Of a stretch of DNA of 64,000 bases, positions 1 to 64,000 are shown piece after piece; position 1 is the stretch's first letter; every line of letters begins with the position of its first letter. The stretch lies in the NCBI RefSeq assembly GCF_036346855.1, contig NZ_CP107841.1, forward strand, positions 9,118,001-9,182,000, in the 5' to 3' direction. Position numbers and translations under genes: made by a program. The notes beneath the pieces are model-generated. The model was not told the origin of the DNA. It was given only the letters and a program-made list of their open reading frames with translations, and did no database searches. The DNA is from Streptomyces europaeiscabiei (GTDB lineage Bacteria > Actinomycetota > Actinomycetes > Streptomycetales > Streptomycetaceae).

Positions 1-2
1 AG

Positions 3-494
3 CGCATGAACGAGATCGAGGCGAACGCCCGCCGCCCGGCCGACGAACTGCGCGCCGCGCTCCTCGCGGCCGACGGACGACTGCGCGAGACACTCACCAC
101 TCTGCCCGACGAGTGCTGGAGTGCGACCGTCCGGACAGCACGGGGGAGGGCGGTGTCGGCCGCGGAGGTGCCCTGGATGCGGGTGCGGGAGGTGTGGGTG
201 CACGCCGTCGATCTGAACACGGGGACGAGCTTCGACGACGTCCCCCGCGAGGTGTGTGCGGGTCTTGTCGACGATGTTGCCGCCGCGTTCCGGGCACGCA
301 GCAATTTTCCGCTCGTTGAGCTGCGAGCCGATGACGGCGGTCGGACCTGGCTTCTTGGAGAGCCCGGTGCTGCGGATCCGGTCGTGGTGAGCGGAGACAT
401 CCCCAGCCTGGCCGCTTACGCGACCGGACGCCCTGTGCCAGGACCTCTGTACGTCGTCGGCGGATCGGTGCCCATTCTGCCCCCGTGGCTGTGA
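3..494 (+). CDS. Mycothiol-dependent maleylpyruvate isomerase family protein, 3' part
   Basis: The frame is open to the window edge, so this is the C-terminal ~163 residues of a longer gene (family members are usually 220-260 aa). The stretch VREVWVHAVDLNTG (about residue 60) contains the Glu-x3-His pair that supplies two zinc ligands in mycothiol-dependent maleylpyruvate isomerase; the third, a histidine in the missing N-terminal DinB-like bundle, cannot be seen. The family isomerises maleylpyruvate to fumarylpyruvate or transfers mycothiol to other substrates. The gene could supply the isomerase step absent from the gentisate operon near 39-41 kb, but that link is only inference. Function beyond the family is uncertain. 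Confidence 0.7.
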   Translation, partial: RMNEIEANARRPADELRAALLAADGRLRETLTTLPDECWSATVRTARGRAVSAAEVPWMRVREVWVHAVDLNTGTSFDDVPREVCAGLVDDVAAAFRARSNFPLVELRADDGGRTWLLGEPGAADPVVVSGDIPSLAAYATGRPVPGPLYVVGGSVPILPPWL

Positions 495-618
495 AAGCGG
501 AGGAATCACGACGAAGTCGCCGATCGGGTTGTGGATGTCGAAGCGGCCCGCCTCGATGGCTTCGCAGCGCACCGAGGACACTGGCCGCTCGGACTCCCAG
601 CCGCAGTATGGTTCGGCT
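495..618. other. Intergenic between convergent genes
   Basis: Short gap between the isomerase-family gene and the convergent barrel enzyme. One minus-strand frame is open and reads like protein, but it has no start codon or ribosome site, so no gene is called. Confidence 0.4.
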
Positions 619-1908
619 TCAGCCCGCGGTGATACGGGAGTTGACGCGCCGCATCCAGTCCCCGTCGGTGTGCCACATGGGGTGGTGCGGAGCGGCGTTG
701 GAGGTCAGGACGACGCCCTGGAAGCCGGCCGCGAGACAGCGATCGACGACGAACTCCGCGATGTCCTTGCCGACTGCGTCCTCCTCGAAGCGCGTCAGCA
801 GCGGGGTGTAGCCCACGACGCCTTCACCGAGAACGGCGGGAATCCCGCGCAGGCGGGCGAACTCGGCGACGGAGTCGGCCCACCCGGCCAGCGTGTCCCG
901 CATGGCCTGGCGGTGCGCCGCGTAGTTCTCGTAGAGCCACAGGTCCCAGCGGTCGGGGTCCACCCAGTCGTGCGCGTAGAACAGTTCGCGAGGGATCCCG
1001 GTGGCCGCCAGCCGCCAGGGTTCGTCCGGCTGGTAGTCGGCGAAGGCGGGCGCGTCGGGGCGCAGCATGGCGGCCAGTTCGGGGGTCGGCCAGGCGGCCG
1101 TCTCGGGCGCCGCCTCGGTTCCGTGGCCGAGTCCGACCGCCTCGTACAGCGCGCCCAGCACGCCGTAGACGTAGAAGTGGAAGTGCGCGATCTGCGCCTG
1201 CTCGGGCAGGTCGTTGAGTTCGCCGGGCCAGGGCTCACCCAGTGAGTAGGTCACGGGGATGGCGGGGTGGCGTGCCTGCAGCAGCTTCACGGCGCGTTCG
1301 AGGGGGCCACGCAGCCGGGCGTAGTGGCCGGGGGTGCCGTCCGCGGGTACCAGGTCGCAGTTGTCGACCTCGTTGTGCACTTCGACGTAGGCGACCTGGT
1401 CGGCCAGCCCGCGCTCGGTGAGAAAGTCGAGGAGTCCGGCGAGCCCTTCGGCCACCGCCTCGGCCCGGTCCGGGCCCGGGACTTCGTCCAGGGCGCGATG
1501 CCAGGTGTCGGTGTCGGCGAAGCTGGGGGACTGCTGGTACTCCCAGGAGGACACGATCACTTTGCAGTCGTGCCGGGCCGCTGCCTCGAAGAGCTCGACG
1601 AGACGCCGTCGGCCGTCCAGCGGGTAGCCGCCGCGGACGTCGTACCAGCGGGTGCGCTGTCCGAACTCCTCGCCGAGGCCGCGGACCTGGATGGAGTCCG
1701 GGGCGTGGACGCGTCCGGAGAACAGCAGGAAGGGCATGGCGCAGATGCGCACGGTGTTGAAGCCGCGCTCCACCGTCTCGGCGAAGGCGCGGTCGATGTC
1801 GGCGAACGGCTCGCCGGGTCCTGCCTGTGTGTACCAGCTGAAGTCCCACAGGGTGATGGCGAGTCGGCCCGTGGTCTCGCCCGGGGTGGGCTGCTGCTGT
1901 GCGCTCAT
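619..1908 (-). CDS. Cellulase-like (beta/alpha)8-barrel glycoside hydrolase family protein
   Basis: 429 aa with no signal peptide, so probably cytoplasmic. It resembles the cellulase-like barrel family common in actinobacterial sugar loci. VEVHNEVDN (about residue 176) fits the acid/base Asn-Glu of clan GH-A, and VLGEGVVGY (about residue 362) places a Glu where the nucleophile would be. Substrate is unknown; the location next to a GH2 enzyme and sugar importer suggests a galactoside or related oligosaccharide. It is transcribed divergently from the GH2 gene across a 159-bp spacer containing an AT-rich palindrome, so both are probably co-regulated. The start has only a weak GGTGA ribosome site. 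Confidence 0.75.
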   Translation of the reverse strand: MSAQQQPTPGETTGRLAITLWDFSWYTQAGPGEPFADIDRAFAETVERGFNTVRICAMPFLLFSGRVHAPDSIQVRGLGEEFGQRTRWYDVRGGYPLDGRRRLVELFEAAARHDCKVIVSSWEYQQSPSFADTDTWHRALDEVPGPDRAEAVAEGLAGLLDFLTERGLADQVAYVEVHNEVDNCDLVPADGTPGHYARLRGPLERAVKLLQARHPAIPVTYSLGEPWPGELNDLPEQAQIAHFHFYVYGVLGALYEAVGLGHGTEAAPETAAWPTPELAAMLRPDAPAFADYQPDEPWRLAATGIPRELFYAHDWVDPDRWDLWLYENYAAHRQAMRDTLAGWADSVAEFARLRGIPAVLGEGVVGYTPLLTRFEEDAVGKDIAEFVVDRCLAAGFQGVVLTSNAAPHHPMWHTDGDWMRRVNSRITAG

Positions 1909-1977
1909 GAGGTCACCCGTCGTTCGTGTGCGGTGGGACGCCGTCGGCGGCTCGGCGGCACCACGCTAACTCAATAC

Positions 1978-1993
1978 ATTATTTATGAATAAT
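1978..1993. promoter_or_regulatory. AT-rich 16-bp palindrome, candidate operator A
   Basis: ATTATTTATGAATAAT is a near-perfect inverted repeat (only the centre is asymmetric) in very GC-rich DNA. It lies between the divergent barrel-protein and GH2 genes. Its complement shares the core TATTCATAA and 13 of 16 positions with the sequence at 7513-7528, in the other divergent promoter of this locus. I infer an operator for a local regulator, most likely the FadR-type protein at 8387. Confidence 0.6.
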
Positions 1994-2067
1994 CCTTGAC
2001 GAGGGTAACCGGGTTGTCCAGGCTGTGGGGCGGACGAACACGTATGCGCATCGAGGAGCCGCCCGCC

Positions 2068-4116
2068 ATGACCCCATCCATCCACCCGTCCCGTCGCACC
2101 GTCGTCACGGCACTCGGCGCCGCCGCAGCCGTCGCTCTGCCGGCCTGGCCGCAGACGGCGCGAGCGGCGGACGGCCCGGCCGTGGCCGCGGCGAACGGCC
2201 CGGTGCTCGACACCCACCCGGCCACCGAGCCCTCCGGCACCCACGTGCGTGACGTCGGCGGCACCAATGTCGTCTTCCAGTACGGCACGGTGCTCCCCGC
2301 CTTCGACGGCTGGCGCACCCATGAGCCCACCCGCGACTACGTGTCCCTGGACAGGCGCTGGCGTTTCCGCTTCGACCCCGCCGGCCAGGGGACCGACGAA
2401 GGGTGGCAGTCCCGGCACCATGACGACCGGACGTGGGACCGCATCGAAGTGCCCGCCGCCTGGGACCTTCTGAACACTCCCGGGTTCGGCTCGGAGACCG
2501 CCCCCTTCGCCAAGGGCACCGCGTTCACCGACGGCTATGCCTGGTACCGCACCACCGTCGACGTACCCGCGTCCTGGCGTGCCCGGCACGTCCGTATCGC
2601 CTTCCTGGCCGCCGGCTACAGCGCCGAGGTCTGGCTCGACGGTGTGCATCTCGGCAAGCACGAGGGCGCCAACTCGCCCTTCGCGCTTCCGGTGGCGGGG
2701 GCGCTCCGGCCGGGCACCCGTCAGACGATCGCCGTGCGGGTCTTCCGCCGGGCGAGCTACACCGACTACACGGCCTCGCCTCCGCAGCCGGTGACCGATG
2801 ACCACGAGATCCCCTACAAGCCGGTCGACTACTGGCCCTACGCGGGGCTGACCCGGTCGGCCTGGATCGAGGCGGTGCCGCAGGTCACCGTCGCCAAACT
2901 GCTCGTGGCCGCCGCGGACGGGCGCCTCGAGGCACGTGCGGTCGTCGAGAACCACGGCACGTCCGACTTCGACGGCTGGCTCACCCTGGATCCCGGCCGG
3001 AAGAGCGGAGGCCGGCCCGCCGTGGTCCCCGCCCGGATCGCGGCCCGATCGGCGGGCGTCGTACGCCTTTCGGTGCCCGTGCCCCGCGCCCCGCGATGGA
3101 GCCCTGCCGCACCGCACACGCTCACCGCCCGCGCCACCCTGACCGCCGGCAGGCCGTCAGGCCCACGGGTGGACACGCTGTCCACTCGCTACGGAGTACG
3201 CGAACTGACCGTGGCCGAAGCCCAGTTGCGGTTGAACGGCGAGCCCCTCTTCCTGAAGGGGCTCAACTGGCACGAGGAGACGGCCGCGCACGGCAGAGCG
3301 ATGAAGCCCGCCGAGTACGACCAGGAACTGGGCCACTTCAAGATCCTGGGCGCCAACTTCATCCGTAACTGCGTCTACAACCGCCACCCCTACGTCTACG
3401 ACTGGGCGGACGCGCACGGCGTACTGGTGATGGACGACATCGACACCATGTGGCTCAACACCGCCCAGGAGAAGCTCCAGACCGAGCGCTACGGCCTCGC
3501 CCGGGCCCTCGCCCTGACCATGGCGTGGAACCAGCACAACCACCCTTCGGTGATCCTCTGGGGCCTGCAGAACGAGTCGGAGATCGACGCCGCCGGCGCC
3601 CCGGTCTACCGGGCCTGGCTCGCCGACCTGAAGGCGGCCGTGAAGGCGGTCGACCTCACCGCCCGTCCCGTCACCTGGGCCTCTAACACCAGCAACGACC
3701 CCGCCTTCGACCTCGCCGACGTGATCGGGTTCAACGAGTACTTCGGCTACTTCTACGGCAAGGACGCCGACCTCGGCCCCACGCTCGACGCGGTGCACGC
3801 GAAGTACCCCGACAAGCCGATCCTGATCACCGAGAACGGCACCTGGTCCGTCGCCGGCACCCACGGCCCCGACACCACCCAGGGCACGGAGGAGTGGCAG
3901 GCGGCGAGCTTCAGCGCGCACTGGGCACAAGTGACCGCGCGTAGCGCGTTCGTCGCCGGGTTCACCTACTGGGTGCTCAAGGACTACAAGCAGCGGGCCG
4001 GGTACAACCAGGACTACAACGGGATCTCCGTGATGGGCCTGCTGACGTTCGCGGAGGAGCGGCCCAAGCTGGTCTACGACGCCTTCCGGAAGGCGGCGGT
4101 GCCGGGCGCCGAGTGA
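2068..4116 (+). CDS. Exported glycoside hydrolase family 2 protein (beta-galactosidase/glucuronidase type)
   Basis: 682 aa from the ATG at 2068, preceded by GAGGAG 9 bases upstream; an in-frame codon further upstream lacks a ribosome site. Residues 6-34 form a twin-arginine signal (SRRTVVTALG, then a hydrophobic stretch, ARA before cleavage), so the enzyme is exported folded. The GH2 order is visible: jelly-roll sugar-binding domain (about 60-260), Ig-like domain, then TIM barrel from about 380. Acid/base Glu503 sits in LQNESE and nucleophile Glu589 in LITENGTW. The exact glycosidic substrate (beta-galactoside, glucuronide or galacturonide) cannot be fixed. It is separated from the convergent transporter by a strong hairpin. 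Confidence 0.85.
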   Translation: MTPSIHPSRRTVVTALGAAAAVALPAWPQTARAADGPAVAAANGPVLDTHPATEPSGTHVRDVGGTNVVFQYGTVLPAFDGWRTHEPTRDYVSLDRRWRFRFDPAGQGTDEGWQSRHHDDRTWDRIEVPAAWDLLNTPGFGSETAPFAKGTAFTDGYAWYRTTVDVPASWRARHVRIAFLAAGYSAEVWLDGVHLGKHEGANSPFALPVAGALRPGTRQTIAVRVFRRASYTDYTASPPQPVTDDHEIPYKPVDYWPYAGLTRSAWIEAVPQVTVAKLLVAAADGRLEARAVVENHGTSDFDGWLTLDPGRKSGGRPAVVPARIAARSAGVVRLSVPVPRAPRWSPAAPHTLTARATLTAGRPSGPRVDTLSTRYGVRELTVAEAQLRLNGEPLFLKGLNWHEETAAHGRAMKPAEYDQELGHFKILGANFIRNCVYNRHPYVYDWADAHGVLVMDDIDTMWLNTAQEKLQTERYGLARALALTMAWNQHNHPSVILWGLQNESEIDAAGAPVYRAWLADLKAAVKAVDLTARPVTWASNTSNDPAFDLADVIGFNEYFGYFYGKDADLGPTLDAVHAKYPDKPILITENGTWSVAGTHGPDTTQGTEEWQAASFSAHWAQVTARSAFVAGFTYWVLKDYKQRAGYNQDYNGISVMGLLTFAEERPKLVYDAFRKAAVPGAE

Positions 4117-4124
4117 GCGTCGAA

Positions 4125-4168
4125 CGGCTGGAGGGGGGAGGGGCAGACTGCCCTCCCCCCTCCAGCCG
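4125..4168. terminator. Bidirectional hairpin between convergent genes
   Basis: Arms 4125-4146 and 4148-4168 are complementary over 21 bp with one bulged base and a minimal loop. It lies 8 bases after the GH2 stop and 18 bases beyond the end of the minus-strand permease, so it can end transcription from both sides. Confidence 0.85.
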
Positions 4169-4185
4169 TCGGGCTCTCAGCGGCG

Positions 4186-5115
4186 TCAGCCCTTCACGCT
4201 GCCCTCGGTCAGCCCGCTGCGCCAGAAGCGTTGCAGGATGACCATGGCGATCATCAGAGGGACGACGGAGACCAAGGCGCCTCCGACGGTCAGCTGGTAG
4301 AGCTGCGGTTGGCGGTCGGCGAAGGACTGCCACGACGTCAGACCGAGGGTGATGGGGTACAGCTTGGAGTCGGACAGCATGACCAGCGGCAGGAAATAGT
4401 TGTTCCAGATGCCGACGAACTGGAAAAGGAAGATCGTCACCAGGGCGGGGGTCATGATGCGCAGAGCAACGACCGTGAAGATGCGGATCTCTCCCGCGCC
4501 GTCGATGCGGGCTGCCTCCAGCAGCTCGTCCGGTATGGATGCCGCGGCGTAGATACGGCAGAGGTACACGCCGAAGGGACTGACGAAGCTCGGCAGCAGT
4601 ACGGCCCAGTAGGTGTTGGCCAGGCCTGCCTCGCTGAACAGCAGGTACATGGGCAGCGCCAGCGCCGTGGCAGGGATCAGGACGCCACCCAGCACGACGT
4701 TGAAGATCGTGTCGCGGCCGGCGAAGGAGAACTTGGCCAGCGCGTAGCCGCACATCGCGGCCAGAAGCGTCGCCACGCCTGCGCCGACGCCCGCGTACAG
4801 CAGGCTGTTGGCGGCCCAGCGCAGGTAGATCGCATCGTCGTAGGTGACCACTTGGCGCAGGTTGCTCAGGAACTGGGGATGGGAGAACCACAACCCGAAG
4901 CTGCCGAACAGGTCGCCGGTGGACTTGGTGGACGCCACGACCAGCCAGTACACCGGGAGCAGGAAGTACCCGGCGGCCGCCACCAGCAGGCCGGTGACCA
5001 GGATGCGACTGCGCGTGGTGACCCCGGTGATGCCGCCGTGCGGCGTCGTGCCGTCGTCGGAGGCCGGCGTCTCGCCCCTCGGCAGGACTGTGCGGGCCGG
5101 TGTCTGAAGACTCAC
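4186..5115 (-). CDS. Sugar ABC transporter permease, MalG type
   Basis: 309 aa integral membrane permease with six predicted membrane segments. The cytoplasmic EAA loop (ELLEAARIDGAGEIRIFTVV) contacts the ATPase. The GTG start at 5115 overlaps the upstream permease stop (GTGA) and has a GAGAGGTGGGG ribosome site. It is the last gene of a three-gene binding protein-permease-permease operon that carries no ATPase, which suggests a shared MsiK-like ATPase elsewhere, as known in Streptomyces. The position points to galactoside or oligosaccharide import; the substrate is inferred only. Confidence 0.9.
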   Translation of the reverse strand: MSLQTPARTVLPRGETPASDDGTTPHGGITGVTTRSRILVTGLLVAAAGYFLLPVYWLVVASTKSTGDLFGSFGLWFSHPQFLSNLRQVVTYDDAIYLRWAANSLLYAGVGAGVATLLAAMCGYALAKFSFAGRDTIFNVVLGGVLIPATALALPMYLLFSEAGLANTYWAVLLPSFVSPFGVYLCRIYAAASIPDELLEAARIDGAGEIRIFTVVALRIMTPALVTIFLFQFVGIWNNYFLPLVMLSDSKLYPITLGLTSWQSFADRQPQLYQLTVGGALVSVVPLMIAMVILQRFWRSGLTEGSVKG

Positions 5116-6017
5116 GCGTCCCCACCTCTCTTGTTGATCAGCCGCAGAAAACCGAAGGAGAGCACGAACGCGGCGAGGGCGAGCAGCACTGCCTCGGCGG
5201 CGGCGAGGTGGTAGTTGTCGTTGGTGAACGCCTCGTTGTAGGCGCTGAGGTTGGGGGTGTAGGCGCTGTCGATACTCGATGAGACGGGCTTGAGCACCAG
5301 CGGTTCTGCGAACAGTTGCAGCGTGCCGATGATGGTGAAGACCGTGGTGAGGATCAGCGCCGGGCGCAGCAGCGGCAGTTTGACGTGCCGGACCGTCATC
5401 CACGCACTGGCGCCGTCGATGCGGGCGGCCTCGTACAGCTCCGCGGGGATGGTACGCAACTGGGCGACGAGAACCAGGACGTTGTAGCCGGCGAACTCCC
5501 ACGTGACGATGTTCGCGATGGACCACAGAACCGTGTCTCCGCCCAGCAGGTCGACCGACACCCCCAGGTGGCGCATGCCGTCCACGAGGGGGCTGACTCC
5601 CGGGACGTACAAGAAGCCCCACAGGATGGACGCGATGACGCCCGGAACGCCGTAGGGCAGGAAGAAGGCGGCGCGGAAGAACCGCACGCCTCTGGTCGAG
5701 GCGCTGTCCAGCAGCAGCGCGAGCCCGGCGGACAACGCGACCATCACCGGCACCTGGACGGCCGCGAACAGCAGTACGCGACCGATGCTGCGGACAAAGG
5801 CGTGATCGGACAACGCGTCGGAGTAGTTGCGCAGCCCCGCGAAGACGGTATGGCTGCCGCCGAGTCCCAGGGCTCCGGTGTGCTCGACATCCATGACGCT
5901 CTGGTAGACGGCGTAGCCGATGGGGAGGGCGAAGGTCAGTAGGAACAGCAGGAGGAATGGCGCGACGAAGACGACGGGCGCCGGGTTTCTGCGGCGGCGG
6001 GGCGCTCGGGTGGGCAT
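5112..6017 (-). CDS. Sugar ABC transporter permease, MalF type
   Basis: 301 aa, six membrane segments, first near residues 15-37. The EAA loop ELYEAARIDGASAWMTVRHV is in the expected place, about 90 residues from the C-terminus. It is translationally coupled by a 4-base overlap to the MalG-type partner, with which it forms the heterodimeric channel. It follows the binding-protein gene by 64 bases. No ATPase gene is linked. Confidence 0.9.
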   Translation of the reverse strand: MPTRAPRRRRNPAPVVFVAPFLLLFLLTFALPIGYAVYQSVMDVEHTGALGLGGSHTVFAGLRNYSDALSDHAFVRSIGRVLLFAAVQVPVMVALSAGLALLLDSASTRGVRFFRAAFFLPYGVPGVIASILWGFLYVPGVSPLVDGMRHLGVSVDLLGGDTVLWSIANIVTWEFAGYNVLVLVAQLRTIPAELYEAARIDGASAWMTVRHVKLPLLRPALILTTVFTIIGTLQLFAEPLVLKPVSSSIDSAYTPNLSAYNEAFTNDNYHLAAAEAVLLALAAFVLSFGFLRLINKRGGDA

Positions 6018-6081
6018 CAGGGGTCCTTCTGGAGTCCGGAAGGGAGAACGGCGGCGGCCGTGTCGCGCCCTCCGGAGGTGG

Positions 6082-7428
6082 TCACTGGCCGGTGGAAACC
6101 TTCAGACCCTTCTTCTTCAGGTCCTCGACGGTCTGCTGCTGCGCCTGCTTGACCGCGGAGACGAACGTGCCCTTGCCGGCCAGGGCGGCCTGGAAGCCGT
6201 CGTTGAGGTGCTGGTACGTGGCGTCGATCGTCGGTATCCACTTCCACGAGTTGTCGATGTTCTTGTCCGCCTCCGCGAAGACCTCGTTGTACTTCTGGCC
6301 TCCGAAGAACGGTGACGGCTTGTCGAGCGAGGAGCCCTTGTACCCGTCGGCCGCCGCGGGCCAGCCGTATCCGCCCTGCAGCAGCAGGTCGACGCTCGTG
6401 GGGTCGGTGTTGAGCCACTCGGCGAACTTCAGGGCCTCGGGGATGTGCTCGGCGCCCTTGAGGACAGCCGTGGAGGATCCTCCCCAGTTCGCGGACACGT
6501 TCGCGCCCTTCGTCCACTGCGGCATGGGTGCGACCGCCCATTTGCCACTGGTCTGAGGGGCGTTTCCGCTGATGATGGCGTCGCCCCACTGGGCGCTGAC
6601 CCACGAGGTGATGGCACCGCTCTGCAGGTCCTTGTACCAGCCGTTGGCGAAGTCGGGTTCGGTCTTGATGACCTTCTTGTTGCGCAGGTCGTCCCAGAAG
6701 GCGGCGACCTTGAGGGTCTGCGGGGAGTCGATGTTCACCGACCAGGTGTCGCCGTTCACGCCGAACCACTTGGCGCCTGCTTGCCAGGCGAGGGCGGTGA
6801 ACCAGGCGGAGTTGCCGGCGGGGAAGGTGCTGATGTAGGCCTTCGGGTCGGCGTGGTGGATCTTCTGCGCGGCCTGGGCGAACTCCTCCCAGGTGGCGGG
6901 CGGCTCGATGCCCCACTTCTTGTACAGGTCGGAGCGGTAGAACAGGCCCATCGGACCGGATGCCTGGGGGATCGCGTAGACAGACTTGTCGAAGACCCCC
7001 TGCTGCCACTGCCAGTCCACGAACTTCGACCGGTCCTTGTCGGCGCCGTACTGGGACAGGTTCACCAGGCCGTTCTCCAGCAGGAACGAGGGGATCTCCT
7101 GGTATTCCACCTGCGCCAGGTCGGGCGCGTTGCCGCTCTTGAGCGCGGCGCGCATCTTCGCGTAGCCGCCACTGCTGCCCGCCGGGATCTTCTCCAGCTT
7201 GACGTGGATGTCCGGGTGGGTGGCGTTCCACTTGTCGACGGCCTTGTCGACACCGGGAACCCACGACCAGAAGCGCAGGTCGACCTTCTCGCCGGGCTTG
7301 GCAGGTTCCTGGACTGCGGGGTCCTTCGAACCGGTCGAACCCCCGCAGGCGGAGATCACCAGGGCGGCGGCGGCAAGGGTCACTGCGAGTGCGCCCCGGC
7401 TTCGGTGGCGGGGTGTGGTGCGGCTCAT
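6082..7428 (-). CDS. Sugar-binding lipoprotein of ABC transporter
   Basis: 448 aa extracellular solute-binding protein. An Arg-rich N-terminus and hydrophobic run lead to the lipobox VISAC with the lipidated Cys28. The mature part has the family-1 sugar-binding fold. It is the first gene of the importer operon, transcribed divergently from the SDR/galactonate operon across a 150-bp spacer that holds the second copy of the AT-rich palindrome. This links import of a sugar to the galactonate pathway. Ligand not determinable from sequence alone. Confidence 0.9.
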   Translation of the reverse strand: MSRTTPRHRSRGALAVTLAAAALVISACGGSTGSKDPAVQEPAKPGEKVDLRFWSWVPGVDKAVDKWNATHPDIHVKLEKIPAGSSGGYAKMRAALKSGNAPDLAQVEYQEIPSFLLENGLVNLSQYGADKDRSKFVDWQWQQGVFDKSVYAIPQASGPMGLFYRSDLYKKWGIEPPATWEEFAQAAQKIHHADPKAYISTFPAGNSAWFTALAWQAGAKWFGVNGDTWSVNIDSPQTLKVAAFWDDLRNKKVIKTEPDFANGWYKDLQSGAITSWVSAQWGDAIISGNAPQTSGKWAVAPMPQWTKGANVSANWGGSSTAVLKGAEHIPEALKFAEWLNTDPTSVDLLLQGGYGWPAAADGYKGSSLDKPSPFFGGQKYNEVFAEADKNIDNSWKWIPTIDATYQHLNDGFQAALAGKGTFVSAVKQAQQQTVEDLKKKGLKVSTGQ

Positions 7429-7512
7429 GGGAGGAGGTCCTTCCTAACTTCGTACTGAAGGTGCCTGTTGCATGCCGGTCAGTTTCGGAGCGGTGTCACC
7501 ACCCCGTCAAGA

Positions 7513-7528
7513 TATATTCATAATTAAT
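7513..7528. promoter_or_regulatory. AT-rich candidate operator B
   Basis: TATATTCATAATTAAT matches the complement of operator A (1978-1993) at 13 of 16 positions, including the 9-base core TATTCATAA. It lies between the divergent importer and SDR genes. Two such AT-rich sites, both in divergent promoters of one pathway, suggest a common regulator. Confidence 0.6.
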
Positions 7529-7578
7529 TGAAACAGCTATGGTGGGTGCGTAGACAGTCACGAGGGGAGACACACGCG

Positions 7579-8340
7579 ATGAGGGAATGCCGCAGGATGA
7601 GCGGCCGCGTGGCGGTGATCACCGGCGCCGCCCACGGGATCGGCGCGGCCACGGCTCACAGACTTGCGGCCGAGGGGGCCCTGGTCGTGGTCACGGACGT
7701 GGACGACACCGCGGGCAAGGAGGTCGCGGCCGCCATCACCGGCCAGGGAGGCCGCGCGGAGTACGTACGCTGCGACGTCACCTCGGCCCCCGACTGGGAG
7801 CACCTGGCCCGCCACGTCCAGGAGCACCACGGACGGCTGGACGTGCTGCACAGCAACGCCTTCGCCCAGCTCAACAAGCCCGCCGACGAACTGAGCGAGG
7901 CCGAGTGGGACGGCCAGATGGCCGTGCTGCTGAAGCCTGCCTGGCGGGCGATGAAGACATTCGCGGCCATGCTGCGCGAGGCCCGCGGCTCCGTCGTGCT
8001 GACCTCCTCGGTGCACGCGGTCATCGGGCTGCCCGGCCATGCCGCCTACGCCGCCGCGAAGGGCGCGCTGTGCTCGCTGGGACGGCAGCTGGCCGTCGAG
8101 TACGGTCCGCACATCCGGGTCAACACGGTGCTGCCGGGCCCCATCATGACCGCCGCGTGGGACGGCATCCCGGAGCCCGACCGCGAGCGCAGTGTCGCGG
8201 CCACAGCGGCCCGGCGGTTCGGGCAGCCGGAGGAGGTGGCGGCCGCCGTCGCCTTCCTGGCATCGGAGGATGCCTCCTATGTGACCGGCGCCAGCCTCGT
8301 GGTCGATGGAGGATGGAGCGTCATGAAGGAGTCCTCATGA
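7579..8340 (+). CDS. Short-chain dehydrogenase/reductase, putative sugar 1-dehydrogenase
   Basis: 253 aa from ATG 7579 with GAGGGGAG upstream; a second in-frame ATG at 7597 has a poorer site. The SDR signature is complete: cofactor loop TGAAHGIG (15-22), catalytic Ser143/Ser144 in LTSSVHA, and Tyr157-x3-Lys161 in YAAAK. The C-terminal SYVTGASLVVDGGW is typical of classical SDRs. It is first in the operon with galactonate dehydratase, aldolase, kinase and lactonase, so oxidation of galactose to galactonolactone is a reasonable inference; another aldose or alcohol substrate is possible. Confidence 0.85.
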   Translation: MRECRRMSGRVAVITGAAHGIGAATAHRLAAEGALVVVTDVDDTAGKEVAAAITGQGGRAEYVRCDVTSAPDWEHLARHVQEHHGRLDVLHSNAFAQLNKPADELSEAEWDGQMAVLLKPAWRAMKTFAAMLREARGSVVLTSSVHAVIGLPGHAAYAAAKGALCSLGRQLAVEYGPHIRVNTVLPGPIMTAAWDGIPEPDRERSVAATAARRFGQPEEVAAAVAFLASEDASYVTGASLVVDGGWSVMKESS

Positions 8341-8386
8341 GCGACGCACACAACGCTTGTGGACCGATACGGAAACGGAGAACGTG

Positions 8387-9106
8387 GTGACCCATCCCCC
8401 CAAGGGGCTGCACGGCCAGGCCGTGGAGGAACTGGGCCGACGCATCATCCGCGGCGACTACCCCCCGGGCTCCGTGGTGGACCCGGTCAAGTTCGAGACG
8501 GAACTCGGCGTCAGCAAGACCGTGGTCCGCGAGGCCATGCGCGTGCTGGCCTCCAAGGGCCTGCTCGAGTCGAAGCAGAAACGCGGCACGACCATCCGCC
8601 CCCGCGCCGACTGGAACCTGCTCGACAGCGACCTGCTGCGCTGGCAGGGCAGCAGCGACCCGACCGACGGCTTCCTGGAGGACCTCGCCGAGGTCCGCGC
8701 GATCGTCGAGCCCGCGGGAGCCCGGTTCGCGGCGGCCCGCCGCACCACCTCCGACCTCGAGGCGATGCGGCAGGCACTGGACGCGATGGCGGCGGCGGGG
8801 ACGGACGCCGACGCGATGGTCGAAGCGGACCTCGCCTTCCACCGAGCCCTACTGGACGCCGCCCACAACGAACTGCTCAGCCGGATGGAAGTCGTCATCG
8901 AGGCCGGCCTGCGCGTACGCGACCGGATCGTGCACGGCGCCCGGCACTTCTCCGACTCCATCCCCGTGCACCAGGAACTGCTGGACGCGGTCGAAGCGGG
9001 TGATCCTGACGCCGCCGTGGCCGCCGTCGAGTCACTCCTGGCACAGGCCTCCGACGACCTGGCGGCCGTCCGGGCGACCGACCCGCTGCCGAAGGAACTT
9101 CCTTGA
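8387..9106 (+). CDS. FadR-family GntR transcriptional regulator
   Basis: 239 aa from GTG 8387, six bases after GGAG (an adjacent in-frame GTG at 8384 is too close). The N-terminal winged helix-turn-helix (about 8-75, LGVSKTVVREAMRVLASKGL) is followed by an all-helical FCD ligand domain in which D-x3-H (DLAFHRALL) and later His residues fit a metal/ligand pocket. It is embedded in the galactonate operon and its stop overlaps the dehydratase start (TTGA). This layout resembles DgoR, the galactonate-responsive repressor of enteric bacteria, so it probably senses a pathway intermediate and is the best candidate to bind the AT-rich sites at 1978 and 7513. Confidence 0.85.
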   Translation: MTHPPKGLHGQAVEELGRRIIRGDYPPGSVVDPVKFETELGVSKTVVREAMRVLASKGLLESKQKRGTTIRPRADWNLLDSDLLRWQGSSDPTDGFLEDLAEVRAIVEPAGARFAAARRTTSDLEAMRQALDAMAAAGTDADAMVEADLAFHRALLDAAHNELLSRMEVVIEAGLRVRDRIVHGARHFSDSIPVHQELLDAVEAGDPDAAVAAVESLLAQASDDLAAVRATDPLPKELP

Positions 9107-10248
9107 AGATAACCGGACTTGAGACGTTCCTGGTGGCTCCGCGCTGGCTGTTCCTGCGCGTCGCCACCGACGAGGGCGTCACCGGCTGGGGCGAGCCCGT
9201 GATCGAGGGCCGCGCCGAGACCGTACGCGCCGCGGTCCACGAACTGGCCGACTACCTCGTCGGCCGGGACCCGCTGCGCATCGAGGACCACTGGCAGGTG
9301 CTCACCAAGGGCGGCTTCTACCGGGGCGGCCCCATCCTCTCCAGCGCCGTCGCCGGTATCGACCAGGCCCTGTGGGACATCGCGGGCAAGACCTACGGCG
9401 TTCCGGTGCACCGCCTCCTCGGCGGCCCCGTACGCGACCGCGTCCGGATGTACGCCTGGATCGGCGGCGACCGGCCGAGCGACGTGGCGGAGCTGGCCGA
9501 GGAACAGATGAAGGCGGGCTTCACCGCCGTGAAGATGAACGGCTCGGCCGAACTCGCCCCGATCGACACCCCGGCGAGCACCGCCGAGGTCGTCGAACGC
9601 GTCGCGGCCGTCCGGGAGGTGCTGGGCGACGAGCGGGACATCGCCGTCGACTTCCACGGCCGGGCCTCCACCGCCATGGCGCGCCGCCTACTGCCCCTGC
9701 TGGAGCCACTGCACCCGCTGTTCGTCGAAGAGCCGGTCCTGCCGGAACACTCGGGAAACCTGCGCAGCCTGGTGGAGTTCACGAACATTCCCCTCGCGAC
9801 CGGCGAACGCCTCTACTCCCGCTGGGACTTTCGCGAGGTGTTGGCCAGCGGCATCGCCGTGGCGCAGCCCGACCTGTCACACGCGGGCGGCATCTCCGAG
9901 GTGCGCCGCATCGCGGCCATGGCCGAGACGTACGACGTCACGATGGCACCCCACTGCCCCCTCGGTCCGATCGCCCTGGCCGCCAGCCTGCAGATCGCCT
10001 TCTCCGTGCCGAACTTCCTCATCCAGGAACAGAGCATGGGCATCCACTACAACCAGCAGGCCGACCTGCTCGAGTACGTGATGGACTCCGCACCCTTCCG
10101 GTTCCAGAACGGGTACGCCGTCGCCTCCACCCGCCCGGGCCTCGGCGTCGAGATCGACGAGAAGGCCGTACGCCACGCCGCCGAGACCGGACACCGCTGG
10201 CGCAACCCCATATGGCGCGGCGCCGACGGGGCGTTCACCGAATGGTGA
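9103..10248 (+). CDS. dgoD: D-galactonate dehydratase
   Basis: 381 aa enolase-superfamily enzyme converting D-galactonate to 2-keto-3-deoxygalactonate. Metal ligands appear at Asp183, Glu209 and Glu235, with His185 in the DFH motif, the numbering known for DgoD. The catalytic His of APHCPLGP (284) and Glu309 in IQEQSMGIHYN are also present. It uses a TTG start overlapping the regulator stop, with GAAGGA six bases upstream, so it is translationally coupled. The very close fit of active-site spacing makes the substrate call strong, though related aldonates cannot be excluded. Confidence 0.9.
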   Translation: MKITGLETFLVAPRWLFLRVATDEGVTGWGEPVIEGRAETVRAAVHELADYLVGRDPLRIEDHWQVLTKGGFYRGGPILSSAVAGIDQALWDIAGKTYGVPVHRLLGGPVRDRVRMYAWIGGDRPSDVAELAEEQMKAGFTAVKMNGSAELAPIDTPASTAEVVERVAAVREVLGDERDIAVDFHGRASTAMARRLLPLLEPLHPLFVEEPVLPEHSGNLRSLVEFTNIPLATGERLYSRWDFREVLASGIAVAQPDLSHAGGISEVRRIAAMAETYDVTMAPHCPLGPIALAASLQIAFSVPNFLIQEQSMGIHYNQQADLLEYVMDSAPFRFQNGYAVASTRPGLGVEIDEKAVRHAAETGHRWRNPIWRGADGAFTEW

Positions 10249-10289
10249 CCGCCGCCCGCACACCGAACCCGCAAGGAGAGCCCGCCCCC

Positions 10290-10910
10290 ATGAACCTGGT
10301 GGAATCGCTCGGCGCCCACCGCCTGTTGGCGATCGTCCGAGGCAAGGACCCCGCCGCCGCCCTCAACACCGTACGCACCCTCGCCGAGGAAGGCATCGCG
10401 GCCATCGAGGTCTCACTGACCACCGCCGACGCCCTGACCGTCATCCGGCAGGCGCGCGCCGAACTCGGTCCCGGCGCGCTGCTCGGCGCAGGCACCGTGC
10501 GCTCGGCCGAGGACGCCGCCCGCGCGGTCGACGCCGGCGCGTCGTACCTCGTCACCCCGGCACTGGTCGACGGACTCAAGGCGTACGGCGTACCCGTGCT
10601 GATGGGCGCCCTGACACCGACCGAGATCGAAGCCGCCCTCGCCCGGGGCGCAGACGCGATCAAACTCTTCCCCGGCTCCCTCGGCGGCCCCGGCTATCTG
10701 AAGGCTCTGCGCGACCCGTTCCCCGAGGTGCCCTTCGTACCCGTCGGCGGAGTGGACGCGCAGATCGCCCGTGACTACCTCGACCGGGGCGCCCTCGCTG
10801 TCGGCGTCGGCTCACCGCTCGTCGGGGACGCTGCCGACGGCGGTGAGCTGGAGCAACTGCGCGCCCGCGCGGCCGAGTTCCGCAAGACGGCCACGGGGGA
10901 GAGGCCGTGA
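10290..10910 (+). CDS. dgoA: 2-dehydro-3-deoxy-6-phosphogalactonate/gluconate aldolase
   Basis: 206 aa class I aldolase of the KDPG family. The start at 10290 has AAGGAG upstream. Conserved blocks are visible: EVSLTT, GAGTV, TPALVDGL and the Schiff-base Lys125 in AIKLFPG. It cleaves KDPGal (or KDPG) to pyruvate and glyceraldehyde 3-phosphate, the last step of the pathway. It lies 41 bases after the dehydratase and its stop overlaps the kinase start. The family does not sharply distinguish gluconate from galactonate epimers; the neighbours favour galactonate. Confidence 0.85.
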   Translation: MNLVESLGAHRLLAIVRGKDPAAALNTVRTLAEEGIAAIEVSLTTADALTVIRQARAELGPGALLGAGTVRSAEDAARAVDAGASYLVTPALVDGLKAYGVPVLMGALTPTEIEAALARGADAIKLFPGSLGGPGYLKALRDPFPEVPFVPVGGVDAQIARDYLDRGALAVGVGSPLVGDAADGGELEQLRARAAEFRKTATGERP

Positions 10911-11863
10911 CATCACCTGAAGTCGTGACCTTCGGCGAGACAATGGCGGCGCTCAGGGCCCACGGCGCGCTGCGGCTGGGCGGCAGCCTCGGCCTGTCGG
11001 TCGCCGGAGCCGAGTCGAATGTCGCGATCGGCCTCGCCCGGCTCGGCCACCGGGTGCGCTGGGCAGGGCGGGTGGGCGCCGACGAACTCGGCGCGCTGGT
11101 CCTGCGCACGCTGCGCGCCGAGGGCATCGACACCAGCCACGCGGTCACCGACGACACCGGCCGGCCCACTGGACTGCTGCTGACCGAACCCCGCTTGGGC
11201 ACGCTCACCCGCGTCAGCTACTACCGTGCAGGTTCCGCGGGTTCGGCAGTCGCACCGGACGACGTACTGTCCGCGCTGGTCCCCGGGTCCCGCGTTCTGC
11301 ACCTGACCGGCATCACGCCGGCGCTCGGTCCGTCGGCGGCCGAGGCAGTCCTGGCCGCTGCCAAGGCCGCCCGCGAGAGCGGTGTCACCGTATGCCTCGA
11401 CGTCAACTACCGCTCTCGGCTGTGGACGTCCGAGCGCGCCCGCACCGCACTGCGACCGATCCTGGACCACGCGGACCTGCTCATCGCCTCCGAGGACGAG
11501 CTACCGCTGGTGCAGGAAGTGTCTGGTGCGGGCGAGTCCGGGGCCGTGCACGGTGTGCTGGCGGCAGGCGTCACCGAGGTGGTCGTCAAGCGGGGCGCCC
11601 GCGGCGCGACCGTCTTCACCGCCGACGGCGCAACCGACCTTGCTGCGCGAGAAGTTGACGCCGTCGACCTGGTCGGCGCGGGCGACGCCTTCGTGGCCGG
11701 ATACCTCTCCGGCCTCCTGGACGGCGCGGACATCCCGGCCCGGCTGCATCGGGCGGTCACCACCGCGGCCTTCGCCGTCGCCACCCGGGGCGACTGGGAG
11801 GGCCTGCCGACGCGGGACGAACTCGGCCTGTTCGACGAGCCCGACGGCACGACCATCCGCTGA
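10907..11863 (+). CDS. 2-dehydro-3-deoxy-galactonate/gluconate kinase, PfkB family
   Basis: 318 aa ribokinase-fold kinase that phosphorylates 2-keto-3-deoxy sugar acids. The N-terminal VTFGETMAALR and the second PfkB signature DLVGAGDAFVAGYLSG with catalytic Asp260 are intact. The GTG start overlaps the aldolase stop. In sequence it resembles KdgK more than enteric DgoK, so this operon uses a PfkB kinase for the dgoK step. It supplies KDPGal to the preceding aldolase. Confidence 0.85.
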   Translation: MTSPEVVTFGETMAALRAHGALRLGGSLGLSVAGAESNVAIGLARLGHRVRWAGRVGADELGALVLRTLRAEGIDTSHAVTDDTGRPTGLLLTEPRLGTLTRVSYYRAGSAGSAVAPDDVLSALVPGSRVLHLTGITPALGPSAAEAVLAAAKAARESGVTVCLDVNYRSRLWTSERARTALRPILDHADLLIASEDELPLVQEVSGAGESGAVHGVLAAGVTEVVVKRGARGATVFTADGATDLAAREVDAVDLVGAGDAFVAGYLSGLLDGADIPARLHRAVTTAAFAVATRGDWEGLPTRDELGLFDEPDGTTIR

Positions 11864-11877
11864 CCGGAGAACTGCTC

Positions 11878-12765
11878 ATGACATCTGCATCAGCACCGAC
11901 GGCGGTCGTCGTGGACGGCGCGTACGAACTCGCCGAGGGCGGCCGCTGGACCGACGGCCGCTACGTGTACGTCGACATCCTCAGCGGCCGGCTCTTCGAG
12001 CTCCGCGACGGCACCGACCCGGTGACCCCGCGCCCACTGGCCCGGCTCGACGTGCCGTTGGGTGCCGTCGCGCCGGTGGGGGACCGGCCCGGGGCGTGGA
12101 TCGCCGCCGCGGGCACCGGCATCGCGCTGCTCACCACCGACGGCGCACTGGAATGGCTGGACCGCCCCGAGGAGCGCACCGCCGTCCCCAGCCGCATGAA
12201 CGACGGCGTCGCGGACCCCGCAGGCCGCTTCTGGGCCGGCAGCATGGCCTACGACGGCACCCCCGGCGCGGGCTCCCTGTACCGAACGGACCACGCCGGC
12301 ACGGTGGTACGCGTCCTGGACGGCCTGACCATCGCCAACGGCCCGGCCTTCACCGCCGACGGCACGACCATGTACCTCACTGACACGGCCGTCGGCACCA
12401 TCCTGCGCTGCCGGGTCGACCCCGCCTCCGGCGATCTCGTCGCTGGCCCGCAGGCCTTCGCCCGGGTGAGCGACGGCGAAGGCAGCCCCGATGGGATGAC
12501 CGTCGACGAGGAGGGCTGCCTGTGGGTCGCGATGTGGGGCGCCGGCACGGTCCGCCGCTACCATCCCGACGGCCGCCTGCTCCACACCCTGACCGTGCCC
12601 GCCCCCCACCCCACGTCGGTGTGTCTGCACCCCGGCGACAACCGCCTCTACGTCACCACGGCCCGCTACGGGGTGACGAACCCGACCGCCGCCTCGGGCG
12701 CGGTGCTGAGCGTTCCCGTACCGGTCGCAGGAACGCCGGACTGCTCCTGGGGTGTTGGGCGCTGA
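11878..12765 (+). CDS. SMP-30/gluconolactonase-family lactonase
   Basis: 295 aa six-bladed beta-propeller. The divalent-metal ligands of the family are visible: Glu in ELAEGGRW (about 20), Asn in SRMNDG (about 103) and Asp in GSPDGMTVD (about 203). In this operon it most likely hydrolyses galactono-lactone to galactonate, linking the SDR to DgoD. It begins 14 bases after the kinase and is the last gene of the run; the next gene converges after 26 bases. Confidence 0.85.
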   Translation: MTSASAPTAVVVDGAYELAEGGRWTDGRYVYVDILSGRLFELRDGTDPVTPRPLARLDVPLGAVAPVGDRPGAWIAAAGTGIALLTTDGALEWLDRPEERTAVPSRMNDGVADPAGRFWAGSMAYDGTPGAGSLYRTDHAGTVVRVLDGLTIANGPAFTADGTTMYLTDTAVGTILRCRVDPASGDLVAGPQAFARVSDGEGSPDGMTVDEEGCLWVAMWGAGTVRRYHPDGRLLHTLTVPAPHPTSVCLHPGDNRLYVTTARYGVTNPTAASGAVLSVPVPVAGTPDCSWGVGR

Positions 12766-12791
12766 CCTCCTCTCCACTACCGGCAGGTGGA

Positions 12792-14807
12792 TCAGCGGGG
12801 CTCGCGGACGACGGCGACGCCTCCCGGTGGGACGGTGACGGTTCCGGTGACCGGTGTGCCGGTGAGGAGTTCGACGCCTTCGGCAGGTGCTTCGGCGCCC
12901 TTTCCGGTGTGGTCGATGAGGAACAGGAAGTCCGCCTCTGCGCCCCGGCGCCGGACCACCTCGATACCGGCGGGCGCGTCCTGCTCTGGTGTGACACCGG
13001 CGCCCTGGCGGATGCGGTCGAGCAGGGCGGCGAGCGTGACCTGGTCGGGGTGGGTGCCCAGATACCAGGCGGTGCCGTCTCCGTGCCGGTGGCGGGTGAC
13101 GGCGGGGTGACCGGCCAGTGGGCCGTCGGCGTGGGAGGCGACGGCCTGTGCGCCGGTCAGCCGTATGCGTTCCGACCACAGGTCGGCCGTGGCGCCCGAC
13201 GCCACGTCGCCGGTCAGGCCGGTCGTCTCGCCCGGCAGCAGAGGGAAGAGCTCGTCGGTGACCACGCCGAGGACGTCGCGGAACGCGCCGGGGTAACCGC
13301 CCAGGTACACATGGGCGTTCTCGTCGACCATGCCGCTGTGGAAGCCGACGGCCAGCGTGCCTCCGCTTTCGGCGAACCGGGCGAGGTTCGCCGCGGCCGC
13401 TTCCGCGACCAGGTACAGCGAGGGTGCCAGGACGAGTTTGTAGCGGTCGAGTCCAGGGTCGTCGGGGCGTACGAAGTCGACGGCGACCCCGGCCCGCCAC
13501 AGGGGGGTGTACCAGTCCCGGACCAGGTCCTGGTAGCGCAGCTCGCCGCTGGGCTGGGAGGGCAGTTCCAGTGCCCAGCGGGCGTCCCAGTCCCACACGA
13601 TCGCCACCTGTGCCGTGCTGGTGGAGTCCCGCACGTCGGCCAACGCCCGCAGGTCCGCGCCGAGTTGGACGACGTCGTGCCAGATCTGGCTGTCGGTTCC
13701 GGCGTGCGGCAGCATCGCCGAGTGCCACTGCTCGGCGCCCGCCTTCGCCGCACGCCACTGGAAGAACGCGATGCCGTCGGCACCGTGGGCCACGTGCGCG
13801 AGCGCGTTGCGGCGCATCTCGCCGGGTCGCTTGGCGCGGTTGACGGGCTGCCAGTTGACGGCGCCGGTCGAGTGCTCCATGAGGAACCACGGGCCGCCCG
13901 CGAGCGAGCGCATCAGGTCGCCGTGGAGGGCGATGTCGACCTCGGCCTCCGGGTCGTCGGACAGCAGGTAATGGTCGTTGGAGAGGATGTCCAGCTCGGG
14001 TGCCCAGCGCCAGTAGTCGAGGGCGTCGATGGTGCGCAGGACCAGGAAGTTGGTGGTCGCCGGGGTGTCCGGAGCGGCCCGGCGCAGTACCTCGCGTTCG
14101 GCGGTGCACAGGGAGAGCAGTTCGTCGGAGCAGAAGCGGCGCCAGTCGAGCTGGTGGGTGGGGTTCGGGGGAGCCGCGGTCGTGCGGGGCGGCAGGATCT
14201 GGTCCCAGTCGTAGTACCACTGGCTCCAGAACGTGGTGCCCCAGGCGTGGTTGAGGGCGTCCAGGTCGTCCTCGTAGCGGGCGCGCAGCCAGGTACGGAA
14301 CGCGGCGGCGCTGGTGTCGCAGTAGCAGGCGTCGTTGTGGCAGCCGTACTCGTTGTGCACGTGCCACATGGCGACGGCCGGGTGGTCGGCGTAGCGCTCG
14401 GCGAGCGCTCCGGCGATCCGCAGCGCCGCTCTGCGGTAGGCGGGGCTGCTCGGGCAGAACGTCTGGCGGCTGCCGTACGACAGTGTGCGGCCGTCCTTGT
14501 CGACCGGCAGGGCGTCCGGGTGGGCCCGGAAGAACCAGGCCGGCGGGGCGGCCGTCGGTGTCGCCAGGTCGGCGGCGATGCCGTTCTCGTGGAGCAGGTC
14601 GAGGATCTTGTCCATGCGGGCGAAGTCGTAGACGCCCTCGGACGGTTCGAGCAGAGCCCAGGAGAAGATGCCGACGCTGACCATGGTCACCCCGGCCTCG
14701 CGCATCAGGCGCATGTCCTCGGCCCAGACCTCCTCGGGCCACTGCTCGGGGTTGTAGTCACCTCCGTAGGCGATTCCAGGAATGCGAAGACGGCGTGCGG
14801 TACTCAC
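12792..14807 (-). CDS. Beta-galactosidase, GH42
   Basis: 671 aa from GTG 14807, with GGAG eight bases upstream. No signal peptide, so it acts on imported galactosides. The GH42 barrel shows acid/base Glu153 in HNEYG and nucleophile Glu311 in LMEHSTG. Four cysteines (one in TFCPSS, three in GCHNDACYCD) match the zinc cluster of trimeric GH42 enzymes. A trimerisation domain and a small beta C-terminal domain follow. It is last in the binding protein-permease-permease operon read leftward from 18.1 kb, and would release galactose for the adjacent oxidative pathway. Confidence 0.93.
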   Translation of the reverse strand: MSTARRLRIPGIAYGGDYNPEQWPEEVWAEDMRLMREAGVTMVSVGIFSWALLEPSEGVYDFARMDKILDLLHENGIAADLATPTAAPPAWFFRAHPDALPVDKDGRTLSYGSRQTFCPSSPAYRRAALRIAGALAERYADHPAVAMWHVHNEYGCHNDACYCDTSAAAFRTWLRARYEDDLDALNHAWGTTFWSQWYYDWDQILPPRTTAAPPNPTHQLDWRRFCSDELLSLCTAEREVLRRAAPDTPATTNFLVLRTIDALDYWRWAPELDILSNDHYLLSDDPEAEVDIALHGDLMRSLAGGPWFLMEHSTGAVNWQPVNRAKRPGEMRRNALAHVAHGADGIAFFQWRAAKAGAEQWHSAMLPHAGTDSQIWHDVVQLGADLRALADVRDSTSTAQVAIVWDWDARWALELPSQPSGELRYQDLVRDWYTPLWRAGVAVDFVRPDDPGLDRYKLVLAPSLYLVAEAAAANLARFAESGGTLAVGFHSGMVDENAHVYLGGYPGAFRDVLGVVTDELFPLLPGETTGLTGDVASGATADLWSERIRLTGAQAVASHADGPLAGHPAVTRHRHGDGTAWYLGTHPDQVTLAALLDRIRQGAGVTPEQDAPAGIEVVRRRGAEADFLFLIDHTGKGAEAPAEGVELLTGTPVTGTVTVPPGGVAVVREPR

Positions 14808-14854
14808 TGGTGGTGCTCCGGGAGGGGTGTAGGGGAGGGGCGAGTGGGGGTGTT

Positions 14855-15739
14855 TCAGCCCTTGTTGGCGCCCAGGGTCAGACCGCTGACGAACTGCCGC
14901 TGGAGCAGGAAGTACACGATCAGCGTGGGGATCGCGGTGAGCAGGGCTCCGGCGGCGACCAGGTTGGGGTCGGTGAAGTACTGGCCGGAGAGGTTGTTCA
15001 GGGCCGAGGTGATCGGCATGTTCTCGCCGGTGGAGATCAGCACGAGCGCCCAGAAGAAGTCGTTGTAGATCCAGATGGAGAGCAGGGTCGCCAGGGCTGC
15101 CATGGCCGGGCGGCACAGCGGCAGCACGATCTGCCAGTACAGGCGCCACACGGAGGCGCCGTCGACGAGGGCGGCCTCGGTCAGCTCGTGCGGCAGGGAG
15201 CGCATGTAGTTGCTCAGCACGAAGGCGCAGAACCCGGACTGGAAGGCCACGTGGATGAGGACCAGGCCGAGGGCGGAGTCGTACAGCTTGCCGCTCATGG
15301 TGATGCCGGGCAGGTCGATGAGCAGGTACATGCGGTACAGCGGGGTGATGATGACCTGCTGGGGGAGCAGGTTGCCGGCGGTGAAGACCAGCAGCAGGGC
15401 GAGGTTGAGGCGGAAGTCGAAGCGGCTGACGTAGAAGGCGACCATCGACGACAGGAGCAGGGTCACCAGCACCGCCGGTACGGCGATGAGTATCGTGTTG
15501 ACGAAGTAGTGCCCCATGTCCGACTGCGTGAACGCGTTCGTGAAGTTGTCGAGGGTCAGCTTGTCGGGCCAGGAGACGTAGCCCTTCTCGCTGGTCTCCG
15601 CGTACGGCCGCATGGCCGAGTACAGCGCCCACAGCAGCGGCGCGAGCCACGCGAGTGAGGCGCCCACGAGGAAGAGGTGCAGCAGGATCCGGGCGGGGCG
15701 GACGGGCGTACGGACCTTGGTCATGACGGTGGTGCTCAT
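14855..15739 (-). CDS. Sugar ABC transporter permease, MalG type
   Basis: 294 aa from ATG 15739, which overlaps the preceding permease stop (ATGA). Six membrane segments; the EAA loop reads ELTEAALVDGASVWRLYWQI. It pairs with the MalF-type protein upstream and is followed after 47 bases by the GH42 gene, so import and hydrolysis are coordinated. As in the first transporter, no ATPase gene is present. Confidence 0.9.
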   Translation of the reverse strand: MSTTVMTKVRTPVRPARILLHLFLVGASLAWLAPLLWALYSAMRPYAETSEKGYVSWPDKLTLDNFTNAFTQSDMGHYFVNTILIAVPAVLVTLLLSSMVAFYVSRFDFRLNLALLLVFTAGNLLPQQVIITPLYRMYLLIDLPGITMSGKLYDSALGLVLIHVAFQSGFCAFVLSNYMRSLPHELTEAALVDGASVWRLYWQIVLPLCRPAMAALATLLSIWIYNDFFWALVLISTGENMPITSALNNLSGQYFTDPNLVAAGALLTAIPTLIVYFLLQRQFVSGLTLGANKG

Positions 15740-16731
15740 GCGCGCCGCTCCTTCCGGAAGGTGGCCACCAGGTACGGGATGATGACGACGAGTGAGATCA
15801 GCAGGAGGACGACCGCGATCGCCGATCCGTATCCGATGCGACTGGACTCTCCGATGATGTTGTTGGTGACGAGGATCGAGAGCAACTCGGTGCCCTCGGC
15901 GCCCTTGTTGAAGACGTAGACGAGGTCGAAGGCGCGCAGGGCCTCGATGATGGTGACGACCAGGACGACGGTGTTGGTGGGGCGCAGGGTGGGGAAGATG
16001 ACGTTCTTGAACGTCTGCCACTCGTTGGCGCCGTCCAGCGCGGAGGCCTCGCGCAGGGACGGGTCGACGCCCTTGAGGCCGGCCAGGTAGAGGATCATCA
16101 TGTAGCCGGTGTGGCGCCAGGACGCGGCGATGAGGATGGCCCAGAGGTTGAGGTCGGGGTCGCCGATCCAGTCGATGTAGCGGCCGGGCTCGTTGGCGCC
16201 GATGATGCTGTTGATCAGGCCCGTGTCGGGGTTGTAGATCAGCTGCCAGACGAACCCGATGACTGCCATCGACAGCACGACCGGCAGGAAGAACGCCGTC
16301 TGGTAGACCCGGCTGAACCGGATGTTCTTGTCCAGCTGCACGGCGAGGAACAGGCCGAGCGGCGTGGGGAGCGCGATCAGGACGACGAACCAGATGACGT
16401 TGTGCTCGACGGCGGGCCAGAACTGCGGGTTCTGCTCGAAGAGTTCCTCGAAGTTCCGGAGTCCGACCCACTGGATCGAGTCGAAGCCGATGCCGTCCCA
16501 GGTGGTGAAGGCGAGGGCGATGGAGGCCAGGGCGGTGACCCAGACCAGTGCCACGTGCAGGATCGTCGGCAGGCCGGCCATCAGGCCGAGCGCGGTCCGG
16601 TCGCGGCGGGTCAGCAGGCGCTGGTGGCCCTGCGGAACCCGCCTCTTCGGCGTCGCGGCGCCCGGAGGCGGCGCCGCGGCTGCCTCCGGGATCTTCGTGG
16701 TCGTGTCGGAGCTCATGGTGTCGGTGTTCAT
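15736..16731 (-). CDS. Sugar ABC transporter permease, MalF type
   Basis: 331 aa. A Pro/Ala-rich cytoplasmic N-terminus of about 45 residues precedes six membrane segments. The EAA loop SLREASALDGANEWQTFKNV is intact. It overlaps the downstream MalG-type gene by four bases and lies 22 bases after the binding-protein gene. Confidence 0.9.
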   Translation of the reverse strand: MNTDTMSSDTTTKIPEAAAAPPPGAATPKRRVPQGHQRLLTRRDRTALGLMAGLPTILHVALVWVTALASIALAFTTWDGIGFDSIQWVGLRNFEELFEQNPQFWPAVEHNVIWFVVLIALPTPLGLFLAVQLDKNIRFSRVYQTAFFLPVVLSMAVIGFVWQLIYNPDTGLINSIIGANEPGRYIDWIGDPDLNLWAILIAASWRHTGYMMILYLAGLKGVDPSLREASALDGANEWQTFKNVIFPTLRPTNTVVLVVTIIEALRAFDLVYVFNKGAEGTELLSILVTNNIIGESSRIGYGSAIAVVLLLISLVVIIPYLVATFRKERRA

Positions 16732-16753
16732 CCGCTTCAGAAGGGGGTCGGGC

Positions 16754-18064
16754 TCAGTCGGACGCGAAGATCGTCTTCTTCTGGCGCTCGATCGAGGACA
16801 GCAGGCTGTCGATGCCCTTGGGGTCGCGGATGAACTTCTGGAGTGCGGGCTGCATCACCGTGGAGGTGAAGTCGGGCCGACTGTCCCGGTCCATGAACTG
16901 GGTGAGATGCTTCGCCTGCGCGATCATGTCGTAGCCCTTCTTCTGAAGGGCGCTGTAGCCGGAGGTGTCGGCTTTCGTGGAGGCGGCGATAAGGCTCGGG
17001 TCGGCCTTGAGGTAGATCTCCTCGGCCTGTGGCGTGCCCAGGAATTCGAGCAGTTTGACGGAACCGGCGTGGTTCTTGGGCTTCTTGCTGAGCATGATGC
17101 CGTCGGTCGGTGCCTCCACGGTGTCCTGGCCGTACGCCGGGTCTATCTCGGGGAAGGCGAAGAAGTCGAGGTCGTCCAGGTCCGCCTTGTTGCTGAACTG
17201 CTGGGCCACGAACATGCCGAGCATATACATGCCGGCCTTCTTCGCCACCAGAGTCTGGGCCGCGTCCTGCCAGGTACGGCCGACCGCGCCCTCCTGGTGG
17301 TAGGGGAGGGTCTCGGCCCAGGTGTCGAAGACCTTGCGGACCTTCGCGTCGGTCCACGAGGCCCTGCCCGCCATCAGCTCGACATGGAAGTCGTAGCCGT
17401 TGAGGCGGAAGTTGATCTGGTCGAAGGAGCCCATCGCCGGCCAGGCGTCCTTGTCGCCGTACGCGATCGGGACGAGGCCGTCCTTCTTCATCCGCTTGCA
17501 CAGGGCGACGTACGCGTCCCACGTGGTGGGGACCTCGTAGCCGTACTGCTGGAAGACGCTCTTGCGGTAGAAGACCGCCCACGGGGACGTGGTGAGGGGC
17601 ACCAGGTAGTACTTGCCGTCCTGACCCTTGCTCAGGTCGTGCATGGCCGACGGGAAGTTGCCGCCGATCGTCTTCCACACGTCGTCGATCGGGGAGGCGA
17701 GCCCCTTGGACGCGAAGAACTGCATCCGGTAGCCCGCGAACCACTGGAACACGTCGTCCGGCGTACCCTGCAGATAGGTGTTGATCTGCTCCTGGAACGT
17801 GTTGTGGTCCTTGGTGTTGATGTCGACCGCGATTCCGGACTGCTTCGTGAAGGCCGCGTAGACGTCGGCGTACCCCTTCTTCGGGACGGCGTCGGACGCG
17901 TTGGAGCCCACAGTGACGGCCTTGGTGTCCGACGAGGCGGAACTGCCGGCGCAGGCGCTCAGCAGGGGGATGCCGGCACTCAGTAGCGCGGCTCCGCCGA
18001 GTCCGCGGAGCACGGTGCGGCGGCTGGTTCCCGGCATGGATTGACCGGGGGAGGAACGGTGCAT
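16754..18064 (-). CDS. Sugar-binding lipoprotein of second ABC transporter
   Basis: 436 aa from ATG 18064, which has TAGGAG five bases upstream; a longer in-frame start at 18103 has none. The N-terminus combines a twin-arginine motif (SRRTVLRGLGG) with a lipobox (LLSAC), suggesting a Tat-exported lipoprotein. The mature region is a family-1 extracellular sugar-binding protein. It heads the operon containing two permeases and the GH42 enzyme, so a beta-galactoside (for example galacto-oligosaccharide or lactose-like sugar) is the likely ligand. It is divergent from the LacI regulator. Confidence 0.9.
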   Translation of the reverse strand: MHRSSPGQSMPGTSRRTVLRGLGGAALLSAGIPLLSACAGSSASSDTKAVTVGSNASDAVPKKGYADVYAAFTKQSGIAVDINTKDHNTFQEQINTYLQGTPDDVFQWFAGYRMQFFASKGLASPIDDVWKTIGGNFPSAMHDLSKGQDGKYYLVPLTTSPWAVFYRKSVFQQYGYEVPTTWDAYVALCKRMKKDGLVPIAYGDKDAWPAMGSFDQINFRLNGYDFHVELMAGRASWTDAKVRKVFDTWAETLPYHQEGAVGRTWQDAAQTLVAKKAGMYMLGMFVAQQFSNKADLDDLDFFAFPEIDPAYGQDTVEAPTDGIMLSKKPKNHAGSVKLLEFLGTPQAEEIYLKADPSLIAASTKADTSGYSALQKKGYDMIAQAKHLTQFMDRDSRPDFTSTVMQPALQKFIRDPKGIDSLLSSIERQKKTIFASD

Positions 18065-18214
18065 TTCGGCTCCTACTGGGCTGGCGGTGCCCAGGTATGG
18101 CACGTCAGCCGGACGGGGGTATGGCGGAGAGTGGGTCGTCGAGGGACCGTTTGAGGGTCAGTCGAGAACCGGAATCCAACACAATCGAACAAACGCGATC
18201 GTCGGACGCCAGGA

Positions 18215-18226
18215 AGCGTGAACGCT
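18215..18226. promoter_or_regulatory. Small palindrome, possible LacI site
   Basis: AGCGTGAACGCT has arms AGCGT/ACGCT around a two-base centre, 150 bases upstream of the binding-protein gene. Only a weak candidate operator. Confidence 0.3.
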
Positions 18227-18379
18227 CTGTGGACTCGCTGTCAAGACCTTCCGTCCGGGAATCCATGATGGACCGGGTCCGGCCGTGAGCCCCACGCGCT
18301 GGCGGCCGGACCGGACTGACGGGGCTGACATGGCTCGCCATCGCACCGTCCCGGCCCCACCACCGGCCGCTTGAGCTGT

Positions 18380-18407
18380 AGGAAATGCGTGCCGGGCACG
18401 CATTCCT
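18380..18407. promoter_or_regulatory. Near-perfect 28-bp palindrome in divergent promoter
   Basis: The inner 19 bases (ATGCGTGCC-G-GGCACGCAT) are perfectly symmetric; the flanks AGGAA/TTCCT extend the symmetry with one extra A. The loop would be a single base, so it is better read as a protein-binding site than as a hairpin. It lies between the transporter operon and the LacI gene. Confidence 0.5.
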
Positions 18408-18520
18408 CGGAAGCCTCCGGCACCTCGCACCGCCACGCCGTGGGCCTCGACGATCGTCATGCCAGAGGCAAGTGGTGTTGCGAGAACTCTTGACGTGAGC
18501 TCGGTGGGTGCGTACACATT

Positions 18521-18545
18521 GACCGCGCGGTCAGACCGCGCGGTC
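18521..18545. promoter_or_regulatory. Tandem perfect palindromes upstream of LacI gene
   Basis: GACCGCGCGGTC occurs twice (18521-18532 and 18534-18545) separated by one A; each copy is a perfect 12-bp palindrome. The pair lies 49 bases before the LacI start, in the position of an autoregulatory operator. The spacing of 13 bases puts the two sites a little more than one helical turn apart. Confidence 0.6.
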
Positions 18546-18594
18546 ATGTAAGTGACCTCGTTCGATGGAGAACACACGGCCATGGGGAGACTTC

Positions 18595-19632
18595 ATGACA
18601 ACAGGGCTGGGGCGCGGTACCGGCTCCTCCGCGCCGCGCAGTGAGGACGTGGCCAGACTGGCCGGCGTCTCACGCAAGACGGTCTCCCGGGTCCTCAACA
18701 ACGAGCCGTACGTCTCCGACGCGTCCCGCCGACGCGTCCTGGCGGCCGCCGAGGAACTCGGCTACCGGCTGAACCACGCCGCCAGGGCACTGGCCTCCGG
18801 CCGTACCCGCTCCATCGGTGTGGTCGCTCTGGGGACGGCCGGGTATGGAACCGCCTCCCTGCTCGTGGGCATCGAACAAGCCGTACGGGACGCCGGTTAC
18901 GCGCTTCGCGTGCTCAACACACCGGATGGCGACTCAGAAAGCATCGCCGCCGCGCTGGAATCACTCCTGGAGCAGGGTGTGGACGGCATCGTCGTCTCCG
19001 AACCCATTGTCGAAGGAGAAGTCCCGCTCGGCGTCGACGTGCCGGTCCTTTTCCTAGGAGCCCCACCCGCCTTCAGTGCCGCCCGGACCCTGACTGCCGG
19101 CGTGGGCGCCCATCAGCTGGCACGCGCGGCCACCGATCACCTCCTGGACCTGGGGCATCCGACCGTCCATCACCTCGCCGGGCCGCGGCGGTGGTACGCC
19201 ACCACGGACCGCATCGAGGGATGGCGGGCGGCGCTCGCAGCCCGGGGCGCGCACGAACCGCCCGTACTGAACGGCGACTGGTCGGCGGCTTCCGGGTACG
19301 CCGCGGGTCGCGAGCTGGCCGCAGACGGCTCGGTGACCGCCGTGTTCGCCGGAGGCGACGAGATGGCCATCGGCCTGATCCATGCCCTGCGGGAAGCCGG
19401 CTGCCGGGTTCCGGAGGACATCAGCGTCGTGGGTTTCGACGGAAACCCCGTCTTCGCCTACGTCTCCCCGCCGCTGACCACAGTCCGTCAGCCCTTCGAG
19501 GCCGCGTCACGGGAAGGAATCCGGCTACTCCTGCACGCCATCGAGAAGCCCGACACCGTCCTGCCGCCGGCGAACGATCCACCCGTCGAACTGATCGTCC
19601 GCGGCTCGACGGCGCCTCCACCCTCGCCCTGA
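18595..19632 (+). CDS. LacI-family transcriptional regulator
   Basis: 345 aa from ATG 18595 (GGGGAG five bases upstream; an earlier in-frame ATG at 18565 lacks a site). The N-terminal helix-turn-helix and hinge (residues 17-65, DVARLAGVSRKTVSRVLNN) precede a periplasmic-binding-protein-like sensor domain. It is divergent from the binding protein/permease/GH42 operon and most likely represses it until a galactoside-derived ligand binds. Confidence 0.9.
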   Translation: MTTGLGRGTGSSAPRSEDVARLAGVSRKTVSRVLNNEPYVSDASRRRVLAAAEELGYRLNHAARALASGRTRSIGVVALGTAGYGTASLLVGIEQAVRDAGYALRVLNTPDGDSESIAAALESLLEQGVDGIVVSEPIVEGEVPLGVDVPVLFLGAPPAFSAARTLTAGVGAHQLARAATDHLLDLGHPTVHHLAGPRRWYATTDRIEGWRAALAARGAHEPPVLNGDWSAASGYAAGRELAADGSVTAVFAGGDEMAIGLIHALREAGCRVPEDISVVGFDGNPVFAYVSPPLTTVRQPFEAASREGIRLLLHAIEKPDTVLPPANDPPVELIVRGSTAPPPSP

Positions 19633-19857
19633 CCAACCCCCCCCACTGCTCCGGCGCACCCACACGCCGGGGCGCCCCACCTCTTCTATTCCGCTACTCC
19701 GCGCTTGTCGCGCCGCGCCCCCTCTCGTGAGCCGGGCCCTGCAGTGTCGCCCGGCTGTCCCCGGACGACGCGCCCAACGAACTCCGCCGCGTCACTCTGG
19801 GACGTTCCGAGTCGGCGGACACCGAAACACCCCTTCCCCTTTCTCCTGGGAGCCGCA

Positions 19858-21918
19858 ATGTCCCCAGCGCAGACAGGCGCCAGATCCGGCGCCGCTCCGC
19901 GTTCCCGTCCCATCTCCCTCTTGTCCCTGGCCTTCGTCCTGCTCGTCGCGGCGATGACCATGGTCCTGCCTGTCGGCAGGGCGGATGCCCTGGCCCGCCC
20001 CTCGCAGACGATGTACACCCCGCCGTCGGGTGCGCCTTCGCCCGGCTCGCTATACCCGCGGGCGATGCGTATGCAGCACAACGGCTCTGCCAACGGCACC
20101 ATCCTCGCGACGTTCGAGCAGTACACCTCCGGCACACCGGTCCTCCCGATCTACCGCAGCACGGACAACGGCAACTCCTGGACGAAGATCTCCGAGGTCG
20201 CCGACACGCAGAACGGCTGGGGCATGCGCTGGCAGCCCGAACTGTTCGAACTGCCCACCGCAGTGGGCGGCTTCCCGGCCGGTACCATCCTGGCCGCCGG
20301 AGCCTCGGTCCCCGCCGACCGCTCCGCCATCAAGATCGATGTCTACGCCAGCACCAACCGCGGACAGACCTGGACGTTCGTCAGCAACATCGCCACCGGC
20401 GGCCCGGCTTACGACCAGAACGGCAACGGCAACACCCCCGTATGGGAGCCCTTCTTCCTCTACGCCAACGGCAAGCTGATCGTCTACTACTCCGACCAGC
20501 GCGACCCCGACCACGGCCAGAAGCTCGTCCACCAGGTCACCACGGACATCCGTAACTGGGGTCCGGTCGTGGATGACGTGGCGATGCCCACCTTCAGCGA
20601 GCGCCCGGGTATGGCCACCGTCGCGAAGCTGCCCAACGGCAACTACGTCATGACGTACGAGTATGGCGGCTCTCCCTCGGGCAACTTCGCTGTCTACTAC
20701 AAGATCTCCTCCGACCCGGAGGCGTTCGACTCCGTCACGGGCATCCCCCTGCGGTCGACGGACGGCGCGGTCCCCACCAGTACCCCATACATCACATGGC
20801 TGTCCACCGGAGGTCCGAACGGCACGCTTGTCGTCGGCGCCTACAGCACCAGCGACCTGTTCCTCAACACCCAGAACGGTGCCGCGAACACCTGGACGCG
20901 TATCAGCTCCAACGTCGCCAACGGCTACAGCCGCGGCATGGTGCCCCTGGCCGACGGCCACAGCCTGCTCGTGCTCAGTGGCGGCAACGGAGGCAGCAAC
21001 CTCTCCAACCCCGTCACCTACAGCACCATCGACCTGGGCGGCGGCATCTCGGACGGTGCCACCTACACCGCGTCGAACGCGGGCAGCAACCTCAGGCTGA
21101 GCATCGCGGGCGGCTCCACCACCAACGGCACGAACGCCACCCAGCAGAACTCCACCACTGCCACCGACCAGCAGTGGCGATTCATGCAGCAGAGCTCCGG
21201 CTACTTCAAGATCTTCAACGTCGCCAGCGGCAAGGTTCTCGGTGTGGAGAGCCAGTCCACCGCCGACGGCGCCAAGATCCTTCAGTGGGACGACAACGGC
21301 ACCCTGGACCACGAGTGGGCCGTCTCCCCGCACCAGGCCGGCGGGTACAGCATCACCAACCGTGTGACCGGCAAGTACCTGGAGATCCCCAACGCCTCCA
21401 CCGCGGCCGGTACCGCCGCCGTCCAGTGGAGCGGCACCAGCTGCGCCTGCCAGCGCTGGAACCTCACCCAGACCGCCCTGCCCCCGCTGGGTACCGGGCA
21501 GTACATCCTCGTCAACAAGAACAGCGGCAAGTACCTCGACATCCCCCAGGGTTCCACCGCCACCAACACCGCCGCCAACCAGTGGCAGAACTCCGCCTGT
21601 ATCTGCCAGCTGTTCACCTTCCAGTCCGCCGGCGGCGGAGCCTGGACCATCAGGAACGCCAACAGCAACCTGAACCTGGACATCCGTAACGGCTCCACCA
21701 CCGCCGGAGCCGCCGTCGTCCAGAACACGCCGTCCGCAGCCGATTCACAGAAATGGACCCTCGTCGAAGCGGGCGACGGCTACTACGAACTCAAGAACGT
21801 CAGGAGCGGATTCCACGCCGGCGTTGCCCAGTCCTCCACCAGCAACGGTGCGGCAGTCGTGCAGTGGAACGACGTGAACATCGACGACCAACTCTGGAAG
21901 ATCGTCCGCATCAACTGA
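19858..21918 (+). CDS. Secreted GH93/sialidase-fold glycosidase with two ricin-type lectin domains
   Basis: 686 aa from ATG 19858 (GGGAG upstream). A Sec-type signal occupies residues 1-44. The catalytic part (about 50-390) is a six-bladed propeller with Asp-box-like turns (STDNGNSWTKI, STNRGQTWTFV), close to GH93 exo-arabinanases and sialidase-like proteins. Two ricin-B-like (CBM13-like) modules follow (about 391-540 and 545-686), each with beta-trefoil repeats ending in Q-x-W (QQWRF, QKWTL, QLWKI). Secreted breakdown of arabinan or other plant polysaccharide is likely; the exact bond is uncertain. It may belong to the LacI-controlled locus but has its own 225-bp upstream region. Confidence 0.8.
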   Translation: MSPAQTGARSGAAPRSRPISLLSLAFVLLVAAMTMVLPVGRADALARPSQTMYTPPSGAPSPGSLYPRAMRMQHNGSANGTILATFEQYTSGTPVLPIYRSTDNGNSWTKISEVADTQNGWGMRWQPELFELPTAVGGFPAGTILAAGASVPADRSAIKIDVYASTNRGQTWTFVSNIATGGPAYDQNGNGNTPVWEPFFLYANGKLIVYYSDQRDPDHGQKLVHQVTTDIRNWGPVVDDVAMPTFSERPGMATVAKLPNGNYVMTYEYGGSPSGNFAVYYKISSDPEAFDSVTGIPLRSTDGAVPTSTPYITWLSTGGPNGTLVVGAYSTSDLFLNTQNGAANTWTRISSNVANGYSRGMVPLADGHSLLVLSGGNGGSNLSNPVTYSTIDLGGGISDGATYTASNAGSNLRLSIAGGSTTNGTNATQQNSTTATDQQWRFMQQSSGYFKIFNVASGKVLGVESQSTADGAKILQWDDNGTLDHEWAVSPHQAGGYSITNRVTGKYLEIPNASTAAGTAAVQWSGTSCACQRWNLTQTALPPLGTGQYILVNKNSGKYLDIPQGSTATNTAANQWQNSACICQLFTFQSAGGGAWTIRNANSNLNLDIRNGSTTAGAAVVQNTPSAADSQKWTLVEAGDGYYELKNVRSGFHAGVAQSSTSNGAAVVQWNDVNIDDQLWKIVRIN

Positions 21919-21950
21919 GTGACCGTCCGCAGATGGACGTGTCAGGCGGT

Positions 21951-21990
21951 CGTGCCGGTCACTGAGTTCCCGGACTTGGTGACCGGCACG
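21951..21990. terminator. Hairpin downstream of the GH93-like gene
   Basis: Arms CGTGCCGGTCAC (21951-21962) and GTGACCGGCACG (21979-21990) pair perfectly over 12 bp with a 16-base loop, 32 bases after the stop codon. No U-tract, as is common for actinobacterial terminators. Confidence 0.65.
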
Positions 21991-22056
21991 TCGCTGTTGC
22001 GCCTTTCCAGAAGTGGGGATCAGAACCCTTCACATTCCCCGAGTGCGGCCAGATAG

Positions 22057-22385
22057 GTGAGCACAGTGCTCAGCGATATCGAGCAGGCCGCGGCCAGCGA
22101 CGGGCACCCGGTCTGGGCCGCCCAGAGTCAAGGCGGTGACGGCCTGGGGCGGGGGGTACGGGCCTGGTGCCACGGCGCGGCGCTGGCGGTGGCGAGCCCG
22201 GACCCTCAACCGCACCGGCTTGCGGTCAAGGGGTGACGGCGCCCATGTGGCCGGTGTTTGTGCGGCGGATCCTGGAGGAGATTGGCCTGTCCTAGCGAGT
22301 CTTGAGGGAAGCTGCGATCCATGCGCAGGTGCGACAGCTGCCCAACCTGGCGCCGGTCCACAGCTTCTTCAGACGCGGAGTTGGT
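22057..22385 (+). pseudogene. GNAT acetyltransferase remnant (N-terminal part)
   Basis: A GTG-started frame of 59 codons reads like the N-terminus of the actinobacterial GNAT family in which SPDPQPHRLAVKG ends the first strand pair. It stops at 22236. Another frame then continues the homologous pattern with VRRILEEIGLS, a stop, and AAIHAQVRQLPNLAPVHSFF. The reading is broken by a frameshift and at least two stops and ends abruptly next to the convergent SDR gene, so only a decayed fragment is left. Recognition is by pattern memory, hence moderate confidence. Confidence 0.5.
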
Positions 22386-22394
22386 GACGAGGGG

Positions 22395-23126
22395 TCAGAC
22401 AGCTTTGAGCATGCCGCCGTCGATGACGTATTCGGCGCCGAGGATGTTGCTGGCGGCGTCGGAGAGGAGGAACGCGATCAGGGCTGCGACTTCGTCGGGC
22501 TCGTTGACGCGACCGCTGGTGATGTTGAGGACCTGCGGCATCTGCTGGAGGAGCTGTGCCTGCTGGTCGAACAAGGAGGTGCGAGTCACCCCGGGGGCGA
22601 CGGTGTTGACGCGTACGCCCTGAGGGCCGAACTCTTCGGCCAGGGACTTCCCGAGAGAGGTCAGGGCCGCCTTGGCCGCGCCGTACGGCGCCGGGCCCGC
22701 GCCGGGCTGTCGGGCCACGACGGACGAGATGTTGACGATCGCGCCGCGCCGCTCGATCAGGCTGGGCAGCGCGGCCCGGGTGGCGCGGACGGTGCTGAGC
22801 AAGTTGAGGTCGAGGAAGCGCGCCCACTGGGCGTCATCGGTCTCGAGGAACGTGGAGACGACTTCTCCGCCTCCGACGTTGTTCACCAGCAGGTCGATGC
22901 CGCCCAGTGCCGTGAGGGCGCTGTCGATCAGGGCGGTGACGCCTTCGGCGGTGCTCAGGTCCGCCGAGAACGTGAGGGCACCGGTTTCCTTCAGTTCGGG
23001 TGTGATGGTGCGGGCGGCGCCCATGACGCGGACGCCCTCGGAGATCAGGGTGCGGACGGTGGCCAGTCCGATGCCGCGGCCGGCGCCGGTGACTACTGCC
23101 GCCTTGGAGATGAGATTGAGGTTCAC
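22395..23126 (-). CDS. Short-chain dehydrogenase/reductase
   Basis: 243 aa from GTG 23126, preceded by GGAG; an in-frame ATG at 23159 has no ribosome site. Classical SDR features are present: TGAGRGIG near residue 13, NNVGGG, catalytic Ser in VNISSVVAR, and Tyr-x3-Lys in YGAAK. The C-terminus ([12 protein letters not shown]) is standard. Substrate unknown. It lies downstream of the siderophore-interacting protein and TetR genes on the same strand and may share their transcription. Confidence 0.85.
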
Positions 23127-23216
23127 GCTGCTCCGTTGCTCGAATTTCCGTACATGCATAAGTGAGGAAGGGCTGCTCGTGGTGGCACGGCGCAGGCGTG
23201 CATCGGGGGATATCTC

Positions 23217-24032
23217 TCAGCCGTGGCTGCTCTTGCCGTGCTTCCAGTAGCCGAGGAAGGAGATGTCGGACTTCGGGACGCCCTGGTCCTTGACCAGGTG
23301 GCGCCGCAGACCTGTGGGAAGGCCGCTCTCGCCCGCCACCCAGCAGTAGATGCGCTGCCCCGGGGGGAGCGTCCAGGAGGACGTGACCGTTTTCCGGGCC
23401 CGTTGTCCCGGGACGGCGGTGTGGTCGTCGCGGGGCAGCCAGTGGACGGTGACTCCGGGGGGTGCAGCCACCGGCCGGATGTCCCTGCTGGTAGGCACTT
23501 CGAGGTAGGCGTCGCCGGTGAGATCGGGCGGTGACTGTTCCAGGATGGACAGCAGAGCCGGTACGGCGCTCTCGTCGCCGACAAGCAGCTGTGACTGGGC
23601 GGTCGGGGTGGGCAGGTAGCCGATTCCTTCGGGGAACAGCCCGACCGGGTCTCCGGGGCGGGCGTGCGAGGCGAACGCGGAGGCGGGTCCGGCGTCGGCG
23701 TGGTCGCCGTGCAGGACGAACTCGATGTCCATTTCGCGCGCTTCGGGGCGGAACGCGCGCACGGTGTAGAGGCGGACCCAGGGGCGGGTGGCCGGCCGCA
23801 TGAGCATGAACTGGGCCAGCCAGCCGTTGTGCGAGGCGGTCGGCATGGCGAGTTCGCGCTGGCCGTCGCGGCGGAAGAAGAGCCGGCATGCCTGGTCGAA
23901 CCCCATGGGATCGAAGTCGGCCAGGTCGGGGCCTTGGATGGTGAGGGTGACGAAGCTCGGGCTGGTGCGTTCGGTGCGGGTGACCTCGGCGCGATGCATC
24001 CTGCGCCGGGTCGGTGACTTGTGTCGGGGCAT
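23217..24032 (-). CDS. Siderophore-interacting protein (FAD/NAD(P)H ferric reductase family)
   Basis: 271 aa. The FAD-binding motif RLYTVRAFRP (about 87-96) and the C-terminal nicotinamide-binding half ending in YCWVAGESG match the SIP/ViuB family, which reduces ferric siderophores to release iron in the cytoplasm. A GGGAG ribosome site precedes the ATG. It starts 23 bases downstream of the TetR gene and is probably co-transcribed with it. No siderophore biosynthesis or uptake genes are nearby, so it may serve another flavin-reductase role. Confidence 0.85.
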   Translation of the reverse strand: MPRHKSPTRRRMHRAEVTRTERTSPSFVTLTIQGPDLADFDPMGFDQACRLFFRRDGQRELAMPTASHNGWLAQFMLMRPATRPWVRLYTVRAFRPEAREMDIEFVLHGDHADAGPASAFASHARPGDPVGLFPEGIGYLPTPTAQSQLLVGDESAVPALLSILEQSPPDLTGDAYLEVPTSRDIRPVAAPPGVTVHWLPRDDHTAVPGQRARKTVTSSWTLPPGQRIYCWVAGESGLPTGLRRHLVKDQGVPKSDISFLGYWKHGKSSHG

Positions 24033-24055
24033 GGTGGCGCTCCCGGTGGGATGGG

Positions 24056-24628
24056 TCAGGCGGTGTGGGTGAAGGCGGGGAGGAGGATCTCGTCCGTCAG
24101 ACGTTCGAGGAACGCGTCGGTGACGGGGACGCCCGCCACGAGAATCCGATTCATCAGCACGCCCTGCGCCAGCTCGCTGAGCCAGGACAGGTCCACGCCG
24201 GTACGCAGTTCACCGCGGCCTTGTGCTCTGTCGATGACCTCTTCCCACATGCCGTCGAGGGGCTGGGCGAGCTGACGTTCGGTCGCCTCGCGCAGGTCCG
24301 CGTCACGACGGATGGCGTCCACGAGGTTGCGCAGCATGGCGCCGTCCCGCTTGAGCCAGTTGCTGATCAGTCGCAGGGCCTCCAGTACGTCGGCGCGGAA
24401 ACTTCCCTGGTCGGGCACGGTGAAGGAGAAGTCCACCCGGCGGCGTACGGCGTCGATGACCAGTTCGTGCTTGGTCGGCCAGCGTCGGTAGAGGGTCGTC
24501 TTGGACACGCCCGCCCTGGTCGCCATGGCGTCGAACGTCAGCCGGTCGAAGCCGACCTCGCTGAGCAGTTCCACGGCGACGGTGAGGATGTGGCGTTCGC
24601 GTTCTCTGATCTTGGCTTGGGATTGCAT
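24056..24628 (-). CDS. TetR/AcrR-family regulator
   Basis: 190 aa from ATG 24628. A longer frame starting at 24664 would begin inside a palindrome, so the shorter start is preferred. The N-terminal helix-turn-helix (TFDAMATRAGVSKTTLYRRWPTK, split across residues 33-55) is canonical. The C-terminal helical domain should bind an unknown ligand. It is divergent from the HsaA-like monooxygenase, and two palindromes fill the short intergenic space, pointing to control of both directions. Confidence 0.88.
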   Translation of the reverse strand: MQSQAKIRERERHILTVAVELLSEVGFDRLTFDAMATRAGVSKTTLYRRWPTKHELVIDAVRRRVDFSFTVPDQGSFRADVLEALRLISNWLKRDGAMLRNLVDAIRRDADLREATERQLAQPLDGMWEEVIDRAQGRGELRTGVDLSWLSELAQGVLMNRILVAGVPVTDAFLERLTDEILLPAFTHTA

Positions 24629-24630
24629 AG

Positions 24631-24647
24631 TACGAAACTGTAGCGTA
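24631..24647. promoter_or_regulatory. TetR-type operator candidate 1
   Basis: TACGAAACTGTAGCGTA is an imperfect 17-bp palindrome (TACG..AC.GT..CGTA), a form typical of TetR-family sites, immediately upstream of the TetR start. Confidence 0.55.
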
Positions 24648-24675
24648 TTACTGAGGCGAGGCAAGCCTTAGTAAT
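24647..24675. promoter_or_regulatory. TetR-type operator candidate 2
   Basis: Arms ATTACTGAGGC and GCCTTAGTAAT (one mismatch in 11) surround a 7-base centre, directly abutting candidate 1 and 23 bases before the monooxygenase start. Confidence 0.6.
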
Positions 24676-24698
24676 CATGCACTGAGGAGAGATGAACC

Positions 24699-25958
24699 GT
24701 GTCACGATCCCCCCACACCGACGTTCTCCAGCCCTCCCGGGCCGCCGAAGCCGACGCGCCCCGGCCGCCCGCCGAATCCGCGCGCTACCTGGAGCGCATC
24801 GACGGCATCCTGCCGCTGCTGAGGGCGAACACGCTCAAGGCCGCCGAACTCCGGCGCATGTCCGACGAGAGCATCCGGGCGATGGCGGATGCCGGTGTCT
24901 TCCGCGCGGTGCAGCCCCGGCAGTGGGGCGGCCTCGAGGTCGACCCGACGACCTGGGAAGAAGGGCTGGCCCGGCTTGGTTCGGCGTGTCCGGCCGGCAG
25001 CTGGGTCGCCGCACTGCTGGGCGGGCACGCCTGGTATCTCGGGCTGTTCTCCCAGCAGGCCCAGCAGGACGTCTGGGGCGAGAACCCCGGCGCCCGTGCG
25101 GCCTCGTCCCTGGCTGCCACCGGCAAGGTGGAGCGCGTGAGTGACGGGTTCCGTCTCACCGGACGGTGGAGGTTCCTCAGCGGAGTCGACCACGCCCAGT
25201 GGATTCTCCTCGGAGGCGTCATCCCGGACGAGGGCGACGGCCCCGAGTTCCGGGCGTTCCTCCTTCCCGCGTCCGACTACGAGATCGACCAGGACAGCTG
25301 GCGAGTCGCAGGGCTCCAGGGCTCCGGCAGCAAGGACGTCACGGTCGACGCCGTCGTCCCGGAGTACCGGACCCTGACCGTCGACGCGCTCTACCACCAC
25401 ACCGAGCCTGGCAAGGCCGTCAACACCGGCCCGATCTTCGACCTGCCCTGGATGTCGATGTGGGCCTACAACATCGCGTCCTGCGCGATCGGCGCCGCGA
25501 CCGGAGCGCTCGACGCCTTCATCGACGACAACAGGCGCCGGGTATCGGCCGTGACCGGCGCGGCGGCCACGCAGAACGCGGCCCTCCACACCAGGCTGGC
25601 CGAGGCCGTGACCCTGGTCAGGGACGCGCGTGCGCGCATCCCGCGCACCTGGGGCCCCATCTACGCCGACGTCGTCGCGGGAAGGCCGATTTCCGGGGAG
25701 ACGCGCGTCCAGGCCCGGTTCGAGGCCTCACACGCCATCGCCCAGTGCCTCGCCGCGGTCAACAAGGTCTTCGAGATCGGCGGTGGTGGCGTGCTCGGCA
25801 GCGACAAGCTGTTCCAGCACTACCTGCGCGACCTGATGGGCATGCGCAACCACCCCATCGGGATCTACGAGAACCATGCCGGCCTGTACGCCACCACGCT
25901 CTTCGGGGCCCCGGTGGAACTGCCGTTCACCAAGGCGCACATCGGCTGCGTGCTCTGA
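24699..25958 (+). CDS. Flavin-dependent monooxygenase, HsaA/HpaH-like acyl-CoA-dehydrogenase fold
   Basis: 419 aa from GTG 24699 with GAGGAGAG upstream. The family uses reduced flavin supplied by a partner reductase to hydroxylate phenolic or steroid rings. The sequence shows the N-terminal helical domain, a central beta domain (GFRLTGRWRFLSGVDHAQW) and a C-terminal four-helix bundle ending in the family pattern FTKAHIG. It is divergent from TetR. The likely reductase lies 384 bases downstream. Substrate unknown, probably an aromatic compound. Confidence 0.82.
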   Translation: MSRSPHTDVLQPSRAAEADAPRPPAESARYLERIDGILPLLRANTLKAAELRRMSDESIRAMADAGVFRAVQPRQWGGLEVDPTTWEEGLARLGSACPAGSWVAALLGGHAWYLGLFSQQAQQDVWGENPGARAASSLAATGKVERVSDGFRLTGRWRFLSGVDHAQWILLGGVIPDEGDGPEFRAFLLPASDYEIDQDSWRVAGLQGSGSKDVTVDAVVPEYRTLTVDALYHHTEPGKAVNTGPIFDLPWMSMWAYNIASCAIGAATGALDAFIDDNRRRVSAVTGAAATQNAALHTRLAEAVTLVRDARARIPRTWGPIYADVVAGRPISGETRVQARFEASHAIAQCLAAVNKVFEIGGGGVLGSDKLFQHYLRDLMGMRNHPIGIYENHAGLYATTLFGAPVELPFTKAHIGCVL

Positions 25959-26342
25959 GGCCGACACGATCTCGACGTGACGGGCCGCCCTCGTCGCCGG
26001 TGCGTCCGGCGGCAGAGGCAGGCCTGCGACACGGCCGTTGACAGAAGCGGGCGCGAGGTGAAGGTCACCAGCTCGCGGCGCTGTTACCCGGCATGCGTCA
26101 CAGACTGCACCAGGACATGTGGACCGGCATCCGCAACGATGGGCCCGGACCTGTCCAAGCCATACCGAACGCCCCGTCGCTCGCGGTTGGTTGGCGACTC
26201 CATCTGCCAGAGTGCCGCCGGGAGCTACCTTTCGACGGCGTCACCCCAACCTGAGCCCGCGACCCCAACATCAACGCCTCCCTGCGCACCACGCGCACAA
26301 GGCTCAATCTCCATCACGCACTTGGTGGGAGTGAAAGCTCTT
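25959..26342. other. Non-coding stretch
   Basis: No convincing gene on either strand between the monooxygenase and its presumed reductase; frames present have no ribosome sites and no recognisable protein pattern. Confidence 0.5.
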
Positions 26343-26843
26343 ATGACAGACACCATCAGCACCGAAACTCGCCGCTTTCGGGAGGCCATGGCGTCCTTCC
26401 CTTCCGGCGTCACCATCGTCACCACCACCGACGAGACCGGACAGTGGCGCGGGTTCACGGCGACCTCGTTCTGCTCGGTCTCGATGGAGCCCCCGCTGAT
26501 CCTGGTGTGTCTGGCGGCCAGCGCTGAATGCCATCCCGCCTTCACCAGCGCCGCCCGCTGGCTCGTCCACGTCATCACCGACGAGCACACCGAACTCGCC
26601 ATGCGGTTCGCCACCCGGGGCGCCGACAAGTTCTCGCATCCCGGCTTCGCCCCCAACGAGCACGGGCTTCCCACCCTCGACGGCGCCGCTGTCACCCTCG
26701 AATGCAGCACCTACGCGATCCACCCGGCCGGAGACCACACGATTCTCCTCGGCCGCGTCGACAACGCACGACTCAGCGAGGGCATCCCAACCCTCTATTA
26801 TCAGCGCGACTTCCATCCCCTCGAGCTCGTGCCAGGACGATGA
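26343..26843 (+). CDS. Flavin reductase domain protein (HsaB/HpaC-like)
   Basis: 166 aa. The pattern FPSGVTIVTTTDETGQWRG, followed by GFTATSFCSVSMEPPLILVC, is the FMN/FAD-binding core of the flavin-reductase-like family. It would supply reduced flavin to the HsaA-like monooxygenase upstream. A GGGAG element lies about 12 bases before the ATG. The long spacer from the monooxygenase suggests a separate promoter or an insertion/deletion history. Confidence 0.85.
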   Translation: MTDTISTETRRFREAMASFPSGVTIVTTTDETGQWRGFTATSFCSVSMEPPLILVCLAASAECHPAFTSAARWLVHVITDEHTELAMRFATRGADKFSHPGFAPNEHGLPTLDGAAVTLECSTYAIHPAGDHTILLGRVDNARLSEGIPTLYYQRDFHPLELVPGR

Positions 26844-27159
26844 AAGTCGGCCCGCAACCGAGCGGATCAACCACGCCCGGGTGTCTGAGAAGCCTTCCGT
26901 TCACCGTTCGACAGGCTTGAGCAGTCGTACACGGTTCCTGTTCGGGTGCCCTCTCGGCAGCCGGGACATAACTGCAGGGCCTACGGGTGGCTCGGGGGGT
27001 TGCGATCCCAACCGAGCAGCGTCAGGAGGTGCACTGTCGGAGCTCTTCGTGCTCGTCTACGGAGTTCAACGCGCCGGATATGCTGTTCCATCACTTTGCC
27101 GACGGATGCATCCGTCACGTCGACGTCTACTGCAAAGCAGAAGGTGGGTCACGGTGCTG
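26844..27159. other. Non-coding stretch
   Basis: No intact gene. A short + frame near 27060-27130 (FHHFADGCIRHVDVYCK) resembles the end of a SnoaL/NTF2-like protein but is too short to call. Confidence 0.4.
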
Positions 27160-27740
27160 CCCGGCCCGGTCGTGATCGCTCCTCCCAGCTCGTGCCGTCG
27201 TCGGAGACGTTCGTGGTGCAGAAGGTTTTCGATCTTCCAGTTGCCCTCTGATCCAGTTGGCGAGCTGGGCGCCGGTAACCGCGCCGGGTGGCAGGCTGGT
27301 GATCAGATAGACGCGCTCGATGGTGAGCTTGCGGGTGGTGACGTCCTTCCTCCAGCGCACGACTTGCAGGGCCTGGTGTGCGTCGGGGCAGTCGAGGTGG
27401 GCGATGGCGGCGGTCTTCAGCCGTCGGATCTCCAGGCGGTGGTGGGCCCGGGTGCGGTCGTAGTGGTCGAGCGTGATCTCGCGCCAGGGCAGGTGGCGGA
27501 CGCGGTTGAAGAGACCGGATGGTTGGCCTTGACCTGGGCGATGTGGTGGGCACCGTGCTTGCGGAGGTAGGTGCCGTGAGCGTGCTGGGTGTGCAGCGCG
27601 TCGGCGGTGATGACGGTGCCGGTCAGGTCGACGCTGTCCAGCAGGGGCCGGAAGGCGGGGATCTCGTTGCTCTTGTCGGCGACCTGGCCCTGGGCCAGGA
27701 CGTAACCGGTGTGCCCGCCATCGGCAACTGACCCGCCTGC
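27160..27740 (-). pseudogene. ISAs1-family transposase remnant
   Basis: The minus strand carries recognisable ISAs1 blocks: LLDSVDLTGTVITADALHTQ, AQVKANHP, then after a frameshift near 27515 FNRVRHLPWREITLDHYDR, and RVYLITSLPPGAVTGAQLANW. A further shift near 27240 leads to WKIENLLHHER. The N-terminal third is missing and the C-terminus fades out, so this is a decayed, truncated copy. No terminal repeats were found. Confidence 0.75.
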
Positions 27741-27826
27741 GGCCCAGAGCGGTCCCCTCCCCGGTGTATGGGAAGCGACCCTTGGCCCGATGATCCCCTC
27801 GCATCCCGCTCGTCCCGTGGGGTCCC

Positions 27827-28318
27827 TCACTCGTCGGCTTGGGGAGTGAGCACCACCACTGGGATCTCGCGTTCGGTCCATGTCTGGTACAGCTCGAAGT
27901 CGGCGTAGACCTCCAACAGCAGGGGCCAGAGACGAGAGCGTTCCTGCGGATCCGCGGTGCGGGCGCGAACAGGTCTCCGCTCGGCGCGGATCTGTATGTG
28001 GGTGTCCGGGTGGGAGCGCAGGTTGCGATACCACTGAGGGTTTTTGGGGAGCCCGCCTTGGGAGGCCACGACCACCGTGTCCGGTCCGTCGGTCATGTAG
28101 AGCAGCGGCGTGGTGTAGAGCCTGCCGGACTTACGACCACGATGATCCAGGAGCAGGACAGGCACAGGCTTGCGGAAGCCGGCGGCCATGCGCCACGTCC
28201 CGCCGACCCGGCCGCGGGTACGGCGGTAGGCCCACACCTGGACCTTGGCCATGTACTTGAAGAGTCTCGGCAGTAGGGGGGAGTCCAGTTGCTTGGGACG
28301 TGGACGCTGATGTGACAC
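27827..28318 (-). CDS. Deazaflavin (F420)-dependent nitroreductase-family protein
   Basis: 163 aa from GTG 28318, with GGAGG six bases upstream; a longer TTG start has no site. The motif KNPQWYRNLRSHP and the preceding LLLDHRGRKSGRLYTTPL are characteristic of the Ddn-like split beta-barrel family, which uses F420H2 to reduce nitro compounds, quinones or other substrates. Specific substrate unknown. It lies between an IS remnant and the PPOX protein on the same strand. Confidence 0.85.
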   Translation of the reverse strand: MSHQRPRPKQLDSPLLPRLFKYMAKVQVWAYRRTRGRVGGTWRMAAGFRKPVPVLLLDHRGRKSGRLYTTPLLYMTDGPDTVVVASQGGLPKNPQWYRNLRSHPDTHIQIRAERRPVRARTADPQERSRLWPLLLEVYADFELYQTWTEREIPVVVLTPQADE

Positions 28319-28462
28319 TGATCGCCTCCGATCGGGCAACTGACCGGTCTGCTGCTGCGGTTGGCCGAGCGTCGAGCCTCACCTGGAGGCCACGGGTTCT
28401 GACGAGACGCGCGGCAAGCGGCCGAGCTGGTCATCCGCTGAGTGCGCCTTGGGCCTTGGTTG

Positions 28463-28888
28463 TTACAGCTTGCGGAAGTCCCAGGAGACGGTCTTCGACG
28501 GTGTCAGGCGGATCCACGCATGCCGACCGTCGTGCGGCATTGCCTCCAGGCCGAAGTTCTTGCGGGCGAACAGCGGTTCCAGCGCGTCGAGTTCGGTGCA
28601 CGGTTCTCCGGTGCGGGGGATCTCGCCCACGAACTCGGCGGTGCCTGACAGTTCGACCCCGCGCAGCTCCCCGTACCCCTCGCCGGAGTCGATGACGATC
28701 GCGACGCGCGGGTCGCGGCGCAGATCGGCCCAACGCTTGCTGCGCACGATGGAGTACAGCCACAGCGAGGTGCCGTCCCAGGCGAACCAGAGGGCACTGA
28801 GATGCGGGGCGCCGTCGTTTGAGACGGTAGCGACGCGGCACGTGCGCTGGCTGGCGAGGAACTCGTCCAGCTCGTCCGGCGTCATCAT
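28463..28888 (-). CDS. Pyridoxamine 5'-phosphate oxidase-like, PPOX-class F420/FMN oxidoreductase
   Basis: 141 aa, starting at one of two consecutive ATG codons (28888 preferred; AGGAG about ten bases upstream). The split-barrel pattern is visible: TCRVATVSNDGAPHLSALWF, SLWLYSIVRSKRWADLRRDP, VAIVIDSGEGYGELRGVELSG. Such proteins bind F420, FMN or heme. Function unknown; it may belong with the downstream nitroreductase, which also suggests a cofactor F420 link. Confidence 0.85.
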   Translation of the reverse strand: MMTPDELDEFLASQRTCRVATVSNDGAPHLSALWFAWDGTSLWLYSIVRSKRWADLRRDPRVAIVIDSGEGYGELRGVELSGTAEFVGEIPRTGEPCTELDALEPLFARKNFGLEAMPHDGRHAWIRLTPSKTVSWDFRKL

Positions 28889-29186
28889 GATCTTTCGGCT
28901 CCTGCGCTGAGTCGCAGCCATGCGGGGCCTCTTTTCTCTTGCGTCAGGGTGCCAGGGAGGAGGCGTATCTGATGCAGCGTCAGAAGCATCGGGCATTTTC
29001 CATAAGCCTGCAATGGCTGAGGGGCCGTGTGGCACCGAAGCCGATCCGAGGCGCCGCCGGAACCGGCGACAGCCCTTCCGGATCATCAAGGGCAGGGGTA
29101 ACGAGTCATACCGGCCCCAGGAGGCCACGAACGCCTCCCTCAGACCAGGGATGTGCGAGAACCCGCTCCGCCGATCGAACGTGCCG
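28889..29186. other. Non-coding stretch
   Basis: Nothing recognisable on either strand apart from the terminator that follows it. Confidence 0.5.
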
Positions 29187-29217
29187 GCCCGCCCCGTGGC
29201 AGTGACACGGGGCGGGC
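29187..29217. terminator. Terminator hairpin of alcohol dehydrogenase gene
   Basis: Arms GCCCGCCCCGTG and CACGGGGCGGGC pair perfectly over 12 bp with a 7-base loop, 24 bases beyond the minus-strand gene end. Confidence 0.8.
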
Positions 29218-29240
29218 GGGGGTGCGTACGGGCAGACGTG

Positions 29241-30263
29241 TCAGAGAGTGAGGAGGACCTTGGTGGCGCGGCGCTCGTCCATCGCCTTGTAGCCCTCCGG
29301 GGCCTGCTCCAGCGGCAGGGTGAGGTCGAAGACCTGGCCCGGGTCGATCTTGCGGTCCCAGATCAGCTGGATCAGCTCGGGCAGGAACCGGCGTACGGGG
29401 GCCGGGCCGCCGAGCGTGTGGATGCCGGCGAAGAACAGCTCGATGCCGGGGATGGACACGTCGTAGTTCACACCCACGTAGCCCAGGTGCCCGCCGCCGC
29501 GGGTGGCGCCGACGGCCTGCATGAACGACTCCTGGGTGCCGACCGCCTCGACGACCGAGTGCGCGCCGAGCCCGCCGGTGAGTTCCTTGATCTTCGCGAC
29601 GCCCTCGTCACCGCGCTCCTCGACGATGTCGGTCGCGCCGTAGTGGCGGGCCAGCTTCTGCCGTTCGGGGTGGCGCGACATGGCGATGATCCGCTCGGCA
29701 CCCAGCTGCTTGGCGGCCAGGACGGCCATCAGACCGACGGCGCCGTCGCCGACCACCGCGACGGTCTTGCCGGGCCCGGCCTCGGCGGCGACAGCGGCGT
29801 ACCAGCCGGTGCCCAGCACGTCGGAGGCGGCAAGGAGGTCGGGGATCAGCTCGGGCGCGGGCTGTCCGGGGGTGGCGACCAGGGTGCCGTCGGCGAGCGG
29901 GATACGGGCCTTCTCGGCCTGGGTGCCGATCCCCGCGTGGACGAACTCGGCGTGCACGCACTTGGACTGGAAGCCGGCCTGGCAGATCTCGCAGGTGTTG
30001 TCGGAGATGACGAACGATCCGACGACGAAGTCCCCGGGCTTGACGGTCCTCACCTCGGAGCCGACCTCCTCGACGACGCCCACGTACTCATGTCCCATGA
30101 GCGTGTGGTCGGCGGGCTCGACGCCGCGGTACGGCCACAGGTCCGACCCGCAGATGCAGGTCGCCGTCAGCTTCACGATCGCGTCGGTGGGCTCGATGAT
30201 CTTCGGGTCGTCACGGTCCTCGACCCGGACGTCGCCGGCCTTGTGCATGATTACGCCGCGCAT
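29241..30263 (-). CDS. Zinc-dependent alcohol dehydrogenase
   Basis: 340 aa from ATG 30263 (GGAG eight bases upstream; a longer frame has no site). MDR family: catalytic zinc ligands in TCICGSDLWPYRG and GHEYVG; a structural-zinc lobe with three of the usual four cysteines (TCEICQAGFQSKC); Rossmann motif VVGDGAVGL. The substrate is unspecified. It is divergent from an MmyB-type regulator whose promoter contains a 21-bp palindrome, so it is likely that regulator's target. Confidence 0.88.
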   Translation of the reverse strand: MRGVIMHKAGDVRVEDRDDPKIIEPTDAIVKLTATCICGSDLWPYRGVEPADHTLMGHEYVGVVEEVGSEVRTVKPGDFVVGSFVISDNTCEICQAGFQSKCVHAEFVHAGIGTQAEKARIPLADGTLVATPGQPAPELIPDLLAASDVLGTGWYAAVAAEAGPGKTVAVVGDGAVGLMAVLAAKQLGAERIIAMSRHPERQKLARHYGATDIVEERGDEGVAKIKELTGGLGAHSVVEAVGTQESFMQAVGATRGGGHLGYVGVNYDVSIPGIELFFAGIHTLGGPAPVRRFLPELIQLIWDRKIDPGQVFDLTLPLEQAPEGYKAMDERRATKVLLTL

Positions 30264-30499
30264 ACCTGAATCTCCTAGCTTTCCTTGCTTGTGCTTGCTG
30301 TGCGTGTACCGGCGCCTGAGCCGCTGAATCGTCACCGGTGGGGGTTGCCGGTCGGACGAGGCCCTGGCGCAGGACTCGTAGTGTCCCTTGAGGGCCGGCG
30401 GCGGCCCGGTGAACGGCCTCGCCGAACCGCGTCGCCCCCTGAAAGCACCCCGTCATCCATGGAAGCCCCGTTCCGCACGCGAAGCGAGTTACTGATGAA

Positions 30500-30520
30500 G
30501 GGTGTACTGGCAGTACACCC
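30500..30520. promoter_or_regulatory. 21-bp palindrome, candidate MmyB-regulator operator
   Basis: GGGTGTACT-GGC-AGTACACCC is a perfect inverted repeat around a 3-base centre, 33 bases before the regulator start. A related copy lies at 57241-57261, before an SDR gene. Identity between the two loci extends to 39 of 50 positions. Confidence 0.7.
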
Positions 30521-30552
30521 CAACCTGTCGGACTCGGTCGTACCGTCGTGTC

Positions 30553-31455
30553 GTGGACAACCGTGACGAAGTCCGCGAGTTCTTGACCTCGCGGCGAGCC
30601 AAGATCACCCCGGAGCAGGCGGGGCTGCCGGCCGGCACCCGGCGCCGCGTGCCCGGGCTGCGCAGGAGCGAGGTCGCGGCGCTGGCGGACGTCAGCGTCG
30701 AGTACTACGCCAAGCTGGAGCGCGGAAACCTCGCCGGCGTCTCACCCGCCGTGCTCGAAGCCGTCGCCCGCGCCCTCCAGCTGGATGACGCCGAACGGGC
30801 CCACCTGCTCCATCTGGCTCAGGCCCAGGAAGGCTCCGACACTCTCGCCCGTCCCCGACGGCGCTCCGGCAGGCAGCGGACCTTGCACAAGAGCCTCCAG
30901 TGGACCCTGGACGCCGTCACGGCCGGGCCGGCGTTCGTCGTCAACGGCCGCCTGGACGTGCTGGCCACCAACCAGCTCGCCCGCGCCTTCTTCAGCGACC
31001 TCTGCGACGGCGGCACGCAGCCGCCGAACCTGGCCCGCTACCAGTTCCTCGACCCTGCGGCCCGCCGCTTCTATCCCGACTGGGACCGGGCCGCCGGCAT
31101 GACCGTGGACCTGCTGCGCACCGAGGCCGGCAGCAATCCGCGCGACAAGGACCTGCACGATCTCATCGGTGAGCTGTCCACCCGCAGTGACGCCTTCCGT
31201 ATCCGCTGGGGCACCCACAACGTGACCCACCACGGCACCGGCTCCAAACGCTTCCACCACCCCGTCGTCGGCGACCTCACCCTCTCCTGGGAGTCCCTGG
31301 TCATGGCCGCCGAACCGGGCCTCAGCCTGATCATCTACACCGCCGAACCCGGCTCACCTTCCCAAGAAGCCCTGCACCTGCTCACTTCCTGGGCCGCCAC
31401 TCAGCAAGCTGCCACCGCCCCCGCTCCACGGTCTCCGGCCACTCCGCCGAATTGA
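30553..31455 (+). CDS. XRE-family regulator with MmyB-like ligand domain
   Basis: 300 aa from GTG 30553 (VDNRDEVREFLTSRRAKITP is the usual N-terminus of this family). The helix-turn-helix (about 25-85: RRVPGLRRSEVAALADVSVEYYAKLERG) is followed by the PAS-like MmyB ligand-binding domain. Such regulators commonly sit next to dehydrogenases or reductases and control them. It is divergent from the zinc alcohol dehydrogenase and convergent with a second, damaged paralogue. Confidence 0.9.
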   Translation: MDNRDEVREFLTSRRAKITPEQAGLPAGTRRRVPGLRRSEVAALADVSVEYYAKLERGNLAGVSPAVLEAVARALQLDDAERAHLLHLAQAQEGSDTLARPRRRSGRQRTLHKSLQWTLDAVTAGPAFVVNGRLDVLATNQLARAFFSDLCDGGTQPPNLARYQFLDPAARRFYPDWDRAAGMTVDLLRTEAGSNPRDKDLHDLIGELSTRSDAFRIRWGTHNVTHHGTGSKRFHHPVVGDLTLSWESLVMAAEPGLSLIIYTAEPGSPSQEALHLLTSWAATQQAATAPAPRSPATPPN

Positions 31456-31527
31456 TCGCCGAAAAGGGTCGGCGTGACAGACGTCGCCGGCCCAACGGGC
31501 GGGGCTCTGCGGGGGCTACCCGGACTT

Positions 31528-32337
31528 TCACCGAGGGTGCCGGGCCGCCTCTGCGTCCGGGGGCGGGGTCGCTGTCCAGCTGGCGAGGAGTTTGAGCCGG
31601 TCTTCGGAGGTGGTGCCGGGCTCGGCGGTGTAGAAGGTCAGGTCGTGGACGGTCCGGTGGGGCATGGGCAGGTCCAGGGACCGGTAGGCCAGCTCCAGGC
31701 GGCCGACCTCGGGGTGGTCCAGGCGCTTGGTGCCGTCGTGGCGGATACGGACGTCGTGTGCCGCCCACATGGTGCGGAACTCGGCGCTGAGCGTGGACAG
31801 TTCGCCGACGAGTGGGCGCAGATCCCGGTCGTAGGGGTCACGCCCGGCCTCGGCCCGCAGCAGGGCCGCGGTGGTGACGGCGGCGGCGTCCCAGTCGACG
31901 TAGAAGTCGAGGGCACCGTCGTCCAGGAAGATGTAGCGGGCGATGTTGGGGCGGCCGTGCTTGTCGGCGGTGGTGCTGTCGAACATCGGCGCGTGCACGG
32001 CCCGCGCCAGGGCGTTGCTCGCGATCACGTCCATGCGGCCGTTGCGCACGAAGGCCGACGACATCGTCGTGGAGTCGAGCACCCACTGAACGGACGGCGG
32101 AACCTGCACGTCCTTGCGGCGGCGCGGCGGGCGGGGCACCGGCCGCGATGCCCGGGCCAGGTCGAACAGATAGGTGCGCTCGTCCTCGTCCAGCCGCAAC
32201 GCCTGGGCGACCGCGTCGATGACGTCCTCGGAGACGCCGCTGATGTGGCCCTTCTCCAGGCGCGTGTACCACTCGGTGCTCACTCCGGCGAGGACGGCGA
32301 CCTCCTCGCGGCGTAGACCCGGAACCCGGCGCCTGTG
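31528..32337 (-). pseudogene. MmyB-type XRE regulator, N-terminus replaced by IS701 sequence
   Basis: The region encodes RRRVPGLRREEVAVLAGVSTEWYTRLEKGHISG and a full MmyB-like ligand domain, paralogous to the gene at 30553. The usual first ~30 residues (the DNREEVREFL..TPEQAGLP part) are missing. The frame instead runs without a stop into the C-terminal sequence of an IS701 transposase (QYEVRRYVGWYRH). The N-terminal helix and native promoter are therefore lost. It could be expressed only as a fusion or from an internal start, so I call it a truncated gene. Confidence 0.8.
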
Positions 32338-32470
32338 CCGATACCAGCCCACGTAGCGGCGGACCTCGTACTGATCCAGTCCGCACTCGTTCTTCGCGGC
32401 CTGGAAGTACCTCGATTGCCCAGCGTGCCCCGGCGACCCGCACCAGGTCCTGGACGGTGACCTGAAGGGG
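32338..32470 (-). pseudogene. IS701-family transposase, C-terminal fragment
   Basis: Reading leftward, YAPLQVTVQDLVRVAGARW and AIE are followed after a 2-base deletion by YFQAAKNECGLDQYEVRRY, VGWYRH. This is the C-terminal core of IS701 transposases. It directly continues the fragment at 38219 once the IS256 element and one target duplication are removed (YYLAYA joins PLQVTV in frame). The element end is lost at the junction with the regulator. Confidence 0.85.
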
Positions 32471-32478
32471 GGCGTAGG
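32471..32478. repeat. Left 8-bp target duplication of the IS256 element
   Basis: GGCGTAGG here and at 38211-38218 flank the element exactly. An 8-bp duplication is the known size for the IS256 family. Confidence 0.85.
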
Positions 32479-32509
32479 GATGGCGCCCCGTGGAGTGGTG
32501 TAACGGATC
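32479..32509 (+). repeat. IS256 left terminal inverted repeat
   Basis: Pairs imperfectly (about 22 of 31) with the complement of 38180-38210; strongest over TGG-GTGGTGTA-C-GATC. Confidence 0.75.
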
Positions 32510-32638
32510 TTGGCTGGGAAGTGCGCCGTTTCCGTGCCCTCGCGTGCATCGACTGCCGGTGAACGCTCCCTGAGAACGGGGCAGGCCACCGTGCAACTGT
32601 CCTTGGTGAACTGCCAGTTCGGTCCAAGGGGGTGCCCG

Positions 32639-33406
32639 GTGGCCATGTCCCAGCATGACCTACTTCGCCTGCTTGAGTCACTACGTTCTGCAGACGGTCT
32701 TGAACTCGTCCGCGAGGTCGCTGAACGGCTGCTGCAGGAACTGATCGAGGCCGAGGCCACTGCCCGGATCGGTGCGGAGTGGGGCGAGAGGACCGACACT
32801 CGCACCACCTGGCGCAACGGGCACCGGGAGAAGACCGTGACCACGCAGGCCGGCGACCTGGAGCTCGCGATCCCGAAACTGCGGGCCGGCAGTTTCTTCC
32901 CGAGCCTGCTCGAGCGTCGGCGCCGGATCGACCAGGCCCTCTACGCGGTCATCATGGAGGCATACGTCCACGGCGTCTCCACCCGCTCGGTCGACGACCT
33001 GGTCAAAGCCCTCGGCTCGGACACCGGCATATCGAAGAGCGAGGTCTCCCGGATCTGCGCGGACCTCGATGAACAACTCGACGCGTTCCGCGCCCGGCCG
33101 CTGGATCACATCCGCTTCCCCTATGTCTATCTCGATGCCACCTACGTCAAGGCGCGGGTGAACCATCAGATCGTCTCCCAGGCCGTCGTCATCGCCACCG
33201 GCGTCACCGAGGACGGCGGCCGTGAGGTCCTGGGCGTCATGGTCGGCGACAGCGAAACCGAAGCGTTCTGGACCGAGTTCCTGCGCTCGTTACGGGAACG
33301 CGGCCTGACCGGTGTCCGTCTCGTCATCTCCGACAGCCACAGCGGTTTGGTCAAGGCCATCCGCAAGGTCATGCTCGGCGCCCCTGGCAGCGCTGTCGTG
33401 TCCACT
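32639..33406 (+). pseudogene. IS256-family (mutator) transposase, first part
   Basis: Starts at GTG 32639 or ATG 32645. About 250 residues match the mutator-type transposase: RNGHREKTVTTQAGDLELAI, PKLRAGSFFPSLL, the first catalytic Asp in YVYLDATYVKARV and the second in VISDSHSGLVKAI. One C is missing at about 33384 (MLGAP should continue WQRCRVH), shifting the frame 20 bases before the ISAzo13 insertion point. The remainder resumes at 37731. Confidence 0.88.
33404..33406. repeat. Left 3-bp flanking duplication of the ISAzo13 element
   Basis: ACT precedes the left inverted repeat and is repeated at 37731-37733. Deleting the element with one copy restores the IS256 codons for R-V-H-F-V-R. Confidence 0.75.
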
Positions 33407-33460
33407 GAAGCCGTCAAGAATCAACCTGTTGCTTCGCGGTCAGCGGCTCGTTGGCCTGGT

Positions 33461-34444
33461 ATGGCGATCACGGAGGAGTTGCTGTCCCAACTCGACCACC
33501 GTTTCGCGGTGTTGCTGCCGCATCTGAACGAGCGTCAGCGGCGTCTGATGTTGGCGCAGGAGGCGCGACTGCTCGGACACGGTGGGGTACGGGCCGTGGC
33601 GCGGCTGGCCGGAGTGAGCGAGACCACGGTCCGCAGCGGTGTGTTCGAGCTGGAGGCCGGTGAGGATCCGCTGCGGGACGGCTGTGTCCGGCGCCCCGGG
33701 GGTGGCCGCAAGTTGGCCGAGGAACAGGATCCTTGCCTGGTTCCGGCGTTGCTGAAGCTGGTGGAGCCGGACGAACGGGGCGATCCGATGTCACCGCTGC
33801 GCTGGACCACCAAGTCCCTGCGCAACCTCGCCGAGGAGCTGACCAGGCAGGGACACCCGATCTCCGCCCCGACGGTCGGTCGGCTGCTGAGAGAGCAGGG
33901 TTTCAGTCTGCAGACCAGCGCCAAGACGCTGGAGGGCAAGCAACACCCCGACCGGGACGCACAGTTCCGCTACATCAACGAACAGGTCAAAGAGCACCAG
34001 TCCGGCGGTCAGCCGGTGATCAGTATCGATGCCAAGAAGAAGGAGCAGATAGGACAGCTGCCGAACCCCGGGCGGCAATGGCGCCCCGCAGGCGATCCGG
34101 TGCAGGTCGAAGACCACAGCTTCTACTTCATCGGCCCCGACGTCGACGTGGCGATACCCTTCGGCATCTACGATCTGGCCCACGACAGCGGCTGGGTGAA
34201 CGTCGGTACCGATCACGACACCTCGGTGTTCGCCGTCGAGTCGATCCGCCGCTGGTGGCGGGCCCGTGGCCGGGTGGACCACCCGGATGCCGACAGGTTG
34301 TTGATAACCGCGGACTGCGGAGGGTCCAACAGCTACCGCTACCGGTTGTGGAAGGCCGAACTCGCCGCGTCCGCCGCCCAGACGGGTCTCACGGTGAGCG
34401 TCTGTCACTTTCCGCCGGGCACTTCGAAATGGAACAAAATCGAG
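33461..34444 (+). CDS. ISAzo13-family transposase, exon 1
   Basis: 328 codons from ATG 33461. It contains an N-terminal helix-turn-helix region (HLNERQRRLMLAQEARLLG, VRAVARLAGVSETTVRSG, about 20-60), then the DDE fold: VISIDAKKKEQIG (first Asp, about 190), LLITADCGGSNSYRYRLW (second Asp, about 290) and finally KWNKIE, where the Glu is probably the third catalytic residue. The exon ends exactly after that Glu codon, and the sequence continues at 36610 with HRLFSH, in the same frame. Translation without splicing would run into intron sequence and stop at 34573. Confidence 0.88.
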
Positions 34445-35047
34445 GTGCGCCACGAGGCGTCACTGTTACCGGGCAGGGGTGAAAGAACCCTGCCGCCGGG
34501 CTGTCGCAGCAGCCCGGTGAAGCTGAGGGCAGCCGATCCGTGGAGACGCACGGAGAGGTGGGAGCAGCCCTGACAACGACGGAGCGCGTCGGTACTTCCA
34601 GACGGCGCGTGTCCGGCAAGCAAGACGAGACGCCGTACGAGAGGAACCAGTGCCTGACGTCCCGTAAGTGTTCCACCGGCTCCAATCTGGAGGATATGGG
34701 CCGGGTGCAGCGCACGCCGCCTTCTCGTGGGCGGCGACTTCGAAGCCGGTCTTTCGATGCTGGTGAGGAGGCCACGCTGAATGCCTGCGGCGTAGGTGTG
34801 GCGATGCTGTCGGGGTAGAGCTGGGCGGCTCACTCGTCGACCGGAGAGTGGTGAACGTGGGAAGCGTGCTGGAGGCGCCCTTCCCGGCTGACATCCAGTC
34901 AGCCGGTGGGCAGGCCCGTTGTCGGCCGACGGCTCCAGGACGTGGCGGAGGCCCCGTAGTAGTCCGAGCGCACGAGAGGTGCGCACATGGCGAAGGGGGC
35001 CAGCAAGTCAGTGGCCGAAGTACTGGAAGACCAGGAGGTTTTCGCCG

Positions 35048-36478
35048 GTGAATACCGACGAACTTGAGGCCGTCACGTATGTGGCGGAGCGACGGGTACT
35101 GGAGATCCAGACCAAGCTGCACCGTTGGGCCCGTGATGATCCTCATCGCAGGTTCGAGGATCTGTTCAACCTTGTCGCCGATCCCGCGTTCCTGCTGGTC
35201 GCGTGGGATCGGGTGCGGGGCAACAGGGGTGCGAAGACCGCCGGGGTGGATGGCCGTACTGCGGCCTCCATCGTGGAGCGGACGGGCGTCGAGGAGTTCC
35301 TCGGCGGGCTGCGGGACAGCATCAAGGACCGTAGTTTCCGTCCGCTGCCGGTGCGGGAGCGGATGATCCCCAAGCCGGGGGGCAAGTTGCGCCGGCTGGG
35401 GATCGCCACGATCGCGGACCGGGTGGTGCAGGCATCCCTGAAGCTGGTGCTGGAGCCGATCTTCGAGACGGATTTCCTCCCGTGCTCCTACGGGTTCCGT
35501 CCGAACCGCCGGGCTCATGACGCGGTGGCCGAGGTGCGCTTCTTCACGTCCAAGTCATATGAGTGGATCGTGGAGGGTGACATCAAAGCCTGCTTCGACG
35601 AGATTTCACACTCCGCTCTGATGGATCGGGTGCGCAATCGCGTCGGGGACAACCGCGTCCTGGCCATGGTGAAGGCGTTCTTGAAGTCGGGCATCCTCGG
35701 GGAGGATCGCCTGCTTCGGGAGACCACCGCCGGTACCCCACAGGGTTCGATTCTCTCGCCGTTGATGAGCAACGTGGCGCTGTCGGTCCTGGACGAGTAC
35801 ATCGCCCAGTCACCGGGAGGGCCGGGGTCCACGCCCTGGGCGAGGGCCAAGCGGCGTCGTCAAGGTCTCCCCAACTACCGGCTTTCCAGGTACGCGGACG
35901 ACTGGTGCCTGATGGTCTCCGGCACCAAGGACGACGCCGAAGCTCTGCGCGAGGAGATCGCGGAGGTGTTGTCCACGATGGGTTTGCGCCTGTCCGTGGA
36001 GAAGACTTTGATCACCCATATCGACGAGGGGCTGGACTTCCTCGGGTGGCACATCCAGCGCCACCGCAAACGGGGCTCCAGCCGCAGCTACGTCTACACC
36101 TATCCCTCGCGCAAGGCCCTCAAGGCCGCGATGGACAAGGTCAAGACGATCCGCCGCGGAACAGCCACCGGCCTGCCGCTGGACGAACTGCTCATCCAGA
36201 TCAACAAGATGCTGTTCGGCTGGTGCATGTACTTCCGCCCCGGGGTGTCCAGCGCGACCTTCCAGTACCTCAGCTCGTACACATGGAGCCAGGTCATGAA
36301 ATGGCTGCGCCGCAAACACCACCGGATCAACAGGAAGGACCTCCGCCGCCGCTACTGCGGTGGAGGTTGGTGGCCATCAGGAGAGGAACGGACATTGTTC
36401 GATCCCGGCAAAGTGCGCACCACGCGCTACCGATACCGGGGAACGGTCATCCCTTCACCCTGGCCGACCACCGGATGA
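35048..36478 (+). CDS. Group II intron-encoded reverse transcriptase/maturase
   Basis: 476 aa from GTG 35048 with AGGAGG nine bases upstream. The RT blocks are intact: RVRGNRGAKTAGVDG, RPLPVRERMIPKPGGKLRRL, GFRPNRRAHDAV, EGDIKACFDEI, GTPQGSILSPLMSNVAL and the catalytic YADD at residues 282-285. The maturase (domain X) region follows, ending near FGWCMYFRPG. I see no H-N-H endonuclease pattern at the C-terminus, so the protein probably lacks the DNA endonuclease domain and would rely on other priming. It supports splicing and mobility of the intron. Confidence 0.93.
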   Translation: MNTDELEAVTYVAERRVLEIQTKLHRWARDDPHRRFEDLFNLVADPAFLLVAWDRVRGNRGAKTAGVDGRTAASIVERTGVEEFLGGLRDSIKDRSFRPLPVRERMIPKPGGKLRRLGIATIADRVVQASLKLVLEPIFETDFLPCSYGFRPNRRAHDAVAEVRFFTSKSYEWIVEGDIKACFDEISHSALMDRVRNRVGDNRVLAMVKAFLKSGILGEDRLLRETTAGTPQGSILSPLMSNVALSVLDEYIAQSPGGPGSTPWARAKRRRQGLPNYRLSRYADDWCLMVSGTKDDAEALREEIAEVLSTMGLRLSVEKTLITHIDEGLDFLGWHIQRHRKRGSSRSYVYTYPSRKALKAAMDKVKTIRRGTATGLPLDELLIQINKMLFGWCMYFRPGVSSATFQYLSSYTWSQVMKWLRRKHHRINRKDLRRRYCGGGWWPSGEERTLFDPGKVRTTRYRYRGTVIPSPWPTTG

Positions 36479-36511
36479 AGACAACTGTCCATGGTTGAAC
36501 GGGACTTGTGG

Positions 36512-36547
36512 AGCGCCCGGTGCCGTGAGAGCGGCACGCCGGGTGCG
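36512..36547 (+). ncRNA. Group II intron domain V
   Basis: The hairpin begins with the catalytic triad AGC (36512-36514). It has a lower stem of 8 bp (36513-36520 with 36539-36546), a 2-base bulge CG (36537-36538) on the 3' side, an upper stem TGCCG/CGGCA and a GAGA tetraloop closed by a T-G pair. This is the diagnostic layout. Domain VI should occupy the roughly 60 bases that follow. Confidence 0.88.
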
Positions 36548-36609
36548 GGAAGCGGCTCCGGGGAAACGGCTCGATCGAAAGACGAGACCGCGCCCCGGGC
36601 CGACTTCAC

Positions 36610-37716
36610 CACCGGCTGTTCTCCCACATCTCCATGAACTGGCGTGGCAGGCCCCTGACCAGCCACGAAGTCGTGGTCAACAGCATCGCCGCGACCCGCA
36701 CCCGCACCCGCACCGGCCTGCGCGTTCACGCCGAGTTGGACACCGGGTCCTACCCGGTGGGAATCTCCGTCAGCCGCGAGCACCTGCGCTCACTGCCGAT
36801 CACACACCATGACCGGCACGGATCCTGGAACTACACGATCGCCCCGGTCAACACCACCGGCGACTGCGCGATCAACACCAGCGATCGCGACCACACCAGG
36901 TCACAGGTCCTGGCGATGCTCGCCGACCCGCGTCTGAGCGGCATGACCTCACCCGAACTGGACGCACTGTGCGCCCAGTTGGCTCCCGCGCAGGCCGCCC
37001 AGGCCGAACAGCGCAAGTTCCAGCAGCGCGGCGGCCGACGCCTGCAGGCCCCCGGAGCACACGGCAAACCCCTGCTCTCGAACGCCGACCGCACCCTCAT
37101 CACCGTGATCTACCTGCGCCGCGTCTGCTCCCAGAAGGTTCTGGTCGACCTGCTCGCCATCAACCCGGTCACCATCGGCAAGGCCATCGGCGAGACGCGC
37201 CCACTCATGGACGCCCAGAAGATCACCGTCTCGCAGACCGCGCACTACTTCTCCTCCGCCCAGGAACTGCACGACTGGGCGCAGGACGGCGCGACCACCA
37301 GCCGAATGGATCTCTCCCAGACTCTGTCCCACCCCACCCTCACCGGCATGCCCCGCCCGGACTTCCAGGCGCTGATCGACCGGATCACCGTGCCCTACCA
37401 GGCCGCGCTCGAACGACGCCGGCATCACCAGCGCGGCGGCGCCCGGCGTCCGGGAACCCGTGGCGGCGTCTTCCGCCAAAAGATCACTGACGCGGACCGG
37501 ATCCTGGCGACGGTCCTCTCGCAGCGAGATCTATGCAACCAGCAGACCCTGGCCGACTTGTTCGGTGTCAGCCGCGGCACCATCCGTAACGCCATCGAGG
37601 ATGTCCGTCCCCTCCTCGAACAAGACCCGTACGTCCCGATGCCCGCCGAACGACGCTTCGCCACGGCCGCCGACGTACTCGCATCCGTCACAGAAGACAG
37701 GGAAACACCATGTTGA
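36610..37716 (+). CDS. ISAzo13-family transposase, exon 2 with duplicated C-terminal domain
   Basis: 368 residues continuing exon 1. The first part (HRLFSHISMNWRGRPLTSHE to HDRHGSWNYTIAP) completes the DDE transposase. It is followed by about 280 extra residues containing two related units, 36937-37218 and 37342-37627. Each runs from (S/T)GM..P(E/D) through a QQRGG-type basic stretch to a helix-turn-helix pattern (TIGKAIGETRPLMD versus TIRNAIEDVRPLLE). The family normally ends near the first part, so the tail is an accessory, probably DNA-binding, addition. Confidence 0.85.
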   Translation, partial: HRLFSHISMNWRGRPLTSHEVVVNSIAATRTRTRTGLRVHAELDTGSYPVGISVSREHLRSLPITHHDRHGSWNYTIAPVNTTGDCAINTSDRDHTRSQVLAMLADPRLSGMTSPELDALCAQLAPAQAAQAEQRKFQQRGGRRLQAPGAHGKPLLSNADRTLITVIYLRRVCSQKVLVDLLAINPVTIGKAIGETRPLMDAQKITVSQTAHYFSSAQELHDWAQDGATTSRMDLSQTLSHPTLTGMPRPDFQALIDRITVPYQAALERRRHHQRGGARRPGTRGGVFRQKITDADRILATVLSQRDLCNQQTLADLFGVSRGTIRNAIEDVRPLLEQDPYVPMPAERRFATAADVLASVTEDRETPC

Positions 37717-37730
37717 ATCCTTACGGCTTC
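37712..37730 (-). repeat. ISAzo13 right terminal inverted repeat
   Basis: Complement reads GAAGCCGTAAGGATTCAAC, matching the left end at 16 of 19 positions. It overlaps the transposase stop codon. Confidence 0.8.
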
Positions 37731-38181
37731 ACTTCGTGCGAAACGTCTTCTCGGTGATCCCGAAGGGAGCCGCGGAGATGGTCGCCGCGACGATCCGCAC
37801 GCTCTTCGCCCAGCCCACCGCCGAATCGGTCCGGGTCCACCTCGACACCGTCGCGGACATGCTCGGCGAGCAGTTCCCCAAGGTCAAAGAGATGCTTCTC
37901 GACGGGAAGGAAGACCTGACCGCGTTCGCGGACTTCCCCCACCAGCACTGGAAGAAGATCCAGTCAACCAACCCACTCGAGCGACTGAACCGGGAGATCA
38001 AGCGCCGTTCCGACGTCGTCCAGGTCTTCCCGAACACCGGCGCCGTCGACCGGCTCGCCACCGCCGTCCTCGTCGAACTCCACGACGAGTGGATCGCCTT
38101 CCCCCGCCGCTACTCTCCATCGAGAGCATGGACAGCCTCTATCCGGACAACACCACCTGCCTGCCCGGCACCGCCGACTGA
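37731..38181 (+). pseudogene. IS256-family transposase, second part
   Basis: Continues the IS256 gene: HFVRNVFSVIPKGAAEMVAAT, FPHQHWKKIQSTNPLERLNR, EIKRRSDVVQVFPNTGAV, ELHDEWIAFPRRY. A 1-base deletion near 38118 shifts the expected tail (SIESMDSLYPDNTTCLPGTAD, then TGA at 38179-38181) into another frame. The catalytic Glu region normally precedes NPLERLNRE. This part cannot be translated from the IS256 start because of the insertion and the upstream shift. Confidence 0.85.
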
Positions 38182-38210
38182 TCAGCTACACCACGCCAAG
38201 GGACACAACC
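38180..38210 (-). repeat. IS256 right terminal inverted repeat
   Basis: Complementary to 32479-32509 with about 9 mismatches; overlaps the transposase stop by two bases. Confidence 0.75.
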
Positions 38211-38218
38211 GGCGTAGG
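38211..38218. repeat. Right 8-bp target duplication of the IS256 element
   Basis: GGCGTAGG, identical to 32471-32478; the outer sequence is the IS701 transposase on both sides. Confidence 0.85.
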
Positions 38219-38835
38219 CGAGGTAGTAGGCGATCTCGTCGGGCTTGCTGATGCTGCGCCGGGCCAGTGCCCACCGCATCCGGTGAGGGACCTCGCCCTG
38301 ATAGTCGAACTCGGCGACGGCCGGCAGCCGCACCGCTGCCCAGTGGTAGACGCGGGGCCCCTTCGCGCCGTCGCCGCAGGAGATTTTCTCCCATGCCTCG
38401 TCCGGGGCCTGCGCGAATAGGCCCTCGATCCGTGAACAGCTCACGCTGAACTGGGACTTGGGGACGGCCAGTACGTAGCCGACACCCGACTGCTCCAGCA
38501 GCCGGCGGAACCGGTTTTCCTGACCGTAGGCGGAATCCGCGGTGACCCAGGCAATGGGCAGCGGCGAGGCCAGGGCCCGCAGCACCATGTGCCGTGCCAG
38601 TTCACCTTTGGTGGCGAACTCCCGCTCGTCGGGGACCCTTGCGGTGCGGCAGCGTTCCCGGTCTTCCGTCCAGGACTTCGGGAGGTAGAGCTCGCGGTCG
38701 ACCAGAGCCCGGCCACGGGCGGAGGCGTAGGCGGCGAAGACGCCGATCTGGCAATTCTCGGTCCGGTCGGCGGTTCCGGAGTACTGATGCTGGACCCCGG
38801 CGGAGGTGTTGCCCTTCTTTCCCGTTCGCCTGAAA
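38219..38835 (-). pseudogene. IS701-family transposase, N-terminal/central fragment
   Basis: About 200 residues of an IS701 transposase: KKGNTSAGVQHQYSGTADRT, ENCQIGVFAAYASARGRALV, AWVTADSAYGQENRFRRLLE and KPDEIAYYLAYA. The gene stops being recognisable upstream of about 38835 (the usual first ~100 residues are absent) and is cut at 38218 by the IS256 target duplication. Its C-terminal continuation lies at 32338-32470. It is thus the oldest identifiable layer of the nest. Confidence 0.87.
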
Positions 38836-39056
38836 AGAAGCCCCCTCTGTGGGCGAGGCGCGACTGAGACGCTCAGCGAGACTTTCGGGCGTCGCTTGCT
38901 CTCAGCCCGTCCTCCGCTCACCTGATTGCACTCCGATGATGCACGGTCGGCGAATGTCCTCGTAGTGGCAGGGCGCGGCAGCGGAGTCCCCGGCTGCCGA
39001 CGAGACAGCCCGGGGCGCGGCGCCATGGGCGACAGGGGCTCAATCAAGGCCAGCGC

Positions 39057-39085
39057 TTGACTGCGATGAGCGACAAGTATTTAAT
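39057..39085 (+). promoter_or_regulatory. Candidate promoter of the gentisate operon
   Basis: TTGACT (39057-39062), a 17-base spacer and TTTAAT (39080-39085) form a good sigma-70-like pair in otherwise GC-rich DNA. The -10 element overlaps the large palindrome that starts at 39082. Confidence 0.55.
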
Positions 39086-39114
39086 CAGTGCACCAATGAT
39101 TGGCGTACTGATTA
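39082..39114. promoter_or_regulatory. 33-bp AT-rich palindrome, candidate MarR operator
   Basis: Outer arms TAATCAGT and ACTGATTA are perfect, and the inner CCAATGATTGG is symmetric around its central base; only two positions per arm differ. It overlaps the candidate -10 box, so binding would block transcription. The MarR gene in the operon is the likely binder. Confidence 0.65.
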
Positions 39115-39370
39115 TTTACGGTCGCTGTCGGCGACCGATGGCCTGTTCGGGCCTGCCAAGGCGTTCATCGAGATCGTCACGGAGGACCGAGGTGGCGATG
39201 AGCTCCTGCGGGCGGCAGCTACCACCGGTTGTGTCAACAACTCAAGCATGCCGTGCAACGGACCTTTCGGCCGTCCACAGCTTCGACACCACCCACATCC
39301 CTGGATCAAGTCCCGACCTATACCCCGGCCGGTCTGTGCCCGCAGCGGGCTGACCGTGATTGGAGCCGCC

Positions 39371-40408
39371 ATGACACCCGACCCCGTCTACGACGAGTTG
39401 CCTCGCCACGGCGTGGCACCGTTGTGGCACTACTACGGCAATCTCTTCCCTGCCCAGCCCCGCAGCCGAGCGGTGCCCTTCGTGTGGAGCTGGCGCGACC
39501 TGCGCCCCCATCTCCTGCACTTCTCCAGGACCCTCTCCCTGGAAGAGGCCGAGCGACGGGTGCTGATGCTGGTCAACCCCGCCCTCGCCGAACCGCCCGC
39601 CACGGTCAATACGCTGTACGCGGGACTCCAGGTCATCCTGCCGGGAGAAACCGCTCAGGCCCACCGGCACACCTCCAACGCCTTCCGCTTCATCATCGAA
39701 GGCAGCGGCGCCTGGACCACGGTCGACGGCGAACGCGTCCACATGAGCCCCGGCGACCTCCTGCTCACCCCCGGCTGGTCCTGGCACGACCACACCCACG
39801 CCGGAGACGCCCCCATGATCTGGCTGGACGCGCTGGACTATCCCCTGGTCAACGCCCTCGAAGCCGGCTTCTACGAGAAGTATCCCCAGCGTCTTCAGCC
39901 GGTCACCCGTCCCGACGACGCCGGAAGCCGGCAGTTCCTGCACGGCCGCCTCAACCCGGCCTGGCAAAGCCCAGCAGGCCCCAACTCGCCGGTCACCCGC
40001 TACACCTGGGCGGAGACCGAGCGGGCGTTCGACGCCATCGCCGACAGCGCCGAGGGCAGCGACGTGGACGGCATCGTCCTGGAGTACACCAACCCCTGGA
40101 ACGGAGGCCCCGTCATGCCCACCATCGGCTGCCGGGTCCAGAGGCTGCGCCCGGGATTCGAAGGAGCGGGCCGTCGCCACACCGCCTCCACCATCTTCCA
40201 CGTGGCACGCGGCGAGGGGGCCACTGTCGTCGACGGAACCCGCCTCGACTGGGCCCGGCACGACACCTTCGCGGTCCCCGGCTGGGCCGCCTACCGCCAC
40301 CTGAACACCTCGGCATCCGCCGACGCGGTGCTCTTCTCCTACAGCGACCAACCCGTCATGAATGCCCTGGGCCTGTACCGCTGCGAACCCGCAGATCCGC
40401 AAGCCTGA
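39371..40408 (+). CDS. Gentisate 1,2-dioxygenase
   Basis: 345 aa bicupin dioxygenase that opens gentisate to maleylpyruvate. Start at ATG 39371 with GGAG five bases upstream. The N-terminal cupin carries the Fe(II) ligand motif AHRHTSNAFRFIIEG (His98, His100) and later TPGWSWHDHTH. The second cupin (about 215-330: RHTASTIFHVARGEG, FAVPGWAAYRH) has degenerate ligands, as usual. It is first in an operon with a FAH-type hydrolase and MarR. The operon contains no maleylpyruvate isomerase. Confidence 0.9.
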   Translation: MTPDPVYDELPRHGVAPLWHYYGNLFPAQPRSRAVPFVWSWRDLRPHLLHFSRTLSLEEAERRVLMLVNPALAEPPATVNTLYAGLQVILPGETAQAHRHTSNAFRFIIEGSGAWTTVDGERVHMSPGDLLLTPGWSWHDHTHAGDAPMIWLDALDYPLVNALEAGFYEKYPQRLQPVTRPDDAGSRQFLHGRLNPAWQSPAGPNSPVTRYTWAETERAFDAIADSAEGSDVDGIVLEYTNPWNGGPVMPTIGCRVQRLRPGFEGAGRRHTASTIFHVARGEGATVVDGTRLDWARHDTFAVPGWAAYRHLNTSASADAVLFSYSDQPVMNALGLYRCEPADPQA

Positions 40409-40450
40409 CCCCCTCTCCGAATGCCGCTTCTGCTCCCGTGAGGAATCGCC

Positions 40451-41323
40451 ATGCGTTTCGCACTCTTCGACGACGGCCGACTCGGCGTCGTGGATCACGA
40501 CGACCTCGTCGATATCACCGACGCGCTCGGTGACGACGCCCCCCACTCCGGCGGTGCGCTGCACGCCTGGATCGAAGCCCACGCCGCCGGCCGAACGCCC
40601 AGACCGTCCCTGGACACCGCTCCCCGCAGCTCCCTGGCGACCGCACGCCTTCAGGCACCCCTGCCCCGACCCGGAAAGATCGTCGCCGCGCCCGTCAACT
40701 ACCGCGACCACCAAACGGAAATGGAGTACACCACCTCCATCGCCGACCTGGGCGTGTTCCTCAAGGCCAACTCCTCCGTCATCGGCCCCGGTCAGGACAT
40801 CCGCCTCCCCTACAGCGACAAGCGCACCGACCAGGAAGGCGAACTCGGCGTCGTCATCGGCCGTACCGCCTCCCACGTACCCGTCGAAGAGGCACTGTCG
40901 TACGTGTTCGGCTACACATGTGTCCTTGACATCACGGTGCGCTCCGGCGAGGACCGCTCCACCCGCAAGTCCTTCGACACCTTCACCCCGCTCGGCCCCT
41001 GGGTGGTGACCGCGGACGAGGTGCCCGATCCCGACCGGCTCGACCTGCGCTGCGACGTGGGAGGCGTGACCCGCCAGCGGGTCAGTACAGCCGACCTCAT
41101 CTTCGGCGTCGGCGAACTGATCGCCTACACCAGCTCGGTCATGACCTTGTATCCGGGCGACGTCATCGCCACCGGCACCCCGGCCGGCGTCGGACCGCTC
41201 TCACACGGCGACCGGGTCGTCGTCGAGATCGAGCGTATCGGCCGGCTGGAGGTGGGAGTCGACGCCAGTCACGCCGCCCCCTACGCCCAGCGGCCCGGCA
41301 ACGCCTCCGCACTCGCCCGCTGA
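40451..41323 (+). CDS. Fumarylacetoacetate hydrolase family protein, probable fumarylpyruvate hydrolase
   Basis: 290 aa with GAGGAA before the ATG. The FAH core shows metal-binding acidic residues in DQEGELGVVIGR, the Asp in VLDITVRSGED, and the C-terminal ATGTPAGVG loop. In this operon it most likely hydrolyses fumarylpyruvate (or maleylpyruvate directly) to fumarate (maleate) and pyruvate. It begins 42 bases after the dioxygenase. Confidence 0.88.
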   Translation: MRFALFDDGRLGVVDHDDLVDITDALGDDAPHSGGALHAWIEAHAAGRTPRPSLDTAPRSSLATARLQAPLPRPGKIVAAPVNYRDHQTEMEYTTSIADLGVFLKANSSVIGPGQDIRLPYSDKRTDQEGELGVVIGRTASHVPVEEALSYVFGYTCVLDITVRSGEDRSTRKSFDTFTPLGPWVVTADEVPDPDRLDLRCDVGGVTRQRVSTADLIFGVGELIAYTSSVMTLYPGDVIATGTPAGVGPLSHGDRVVVEIERIGRLEVGVDASHAAPYAQRPGNASALAR

Positions 41324-41414
41324 TCACCGCATGCCGCTCCGGCCACTACACTCTCGACCTGCGCGAAGTGCTTCCACCGGGGCGGCACCGCAGTGGGCGG
41401 GGATGGGACAGCGT

Positions 41415-41846
41415 ATGGTTCAGGCACTCCAACTCGACGCCTACATCGGGTACTTGATCCGGCGGTGCGAACAGGTCCACACCGCCCTGTGGACAGCGCA
41501 CGTCTCCCGTGACATCACGTCCCAGCAGTTCGCCGTGCTCAACACCCTGGCCCGACGTCCGGAGGTGGACCAGCGAACCCTGGCCGAAGAAGCCTCGCTG
41601 GACCGCTCCACCGTCAACGTCATCGTCCGCCGCCTGGTGGACCAGGGCTACGTACAGCAGGTACGCCACGAACGAGATCGCCGACGCACCATCCTGTGCC
41701 TCACACCGGACGGCGCACGGTTGCTGGAGGAACTCATCCCGCCCGCCCAGCGCATCAACCAACAGATGCTGGAGGCCCTGCCCGTCCAGGACGGAGCAAC
41801 GGCACTGCGGCTGCTCAAGACACTGGCCGAGGCTGAGCTTTCCTGA
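41415..41846 (+). CDS. MarR-family regulator
   Basis: 143 aa from ATG 41415 (GGGA six bases upstream; earlier in-frame starts have no spacing for a site). The winged helix (VDQRTLAEEASLDRSTVNVI, VRRLVDQGYVQQVRHERDRR) is canonical, flanked by helices for dimerisation. It follows the FAH gene and probably responds to gentisate or a related aromatic acid. The best operator candidate is the palindrome at 39082. It converges on the GntR gene. Confidence 0.88.
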   Translation: MVQALQLDAYIGYLIRRCEQVHTALWTAHVSRDITSQQFAVLNTLARRPEVDQRTLAEEASLDRSTVNVIVRRLVDQGYVQQVRHERDRRRTILCLTPDGARLLEELIPPAQRINQQMLEALPVQDGATALRLLKTLAEAELS

Positions 41847-41889
41847 CGGTTCCTCGGTGCGGCCCTGGACCGACGCACCTCACACGACG

Positions 41890-42693
41890 TCAGGGCTGAC
41901 CGTTGCCCGCGATCCCCAGGGCCGTCCGAGTGGCCGCGGGTTCGTACTCGGGGGCAATGTCCGCCAGCACGCTCAGCGCGGTGCGCGCCAGATGACGGGC
42001 GACCACGCGTGCGGCTTCGACCGGGTCGCTCAGGCGCAGTGCCTCCAGGAGTGCTTCGTGCTCTGCGTATGCCTTGCCCCATGACGAGTGCGCGCCGAGC
42101 TGAGCCAGGCGGATGTAGCGCTCGCTGTGTTCGCCGAGCGAGGCGATCATGCGTTGCAGGTGTGGCCCCACCGCCTGGGTGGCGATGCCGTGGAACTCGT
42201 GGTGCGCCGCGTGCCACTCGTCCGGCTGTTCGTCGACCGTCACCCCCTGCATACGCTTCAGGGCGTCGCTCATGCGTTCGATGTCCGTAGCCGTGAACGT
42301 CTTGGCCGTCATGGTGACAGCAAGTGATTCGAGCATGATGCGGGCCCCGTAGACAGCGTCCAGGTCCTCTGGGTCCACCGACCGCACCCGTGCTCGCTGG
42401 TCGGGACGCGCGTCGATGAGCCCCTCTTCCTGGAGCAGCCGGAAGGCCTCGCGCATGGGCGTACGGCTGACGCCCAGCTTCCGGGCCATCTCGGCCTGGA
42501 GCAGCACCGACCCCGGAGGCAACTCGCCGCTGAGGATCATGGTGCGCAACCGCCCATGGACGTCCAGGGCCAGTCGGCGCCCGCCCGCGGCAGCCGCGGG
42601 GCTTTCGTCCGGCGGCACCGACCGGACCGGCGCCTCGCCCCGGTCGTCGGCCGGCACTTGTTCTTCGCGGGACGTGTTCCTGCTTCTGCTCAC
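41890..42693 (-). CDS. GntR-family regulator with FCD domain
   Basis: 267 aa from GTG 42693. A 38-residue polar N-terminal tail precedes the winged helix-turn-helix (KLGVSRTPMREAFRLLQEEG) and the helical FCD domain with metal-binding pattern HHEFHGIA and later HL/H residues. The ribosome site is weak. A GTGTATGCAG element lies 19 bases upstream, and related sites precede the extradiol dioxygenase, the second FAH gene and the MFS importer, so this is the best candidate to control the 43-56 kb aromatic genes and itself. Confidence 0.87.
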   Translation of the reverse strand: MSRSRNTSREEQVPADDRGEAPVRSVPPDESPAAAAGGRRLALDVHGRLRTMILSGELPPGSVLLQAEMARKLGVSRTPMREAFRLLQEEGLIDARPDQRARVRSVDPEDLDAVYGARIMLESLAVTMTAKTFTATDIERMSDALKRMQGVTVDEQPDEWHAAHHEFHGIATQAVGPHLQRMIASLGEHSERYIRLAQLGAHSSWGKAYAEHEALLEALRLSDPVEAARVVARHLARTALSVLADIAPEYEPAATRTALGIAGNGQP

Positions 42694-42711
42694 GCCGGGA
42701 GTCTACCCAGT

Positions 42712-42721
42712 GTGTATGCAG
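42712..42721. promoter_or_regulatory. GTGYRYRCAC-type site 1 (one mismatch)
   Basis: GTGTATGCAG, upstream of the GntR gene; followed by a GATAC that extends the symmetry with GTATG. Confidence 0.45.
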
Positions 42722-43213
42722 CCGATACAGTGATCCGCCCAAACTTCGGGGGCAGGGCCCGCTCACGTCGACCTTGCCGTGTTCAGACAGCGCATGACTG
42801 TATCCACCTGCGAGGGGGGGGCGGGGCAGGTCGTGGCTTCGCCGGCCAGACCGCGCCGGTGCGCCCTGCTCTTCATCGCACGAGAACGAGGGCAAGGCCC
42901 TGACTCATGCCGAGCGCGGAATCGCCGCACCGCCGCCGACCCGCCGCGGCGAGGGATGCGGCAACGAGCGCGAGTGCCCATGCCACCTGGATGACGGCCC
43001 CGGTCCAAAGGTGCACAGCGGGTTTGACGGTGACGCCGGGCCAGTCACCAGCAGACCGACCAGCAGCACCGCCATGCGCACAGCGTTGCGGTTCTCCTCA
43101 CCGACACCGTCGGCGTTGCTGGAGAAGACGTCGTCAACACAAGTCGGATCGTGCCCGGGCGAATTCGTGATGCCGCCTGGGCGGCGGCGTCTCCACCTCG
43201 GCGACGGCTTGTG
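42722..43213. other. Gap with a possible membrane-protein remnant
   Basis: No intact gene. On the minus strand about 43150-42900, an open stretch reads NADGVGEENRNAVRMAVLLV then GLLVTGP, resembling a transporter fragment, but there is no start and the pattern soon fades. Confidence 0.4.
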
Positions 43214-44110
43214 TCAGTCTCTCTGGCCAGGGCCGATCAGGGACGTGAGCGGGCTTGAGGGCTTCCAGGCGGGGGTGAAGCGGCGGCGCAGGCCGGCGAC
43301 CGCCTCGATGCCGCGCAGCGTCACGTCAGGTGATGTCGAGAGGCCGGCGGGGCCGAGGAGGCCGGGGATCGCGGCCCGGGCGGCGGCCTCGGGCAGACCG
43401 TGCCGCAGCAGAGCCGCCTCGATGCCCGGTGCGCCGGCGGCCAGCAGTTCTTCGGTGCTCCTGCGGCAGACCTCGGCGTAGGCGCGTGTGTGCCACGCGG
43501 TCGCCGTCGCCCGCGGGGTGACCAGCACGTTGGTGATGAGGTTGGGCGCGACTTGAAGGTGGCCGCCCACGCGCGGGAACCCCTGCTCGGTGGCCAGGAG
43601 GTCGAACGGCGGATGCAGTGTGGTCCCGTCCACAGCGGCCGTCGGCAGGGCCTGGAATCTCTGCAACGTGCCCCCCACGGGGACGAGCTGGTCGTCGGCG
43701 ACCGGGGAGCCGGCGACGTCGGCGAGCACGGCGCGCAGGACGAACGCAAAGGCGCTCTGCGCGTTGTCGACCGCCCAGCGGTCCGTCGGCAGCGACGCTC
43801 CGGGGCGCCGGTGAACAGCCAGTTCACCCATGCCCTCGGCCCGGACGGCCACCGGATCGCGCTTCAGCAGCCCACGCAGCAGGTGGTCGGGAGAGGTGTG
43901 CATGATGTCGAAGTCCTCATGGTTCCAGCCGGCCATCTGCTGGTCGGAGGAGACGACCTGCACCAGGTTTACCTCCAGCCCGGCCTGCTGGAAGTACCCG
44001 GAGTCGAGGGCGTGGTGGAGATGCACGTTGCCGGCGCCGGGGAAGACGCCAACCGTCAGCTGTCGGGTGGGCTCGCCGGTCGGGCGGAGCGCGCTCAGAG
44101 TGGTTAGCAT
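43214..44110 (-). CDS. NMT1/THI5- or SsuA-like substrate-binding protein without signal peptide
   Basis: 298 aa from ATG 44110 (GGGAG six bases upstream). The fold of nitrate/sulfonate/pyrimidine-precursor binding proteins is recognisable: ALDSGYFQQAGLEVNLVQVV at 34-53 and FDIMHTSPDHLLRG. There is no lipobox or signal peptide and no permease or ATPase nearby, so it is unlikely to be a normal transporter subunit. It lies 102 bases after the extradiol dioxygenase on the same strand and may be a cytoplasmic ligand-binding or enzymatic member of an aromatic pathway. Function unknown. Confidence 0.7.
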   Translation of the reverse strand: MLTTLSALRPTGEPTRQLTVGVFPGAGNVHLHHALDSGYFQQAGLEVNLVQVVSSDQQMAGWNHEDFDIMHTSPDHLLRGLLKRDPVAVRAEGMGELAVHRRPGASLPTDRWAVDNAQSAFAFVLRAVLADVAGSPVADDQLVPVGGTLQRFQALPTAAVDGTTLHPPFDLLATEQGFPRVGGHLQVAPNLITNVLVTPRATATAWHTRAYAEVCRRSTEELLAAGAPGIEAALLRHGLPEAAARAAIPGLLGPAGLSTSPDVTLRGIEAVAGLRRRFTPAWKPSSPLTSLIGPGQRD

Positions 44111-44212
44111 CAAGAACTCCCTGAACAGGCCATATGAGGCTTCATTCGACTAGGAGGGCAGGGACGCGCAAGGCCGTCTGTTCGGAGCAGTACGGCGGTC
44201 ACGCGACGGCGG

Positions 44213-45130
44213 TCAGGCGAGCTTTGCTTCGTGGTTGGCGATGAAATCGGCCGGCATCTCGGGGCACCACACGGCGGCCGGGCAGTCCCAGTCGCCCGGC
44301 TTCCAGTCCTCGGTGATGCAGTCCATGTCGCCGGAGTACTCGATCCAGCTTCCCCAGGGGTCCTGGATGTAGTGGAAGAGGTTCGAGCCGAGGGTGTGCC
44401 GGCCCAGGCCCCAGCCCTTGGCGTAGCCCACGGAGGCCATGTCCCGCGCGCCCCTGGCGATCTGGTCGATGTCCGAGACCATCCAGCTGGAATGGTGCAG
44501 GCCAGGGTGCGTTCCCGGGACGAAGCCGAAGACATGGTGGTCACCGGGCCCCGAGTTCATGAAGACGGGCCCGCCGTTGATGATGCGGTCCGACAGGCGC
44601 AGCCCGAGGGCGCGGGCGTAGAAGGCCTCGGAGGCGCGCACATCGGTGCTGAAGATCAGCATGTGGCCGAGTCGCTGGGGGCGGGTCTTCTCGGTCGCGG
44701 TCAGCCAGCGGGCCTGGTCGATCCGGCGGACCCGATCGCCCACGTTGGCGTCCTGCGCGTCCGTGGTCCCGAACTCGCGCCAGGGGGCTATCCCCTCGTC
44801 ACGGAGGTTGACCAGATTCCCCTCGTGATCGCGGAACCACAACCCGCCAGACACCTCTTCCGGCGCGTCCTGCAGCTTCAGGCCCAGGCCCTCCAGGCGG
44901 CGCTGCCACTCGGGCAGCGAGTCCGGGTCCACCGCGAACGCCACGTGGTGGAGGCGCTTGACCGGCCCCTCCATCAGCACCGTCTGGTCCTGCTCCCGGC
45001 CGTCACAGCGAATCACCACCGCATTGCCGCGCTCCGCCGTCTCCAGCCCGAACGCACTGTAAAAGTTTGCGCCCTTATCGAGCGACGGCACCTCGAGTCC
45101 GTAGTGCAGGAGACCTTTGACACGCAACAT
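44213..45130 (-). CDS. Type I extradiol (VOC) ring-cleavage dioxygenase
   Basis: 305 aa from ATG 45130 (GGAG five bases upstream). Two vicinal-oxygen-chelate domains: an N-terminal one (about 1-135) and the catalytic one (about 160-290), with Fe ligands expected at His in RLGHMLIF, His in GLHHSSWMV and Glu in SWIEYSGD. It resembles 2,3-dihydroxybiphenyl/catechol 2,3-dioxygenases, cleaving a catecholic ring next to the hydroxyls. The linked FAH hydrolase suggests processing of the ring-fission product. A GTGTGTACAC site lies in its promoter. Confidence 0.85.
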   Translation of the reverse strand: MLRVKGLLHYGLEVPSLDKGANFYSAFGLETAERGNAVVIRCDGREQDQTVLMEGPVKRLHHVAFAVDPDSLPEWQRRLEGLGLKLQDAPEEVSGGLWFRDHEGNLVNLRDEGIAPWREFGTTDAQDANVGDRVRRIDQARWLTATEKTRPQRLGHMLIFSTDVRASEAFYARALGLRLSDRIINGGPVFMNSGPGDHHVFGFVPGTHPGLHHSSWMVSDIDQIARGARDMASVGYAKGWGLGRHTLGSNLFHYIQDPWGSWIEYSGDMDCITEDWKPGDWDCPAAVWCPEMPADFIANHEAKLA

Positions 45131-45183
45131 GTGCACTCCTAATGGTTCTGGTGAACCCGCGTCCTGCACGGGCACCAAGGTAA

Positions 45184-45193
45184 GTGTGTACAC
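45184..45193. promoter_or_regulatory. GTGYRYRCAC site 2
   Basis: GTGTGTACAC, 54 bases upstream of the extradiol dioxygenase start. Confidence 0.5.
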
Positions 45194-45325
45194 CTCTAGT
45201 GCTTGACGTCCAGATGCCGGGTGAAACCTTTACGTGCCATGCCTAAGCTGCTTCGCGCATGCCATGACACGCGGCCAACCATGCCCACCGCCATGCACTC
45301 GAGAGCAGGCTCTTCCTCTACCAAT

Positions 45326-45335
45326 GTGTATGCAC
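45326..45335. promoter_or_regulatory. GTGYRYRCAC site 3
   Basis: GTGTATGCAC within AATGTGTATGCAC, 42 bases upstream of the FAH gene; its exact complement occurs at 54485-54494. Confidence 0.5.
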
Positions 45336-45376
45336 TACGGTTCTACTGCTTCAGAGAGCCGCTTGCCGGAGGAAAC

Positions 45377-46273
45377 ATGACACCGCCTGAATGGTCGCTG
45401 GTGCAGTACCGGGTCGATGACTCGGAAATGATCGCCGTCGGTGCCTACACCGACGGAACCGTGGTCCAGGGGCCACCCGGGACCGAGGGTCTCACGCTGA
45501 TGGAAGTGCTGGGCCGATGGGAGTCGCTCGCGCCGCTGTTCCGCGCCTGGACGCCGGCAGCATCCGACGTCGTCGTCGGCGCCAGGCTCGCTCCGCCGCT
45601 GACGTATCCCGGCAAGGTGCTCTGCGCGGGCGCCAACTACTGGGACCACATCGCCGAGATGGGCTGCGAACGCCCTGATGAGCTGGGTGACCCGTTCTTC
45701 TTCCTCAAGCCGCCGACGACGACCGTGACCGGACCGGGGGACCCGGTGCCGCTGCCCGCCTACCCTGGTGCACGCATCGACTGGGAGGCCGAACTGGCCA
45801 TCGTCGTCAGTCGTCGCGGCCGCGACCTCGCGCCCGAGCAGGCCATGGACCATGTGGCCGGCTACCTGGCGGCCAACGACATCTCCGCCCGTGACCGGAT
45901 CAAGTCCGACAAGCCGGTCGCCGAGCCGTTCACCTTCGACTGGGTCAGCCACAAGGGACAAGACGGCTTCTGCCCGCTCGGCCCCGGACTGGTGCCCGCC
46001 TGGCAGATCACCGACCCCCAGAACCTGAGGATCCAGCTCAGCATCAACGGCGTGCTCAAACAGGACTCCTCCACCGCGCAGATGATGGTGAAGATCCCCG
46101 AGGTCATAGCGGCGGCCAGCCGCATCACCCGACTGGAACCAGGAGACGTCATCCTCACCGGCACACCGGCGGGCTGCGGGGTTCCGCGCGGGGAGTTCCT
46201 GGCCGCCGGGGATGACATAGTCATCGAAATCGAACGGATCGGTCGCCTGGAGAACACGGTGGTGGCGTCATGA
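45377..46273 (+). CDS. Fumarylacetoacetate hydrolase family protein
   Basis: 298 aa from ATG 45377 with GGAGGAA upstream. The FAH core is seen in GANYWDHIAEMG, the metal-binding DWEAELAIVVSRRG, AANDISARDRI and LTGTPAGCGVPRG. It shares only distant similarity with the FAH gene at 40451, so it likely acts on a different ring-fission product, perhaps that of the divergent extradiol dioxygenase. Its stop overlaps the start of the next gene (ATGA). Confidence 0.87.
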   Translation: MTPPEWSLVQYRVDDSEMIAVGAYTDGTVVQGPPGTEGLTLMEVLGRWESLAPLFRAWTPAASDVVVGARLAPPLTYPGKVLCAGANYWDHIAEMGCERPDELGDPFFFLKPPTTTVTGPGDPVPLPAYPGARIDWEAELAIVVSRRGRDLAPEQAMDHVAGYLAANDISARDRIKSDKPVAEPFTFDWVSHKGQDGFCPLGPGLVPAWQITDPQNLRIQLSINGVLKQDSSTAQMMVKIPEVIAAASRITRLEPGDVILTGTPAGCGVPRGEFLAAGDDIVIEIERIGRLENTVVAS

Positions 46274-47385
46274 GCAACACCCCTACGGCTTCCGAGCTGG
46301 GCTGGCCGCAGGCGCTGCCGGTGCCCACCACCATGAAGGCCATGCTGTTCCGCCGGTTCGGACCGCCCGACGTCCTGGAGCAGGCCACGGTGGACACACC
46401 GCGTCCCGGCCCCGGAGAGGTCCTGGTCCAGGTCGCCGCGGTCGGCATCGGACGCCTGCTCGACCTCACGGCTCGCGCGGGCAACCACCCCTACGCCAAG
46501 ATCACACCGCCCCACATCCTGGGCGCGGATCACGCCGGCACCGTCGCCGCCCTCGGCGAAGGCGTGGACTCCGTACGGGTCGGCGACCGCGTGGCCGTGC
46601 TGCCCGGCGTCGCCTGCGGCACCTGTACCTACTGCGCCGACGGCCGCGAGGAAGTCTGCGACTCCCTGACAGTGATAGGCACCCACCGCCCCGGCGCCTA
46701 CGCGCAGTACTGTGCGGTGCCGGCGCACAACGTCCACAAGGTCCCGGACGGCATTCCGGCCGCGATGGCCGCCTCGCTCGCCCTCCTCGGCGCTGTCGCC
46801 GCCAACCAGCTGACCCAGGCAGGACTCCGCCCCGGACACTGGGTACTCGTCCAGGGGGCGTCGTCCGCACTCGGCTCCACCACGGCCGCCTACGCCCAGC
46901 ACCTGGGCGCGAAGATCATCTCGACCTCCCGCTCGGCGGAGAAGCGCGCGGCCATGGCCGCGGCGGGTGCCGACGTCGTGCTCGACACCAACGCGCCTGA
47001 CTTCGTGGAGCGGGTACGCGAGGTGACCGGTGGTCGCGGCGTCGACATCGCCGTCGACAACCTCGGTGACCCGGCCGTCTGGGACGCCACCATGGAGTCC
47101 CTGACCCGCGGCGGCACCGTGGTGACCTCCGGCGCCTTCCTCGGCGGCCAGGTCAAGATCGACCTGTGCCGGGTGTACTCCGACTGCCACAGCATCATCG
47201 GGGTACGCACGGGCAACCCGGCCGCGGTGAAGGAACTGTGGACGCAGGTGGAGAACGGCTTCCGCGCGGTGGTCGACCGCACCTTCCCCATCGTCCGCGC
47301 CGCCGATGCCCACCGCTACATGGAGGACGACAACAGTCTCGGGCGGGTGGCACTCACTCTGGGCCCAGGAGACTGGGACGCGTAA
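46270..47385 (+). CDS. MDR-family oxidoreductase with structural but no catalytic zinc site
   Basis: 371 aa, translationally coupled to the FAH gene. The structural zinc lobe is complete (CGTCTYCADGREEVC). The catalytic zinc positions are altered: the usual GICG(S/T)D cysteine is replaced in GIGRLLDLTAR, and GHE by GADH. The Rossmann fold follows (VLVQGASSALGSTTAAYAQ). This combination points to a quinone-reductase-like or double-bond reductase activity rather than an alcohol dehydrogenase. It probably acts on an intermediate of the linked ring-cleavage pathway. Confidence 0.82.
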   Translation: MSNTPTASELGWPQALPVPTTMKAMLFRRFGPPDVLEQATVDTPRPGPGEVLVQVAAVGIGRLLDLTARAGNHPYAKITPPHILGADHAGTVAALGEGVDSVRVGDRVAVLPGVACGTCTYCADGREEVCDSLTVIGTHRPGAYAQYCAVPAHNVHKVPDGIPAAMAASLALLGAVAANQLTQAGLRPGHWVLVQGASSALGSTTAAYAQHLGAKIISTSRSAEKRAAMAAAGADVVLDTNAPDFVERVREVTGGRGVDIAVDNLGDPAVWDATMESLTRGGTVVTSGAFLGGQVKIDLCRVYSDCHSIIGVRTGNPAAVKELWTQVENGFRAVVDRTFPIVRAADAHRYMEDDNSLGRVALTLGPGDWDA

Positions 47386-47393
47386 CGGCCCAA

Positions 47394-47420
47394 CACCCGG
47401 CACCCGGCCGGGTGCCGGTG
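47394..47420. terminator. GC-rich inverted repeat after the oxidoreductase gene
   Basis: Arms CACCCGGCACCCGG and CCGGGTGCCGGTG are complementary with one bulge and essentially no loop, nine bases after the stop. Possible terminator. Confidence 0.45.
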
Positions 47421-47559
47421 GGACAACCTTGGGGACGATGCGGATCAGTCGTCCCAAGGCGGTCCCGCCGGGCTCCACCGTCGCGGCGGGCCCAGCTCCA
47501 TGCGTCCGGCGGGCGCCCAGCCGACCGCCTTCGAGCAGGGCGCTGAGGAAGCTGCGCGG

Positions 47560-47680
47560 ACGCTCGCCGCTGGTAGGGCAGCTCCTCAGTGCCGCCCAGG
47601 TACGCGATGCGGGCGTGGCCCTGGGCCACCAGGTGTGCGGTGGCCCTGCGCAGCGCGACGTGATCGTCCACGCCGATTCA
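47560..47680 (-). pseudogene. LacI-family regulator fragment
   Basis: About 35 residues (HVALRRATAHLVAQGHARIA, YLGG) match the sensor domain of LacI regulators. The flanking frames are unrelated, so only a fragment survives. Confidence 0.5.
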
Positions 47681-47729
47681 CGAGGGGCCGAGCGACGGGT
47701 GCCTGCGCAGCAGCGAACATCACGCCACC

Positions 47730-47955
47730 GCCGACGGTCGCATCGTCAGCCTGGGCAGGTAGGCGACCGGGGAGCCCATGTCCCCGGTCGCCTACCTGCG
47801 GCGGCAGCGCACCGATCGATGCGCATCGGTCGACCACCACGAGCACAGTCCCGCGCTCGGCCTTGAGCTCGCTGAACACCTCGCGGAGCTGGGGCTCGCT
47901 GTTGGGTAGCTGCTTGTCGAAGGCCTTCTTCCCGGCGGACGTGCCCGCGATGCCA
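47730..47955 (-). pseudogene. IS110-family transposase N-terminal fragment, inverted
   Basis: The minus strand reads AGKKAFDKQLPNSEPQLREV then LVVVDRCASIGALP and, in another frame, GDMGSPVAYLPRLTMR, typical of the N-terminal half of IS110 transposases. The continuation lies on the opposite strand (next entry), so an internal inversion has occurred. A 19-bp perfect inverted repeat at 47755-47799 lies in this segment. Confidence 0.7.
47755..47799. repeat. Perfect 19-bp inverted repeat with a 7-base loop
   Basis: Arms 47755-47773 and 47781-47799 are exactly complementary. The right arm encodes the SPVAYLP part of the IS110 fragment, so the left arm is an inverted duplicate of coding DNA rather than a conventional terminator. 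Confidence 0.8.
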
Positions 47956-48140
47956 TCGTCATCGCCGGCGCGGCCCGTGTCATGCCACCCACGCTCCGCT
48001 CGGTCGAGCGCGAAGACGAGGCCGTCGCCGAGTCGGAGCTGATCGTCGGGTTCGACGACGACCTGGCCGGCGAAGCAATCCGCATCTCCAACCGGCTGCG
48101 GGGTCTGCTGACGCAGATCCGGCATGCACTGGTGCACGAG
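47925..48140 (+). pseudogene. IS110-family transposase central fragment
   Basis: The + strand reads ARDAIVIAGAARVMPPTLRS, VEREDEAVAESELIVGFDDD, LAGEAIRISNRLRGLLTQIR, the part of IS110 transposases that normally follows the fragment found on the minus strand just to the left. The C-terminal half is missing. Confidence 0.7.
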
Positions 48141-48256
48141 GCAGGCGAAGTAGGCAGGGCGGTGCCACGGAATGTCCGGCTCCGGGGTGACCTGCGCGAT
48201 GTGTCACTGACCTGCGACGGTTTCGCTGTCCGGACAATGCCGAAGGCTCGCCGGCC

Positions 48257-48716
48257 TCAGCTGATCCGATCGATCCACTCTTCGAGCTGTGGAGCCTCGG
48301 TGCCGATGGTGGTCGACTCTCCGTGACCGGTACGGACCACCGTCTCGGGCGGCAGGACCAGCAGACGGTCACGGTTGGAGCGGATGATGGTCGGGAAGTG
48401 GGAGTACGACCGTCCCGTGGCCCCAGGTCTTCCGGCGAACAAGGTAACGCCCGTGAACACGGTGCCCAGTTCCTCGGCGTACAGCGAGATCGCTCCCGGT
48501 GTATGGCCGGAAATATGAAGCACCGTCAGCTCGATGCCGGCCACGGCGATCCGCCGCATGTCCGAGAGGTAGCCGTCCGGGTTCCGGTCCGGGTGGGTGT
48601 GCTTCCACAGTAGCCGGTCGTCGAGGTGGATCAGTATCGGTGTTGTCGACGTCCCAGGTGCCGCCGTCCAGGCTGAAGGTGCCGGACGTGACCAGGTGCT
48701 CGATGCGGGCGGCCAT
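48257..48716 (-). pseudogene. MBL-fold hydrolase with internal deletion
   Basis: The start ATG at 48716 overlaps the stop of the mycothiol-dependent dehydrogenase. The N-terminus (ARIEHLVTSGTFSLDGGTWD, VDN) is followed directly, in another frame, by ILIHLDDRLLWKHTHPDRNP and then HISGHTPGAISLYAEELGTV, FTGVTLFAGRPGATGRSYSHF and GHGESTTIG. About 50 residues, including the T-H-x-H-x-D-H metal-binding motif, have been lost at about 48645, with a frameshift. The intact relative, usually coupled to this dehydrogenase in actinobacteria, is thought to act in formaldehyde detoxification. Confidence 0.8.
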
Positions 48717-49801
48717 CACAGCACGACCACGGAGCGCAGCACATCGCCGTTGTGCATCCGGGCGAAGGCGTCCTCGACCCTGTCCAAGGCGATCGTCTCG
48801 CTAACGAACGCGTCGAGGTCCAGACGCCCCTGGATGTACAGGTCGATCAGCAGGGGGAAGTCGCGCGAGGGCAGGCAGTCGCCGTACCAGGACGACTTCA
48901 GCGCCCCACCCCGGCCGAAGACGTCCAGTAGCGGCAGTTCGAGTCTCCGTTCGGGCGTGGGCACGCCGACGAGGACGACCGTTCCGGCCAGGTCTCGGGC
49001 GTAGAAGGCCTGCTGGTAGGTCTCGGGGTGGCCTACCGCGTCGATGACCACGTCCGCGCCGAATCCCTCGGTCAGCTTACGGATCGACTCCACCGCGTCC
49101 GCTGCCCGTGAGTTGACCGTGTGCGTGGCGCCCAGGCTGCGGGCCGTCTCCAGCTTGCGGTCGTCGATGTCCACGGCGATGATCCTCGCCGCGCCGGCCA
49201 GCCGCGAGCCGACCACCGCCGCGGCGCCGACGCCGCCGCATCCGATGACGGCCACGGAGTCACCGCGGGTGATCGCACCCGTGTTGATCGCCGCGCCGAC
49301 GCCCGCCATCACGCCACAGCCCAGCAGGCCCGCGGCGGCCGGTGACGCGGCCGGGGCGACCTTGGTGCACTGCCCGGCCGCGACCAGGGTCTTCTCGGCG
49401 AAGGCGCCGATGCCCAGGGCCGGCGACAGTTCTGTGCCGTCGGTGAGGGTCATCTTCTGCCGGGCGTTGTGGGTGTTGAAGCAGTACCAGGGCCGGCCGC
49501 GCAGACAAGCGCGGCAACGACCGCACACGGCGCGCCAGTTGAGGATCACGAAGTCCCCGGGCGCGACGGCGGTCACGCCTTCGCCGACCGACTCCACGAC
49601 ACCGGCCGCCTCATGGCCGAGCAAGAAGGGGAACTCGTCGTTGATGCCGCCCTCACGGTAGTGGAGGTCCGTATGACACACCCCGCAGGACTGAATCCGT
49701 ACCACCGCCTCCCCCGGCTCCGGGTCGGGGATCACGATCGTCTCGATGCCGACGGGCTCGCCCTTCGCCCGCGCGACAACGCCTCGTACCTGCTGGGACA
49801 T
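48716..49801 (-). CDS. mscR: S-(hydroxymethyl)mycothiol dehydrogenase (mycothiol-dependent formaldehyde dehydrogenase)
   Basis: 361 aa class III-like MDR dehydrogenase. Catalytic zinc ligands are in [14 protein letters not shown] and GHEAAG; the structural zinc lobe is [15 protein letters not shown]; cofactor motif [12 protein letters not shown]. The overall pattern fits the actinobacterial mycothiol-dependent enzyme that oxidises the formaldehyde-mycothiol adduct to S-formylmycothiol. Its position beside VanAB, whose O-demethylation releases formaldehyde, supports that role. It overlaps the broken MBL gene downstream. A tandem 14-base repeat lies 26 bases before the start. Confidence 0.85.
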
Positions 49802-49826
49802 TGCTGGGTTCCCTCATTTTCCACAG

Positions 49827-49854
49827 AGATGAATCGACGGAGATGAATCGATGG
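49827..49854. repeat. Tandem 14-base direct repeat
   Basis: AGATGAATCGACGG is followed directly by AGATGAATCGATGG (13 of 14 identical), in the promoter/leader region of the formaldehyde dehydrogenase gene. Confidence 0.6.
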
Positions 49855-50388
49855 CAGATCAAGCAACCGATGGAACTCGGCAGGGGCAGGAGAGCCCACG
49901 AGCGCAGGTGTTGTCGGGTGACGGTGCTCTGTTCCAGCGAGTTCGTCGTGACGGCGGTCGTGGGGCAGCTAGTCATCGGCTCGCTGTGGACCCGCGTCCT
50001 CGGCGACTCTGACATCCGTTGGCATGTACAAAATGCGGCCCGGTGAGGCCGCGACCGATCAGTAACAAGATCTCCGGCTCGCACCACTACGGGATCGGCG
50101 GCACAGTGTCGAGCGGCTCATCCGGGACGGCGAGGTCCCCGACGGTGGCCTCGGCGACGCATGTCACTCCTCCGCTTCAACTGCCCCGCTTCCGGAGATC
50201 CGGCTCCGTCGGCGGGGCTCCGGAGCATCGGCTTCCCGAATGCACGGGCCGCAGCCGGTGACGGCCGTGGCCCAGGGCCTGCGTGATGGTGTGATCGATT
50301 TCGTCGCGGGCTCACCGGCCCGCAGGGCTCGGCGCCCTGGCCAGAACCGTAATACCCCTGCCGACAGTCAGTCGAATGACCTTTCTCA
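49855..50388. other. Non-coding stretch
   Basis: More than 500 bases between divergent mscR and the LysR gene. Several open frames exist but none has a ribosome site or recognisable protein pattern. Confidence 0.45.
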
Positions 50389-51330
50389 ATGCGCTATATA
50401 GATGTAGTGAATACTGAATCTCGGGCGCAGCGCCCGGTAACCGGCTTGCACGGCGTCGACCTCAACCTGCTTCCGCTGCTGGCGGCCCTGCTCGAACACC
50501 GCAGTGTCACGCGCGCCGCCGAGGCGGTCGGGCTGACGCAGCCGGCCATGAGCAACGCCCTGCAGCGGCTGCGGCGCACGCTTGGGGACGACCTCCTTCT
50601 CCGGGTGGGGCGGCAGTACGTGCTCACGACCCGTGCCGCCGCATTGATCGAACCGGTCAACCTGATCCTGGAGACCGCCACCAGTCAGGTGCTCGCACCT
50701 CCGACGTTCGATCCGGCGACGTCGGACCGCACCTTCCGCATCGCTGCGTCCAGCGCCGCGGCCCTGACCGTCGTACCCGCCCTGAGCACGATGCTCGCCG
50801 TGACCGCGCCGGGGGTCCGCCTCCATCTGGAAGCGCCCGAGTTCTTGATGGACCTCACCCGCACCGACGCGACCGCTGACGTGGCGCTGTTGCCGGACAC
50901 CATGCCGACCACGCTGCCGAGGGAGCGGCTCTACAACGAGAGTTGGGTCGTGGTCGCCGACGCGAAGAACGACCGCATCGGCGCGACACTCACCGTCGAC
51001 GACCTCGCCCGGCTGCCCCACGTGGTGTTCGAGTGGGAGGGGGGACGTGTCGGCGCACAGCACGCCCTGGCCGGGATGATCCCCGATCTCGTCGTGCAGG
51101 TCGTCGTCTCCGAGTTCCTGATGATCCCCTCGGTGGTGAGCGGCACGAACATGATCGCACTGCTGCACCGCAGGCTGGCTCAGCGGCTGGCGGGGCAGAA
51201 CGGGCTGCGCGTGGTGGAGCCGCCGGTTCCACTGCCGCCTTTGGGAGTCGATCTGGTGTGGAACCCGCGCGGCGCCGGCGATCCCGGGCGGGCGTGGCTG
51301 CGGGAGCAGCTGATGCGCGCAGTTCATTGA
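50389..51330 (+). CDS. LysR-family regulator
   Basis: 313 aa if it starts at ATG 50389; a GTG at 50407 is equally possible, as neither has a clear ribosome site. The helix-turn-helix (VDLNLLPLLAALLEHRSVTR, AAEAVGLTQPAMSNALQRLR) is typical, followed by the inducer-binding domain. A CTATATAG palindrome overlaps the proposed start. It is upstream of the vanAB-type operon in the same direction and probably activates it in response to an aromatic acid. Confidence 0.87.
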   Translation: MRYIDVVNTESRAQRPVTGLHGVDLNLLPLLAALLEHRSVTRAAEAVGLTQPAMSNALQRLRRTLGDDLLLRVGRQYVLTTRAAALIEPVNLILETATSQVLAPPTFDPATSDRTFRIAASSAAALTVVPALSTMLAVTAPGVRLHLEAPEFLMDLTRTDATADVALLPDTMPTTLPRERLYNESWVVVADAKNDRIGATLTVDDLARLPHVVFEWEGGRVGAQHALAGMIPDLVVQVVVSEFLMIPSVVSGTNMIALLHRRLAQRLAGQNGLRVVEPPVPLPPLGVDLVWNPRGAGDPGRAWLREQLMRAVH

Positions 51331-51621
51331 CGACACGATTGCGAGTCATTCGTATCATTCATTGGACTCATTCCTGGTGGCTGCATAGCCTGTCGTGACC
51401 GGAGGCGCCCCCCAGGGGGCAGGTGGCACCGGCCCTACGGCGTGGCGCCGATGACCGACGCAAGCCTCGTTCCCGCTCCTCACCACGCTCTGCGATGTGT
51501 CGAGAGCTGGTACCTCGCACGGGGGCTGCGGACTCGTCCTTGCGAGACGGCTGCCGCCGAACCCCGACGTCCCCGTCGTTCCCGACGGCAGCACGTGAAC
51601 AACCGGAGGAGGAGAACCGTC

Positions 51622-52713
51622 ATGTTCCCACTGAACGCCTGGTACGCCGCGGCCTGGGACACCGAAGTAGGTCGCGGCCTGTTGCCGCGCACCATATGCG
51701 AGCGACCGCTCGTGCTGTACCGCACCACTTCCGGGAACGCGGTGGCGATGGCCGATGCCTGCTGGCACCGTCTCGTGCCGTTGTCGATGGGCGAGTTGCA
51801 CGGTGACGAGGTGGTCTGTGGCTACCACGGCCTCGCCTTCGGGCCCCATGGCCGCTGCACCCGGATGCCTGCCCAGGAGACGCTCAACCCCTCCGCCGCG
51901 GTCGCTTCGTACCCGGTCGTGGAGCGGCACAGGTTCGTCTGGGTCTGGCTGGGCGATCCCGCGGTGGCCGATCCCGATCTCGTTCCGGACCTGCACTGGA
52001 ACGACGATCCGCAGTGGGCCGGGGACGGCGGGACCATCACTGTCGACTGCGACTACAGGCTGGTCCTCGACAACCTCATGGACCTCACCCACGAGCAGTT
52101 CCTGCACGCCGACAGCCTCGCCAACGACGAGCTCTCGGAAGCCGAACCCGACGTGGCCCACGACGACCATTCGGTCACGCTCACCCGGTGGATGCGGGGA
52201 ATCGAGGCGCCACCCTTCCTCGGCATGCAGTTGCGCCGCAAGAACCCGGACCACCAGGGGCCCGTCGACCGGTGGCAGGTCATCCGCTACACCGCTCCCT
52301 CGACGATCACCATCGATGTCGGTGTCGCGCCGACCGGGACCGGTGCCCCGGAGGGTGACCGGAGCGCCGGCATCAACGGCTACGCGCTCAATACCGTGAC
52401 GCCCGCCGCGGCCGGCGGCTCCCACTACTTCTGGTGTTTCAGGCGGAACTACCACCTGCACGACCAGAGCCTGACCAACCTGCTCCGCGAGGCTGTGGCC
52501 CGGGTCTTCGGCCAGGACACCCACATGCTCAACGCGCAGCAGCGGGCGATCGAGGCCAACCCGGGACACGAGTTCTACAACCTCAACATCGACGTCGGCG
52601 GGATGTGGGTGCGCCGCATCATCGACGCACAGGTCGCACGCGAACAGGGACGCGACCGTACACCTCCGAGCCGCCTGGCCGCCGTCGCGGCCACGACGAG
52701 GGAGACGGCATGA
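51622..52713 (+). CDS. vanA: Rieske non-heme iron oxygenase, vanillate O-demethylase oxygenase type
   Basis: 363 aa from ATG 51622 with GGAGGAGGAGAA upstream. The Rieske [2Fe-2S] motif is CWH at about residues 45-47 and CGYH about 19 residues later. Catalytic iron ligands are expected in DNLMDLTHEQFLH (His, His) and a later Asp. It resembles VanA-like O-demethylases, which convert vanillate to protocatechuate and formaldehyde. The next gene is the reductase partner, overlapping by four bases. Another methoxylated aromatic acid could be the true substrate. Confidence 0.85.
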   Translation: MFPLNAWYAAAWDTEVGRGLLPRTICERPLVLYRTTSGNAVAMADACWHRLVPLSMGELHGDEVVCGYHGLAFGPHGRCTRMPAQETLNPSAAVASYPVVERHRFVWVWLGDPAVADPDLVPDLHWNDDPQWAGDGGTITVDCDYRLVLDNLMDLTHEQFLHADSLANDELSEAEPDVAHDDHSVTLTRWMRGIEAPPFLGMQLRRKNPDHQGPVDRWQVIRYTAPSTITIDVGVAPTGTGAPEGDRSAGINGYALNTVTPAAAGGSHYFWCFRRNYHLHDQSLTNLLREAVARVFGQDTHMLNAQQRAIEANPGHEFYNLNIDVGGMWVRRIIDAQVAREQGRDRTPPSRLAAVAATTRETA

Positions 52714-53714
52714 CGAGCACCGTCGACTCCTCCAAGCAGCTCCCCGGTTCCGGCCCGTACGGCCGCACAGCAGACCTTGCCGTCGTGGCGGGACGCAGCG
52801 AACTCGTACCGGACATCGTCGAACTGGTGTTGCGCCCGTCCGCGCCGGTTCGATCGGTCCCCCCGGGCAGTCACATCGACATCACCGTCCCCTTGGCCGG
52901 TGGGCCCGAGACCCGCTCGTACTCGCTGGTCGACCGCGGCCACGACGACGGCCTGCTCCGCATCGCCGTACGCCTCCAGCGGGACGGCCGTGGAGGATCG
53001 TGGTGGATGCACAGCCTGCGCCTCGGCTCGCAGATCACCTTCGCCGGCCCCATCGACGAGTTCCCGCTCAGCCCGGGGCCACTGCCGAGCGTGCTCCTCG
53101 CCGGCGGCATCGGCATCACACCCATCGTCGGGCTCGCCCACGCCCTCCGGACACGAGGCGCCGACTATCAACTCGTCTACGCCGGCCGGTCCCGCGACCA
53201 CATGGCCTACGTCGGGGACCTCGAGCGGGAACACCCCGGCAGGGTCCGGGTCGTCGAGGACAGTCACGGAGCCCTCGTGGACCCGGACGAGCTCGTCGCG
53301 TCGGTACCCGACGGGGGCGTGCTGTACGTCTGCGGCCCGATGGGGCTGCTGACGGCCGTACGGGCAGCCTGGGAACACGCCGCCAGGCCACCCGGCGGAC
53401 TCCGCTTCGAGACGTTCGGCACGAGTGGGGCCCTTCCCGCGGCACCGTTCCGCGTGGAGGTTCCCGCACGCGGGCTGAGCTTCGACGTACCCGTCGGCAC
53501 GAGCCTCCTCGACGCCCTCGAAAGCGCCGGGGTGGAGATGATGTACGACTGTCGCCGAGGCGAATGCGGCCTGTGCAGAGTCGCGGTACTCGACGTGGAC
53601 GGCAGCGTCGATCACCGGGACGTGTTCCTCTCCGAACGCCAGCGCGCGGAGGGTCGGGCGATGTGCGCCTGCGTCTCCCGCGTCGCGGGAGCCTCCCTCA
53701 CCATCGACTGCTGA
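52710..53714 (+). CDS. vanB: Vanillate O-demethylase reductase-type protein
   Basis: 334 aa, coupled to the oxygenase by ATGA. Three domains in order: FMN-binding barrel (RSYSLVDRG, about 68-76), NAD-binding domain (LLAGGIGITPIVGLAHAL, YVCGPMGLL) and a C-terminal plant-type ferredoxin with cysteines in YDCRRGECGLC and MCAC. It passes electrons from NADH through FMN and [2Fe-2S] to the Rieske oxygenase. Confidence 0.9.
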   Translation: MTSTVDSSKQLPGSGPYGRTADLAVVAGRSELVPDIVELVLRPSAPVRSVPPGSHIDITVPLAGGPETRSYSLVDRGHDDGLLRIAVRLQRDGRGGSWWMHSLRLGSQITFAGPIDEFPLSPGPLPSVLLAGGIGITPIVGLAHALRTRGADYQLVYAGRSRDHMAYVGDLEREHPGRVRVVEDSHGALVDPDELVASVPDGGVLYVCGPMGLLTAVRAAWEHAARPPGGLRFETFGTSGALPAAPFRVEVPARGLSFDVPVGTSLLDALESAGVEMMYDCRRGECGLCRVAVLDVDGSVDHRDVFLSERQRAEGRAMCACVSRVAGASLTIDC

Positions 53715-53944
53715 ACCCGACGAACCCCGGCCGCAGCCTCCGGCCGCGATCCGGGCAGTGGCGCGGGAACGTCTGCTCCCTCAGACCGGCGGTGCCCAGG
53801 AGGGGAAGGTCCTGCTCCGTCCAGACGCAGTTGCCGTCGTGGATTCAGCGGGCACCCCAGCGTCTGGAAAGTGCGGCGCCGAGCCGCATGCCGCGTCCGC
53901 CTTCGCAGGTGTCAGCGGTCCTTTCACGATGCTGGGTGCTCGCA
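53715..53944. other. Non-coding stretch
   Basis: No recognisable gene between vanB and the IS5-family remnant. Confidence 0.45.
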
Positions 53945-54330
53945 GGCGTGGGTCATGCGATGGGCGAACCGGGAGAGGCGTCGCGCATGTCCTCGCGGAC
54001 GTCCCGGCGGGTCCGTGAGCGGCGAGGACCGTGAAGCCGGGCGATGGCGGAGTCGGCACCCCCGGACGCGGCCCGGGCCCGAACCATGCGGTTGCCTCCG
54101 CCGGGCGATCTCCGGGACGACGCCGCGCTCGCGCAGTCGGCGGCGTTACAGGTCTTGGTCGTAGCCGCGGTCGGTGTACAGGGCGCGGGGCTCGCGGCGG
54201 GGCCGGACCCGCACGCACCGCATTCGAGCGGGCCGTCGGCCAGCGGAAGAAGCCGGGTGACATCGTTGTGGCGCCCGCCGGTGCGCCCAGCCTGGCCGGC
54301 TTCACGCCCGGAACCATCACCGCCCCGGCC
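53945..54330 (-). pseudogene. IS5-family transposase remnant
   Basis: The minus strand shows TGGRHNDVTRLLPLADG, then in another frame RALYTDRGYDQDL followed by a stop and RRRLRERGVVPEIARR, and finally RLHGPRRSRTRRDVREDMRD. These are the successive C-terminal blocks of IS5-type transposases, broken by several frameshifts and a stop. Ends are not identifiable. Confidence 0.65.
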
Positions 54331-54774
54331 GCACTGTGTGGGGTACTGGCGGAATGCCAGCGGATCGGCGCCGCCAGCGTGCGCGAGGACATGAGCCTGG
54401 ACGCCTGCTCGGTGGCGGCGCTGATGATCCATGGTCCGCAACCCAGTTCGGAGCCGATGGGTGTTTGGTCCACACGACCACAATGTGCATACACCCAACC
54501 GAGCGCAACGGAGCCGTCACACCCCAACAAAGCCGCACGCCTGGCTACGCATGTGCGATCACGGAGCGTCGAAACTCACCAGAAGAGCACTCGCGTCAGA
54601 TGCGCCCGAAGCGGCTCCCGCCTGCGATACCACGCTTACCGGACCCCCCAGGCTCACAAGATCACCAAGGTGTCACAGGGCCGGGGCGCACCCCGGACCG
54701 AAGCCGCCCAGCGGGTGGCGCTTCCGTCAATCCTTCCTGAACCGCATGACGGAACCCTTTACATGCCAGAAATA
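54331..54774. other. Non-coding stretch with one regulatory-type site
   Basis: No gene recognised. GTGCATACAC at 54485-54494 is the exact complement of site 3. Confidence 0.45.
54485..54494. promoter_or_regulatory. GTGYRYRCAC site 4
   Basis: GTGCATACAC within AATGTGCATACAC, about 550 bases upstream of the MFS gene. Confidence 0.4.
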
Positions 54775-54784
54775 GTGTGCACAC
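54775..54784. promoter_or_regulatory. GTGYRYRCAC site 5
   Basis: GTGTGCACAC, extended to the perfect 12-bp palindrome AGTGTGCACACT (54774-54785), 257 bases upstream of the MFS start. The leader between the site and the gene has no recognised ORF. Confidence 0.5.
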
Positions 54785-55041
54785 TTAGCGATGCGGGTGT
54801 GACGCGGACAACCCACTCAGGACGTCGAGGAGAACCGCCGCCCTCGCGGAACCAAGGCTGCCCGCCTCCCTGGGGCCCACATCTACACGTCACACCTGCT
54901 GATCCGGCTGGACGCTTCTTCGGCTTCCGCTTGTGCGCCCCAGAACGGCACCGGTCAGAGACCACCATCAAGCTTCCACGCGCCGCCCCGAAGTGAGAAA
55001 AACCCTCACCCGAAAAGCAAAGCCATGTGAGAGGAAGTGTC

Positions 55042-56427
55042 ATGCAAGAAGACATTCGCAGAGGGAGCCGCGGCAATGCCAAATGGCCTCCGGTGACACT
55101 GCTGGTACTGGCGATCTGTGGGATCACCGTCATCTCCGATGGCTACGACGTCATCATCTACGGCGCGGTGGTTCCCTCGCTTCTTCACGAACCCGGGTGG
55201 GGCCTGACTCCCGCCGGTGTCGGCCTGATCGGTTCGTTCGGCCTGGTCGGGATGCTCATAGGTTCCACATCCGTCGGCACGCTCACCGACACACTGGGCC
55301 GACGCAAGACGCTGATCGGCTGCCTGGCCTGGTTCTCCGTGATGACGGGCCTGTGCTCGATGGCCACCTCTCCGGAGATGTTCGGCCTCCTTCGGTTCGC
55401 CGCCGGCCTCGGTCTCGGCGGCGTACTGCCGACCGCCAGCGCACTCGTCGGTGAGTACTCACATCCCAAATCACGCAACCTGGTCTTCGCGATCGTCTTC
55501 AGCGGCTTTCCCGTGGGCGGCATGATCGCCGCTCTCACCGGAATCTTCGTCATTCCCCGGTTCGGTTGGCAGACGATGTTCCTGCTCGGCCTCCTCCCGC
55601 TACTCCTGGTCGTGCCGCTGGCCCTCATGCTCCTGCCCGAGTCGATCGCGTTCCTCCGGGCGAAAGGGCGGCACGCCGAGGCGGAAAAGACGGCCAACCG
55701 CTGGGGAATCGCCCTGGATGACGCGCCGAAGGCCGTACCGGCGCCGGAGGCACGCCCGTCCGGAACCGGCTCAGGCGGCAAGTCGTCGGTGCGGGTACTC
55801 TTCTCGCGCGGTTACGCCATGGCGACCCTGTGCTTCCTGGCGATGTGCTGCCTGTGCCTGTTCATGATCTACGGATTCAACATCTGGCTCCCGGAGATCA
55901 TGCACCGCGCCGGCCATTCCTCGGCTTCCGCGCTCGGCTTCCTCCTCATGTTCAACATCGGCGCCGTCGTCGGCACGATCGCCCTCTCGTTCGTAGCAGA
56001 CCGAATCGGCTCCAAGCCGATCATCGTCACGACATTTCTGGTGTCCAGCGTCGCCGTGCTGGTGCTCAGTCTGCAGCTGCCCACGGGCGTGCTGTACGCG
56101 GCCGTCGCGCTGGGCGGCCTTGGGGCGATGGGGACACAGTCGTTCGTCCTGGCCTACGTCTCCAAGCACTACCCGGTAGGGGCGAGCGCCACGGCGATGG
56201 GCTGGTCCCTGGGCTTCGGTCGCCTCGGCTCGATGCTCGCCCCACCGCTGCTCGGACTCATCATCGGATCCGGGCTGGCGTTCCAGTGGAACTTCTACGC
56301 CCTCGCCGTGCCCGGCCTCATCGGCGCCGTACTGACCGGGCTGGTTCCCCGCGCGCCAAGGACGGAAGACCCGGCGGACCTCGTGAGTGCGGGCGGGCCC
56401 ACGCGGTCCCTCGCTGAGCCGGCCTGA
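55042..56427 (+). CDS. MFS transporter, aromatic acid:H+ symporter (AAHS) type
   Basis: 461 aa from ATG 55042 (GAGAGGAA upstream). Twelve membrane segments with a cytoplasmic loop at about 200-245. The AAHS signature DGYDVIIYGAVVPSLL in helix 1 and the MFS motif DTLGRRKT between helices 2 and 3 are clear. Members import benzoate-type acids such as 4-hydroxybenzoate, vanillate or gentisate. It is the only transporter gene in the island and could serve the van or gentisate pathways. Upstream GTGYRYRCAC sites suggest control by the GntR regulator. Confidence 0.9.
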   Translation: MQEDIRRGSRGNAKWPPVTLLVLAICGITVISDGYDVIIYGAVVPSLLHEPGWGLTPAGVGLIGSFGLVGMLIGSTSVGTLTDTLGRRKTLIGCLAWFSVMTGLCSMATSPEMFGLLRFAAGLGLGGVLPTASALVGEYSHPKSRNLVFAIVFSGFPVGGMIAALTGIFVIPRFGWQTMFLLGLLPLLLVVPLALMLLPESIAFLRAKGRHAEAEKTANRWGIALDDAPKAVPAPEARPSGTGSGGKSSVRVLFSRGYAMATLCFLAMCCLCLFMIYGFNIWLPEIMHRAGHSSASALGFLLMFNIGAVVGTIALSFVADRIGSKPIIVTTFLVSSVAVLVLSLQLPTGVLYAAVALGGLGAMGTQSFVLAYVSKHYPVGASATAMGWSLGFGRLGSMLAPPLLGLIIGSGLAFQWNFYALAVPGLIGAVLTGLVPRAPRTEDPADLVSAGGPTRSLAEPA

Positions 56428-56460
56428 TCCACGCTCAGACTTGAGCGTCCGACATCTACG

Positions 56461-56510
56461 GCCGGTTCGTCGCTCGGGCGTCACAGGCCATGCCCGAGCG
56501 GCGAACCGGC
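56461..56510. terminator. Long hairpin downstream of the MFS gene
   Basis: Arms 56461-56478 and 56493-56510 pair over 18 bp (one G-T pair) with a 14-base loop. A smaller 7-bp hairpin (56431-56448) precedes it. Confidence 0.7.
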
Positions 56511-57240
56511 GTCATCGCCGCCGTCGCAAAGGACGCCGAACCTGATGAAATGCCGGTGCTGCCGAATGGGCGGGCGTTGGCTCCGTAGCCTTCGGCACAC
56601 CACCAACGCCACAGCCGCAATCTCCGCGGCCGTCCGTCCGCGCCCTGTCCTGCCGCATCACTCGTGTCTCCTCCCTGCGGCCTTACAGACGCTGCTACTT
56701 GTAGGGCGAAGGCAGCCGGAGGCGACGGCATCGCCTGCGACACCATCGGGGGGATCCGAGCGGGTCAGGGATTCGGTCGACGTGAAACGGCTACCGGGTC
56801 GCGGCTCGGCGTGACTGTCAGGCGATCGCCCGCCTGCCTGAGGCCACCTCGAATCCAGGTAGATTCCGGCGATCCGGGGACGCGGTGGGGTGTTCGTCAG
56901 GTGGGAAGTGCGCGGCCTGGACGAAGAGGAAGTAGCCGAGCTGGCGGACGGCCTGCCCGTAGGCCGCGTAGTTCTCCGGAATGCCGGGCACGCTACCGTC
57001 CCTGCCAACAGGCCGCGGCGCCTCAAGGGGAGAGGGCCGCTGTCTGTCTTGGTAATTGAGCTCATAGAGCTTTCACTCCCGATCGGTCATGGACGCGTCA
57101 CCCCAAGGCGCGCGCCCGCACGGCTCAGCTCGACCACACAAACGGACCGTGTTCTCTGCGGATTCGGCCCTCTGCGCGGCGTATGCCCGAAGCCTCTTCC
57201 CGCCAGCGGTCATGCTGCGCGATGGTGAGCTACCGGGGAT
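56511..57240. other. Non-coding stretch
   Basis: No gene called. A minus-strand frame at about 57010-56830 (ENYAAYGQAVRQLGYFLFVQ, then AAHFPPDEHP) looks protein-like but has no start and is not recognised; it may be a remnant. Confidence 0.4.
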
Positions 57241-57261
57241 GGGTGTACTGGCAGTGCATCC
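57241..57261. promoter_or_regulatory. Second copy of the MmyB-type palindrome
   Basis: GGGTGTACTGGCAGTGCATC begins a stretch matching 30500-30549 at 39 of 50 positions. The palindrome is less perfect here (two changes in the right arm). It lies 77 bases before the SDR start. Confidence 0.65.
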
Positions 57262-57337
57262 CAACTTGCCGGACGCAGCCGTACGGTTCGTGGTGTGGGC
57301 AGGGACGCACCGCCCACACGCACAGGAGAGGACTGAC

Positions 57338-58051
57338 ATGGCACTGATCCTGGTGACCGGGGCAGCCGGCGGGCTCGGGCGTAACACGGCGAACGCCCTG
57401 GTCGACGACGGGCACGATGTGGTCGTCCACGTCCGGAACCCGGCCCGTCTCACCGGCGCGGAGGACCCCGGCCGCTGGAAAGGTGTGGTCACCGGGGATC
57501 TCGCCGACCTCGACGAGATCCGCGATGTCGCCCGGCAAGTCGGCGAGTTCGGCCGCTTCGACGCCGTCATTCACAACGCCGGCACCATGAACTCCCGCGA
57601 TGCGGGCACCGTCAACACGGTCGCTCCCTACCTGCTGACGGCGCTGATGGACAAACCGGGCCGGCTCATCTACCTCAGCAGTTCCATGCACCGATCCGGC
57701 TCCACGGGCCTGCGACGGCTGGCCGCCGGCACCGCCTCCTACGACGACAGCAAGCTGTGGGTCACCACCCTCGCGTTCGCGTTCGCGTCCCGATGGGAGG
57801 GAACCACGAGTCATGCGGTCGACCCCGGGTGGGTGCCCACACGGATGGGAGGTGCCGGCGCACCAGACGACCTGACCGCTGGGCACCAGACCCAGGTGTG
57901 GCTCGCCACGCACCACGGCGTGACCCCGAGCACCGGCGGCTACTGGTACCACCGGCAGACGCAGACCCCATGTCCCGCGGCGCAGGACGAAAAGTTCCAG
58001 ACCCGCCTCGTCCAAGCCCTCGAGAGCCACACAGGCGTCGCACTCGACTGA
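57338..58051 (+). CDS. Short-chain dehydrogenase/reductase (atypical)
   Basis: 237 aa from ATG 57338 (AGGAGAG upstream). Cofactor loop TGAAGGLG at residues 7-14, DLADLDEIR and HNAG follow the SDR pattern. The active site is SSSMHRSG with Tyr-x3-Lys in YDDSK. The region after the active site is short and ends with a substrate loop rather than the usual VDGG. Its promoter shares an operator-like element with the MmyB regulator at 30553, so it is a likely distant member of that regulon. Confidence 0.87.
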
Positions 58052-58151
58052 CGCGACCGTCGATGTGACCAGGGCGGCGTCCATGCACGCGGCCGGGGCG
58101 CACCTTCACCACCAGCGTGGCTCCGGGTTCTTCGGGACACAGTTCGCCATT

Positions 58152-58898
58152 TCAGCGCTGCCGCTCCAGGGTGAGGACGGCGGCGGAGATTGACGACATT
58201 CGATTTGGGCTGCGTCGTGCCCTGCGGAAGATCCGCTACGACTTGAGCCGTGCGACGCCGCGCTCGACCGGTGCCCGTGCCGCGGGCAGCGCTCCGTTGA
58301 CGGTCTGCTGGGTTGGCGTGAGGTCACGGCCCGGCGGGCGTCTGAGGGGCGTTGTCACCCACGGGCCAGCTCCCATGTAGGCGCGGTCGGCGAGGACCGG
58401 GACGCCCTGGCGTTCGCAGATCCGGATGATCTGGTGGGTGCGGGCCGCGGTCAGGTCGTGCGCGCGGCCGGGCAATGCGGGCGAGATCCACAGCAGCCGG
58501 CCATCCGGATCGGTCATGTCGGCGGTGCTTGGCAGAGTAGTCGGCCCGGCCGTCGCCCAGCGGTCGTACTCCGCGAGAGTGGCGTCGAGCAGGACGTAGT
58601 CGGGATCGGTCTCGCGCACCACCTTGAGCAGGCCCGGTGCACGGTCGGCGAGCGGGCTGATCACCGAGGTGGTGTAAGCGTGAGCGGTGCCCACCGAGAT
58701 ACCGAAGCCGACGGCGATCTGGGCAAGCGTGTCGTGCTTACGCAAGTACGTCAGGGCGACGAGCGCACGCTGGTGCGGCGGGAGTTTGCATCGTCGGTCA
58801 CCCTCGCGGGTGACGATGAGCATGGTGACCCAGTCGATCAGGGCGTGGGGCAGGTCGAGTGCGGCAGAATAGGGTCCCAACGCTGGCTCCTGTGCCAA
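58152..58898 (-). pseudogene. IS5-family (DDE_Tnp_4 type) transposase with a nonsense mutation
   Basis: The frame from ATG 58898 reads 220 residues: an N-terminal helix-turn-helix ([20 protein letters not shown], about 57-76), a DDE core ([38 protein letters not shown]) and [10 protein letters not shown]. It then meets TAG at 58236. The same frame continues [20 protein letters not shown] to a natural stop at 58152, so a Trp codon (TGG) has probably become TAG. The gene is otherwise full length. Loss of the last 28 residues may inactivate it. Confidence 0.8.
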
Positions 58899-58908
58899 TG
58901 CCGCGGAG

Positions 58909-60240
58909 TTAAGGCTTTCCTCCGCAGGTCAACCCGCTTTCTGCCAGTGGTTTTAGCGCGTCGGGCAAGAAGGTGTAGGCCCCTCTGCGGGTTCTGGTGA
59001 TCCGCCCGTTCCGTGCCCAGCGGCTCAGTTGGGTGGCGAAGACGTTGGGGTTGGCAATGCCGAGTGCTGGTGCGATCCCCCCGGCGGTCCAGGAGTGTTC
59101 CGGCGCGGATTGCAGGACAGCGAGAGTGCCTTCGAACCGGGAAAGGGCCGGGTCGACACGGGGAGGTACCGGCGGCGGCGACAGGGCGGCCAGATCCTCG
59201 ATCAGGGTGTAGGTGCCTCTGCCGACCTTGGCGAAGTGTCCCTGGCTGGCCCAGCGGGAAAGCAGCACACGGTAGCTGTTGATGTTGTTCACGGCCAGGG
59301 CGTGCGCGAGGTCGGTGGCGTTCCAGCAGCGCCCTGGCTGGGAGTGCAGGAACCCCATGGTGCGGTCGATGAGGGGTGGCAGCTGCGGAGCGCGCGCGTG
59401 CGGCGCAGCGGGAGGGAAGGGGTGACGGCGGGAGACGAAAGCAGGCGTGGTTGGTTGAACGGCGTGGACGCTGATGGTGATGGATGCGATCTTCGTGCTG
59501 TTCATGGGGCGTCCGTCGTCGGTTCTGGCATAACGCGGCATGGGAGATTTGACCTTGCCGGAGCTGATTCGCGGGCGGCGGGCGGGCAGGAGATTGGCCA
59601 GGACAGCCTGACCGATCCGGCCGACGAGACCGGCGTCCTCGTCAAGGACGCCCTGGGCGGCCACGACCTGGTCGCGGGCCGCTTCCTGGGCGATGGTGAA
59701 GCTGGCCCGGTCCAAGTCGGTGCCAGGCACGGACTCGACGGCGTCGACCATGGCGGTGCGCAGGAGCTGGTAGAGGGTGAGCTGGGCCCACAATTCCTGT
59801 TCGACACCCCTCGGGTCGGTGGAGCGCGGCACCCTGCCCTGCATCAGCGTGTGGCGCAGAGCGTAGTAGGCGGACTCGATCTCCCAGCGCTCGTGATGCA
59901 GGTGGACAAGGGTGCCGGAGGGGTCTTGTCCGGGGTCCAGCAACGTGGTCACCAGCCGGTATCCGTCGTGCAGGCGGGTGCCGCCGGTGCAGGTCGCGGC
60001 CATGTCGGCCTCGATGATCCGCACCTGCACCGAGCGGATACTGGACAGGTAGGAGCCGTCGGATAACCGCTGGGTGGTGGGCAGACGGCGCTTGGAGGTG
60101 AGGCGGACCAGGAACTGGGCACCGGTGCCGGCGAACTCGGCCAGCTGCTTGCCATTGTCGAAGCCGCGGTCGGCCAACACCAGCGACTGCGGGCCGAGCA
60201 GGTGCATCAACTGCCGCGCGTAGCGGGCCTCCCCGTGGAA
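58909..60240 (-). pseudogene. IS4-family transposase, 5'-truncated, with C-terminal winged-helix-like repeats
   Basis: Reading leftward from about 60240: GEARYARQLMHLLGPQSLVL, ADRGFDNGK (second catalytic Asp), LHHERWEIESAYYALRHTLM (position of the catalytic Glu region) and QLTLYQLLRTAMVDAV. The N-terminal half with the first Asp is missing. A C-terminal extension of about 160 residues carries two similar units, GRCWNATDLAHALAVNNINS..LSRWASQGHFAKVGRGTY and HSWTAGGIAPALGIANPN..LSRWARNGRITRTRRGAY, both resembling small winged helices. The 5' end abuts an IS701 fragment on the other strand. Confidence 0.8.
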
Positions 60241-60871
60241 CGTGGGGCCAAACGCCGCTCCGAGCAGGCAGCCGATGCCCGCCTGGGCGGCTACGGCCCC
60301 GACTCACCCTGCCGCCTGGTCGTGGCCACCACTGATCCGGCTGCCCTGCCGGAGAAGGCCACCTGGTACCTGGCCACCAACCTGCCCCACCCCGAGGCAC
60401 CCCACGCCGCCACCAGCCCGCACCCGCCCGCCGACCTGGCCGAGATCGTGCGCCTCTACGGCCTGCGGCCCTGGATCGAGCAGAGCTACAAGCAAATCAA
60501 GGACGAACTGGGCTGGGCCGACTTCCAAGTCCGCTCCGACCGCGCCATCCGCCGCCACCAGACCCTGGTCAACTGCGCCTTCTCCTTCTGCCGGGATCAA
60601 TGGTTCACCCCACCCGGCCCCCTGGACGCCACCGCGCCGGACCCCTGCTCCGACCGACGAGGGACCAGAGAGAGGGGGACCAGCCCCGTCCCACCGGCCC
60701 CAACAGCCTTGCTAGCCCAGGGCCTTACGCGACATCCCCTCCTGGCTCACCCCCGCCGTCCCCCTCAACCGATGGTGGCGAGCCTGGACGGACAGGACCC
60801 CACCACCCTCCGAGCTCCAAGCCCTGATCGACGCCGTCAGCACCGGACACGCGATTGACCTCTACCGCTGA
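60241..60871 (+). pseudogene. IS701-family transposase, C-terminal fragment
   Basis: The + strand encodes CRLVVATTDPAALPEKATWY, LATNLPHPEAP, AEIVRLYGLRPWIEQSYKQI, KDELGWADFQVRSDRAIRRH and then, after a frameshift near 60700, RALRDIPSWLTPAVPLNRWW and AIDLYR with the stop at 60869-60871. The 5' half is missing. This IS701 relative belongs to a different subgroup from the one split at 32-38 kb. Confidence 0.8.
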
Positions 60872-61008
60872 ATTTAACGAACTACCGGTGACTGCTCGGG
60901 CGGTCGGAGTGAAACTGTCCCAGGCCGTTGGGATGGATGCACTGGAGCTCGCGCGCGTGATGCTCCACGATATTGCCGGATCGGCGCTCGCGTCAGTGTC
61001 GACCACAT

Positions 61009-62061
61009 CTACGCCGCGACCGGTGGCCCAGCGGACCCCAGCACCTGTGCGCGTGCCTCGTCGATCGTGGCGAGGACCGACACCGTCTCGTCGAGGGGGT
61101 GCAACGGGGACTCGGTCAGACCCGCCGCAACGTACGAGGCGAGGGCATTCGCCTGATAGCTCAGTGCGTCGTAACCCTCTTCGAAGGTGTCGTCAACCCA
61201 GGTCAGAACCGCCCCCATCGCGTCGGTGCGTTTCATCAACGTGACGCCACTCGGTGTGAAGAACGAACTCATGACCTCGATTCGCCCCTCGGAACCGATC
61301 ACCATCGCCCTTGTGGGCAACTCCGAGACAATCGAAGTCGCAAGGAGCCCCTGCGCTCCGCTTGCCGTTTCCAATAAGACCGCCGCTCGCGCGTCGACAC
61401 CGGTCGAGGTCATCGCCCCAGATGCCCGCACCACGCTGGGCTCGCCGATCGCGAACGAGGCGAATGAGATCGGGTAAACGCCTGCATCGAGCAATGCTCC
61501 GCCGCCGAGAGCGGGATCCCACAGCCTACCTCTGGGGTCGAAAGGTGCGCTGAATCCGAAGTCCGCGGTGACGAGATGGACGTCGCCGAGTGCACCGTCC
61601 GCCAGGAGCTGTCGCACGATGTCCGTCTGTGGGAGGTAGCGGGTCCACATCGCTTCCATCACGAAGATGCGTGCAGCACGCGCGGCGGCCACGATCTCGC
61701 CAGCCTCCTCAGCCGACGTCGCAAGCGGCTTCTCGATGAGTACGTGCTTGCCCGCAGCGATCGCGAGCAAGGCGAACTCGCGGTGTGAGCTGTGGGGGGT
61801 GGCGATGTACACGACGTCGACGGACGAGTCGGACACGAGCGCCTCCGGCGTCGGCGACGCCTTCTCGATGCCGTGCTCGGCGGCGAACGCGATGGTCCGC
61901 TCAGTGCTGCGCGCCGCGACGGCCACGATCCGTTGAGTTGTGTGGGTATGGAGTGCGCGGGCGAACCTGGTAGCGATCCAGCCGGTGCCGACGATGCCCC
62001 AGCGCAGGGGGCGGACATCGGACGGGCCGATAACACGGGGAGCAGGGAGTGTGCCGGTCAT
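61009..62061 (-). CDS. Gfo/Idh/MocA-family oxidoreductase
   Basis: 350 aa with GAGGA before the ATG. The N-terminal Rossmann domain has GIVGTGWIATRFARAL (about 22-37) and the conserved EKPLA (about 109-113). The C-terminal alpha/beta domain includes GGGALLDAGVYPI, typical of the family. It probably oxidises a sugar or inositol derivative with NAD(P). No pathway partner is nearby: it is a lone intact gene between IS fragments. Its base composition looks somewhat less GC-biased than its neighbours, suggesting recent transfer. Confidence 0.88.
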   Translation of the reverse strand: MTGTLPAPRVIGPSDVRPLRWGIVGTGWIATRFARALHTHTTQRIVAVAARSTERTIAFAAEHGIEKASPTPEALVSDSSVDVVYIATPHSSHREFALLAIAAGKHVLIEKPLATSAEEAGEIVAAARAARIFVMEAMWTRYLPQTDIVRQLLADGALGDVHLVTADFGFSAPFDPRGRLWDPALGGGALLDAGVYPISFASFAIGEPSVVRASGAMTSTGVDARAAVLLETASGAQGLLATSIVSELPTRAMVIGSEGRIEVMSSFFTPSGVTLMKRTDAMGAVLTWVDDTFEEGYDALSYQANALASYVAAGLTESPLHPLDETVSVLATIDEARAQVLGSAGPPVAA

Positions 62062-62457
62062 CAGTCCTCGCAGGAGATAAGGAGGGAAGCGGGCCGAAAC
62101 TCAAGCTGGCTGGGGAGGCGCTGGACGGGGACTTTGGCGGAAACGCCCTGGCCATACCAGCGGTTAGATCTGACATTAAACTGAGTGACAGACAACCTAA
62201 TTGCCTGACAGATCGCGGTCAAGGATGAGGTCAGCAAGCCCACCGCCGCAGTTGACAGCGGTCCTCGCAGGACTCCCCGTGGCCGCAGCGCTCGCCGCCT
62301 CGGCTGCCCTGCAACCGCTACTACCTACCTTGCTGGCGTGATGTCGTTTAGTAGGACTCCGTTAAGTGGGGTCTGTACGGTGAGCGGCCCTGTCTCACAT
62401 TCGGTGGTGAGGGAGAGTTGGGTCGTTGACCTTCATGCGATAGGTGTCAACGAGCTT
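62062..62457. other. Non-coding stretch
   Basis: Upstream region of the Gfo/Idh/MocA gene, locally AT-richer (about 62160-62210), then the presumed 5' end of the ISL3 element. No gene recognised; no clear inverted repeat found. Confidence 0.45.
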
Positions 62458-63999
62458 GTGCAGACGGTGTTCTCGGGTCTGTCCCCACTGGTCATGGGGG
62501 ATGTGGTCGACGAGGGTGAGCGGATCGTGGTGCGGGCCCGGACACCGCGGTCTGCCCGGTGTGCGGGGCCTCGTCGGGACGGGTGCACGGCTATCACTGG
62601 CGGACGGTGGTCGACGTTCCGGGCGACGGGCGACGGGCGACGGGCGACGGGCGACGGGCGGCGGGCGACGGGCGACGGGTGGTGGTCCGTGTGCGGGTGC
62701 GGCGTCTGGTGTGTCCCACGCGAGGCTGCCGCCACACTTTCCACGAACAGGTGCCCGGGTGCTGGAGCGATACCAGGACGCACCGCTCGTCTGACCAGGC
62801 AGGTCAAGGCCGTGATCAAAGAGCAAGCGGGCCGGGCGGGATCACGTTTGCTGGCGATACTCGCGGTGGGCCTGTCCCGTCACACGGCCCTGCGCACCCT
62901 GCTGCGCATCCCGTTGCCCACGGGCGTGTGCCCCGCGTGATCGGCGTCGACGATTTCGCCCTGCGCCGGCGGCACCGCTATGCCACCGTGGTGATCGACG
63001 CCGAGACCCATGAACGGATCGACGTGCTGCCCGACCGCACGGCCGACACGCTGGAAGCGTGGCTGCGCCGGCATCCGGGCATCGAGGTCGTGTGCCGCGA
63101 CGGCTCAGCCACCTACGCCGAGGCCATCCGCCGTGCTCTGCCTGACGTGGTGCAAGTCGGTGATCGCTGGCATTTATGGAAGAACCTGTGCGAAGCCGCC
63201 CTGAGCGAGGTGCAGGCACACAGTGCCTGCTGGGCCACCGTACGGGACGCGCCGATCTACGACGGGCCCCGCGCTCAGACCACCCTCGAACGCCGGCATC
63301 AGGTTCATGGCCTGCTCGACCAGGGCGTGGGCCTGCTCGAATGCGCCCGCCGCCTGCAACTGGCCCTGAACACCGTCAAACGCTACGCCCGAGCCGACCG
63401 GCCCGAGCGCATGCTCCGCGTCCCCAAGTACCGTGCCAGCCTGGTCGATCCCTACCGCGAGCACCTGCGCAAGCGCCCAAGTGAAGACCCCGGCGTCCCC
63501 GTCCAGCACCTCTTCGAAGAGATCAAGACCCTCGGCTTCACAGGCTGCCTGAACCTTCTGCACAAGTACATCAACCAAGGCCGCGCGGACGCCGACCACA
63601 GCCATATCTCGCCACGTCGGCTCGCCCGGATGCTGCTGACCAGACCCGACAACCTCAAGCCCGAGCAGCACGAACTCCTGGCCAAGCTCACCGCCGCCTG
63701 CCCCGAAATGACCCAACTGGCCACAGGTATCAGAGACTTCGCCCCGCTCTGTACGCCACACACCGACAATGCCGATGCGCTCACGCACTGGATCGCCCAG
63801 CCCGAACAGCCGACCTGCCCCACCTACACGCCTTCACCCGGGGCCTGGACCGGGACATCGACGCCGTGATCGCCGGGCTCACGCTTCCGTAAGCGACGGC
63901 CCCACCGAGGGCGTCAACGCCAAGACCAAACGGATCGCGCGCCAGATGCACGGACGAGCAGGCTTCACCCTGCTCCGGCACCGCATCCTCCTCGGATAA
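62458..63999 (+). pseudogene. ISL3-family transposase with multiple frameshifts
   Basis: All parts of an ISL3 transposase are present in order but in different frames: VQTVFSGLSPLVMGDVVDEG, a zinc-finger region (VCGASSGRVHGYHW), LVCPTRGCRHTFHEQVPG, RLTRQVKAVIKEQAGRAGSR, then a long intact stretch RVPRVIGVDDFALRRRHRYA, CRDGSATYAEAIRRALPDVV, QVGDRWHLWKNL to about 63800, and the tail EGVNAKTKRIARQMHGRAGF up to the TAA at 63997. One-base changes are inferred near 62550, 62760, 62925 and 63810. A 7-base repeat array is embedded at 62622-62677. Confidence 0.85.
62622..62677 (+). repeat. Heptanucleotide tandem array within the ISL3 transposase gene
   Basis: Eight copies of GGCGACG (the sixth reads GGCGGCG). 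Relatives of this transposase have a short GDGRR-like segment here. Six additional units (42 bases) would add 14 residues without shifting the frame, consistent with replication slippage. Confidence 0.85.
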
Positions 64000-64000
64000 C

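Follow-up and report, generated by a model that had tools for sequence, protein, structure and literature searches.

We describe a lineage of ISAzo13-family insertion sequences (IS) whose members appear to prefer one site within the transposase genes of IS256-family elements. This preference is the main new result of the present analysis, and chance landing does not seem to be the explanation. The case arises from 64,000 nucleotides of Streptomyces europaeiscabiei (NCBI RefSeq assembly GCF_036346855.1, contig NZ_CP107841.1, positions 9,118,001 to 9,182,000), hereafter the window, where a group II intron lies in an ISAzo13-family element, which lies in an IS256-family element, which in turn lies in an IS701 remnant. 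We consider it likely that the inner two of these four nested mobile elements came into place by target recognition; sequence comparison indicates that each was placed by recognising a conserved site in the gene below it.

Four nested elements and their junctions

The outer three layers and the adjoining regulator gene comprise the following features (TSD, target site duplication; HTH, helix-turn-helix).

31531..32333, minus strand: MmyB-like regulator gene (HTH_31 and MLTR_LBD; Pfam PF13560, PF17765), 5' end lost at the IS701 joint
32334..32478, minus strand: IS701 remnant, C-terminal coding piece including the left TSD, 80% identical to the genome's own copies L003-L005
32471..32478, no strand: IS256 TSD, left copy GGCGTAGG, read from the sequence; the genome's own IS701 copies continue through
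32479..33406, plus strand: IS256-family element, left part, with the N-terminal part of the transposase, frameshifted before the target motif (PF00872, 5e-87; NF033543)
33404..33406, no strand: ISAzo13 TSD, left copy ACT (empty site in the genome's own relative L010)
33407..33425, plus strand: ISAzo13 left terminal inverted repeat, 16/19 match to the right end
33461..34444, plus strand: ISAzo13 transposase exon 1, 328 aa, last codon Glu GAG (PF07592, 6.5e-108)
36610..37716, plus strand: ISAzo13 transposase exon 2, end of the DDE domain and C-terminal extension with two HTH repeats (PF07592, 7e-26)
~36880-37305 and ~37306-37713, plus strand: HTH repeats 1 and 2, mutual identity 33% (AF2 model of a relative)
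37712..37730, minus strand: ISAzo13 right terminal inverted repeat, 16/19 match to the left end
37731..37733, no strand: ISAzo13 TSD, right copy ACT, read from the sequence
37731..38210, plus strand: IS256-family element, right part (end-to-end relatives)
38211..38218, no strand: IS256 TSD, right copy GGCGTAGG, read from the sequence
38219..38819, minus strand: IS701 remnant, middle coding piece, 5' end missing (PF13546, NF033540; homology stops at 38819)

The original prediction had named the families, their boundaries and the four-level nesting, and it was right in all three: the layers and junctions of all four levels were found within a few bases of the places it gave. All three junctions are backed by relatives without the respective insert, and the empty sites that it had proposed searching for exist for each of the three, in the same genome, in relatives or in both.

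The outermost layer is less than an element. IS701 homology is limited to 32334-38819 and does not amount to a complete element with two ends; in the right piece the NF033540 profile is covered from 94 to 302 of 363, and the left end is fused at 32334 to the MmyB-like gene, whose start is lost. The expectation that removal of the IS256 layer would rejoin the IS701 codons is borne out at the junction, where three IS701 copies of the same genome run unbroken through the site (78.6% over 752 bp; L003 without a gap near the IS256 junction), but what is restored is only a remnant.

The second layer belongs to the IS256 family by its Transposase_mut domain and the IS256 model, and its predicted boundaries, 32479-38210, agree with the direct repeat on both sides. 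Comparison with 13 loci of other genomes gave seven uninterrupted relatives (L198, L200-203, L205, L209), the remaining six being partial or interrupted; bases 1-1400 of the excised 1,405-bp element align with these seven at 84.6-89.7%. The transposase frame is broken by a one-base frameshift before WQRCR, which is absent from the seven relatives and from L206 and present in the relative L010, so that the element is a decayed member of its family although it has an 8-bp TSD and end-to-end relatives. Site specificity of this bottom layer for IS701 was considered and rejected: of 24 relatives examined, 17 could be followed right to their left end, no two of these 17 had 300-nt flanks alike, and none was inserted in IS701.

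Assignment of the third layer to the ISAzo13 family follows from PF07592 in both exons, the inverted repeats and the short TSD. The family model NF033519, run on relatives and not on the window's split protein, scored above its cut-off for P0001 and L175; P0001 reached 580 bits against a cut-off of 200, with only residues 16-401 of 697 covered. The boundaries given earlier, 33407-37730, stand. Without the intron the element is 2,159 bp long and aligns end to end with the intronless L183 and L221 at 89-90%; this length and the 1,405 bp of the IS256 element, as had been argued, suit their families. Excision of the ISAzo13 element restores W-Q-R-C-R-V-H-F-V-R-N locally, as predicted, but the IS256 frame as a whole carries the frameshift just before this motif. 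A Foldseek search with an AF2 model of a relative (mean pLDDT 71) matched the catalytic part to Mos1 (best E 1e-4); TFIIB-like matches at E ~0.05 were weak and were not taken as evidence.

One insertion point in IS256 transposase genes

Among 36 classified ISAzo13 loci, from which one-repeat elements (see below) are excluded, 28 lie in IS256-family transposase genes, at one point and in either orientation, which is the behaviour of a site-specific IS as far as sequences can tell. These hosts occur in Streptomyces, Rhodococcus, Nonomuraea and other actinobacteria; several of the 28 are copies related to one another, which puts the number of independent events lower. In the second copy and the relatives the insertion point follows a Q-x-C-x-x-H motif, and it is this, not W-Q-R-C-x-x-H, that is shared across sites. 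Pfam confirmed 20 of the 28 loci, the window included, and eight were assigned by motif only (L185 via its end L148, L192, L221, L223, L234, L236, L237, L239). All 20 flank pieces examined with Pfam, which had been chosen for being IS256-like, fall in PF00872, and 19 adjoin its position 256/257 within one residue. Where both ends of an IS256 locus could be compared, the 3-bp duplications are equal in 13 cases out of 14; L174 is off by one. One genome (G141) carries three copies that show 0 differences over 2,174 bp, each in a different IS256 gene, and in another (G230) inserts are present in different IS256 types.

The loci were drawn from several sources. A pattern search of 392 genomes found 31 ends, 30 of which were fetched and 19 of these 30 adjoin the IS256 motif. 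Twelve loci among L107-L136 were examined (L117 and L120-L136 stand outside the count), and 29 further stretches included two that were empty (L173, L191), two fragments (L194, L195) and one unclassified locus (L140, genome G197). Twelve plasmid records, chosen for variety among the 30 listed of 127, yielded seven IS256 loci, one other (L224), two IS6-like and two unclassified (L231, L232). In a class-wide sample searched at E 1e-25, five of 394 genomes matched, the S. europaeiscabiei genome included, and of five loci from other genomes four are in IS256 and L235 is unclassified.

The eight classified loci outside IS256 consist of three in ABC-transporter genes, all from one genome, three IS6-like, one in a TauD dioxygenase gene (L187, whose near-identical counterpart L188 in the same genome lies in IS256) and L224. 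L227 has one flank that both PF13610 and NF033587 identify as IS6 and a second flank piece without a hit; L193, whose 53-aa flank has no Pfam hit, and L229 were called IS6-like by eye. The flank letters of L193 and L229 are alike, and the two probably stem from one event.

The following segment precedes the insertion point in the window.

33385..33403, plus strand: inferred ISAzo13 target core, TGGCAG followed by 13 nt, coding with the next base for W-Q-R-C-R-V-H

TGGCAG occurs 13 nt before the duplication in six of 17 IS256 sites, in all three ABC sites and at the L224 site. At the core position of the 17 IS256 sites, CAG is found in 14 and CAA in two, and L174 is shifted by a base; TGGCAG is absent at L187 and at the IS6-like sites, as judged by eye (L193, L227, L229). 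Since the IS256 motif is conserved and its sites would be alike whatever is read, only the ABC sites and L224 test the core independently. We had treated the ABC target as a wholly separate specificity, a view that was dropped because some of the IS256 sites also have TGGCAG at the 13-nt spacing. The transposase may read a core containing CAG.

The C-terminal extension offers a candidate reader. Two HTH repeats were present in all 26 elements tested on the window's side and one in all nine sisters, partial elements (L177, L179, L185, L192) being excluded from these counts; in L170 three repeat places were seen, one of them split. The one-repeat elements, placed outside IS256 by motif and not by Pfam, use a short target, TTA/TAA. 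Except for L030, which has one repeat and a long branch and falls outside, their rows form a single clade of ten rows in the tree (support 99/99), a clade that includes L032 and L181, which have no repeat count. Two repeats thus accompany gene-specific sites and one accompanies TTA/TAA, a correlation that suggests that the HTH repeats could do the target reading.

The group II intron and the order of insertion

The innermost layer has the 5' GUGYG, the catalytic domain V, the 3' AY and the reverse transcriptase/maturase frame of a group II intron.

34439..34444, plus strand: IBS1 (ATCGAG), pairs with EBS1
34445..36609, plus strand: group II intron, 2,165 nt, GTGCG...AC (intronless copies L006-L008; intron relatives)
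34753..34758, plus strand: EBS1 (TTCGAT), from the EBS1/IBS1 pairing analysis
34919..36478, plus strand: intron-encoded reverse transcriptase/maturase, longest open frame (PF00078, PF08388; TIGR04416 above cut-off); the real start is probably downstream of 34919
36511..36609, plus strand: intron 3' domains V/VI (Rfam RF00029, 46.7 bits)

Its limits are those originally given: in three ISAzo13 copies of this genome that lack the intron, the bases corresponding to 34444 and 36610 are direct neighbours. Over 38 distinct 5' exons, EBS1 and IBS1 pair at 89% of positions, against a mean of 39% over all columns and 53.5% for the next best column block, and are fully paired in 22 of the 38; no convincing EBS2/IBS2 was obtained from the pairing search. 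The intron occupies the identical site in L021, L028, L029, L030, L033, L034, L074 and L076, and in L102 (3' side only). In L028, L029, L030, L074 and L076 it is 92.6-98.6% identical to the window's intron, while exon 1 of their hosts matches at 66-74% over the stretch that aligns. The intron thus appears site-specific, EBS1/IBS1 pairing setting its place directly behind the codon for the catalytic Glu in ISAzo13 transposases.

A second ISAzo13 element with the intron lies elsewhere in the genome (L021), identical to the window's but for one 6-bp unit (exon 1 1038/1038, intron 2165/2165, the 6-bp unit falling in the rest). It sits with TSD ACT at the same homologous point of a different IS256 gene, the host being 65.6% identical. 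The two inner layers therefore travelled together, and in at least one of its two moves into IS256 the ISAzo13 element already carried the intron. The nest had been read as a strict order of insertion events, a claim that lacks support here, since containment does not tell what was inserted in situ: with two of three insertions apparently site-specific and the inner two travelling together, geometry alone gives no strict history.

Alternative explanations and related systems

In the explanation that we favor, an IS256-family element entered the IS701 gene, its relatives showing no site preference. The ISAzo13 lineage, with ~700-aa transposases bearing two C-terminal HTH repeats, targets a single point in IS256-family transposase genes, where it can lie in either direction and duplicates 3 bp. 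A core set in the Q-x-C-x-x-H codons and containing CAG (in the window, TGGCAG) precedes this point by 13 nt. In ISAzo13 transposases the intron would retrohome, via EBS1/IBS1, to the position that follows the Glu codon of K-W-N-K-I-E-H-R. Splicing, presumed from the movement of the intron-bearing IS, would keep the transposase readable, so that IS and intron could move as one unit. Each inner layer would parasitise a conserved part of the catalytic core of its immediate host.

The same distribution could arise if elements landed anywhere and survived only where harmless. An IS within an IS should be tolerated, and IS hotspots have been treated as target sites, with transposases among the neighbouring gene functions (PMC9208149); yet selection for harmlessness would not single out one base in genes of more than 1 kb, and the single PF00872 position in both orientations, the lack of common sites among the 17 IS256 relatives and the core common to ABC sites and L224 make this highly improbable. 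Spread of one ancient ISAzo13-into-IS256 compound, with later divergence or gene conversion and no recognition now, would account for hosts that are alike (L169/L184, L222/L223, L193/L229), some of which may share one event. We regard it as very unlikely, for orientation varies among loci, the near-identical inserts of the window and L021 sit in divergent hosts, the G141 and G230 inserts occupy different IS256 genes or types, and the window's IS256 has empty relatives. Geometry and intact junctions would also permit independent insertions in situ in the order IS256, ISAzo13, intron, and the window could still be where the intron first entered; the second intron-bearing copy contradicts this at one of the two loci, if not at both, and leaves it unlikely. 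The chance of an assembly chimera, which the original prediction had named as a ground for doubt together with failure of the excised elements to align with intact relatives, is negligible: nothing was found in its favor, the TSDs of both IS layers are exact, the same genome offers exact empty sites and a second copy elsewhere, and the contig is 10.76 Mb long, its genome being rated 100% complete. Both excised elements do align with intact relatives.

The closest known systems include the ISAzo13 family itself with ISRop2 of Rhodococcus opacus, as seen from the PF07592 core, the NF033519 match of P0001 and a PLSDB record in which the relative from R. opacus B4 bears the label 'ISAzo13-like element ISRop2 family transposase'. 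Neither the tandem HTH repeats of the C-terminal extension nor the specificity for a target belongs to the family's description as compared here; in the literature searched, which covered few subscription journals, ISAzo13 was named in 10 papers and ISRop2 in none, and no report of ISAzo13 target specificity was found. The REP-specific ISPsy8, ISPa11, ISPpu9/10, ISRm22 and ISRm19 likewise occupy one position of a conserved repeated target (PMC1525189), but theirs is an extragenic palindrome rather than a coding motif in other elements' transposase genes. RmInt1, too, is a mobile group II intron that resides in an IS, ISRm2011-2, whose movement its splicing was proposed to limit (PMC4238363); in the present case an ISAzo13-family element hosts the intron, at a site just behind the Glu codon of its DDE motif, and two near-identical copies of this intron-bearing IS are present. 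IS256, grouped with ISLre2, ISKra4 and TnGBS as prokaryotic Mutator-like elements, is described as inserting apparently at random (PMC3942029), as found here, but in the passages compared it is the inserting element and here the host of the nest. In Leifsonia xyli, IS1237 lies inside ISLxc1 and ISLxc2, with three in ISLxc2, so that one IS is repeatedly inside copies of another; the families are different, and the portion of PMC2516522 at hand gives no shared target site or recognition.

Nested IS are usually taken as accidental stacks whose layering dates the insertions relative to one another, and this nest had been treated as such a pile-up; the evidence points instead to site-specific inner layers, for which geometry alone is insufficient. 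If each inner element recognises a conserved site below it, the stack becomes largely predictable rather than random. Tentatively, and with somewhat more doubt than confidence, we suggest that tandem-HTH ISAzo13 elements are a widespread class of DDE transposons, protein-guided and sequence-specific, that normally reside in another mobile element's transposase gene. They would read ~19 bp with a CAG core, coding for a motif that IS256 cannot easily change; some lineages would have switched to LSGGQ-region (ABC) or IS6 motifs by reusing or changing the same reader; and with the intron they would form a predictable three-layer parasitic chain. The lineage provides a set of compact DDE transposases that differ naturally in their targets (IS256, ABC, IS6 and the short TTA/TAA) together with a candidate reader domain, and in this way makes the choice of a long target by an IS transposase directly testable. 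Such hyperparasitism may also act as a check on IS256, whose target motif could hardly be lost without damage to the transposase.

Structure of the nest and order of insertion

The original prediction of four nested layers, a group II intron (34445-36609) within an ISAzo13-family IS (33407-37730) within an IS256-family IS (32479-38210) within an IS701 remnant, is borne out by an empty site for each junction. Three further IS701 copies of this genome are uninterrupted across the 8-bp duplication GGCGTAGG, an IS256 relative in this genome (L010) is uninterrupted across the duplicated ACT, and three of its ISAzo13 relatives are contiguous at exactly 34444/36610. Stripped of its inserts, the IS256 element (1,405 bp) matches seven uninterrupted relatives from other genomes end to end, and the ISAzo13 element without the intron (2,159 bp) likewise matches two intronless relatives; therefore the comparison that the prediction had named as its own refutation test came out in its favor. 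The IS701 layer is present, but only as a remnant, its homology running from 32334 to 38819 and its left end being fused to the following gene.

31531-32333, MmyB-like regulator gene lacking its start, joined in frame to the IS701 remnant at 32334

A gene similar to this regulator is found at 30502-31455. The neighboring genes that were tested or read are of ordinary metabolic and regulatory types, and reading of the ORF list suggests more transposase-like fragments at 27127-28034, 58236-60858 and 62338-63869. The nearest named carriers of both the intron and the ISAzo13 element are Streptomyces, which makes this the probable genus of the window as well. In the IS256 transposase the frame shifts by one base just upstream of the ISAzo13 insertion motif; L010 has this frameshift too, and the seven uninterrupted relatives and locus L206 lack it. 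The ISAzo13 transposase, unlike this gene, has a frame that is open across both exons.

The strict order of insertions that had been claimed is not supported, given a near-identical second copy of the ISAzo13 element with its intron (L021) at 1.28 Mb of the 10.95-Mb genome. Exon 1 (1038/1038) and the intron (2165/2165) are identical in the two copies and the remainder differs by one 6-bp unit. The second copy lies in another IS256-family gene, 65.6% identical to that of the window, at the homologous base and with ACT likewise duplicated; element and intron have moved jointly. Because the intron is identical in both copies, it was already in place within the ISAzo13 element when one or both copies were inserted, and the geometry of the nest leaves the order of events unfixed.

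Insertion sites of ISAzo13 elements

Insertion sites were collected from 392 congeneric genomes in two ways, by a search with the element's right part as query and by a terminal-repeat pattern blind to the flanks. The pattern matched 31 ends, which came from 14 genomes, and its reversed form, used as a control, matched none. Among 30 fetched ends, 19 adjoin the IS256 motif, one is unclear, and three from genome G224 and seven with GGGCCC- or GGGTCC-type ends lie away from it. Further loci came from fetched elements, 12 opened of 127 plasmid records, and a class-wide sample with matches in 5 of 394 genomes, our own included. The 36 classified loci comprise 28 within IS256-family genes and 8 elsewhere. 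Pfam assigned PF00872 to all 20 flank pieces, which had been chosen for their IS256-like look, and 19 adjoin profile position 256/257 within one residue, L226 being out of frame. Insertions at IS256 sites occur in both orientations, and in genome G141 three copies that show 0 differences over 2,174 bp lie in three different IS256 genes. At L183, L189 and L234 the flank pairs come from different IS256 genes, either as two opposite-facing right halves or as halves whose duplications differ, which suggests recombination between nested copies.

Alignment of 17 IS256 sites on the duplicated triplet gives the common pattern C..g..C......gCAg.g.TGC.g..tcC, which corresponds to the codons of Q-x-C-x-x-H. 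At the position 13 nt before the duplication, TGGCAG is found in 6/17, CAG in 14/17 and CAA in 2/17 sites, L174 being one base off. These sites alone are uninformative on what the transposase reads because the gene is conserved there anyway; sites outside IS256, unlike them, can show it. Three copies of a two-repeat element in G224 (L170, L171, L172) interrupt three different ABC-transporter ATPase genes (PF00005) directly after SGGQWQ, with TGGCAG at the same 13-nt distance, and so does the Rhodococcus opacus B4 site (L224) have TGGCAG at this distance; a Pfam search of the L224 flank gave no match. Against such a core count the L187 site (TauD), which lacks TGGCAG even though its genome has a near-identical element, L188, in IS256, and a third class of sites without the core, L227, L193 and L229, in IS6-family transposase genes (one L227 flank by Pfam and NCBIfam, the other two loci by eye). 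The elements at these three loci belong to a related ISAzo13 lineage.

The bottom layer serves as a control. The left end could be reached in 17 IS256 relatives, and no shared site was found among them; their flanks are all unlike one another and none is IS701, so site comparison does not find specificity everywhere. This absence of site preference agrees with an excerpt of PMC3942029, where IS256 insertions appeared random.

Candidate target reader and the group II intron

ISAzo13 transposases of this lineage are ~700 aa long, and the ISAzo13 model spans only residues 16-401 of a relative's transposase (P0001). Outside it the window transposase has two repeats that share 33% identity. Two repeats are present in 26/26 elements tested on the window's side (25 classified plus L232; one repeat is split in L170), and one repeat in 9/9 sister elements, which form a clade in the tree (support 99/99) except for the long-branch row L030. 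At the one-repeat targets determined (L178, L182, L190, L029, L074 and the triple L023-L025 of our genome), TTA or TAA is the duplication or left flank and the IS256 motif was not seen. An AlphaFold2 model of P0001 (mean pLDDT 71) predicts a three-helix HTH in each repeat, these blocks scoring mostly 82-93. The correlation of repeat number with target makes these repeats candidate target readers.

The intron belongs to the mobile group II introns and encodes a maturase. At nine other loci (L102 by its 3' side only, L033 and L034 from one genome, L021 our second copy) an intron follows the Glu codon of K-W-N-K-[IV]-E-H-R in ISAzo13 transposases, presumably the catalytic Glu of the DDE enzyme. 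The introns of L028, L029, L030, L074 and L076 match that of the window at 92.6-98.6% identity, but the aligned part of host exon 1 (in L076 just 127 bp) matches at 66-74%; the intron has therefore passed from one ISAzo13 lineage to another, one-repeat hosts among them. In a comparison of 38 distinct 5' exons, the intron column block that best fits IBS1 is paired at 89% of positions, against 53.5% for the next best block.

34753-34758 with 34439-34444, EBS1/IBS1 pairing block in the window

The introns of L031 and L032 occupy another ISAzo13 site, and more distantly related introns, judged by reading, are in transposase genes of IS3, IS110, IS630, IS5 and IS701 types. One relative, L044, is in an apparent methyltransferase gene rather than a transposase gene. 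In genome G370 all three fetched ISAzo13 copies (L180, L181, L182), of two subtypes, contain a ~1.45-kb element, IS4-like by eye, with ends CAATGCCGTTGCTTG, just upstream of the SKWNKIE motif; it seems to be a second element that, like the intron, targets this catalytic region.

Proposed mechanism

Excerpts of earlier work describe site-specific IS with REP targets (PMC1525189), a group II intron in an IS (RmInt1 in ISRm2011-2; PMC4238363) and IS inside IS (PMC2516522). ISAzo13 is stated to prefer actinobacterial genomes in PMC9208149, in excerpts that do not mention its target choice, and no report of dedicated IS256 targeting by an ISAzo13 lineage was found within the literature searched. 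We propose that IS256 would jump freely and that the two-repeat ISAzo13 transposase may recognize a CAG-containing core and insert 13 nt downstream, which in practice would mostly mean IS256 genes. Such genes would offer a target that occurs in many copies, whose use presumably does the host no harm, and that IS256 could hardly alter. Via RNA pairing, the intron may do likewise one level up, and its splicing would keep the host ISAzo13 element active, so that both would travel as a unit.
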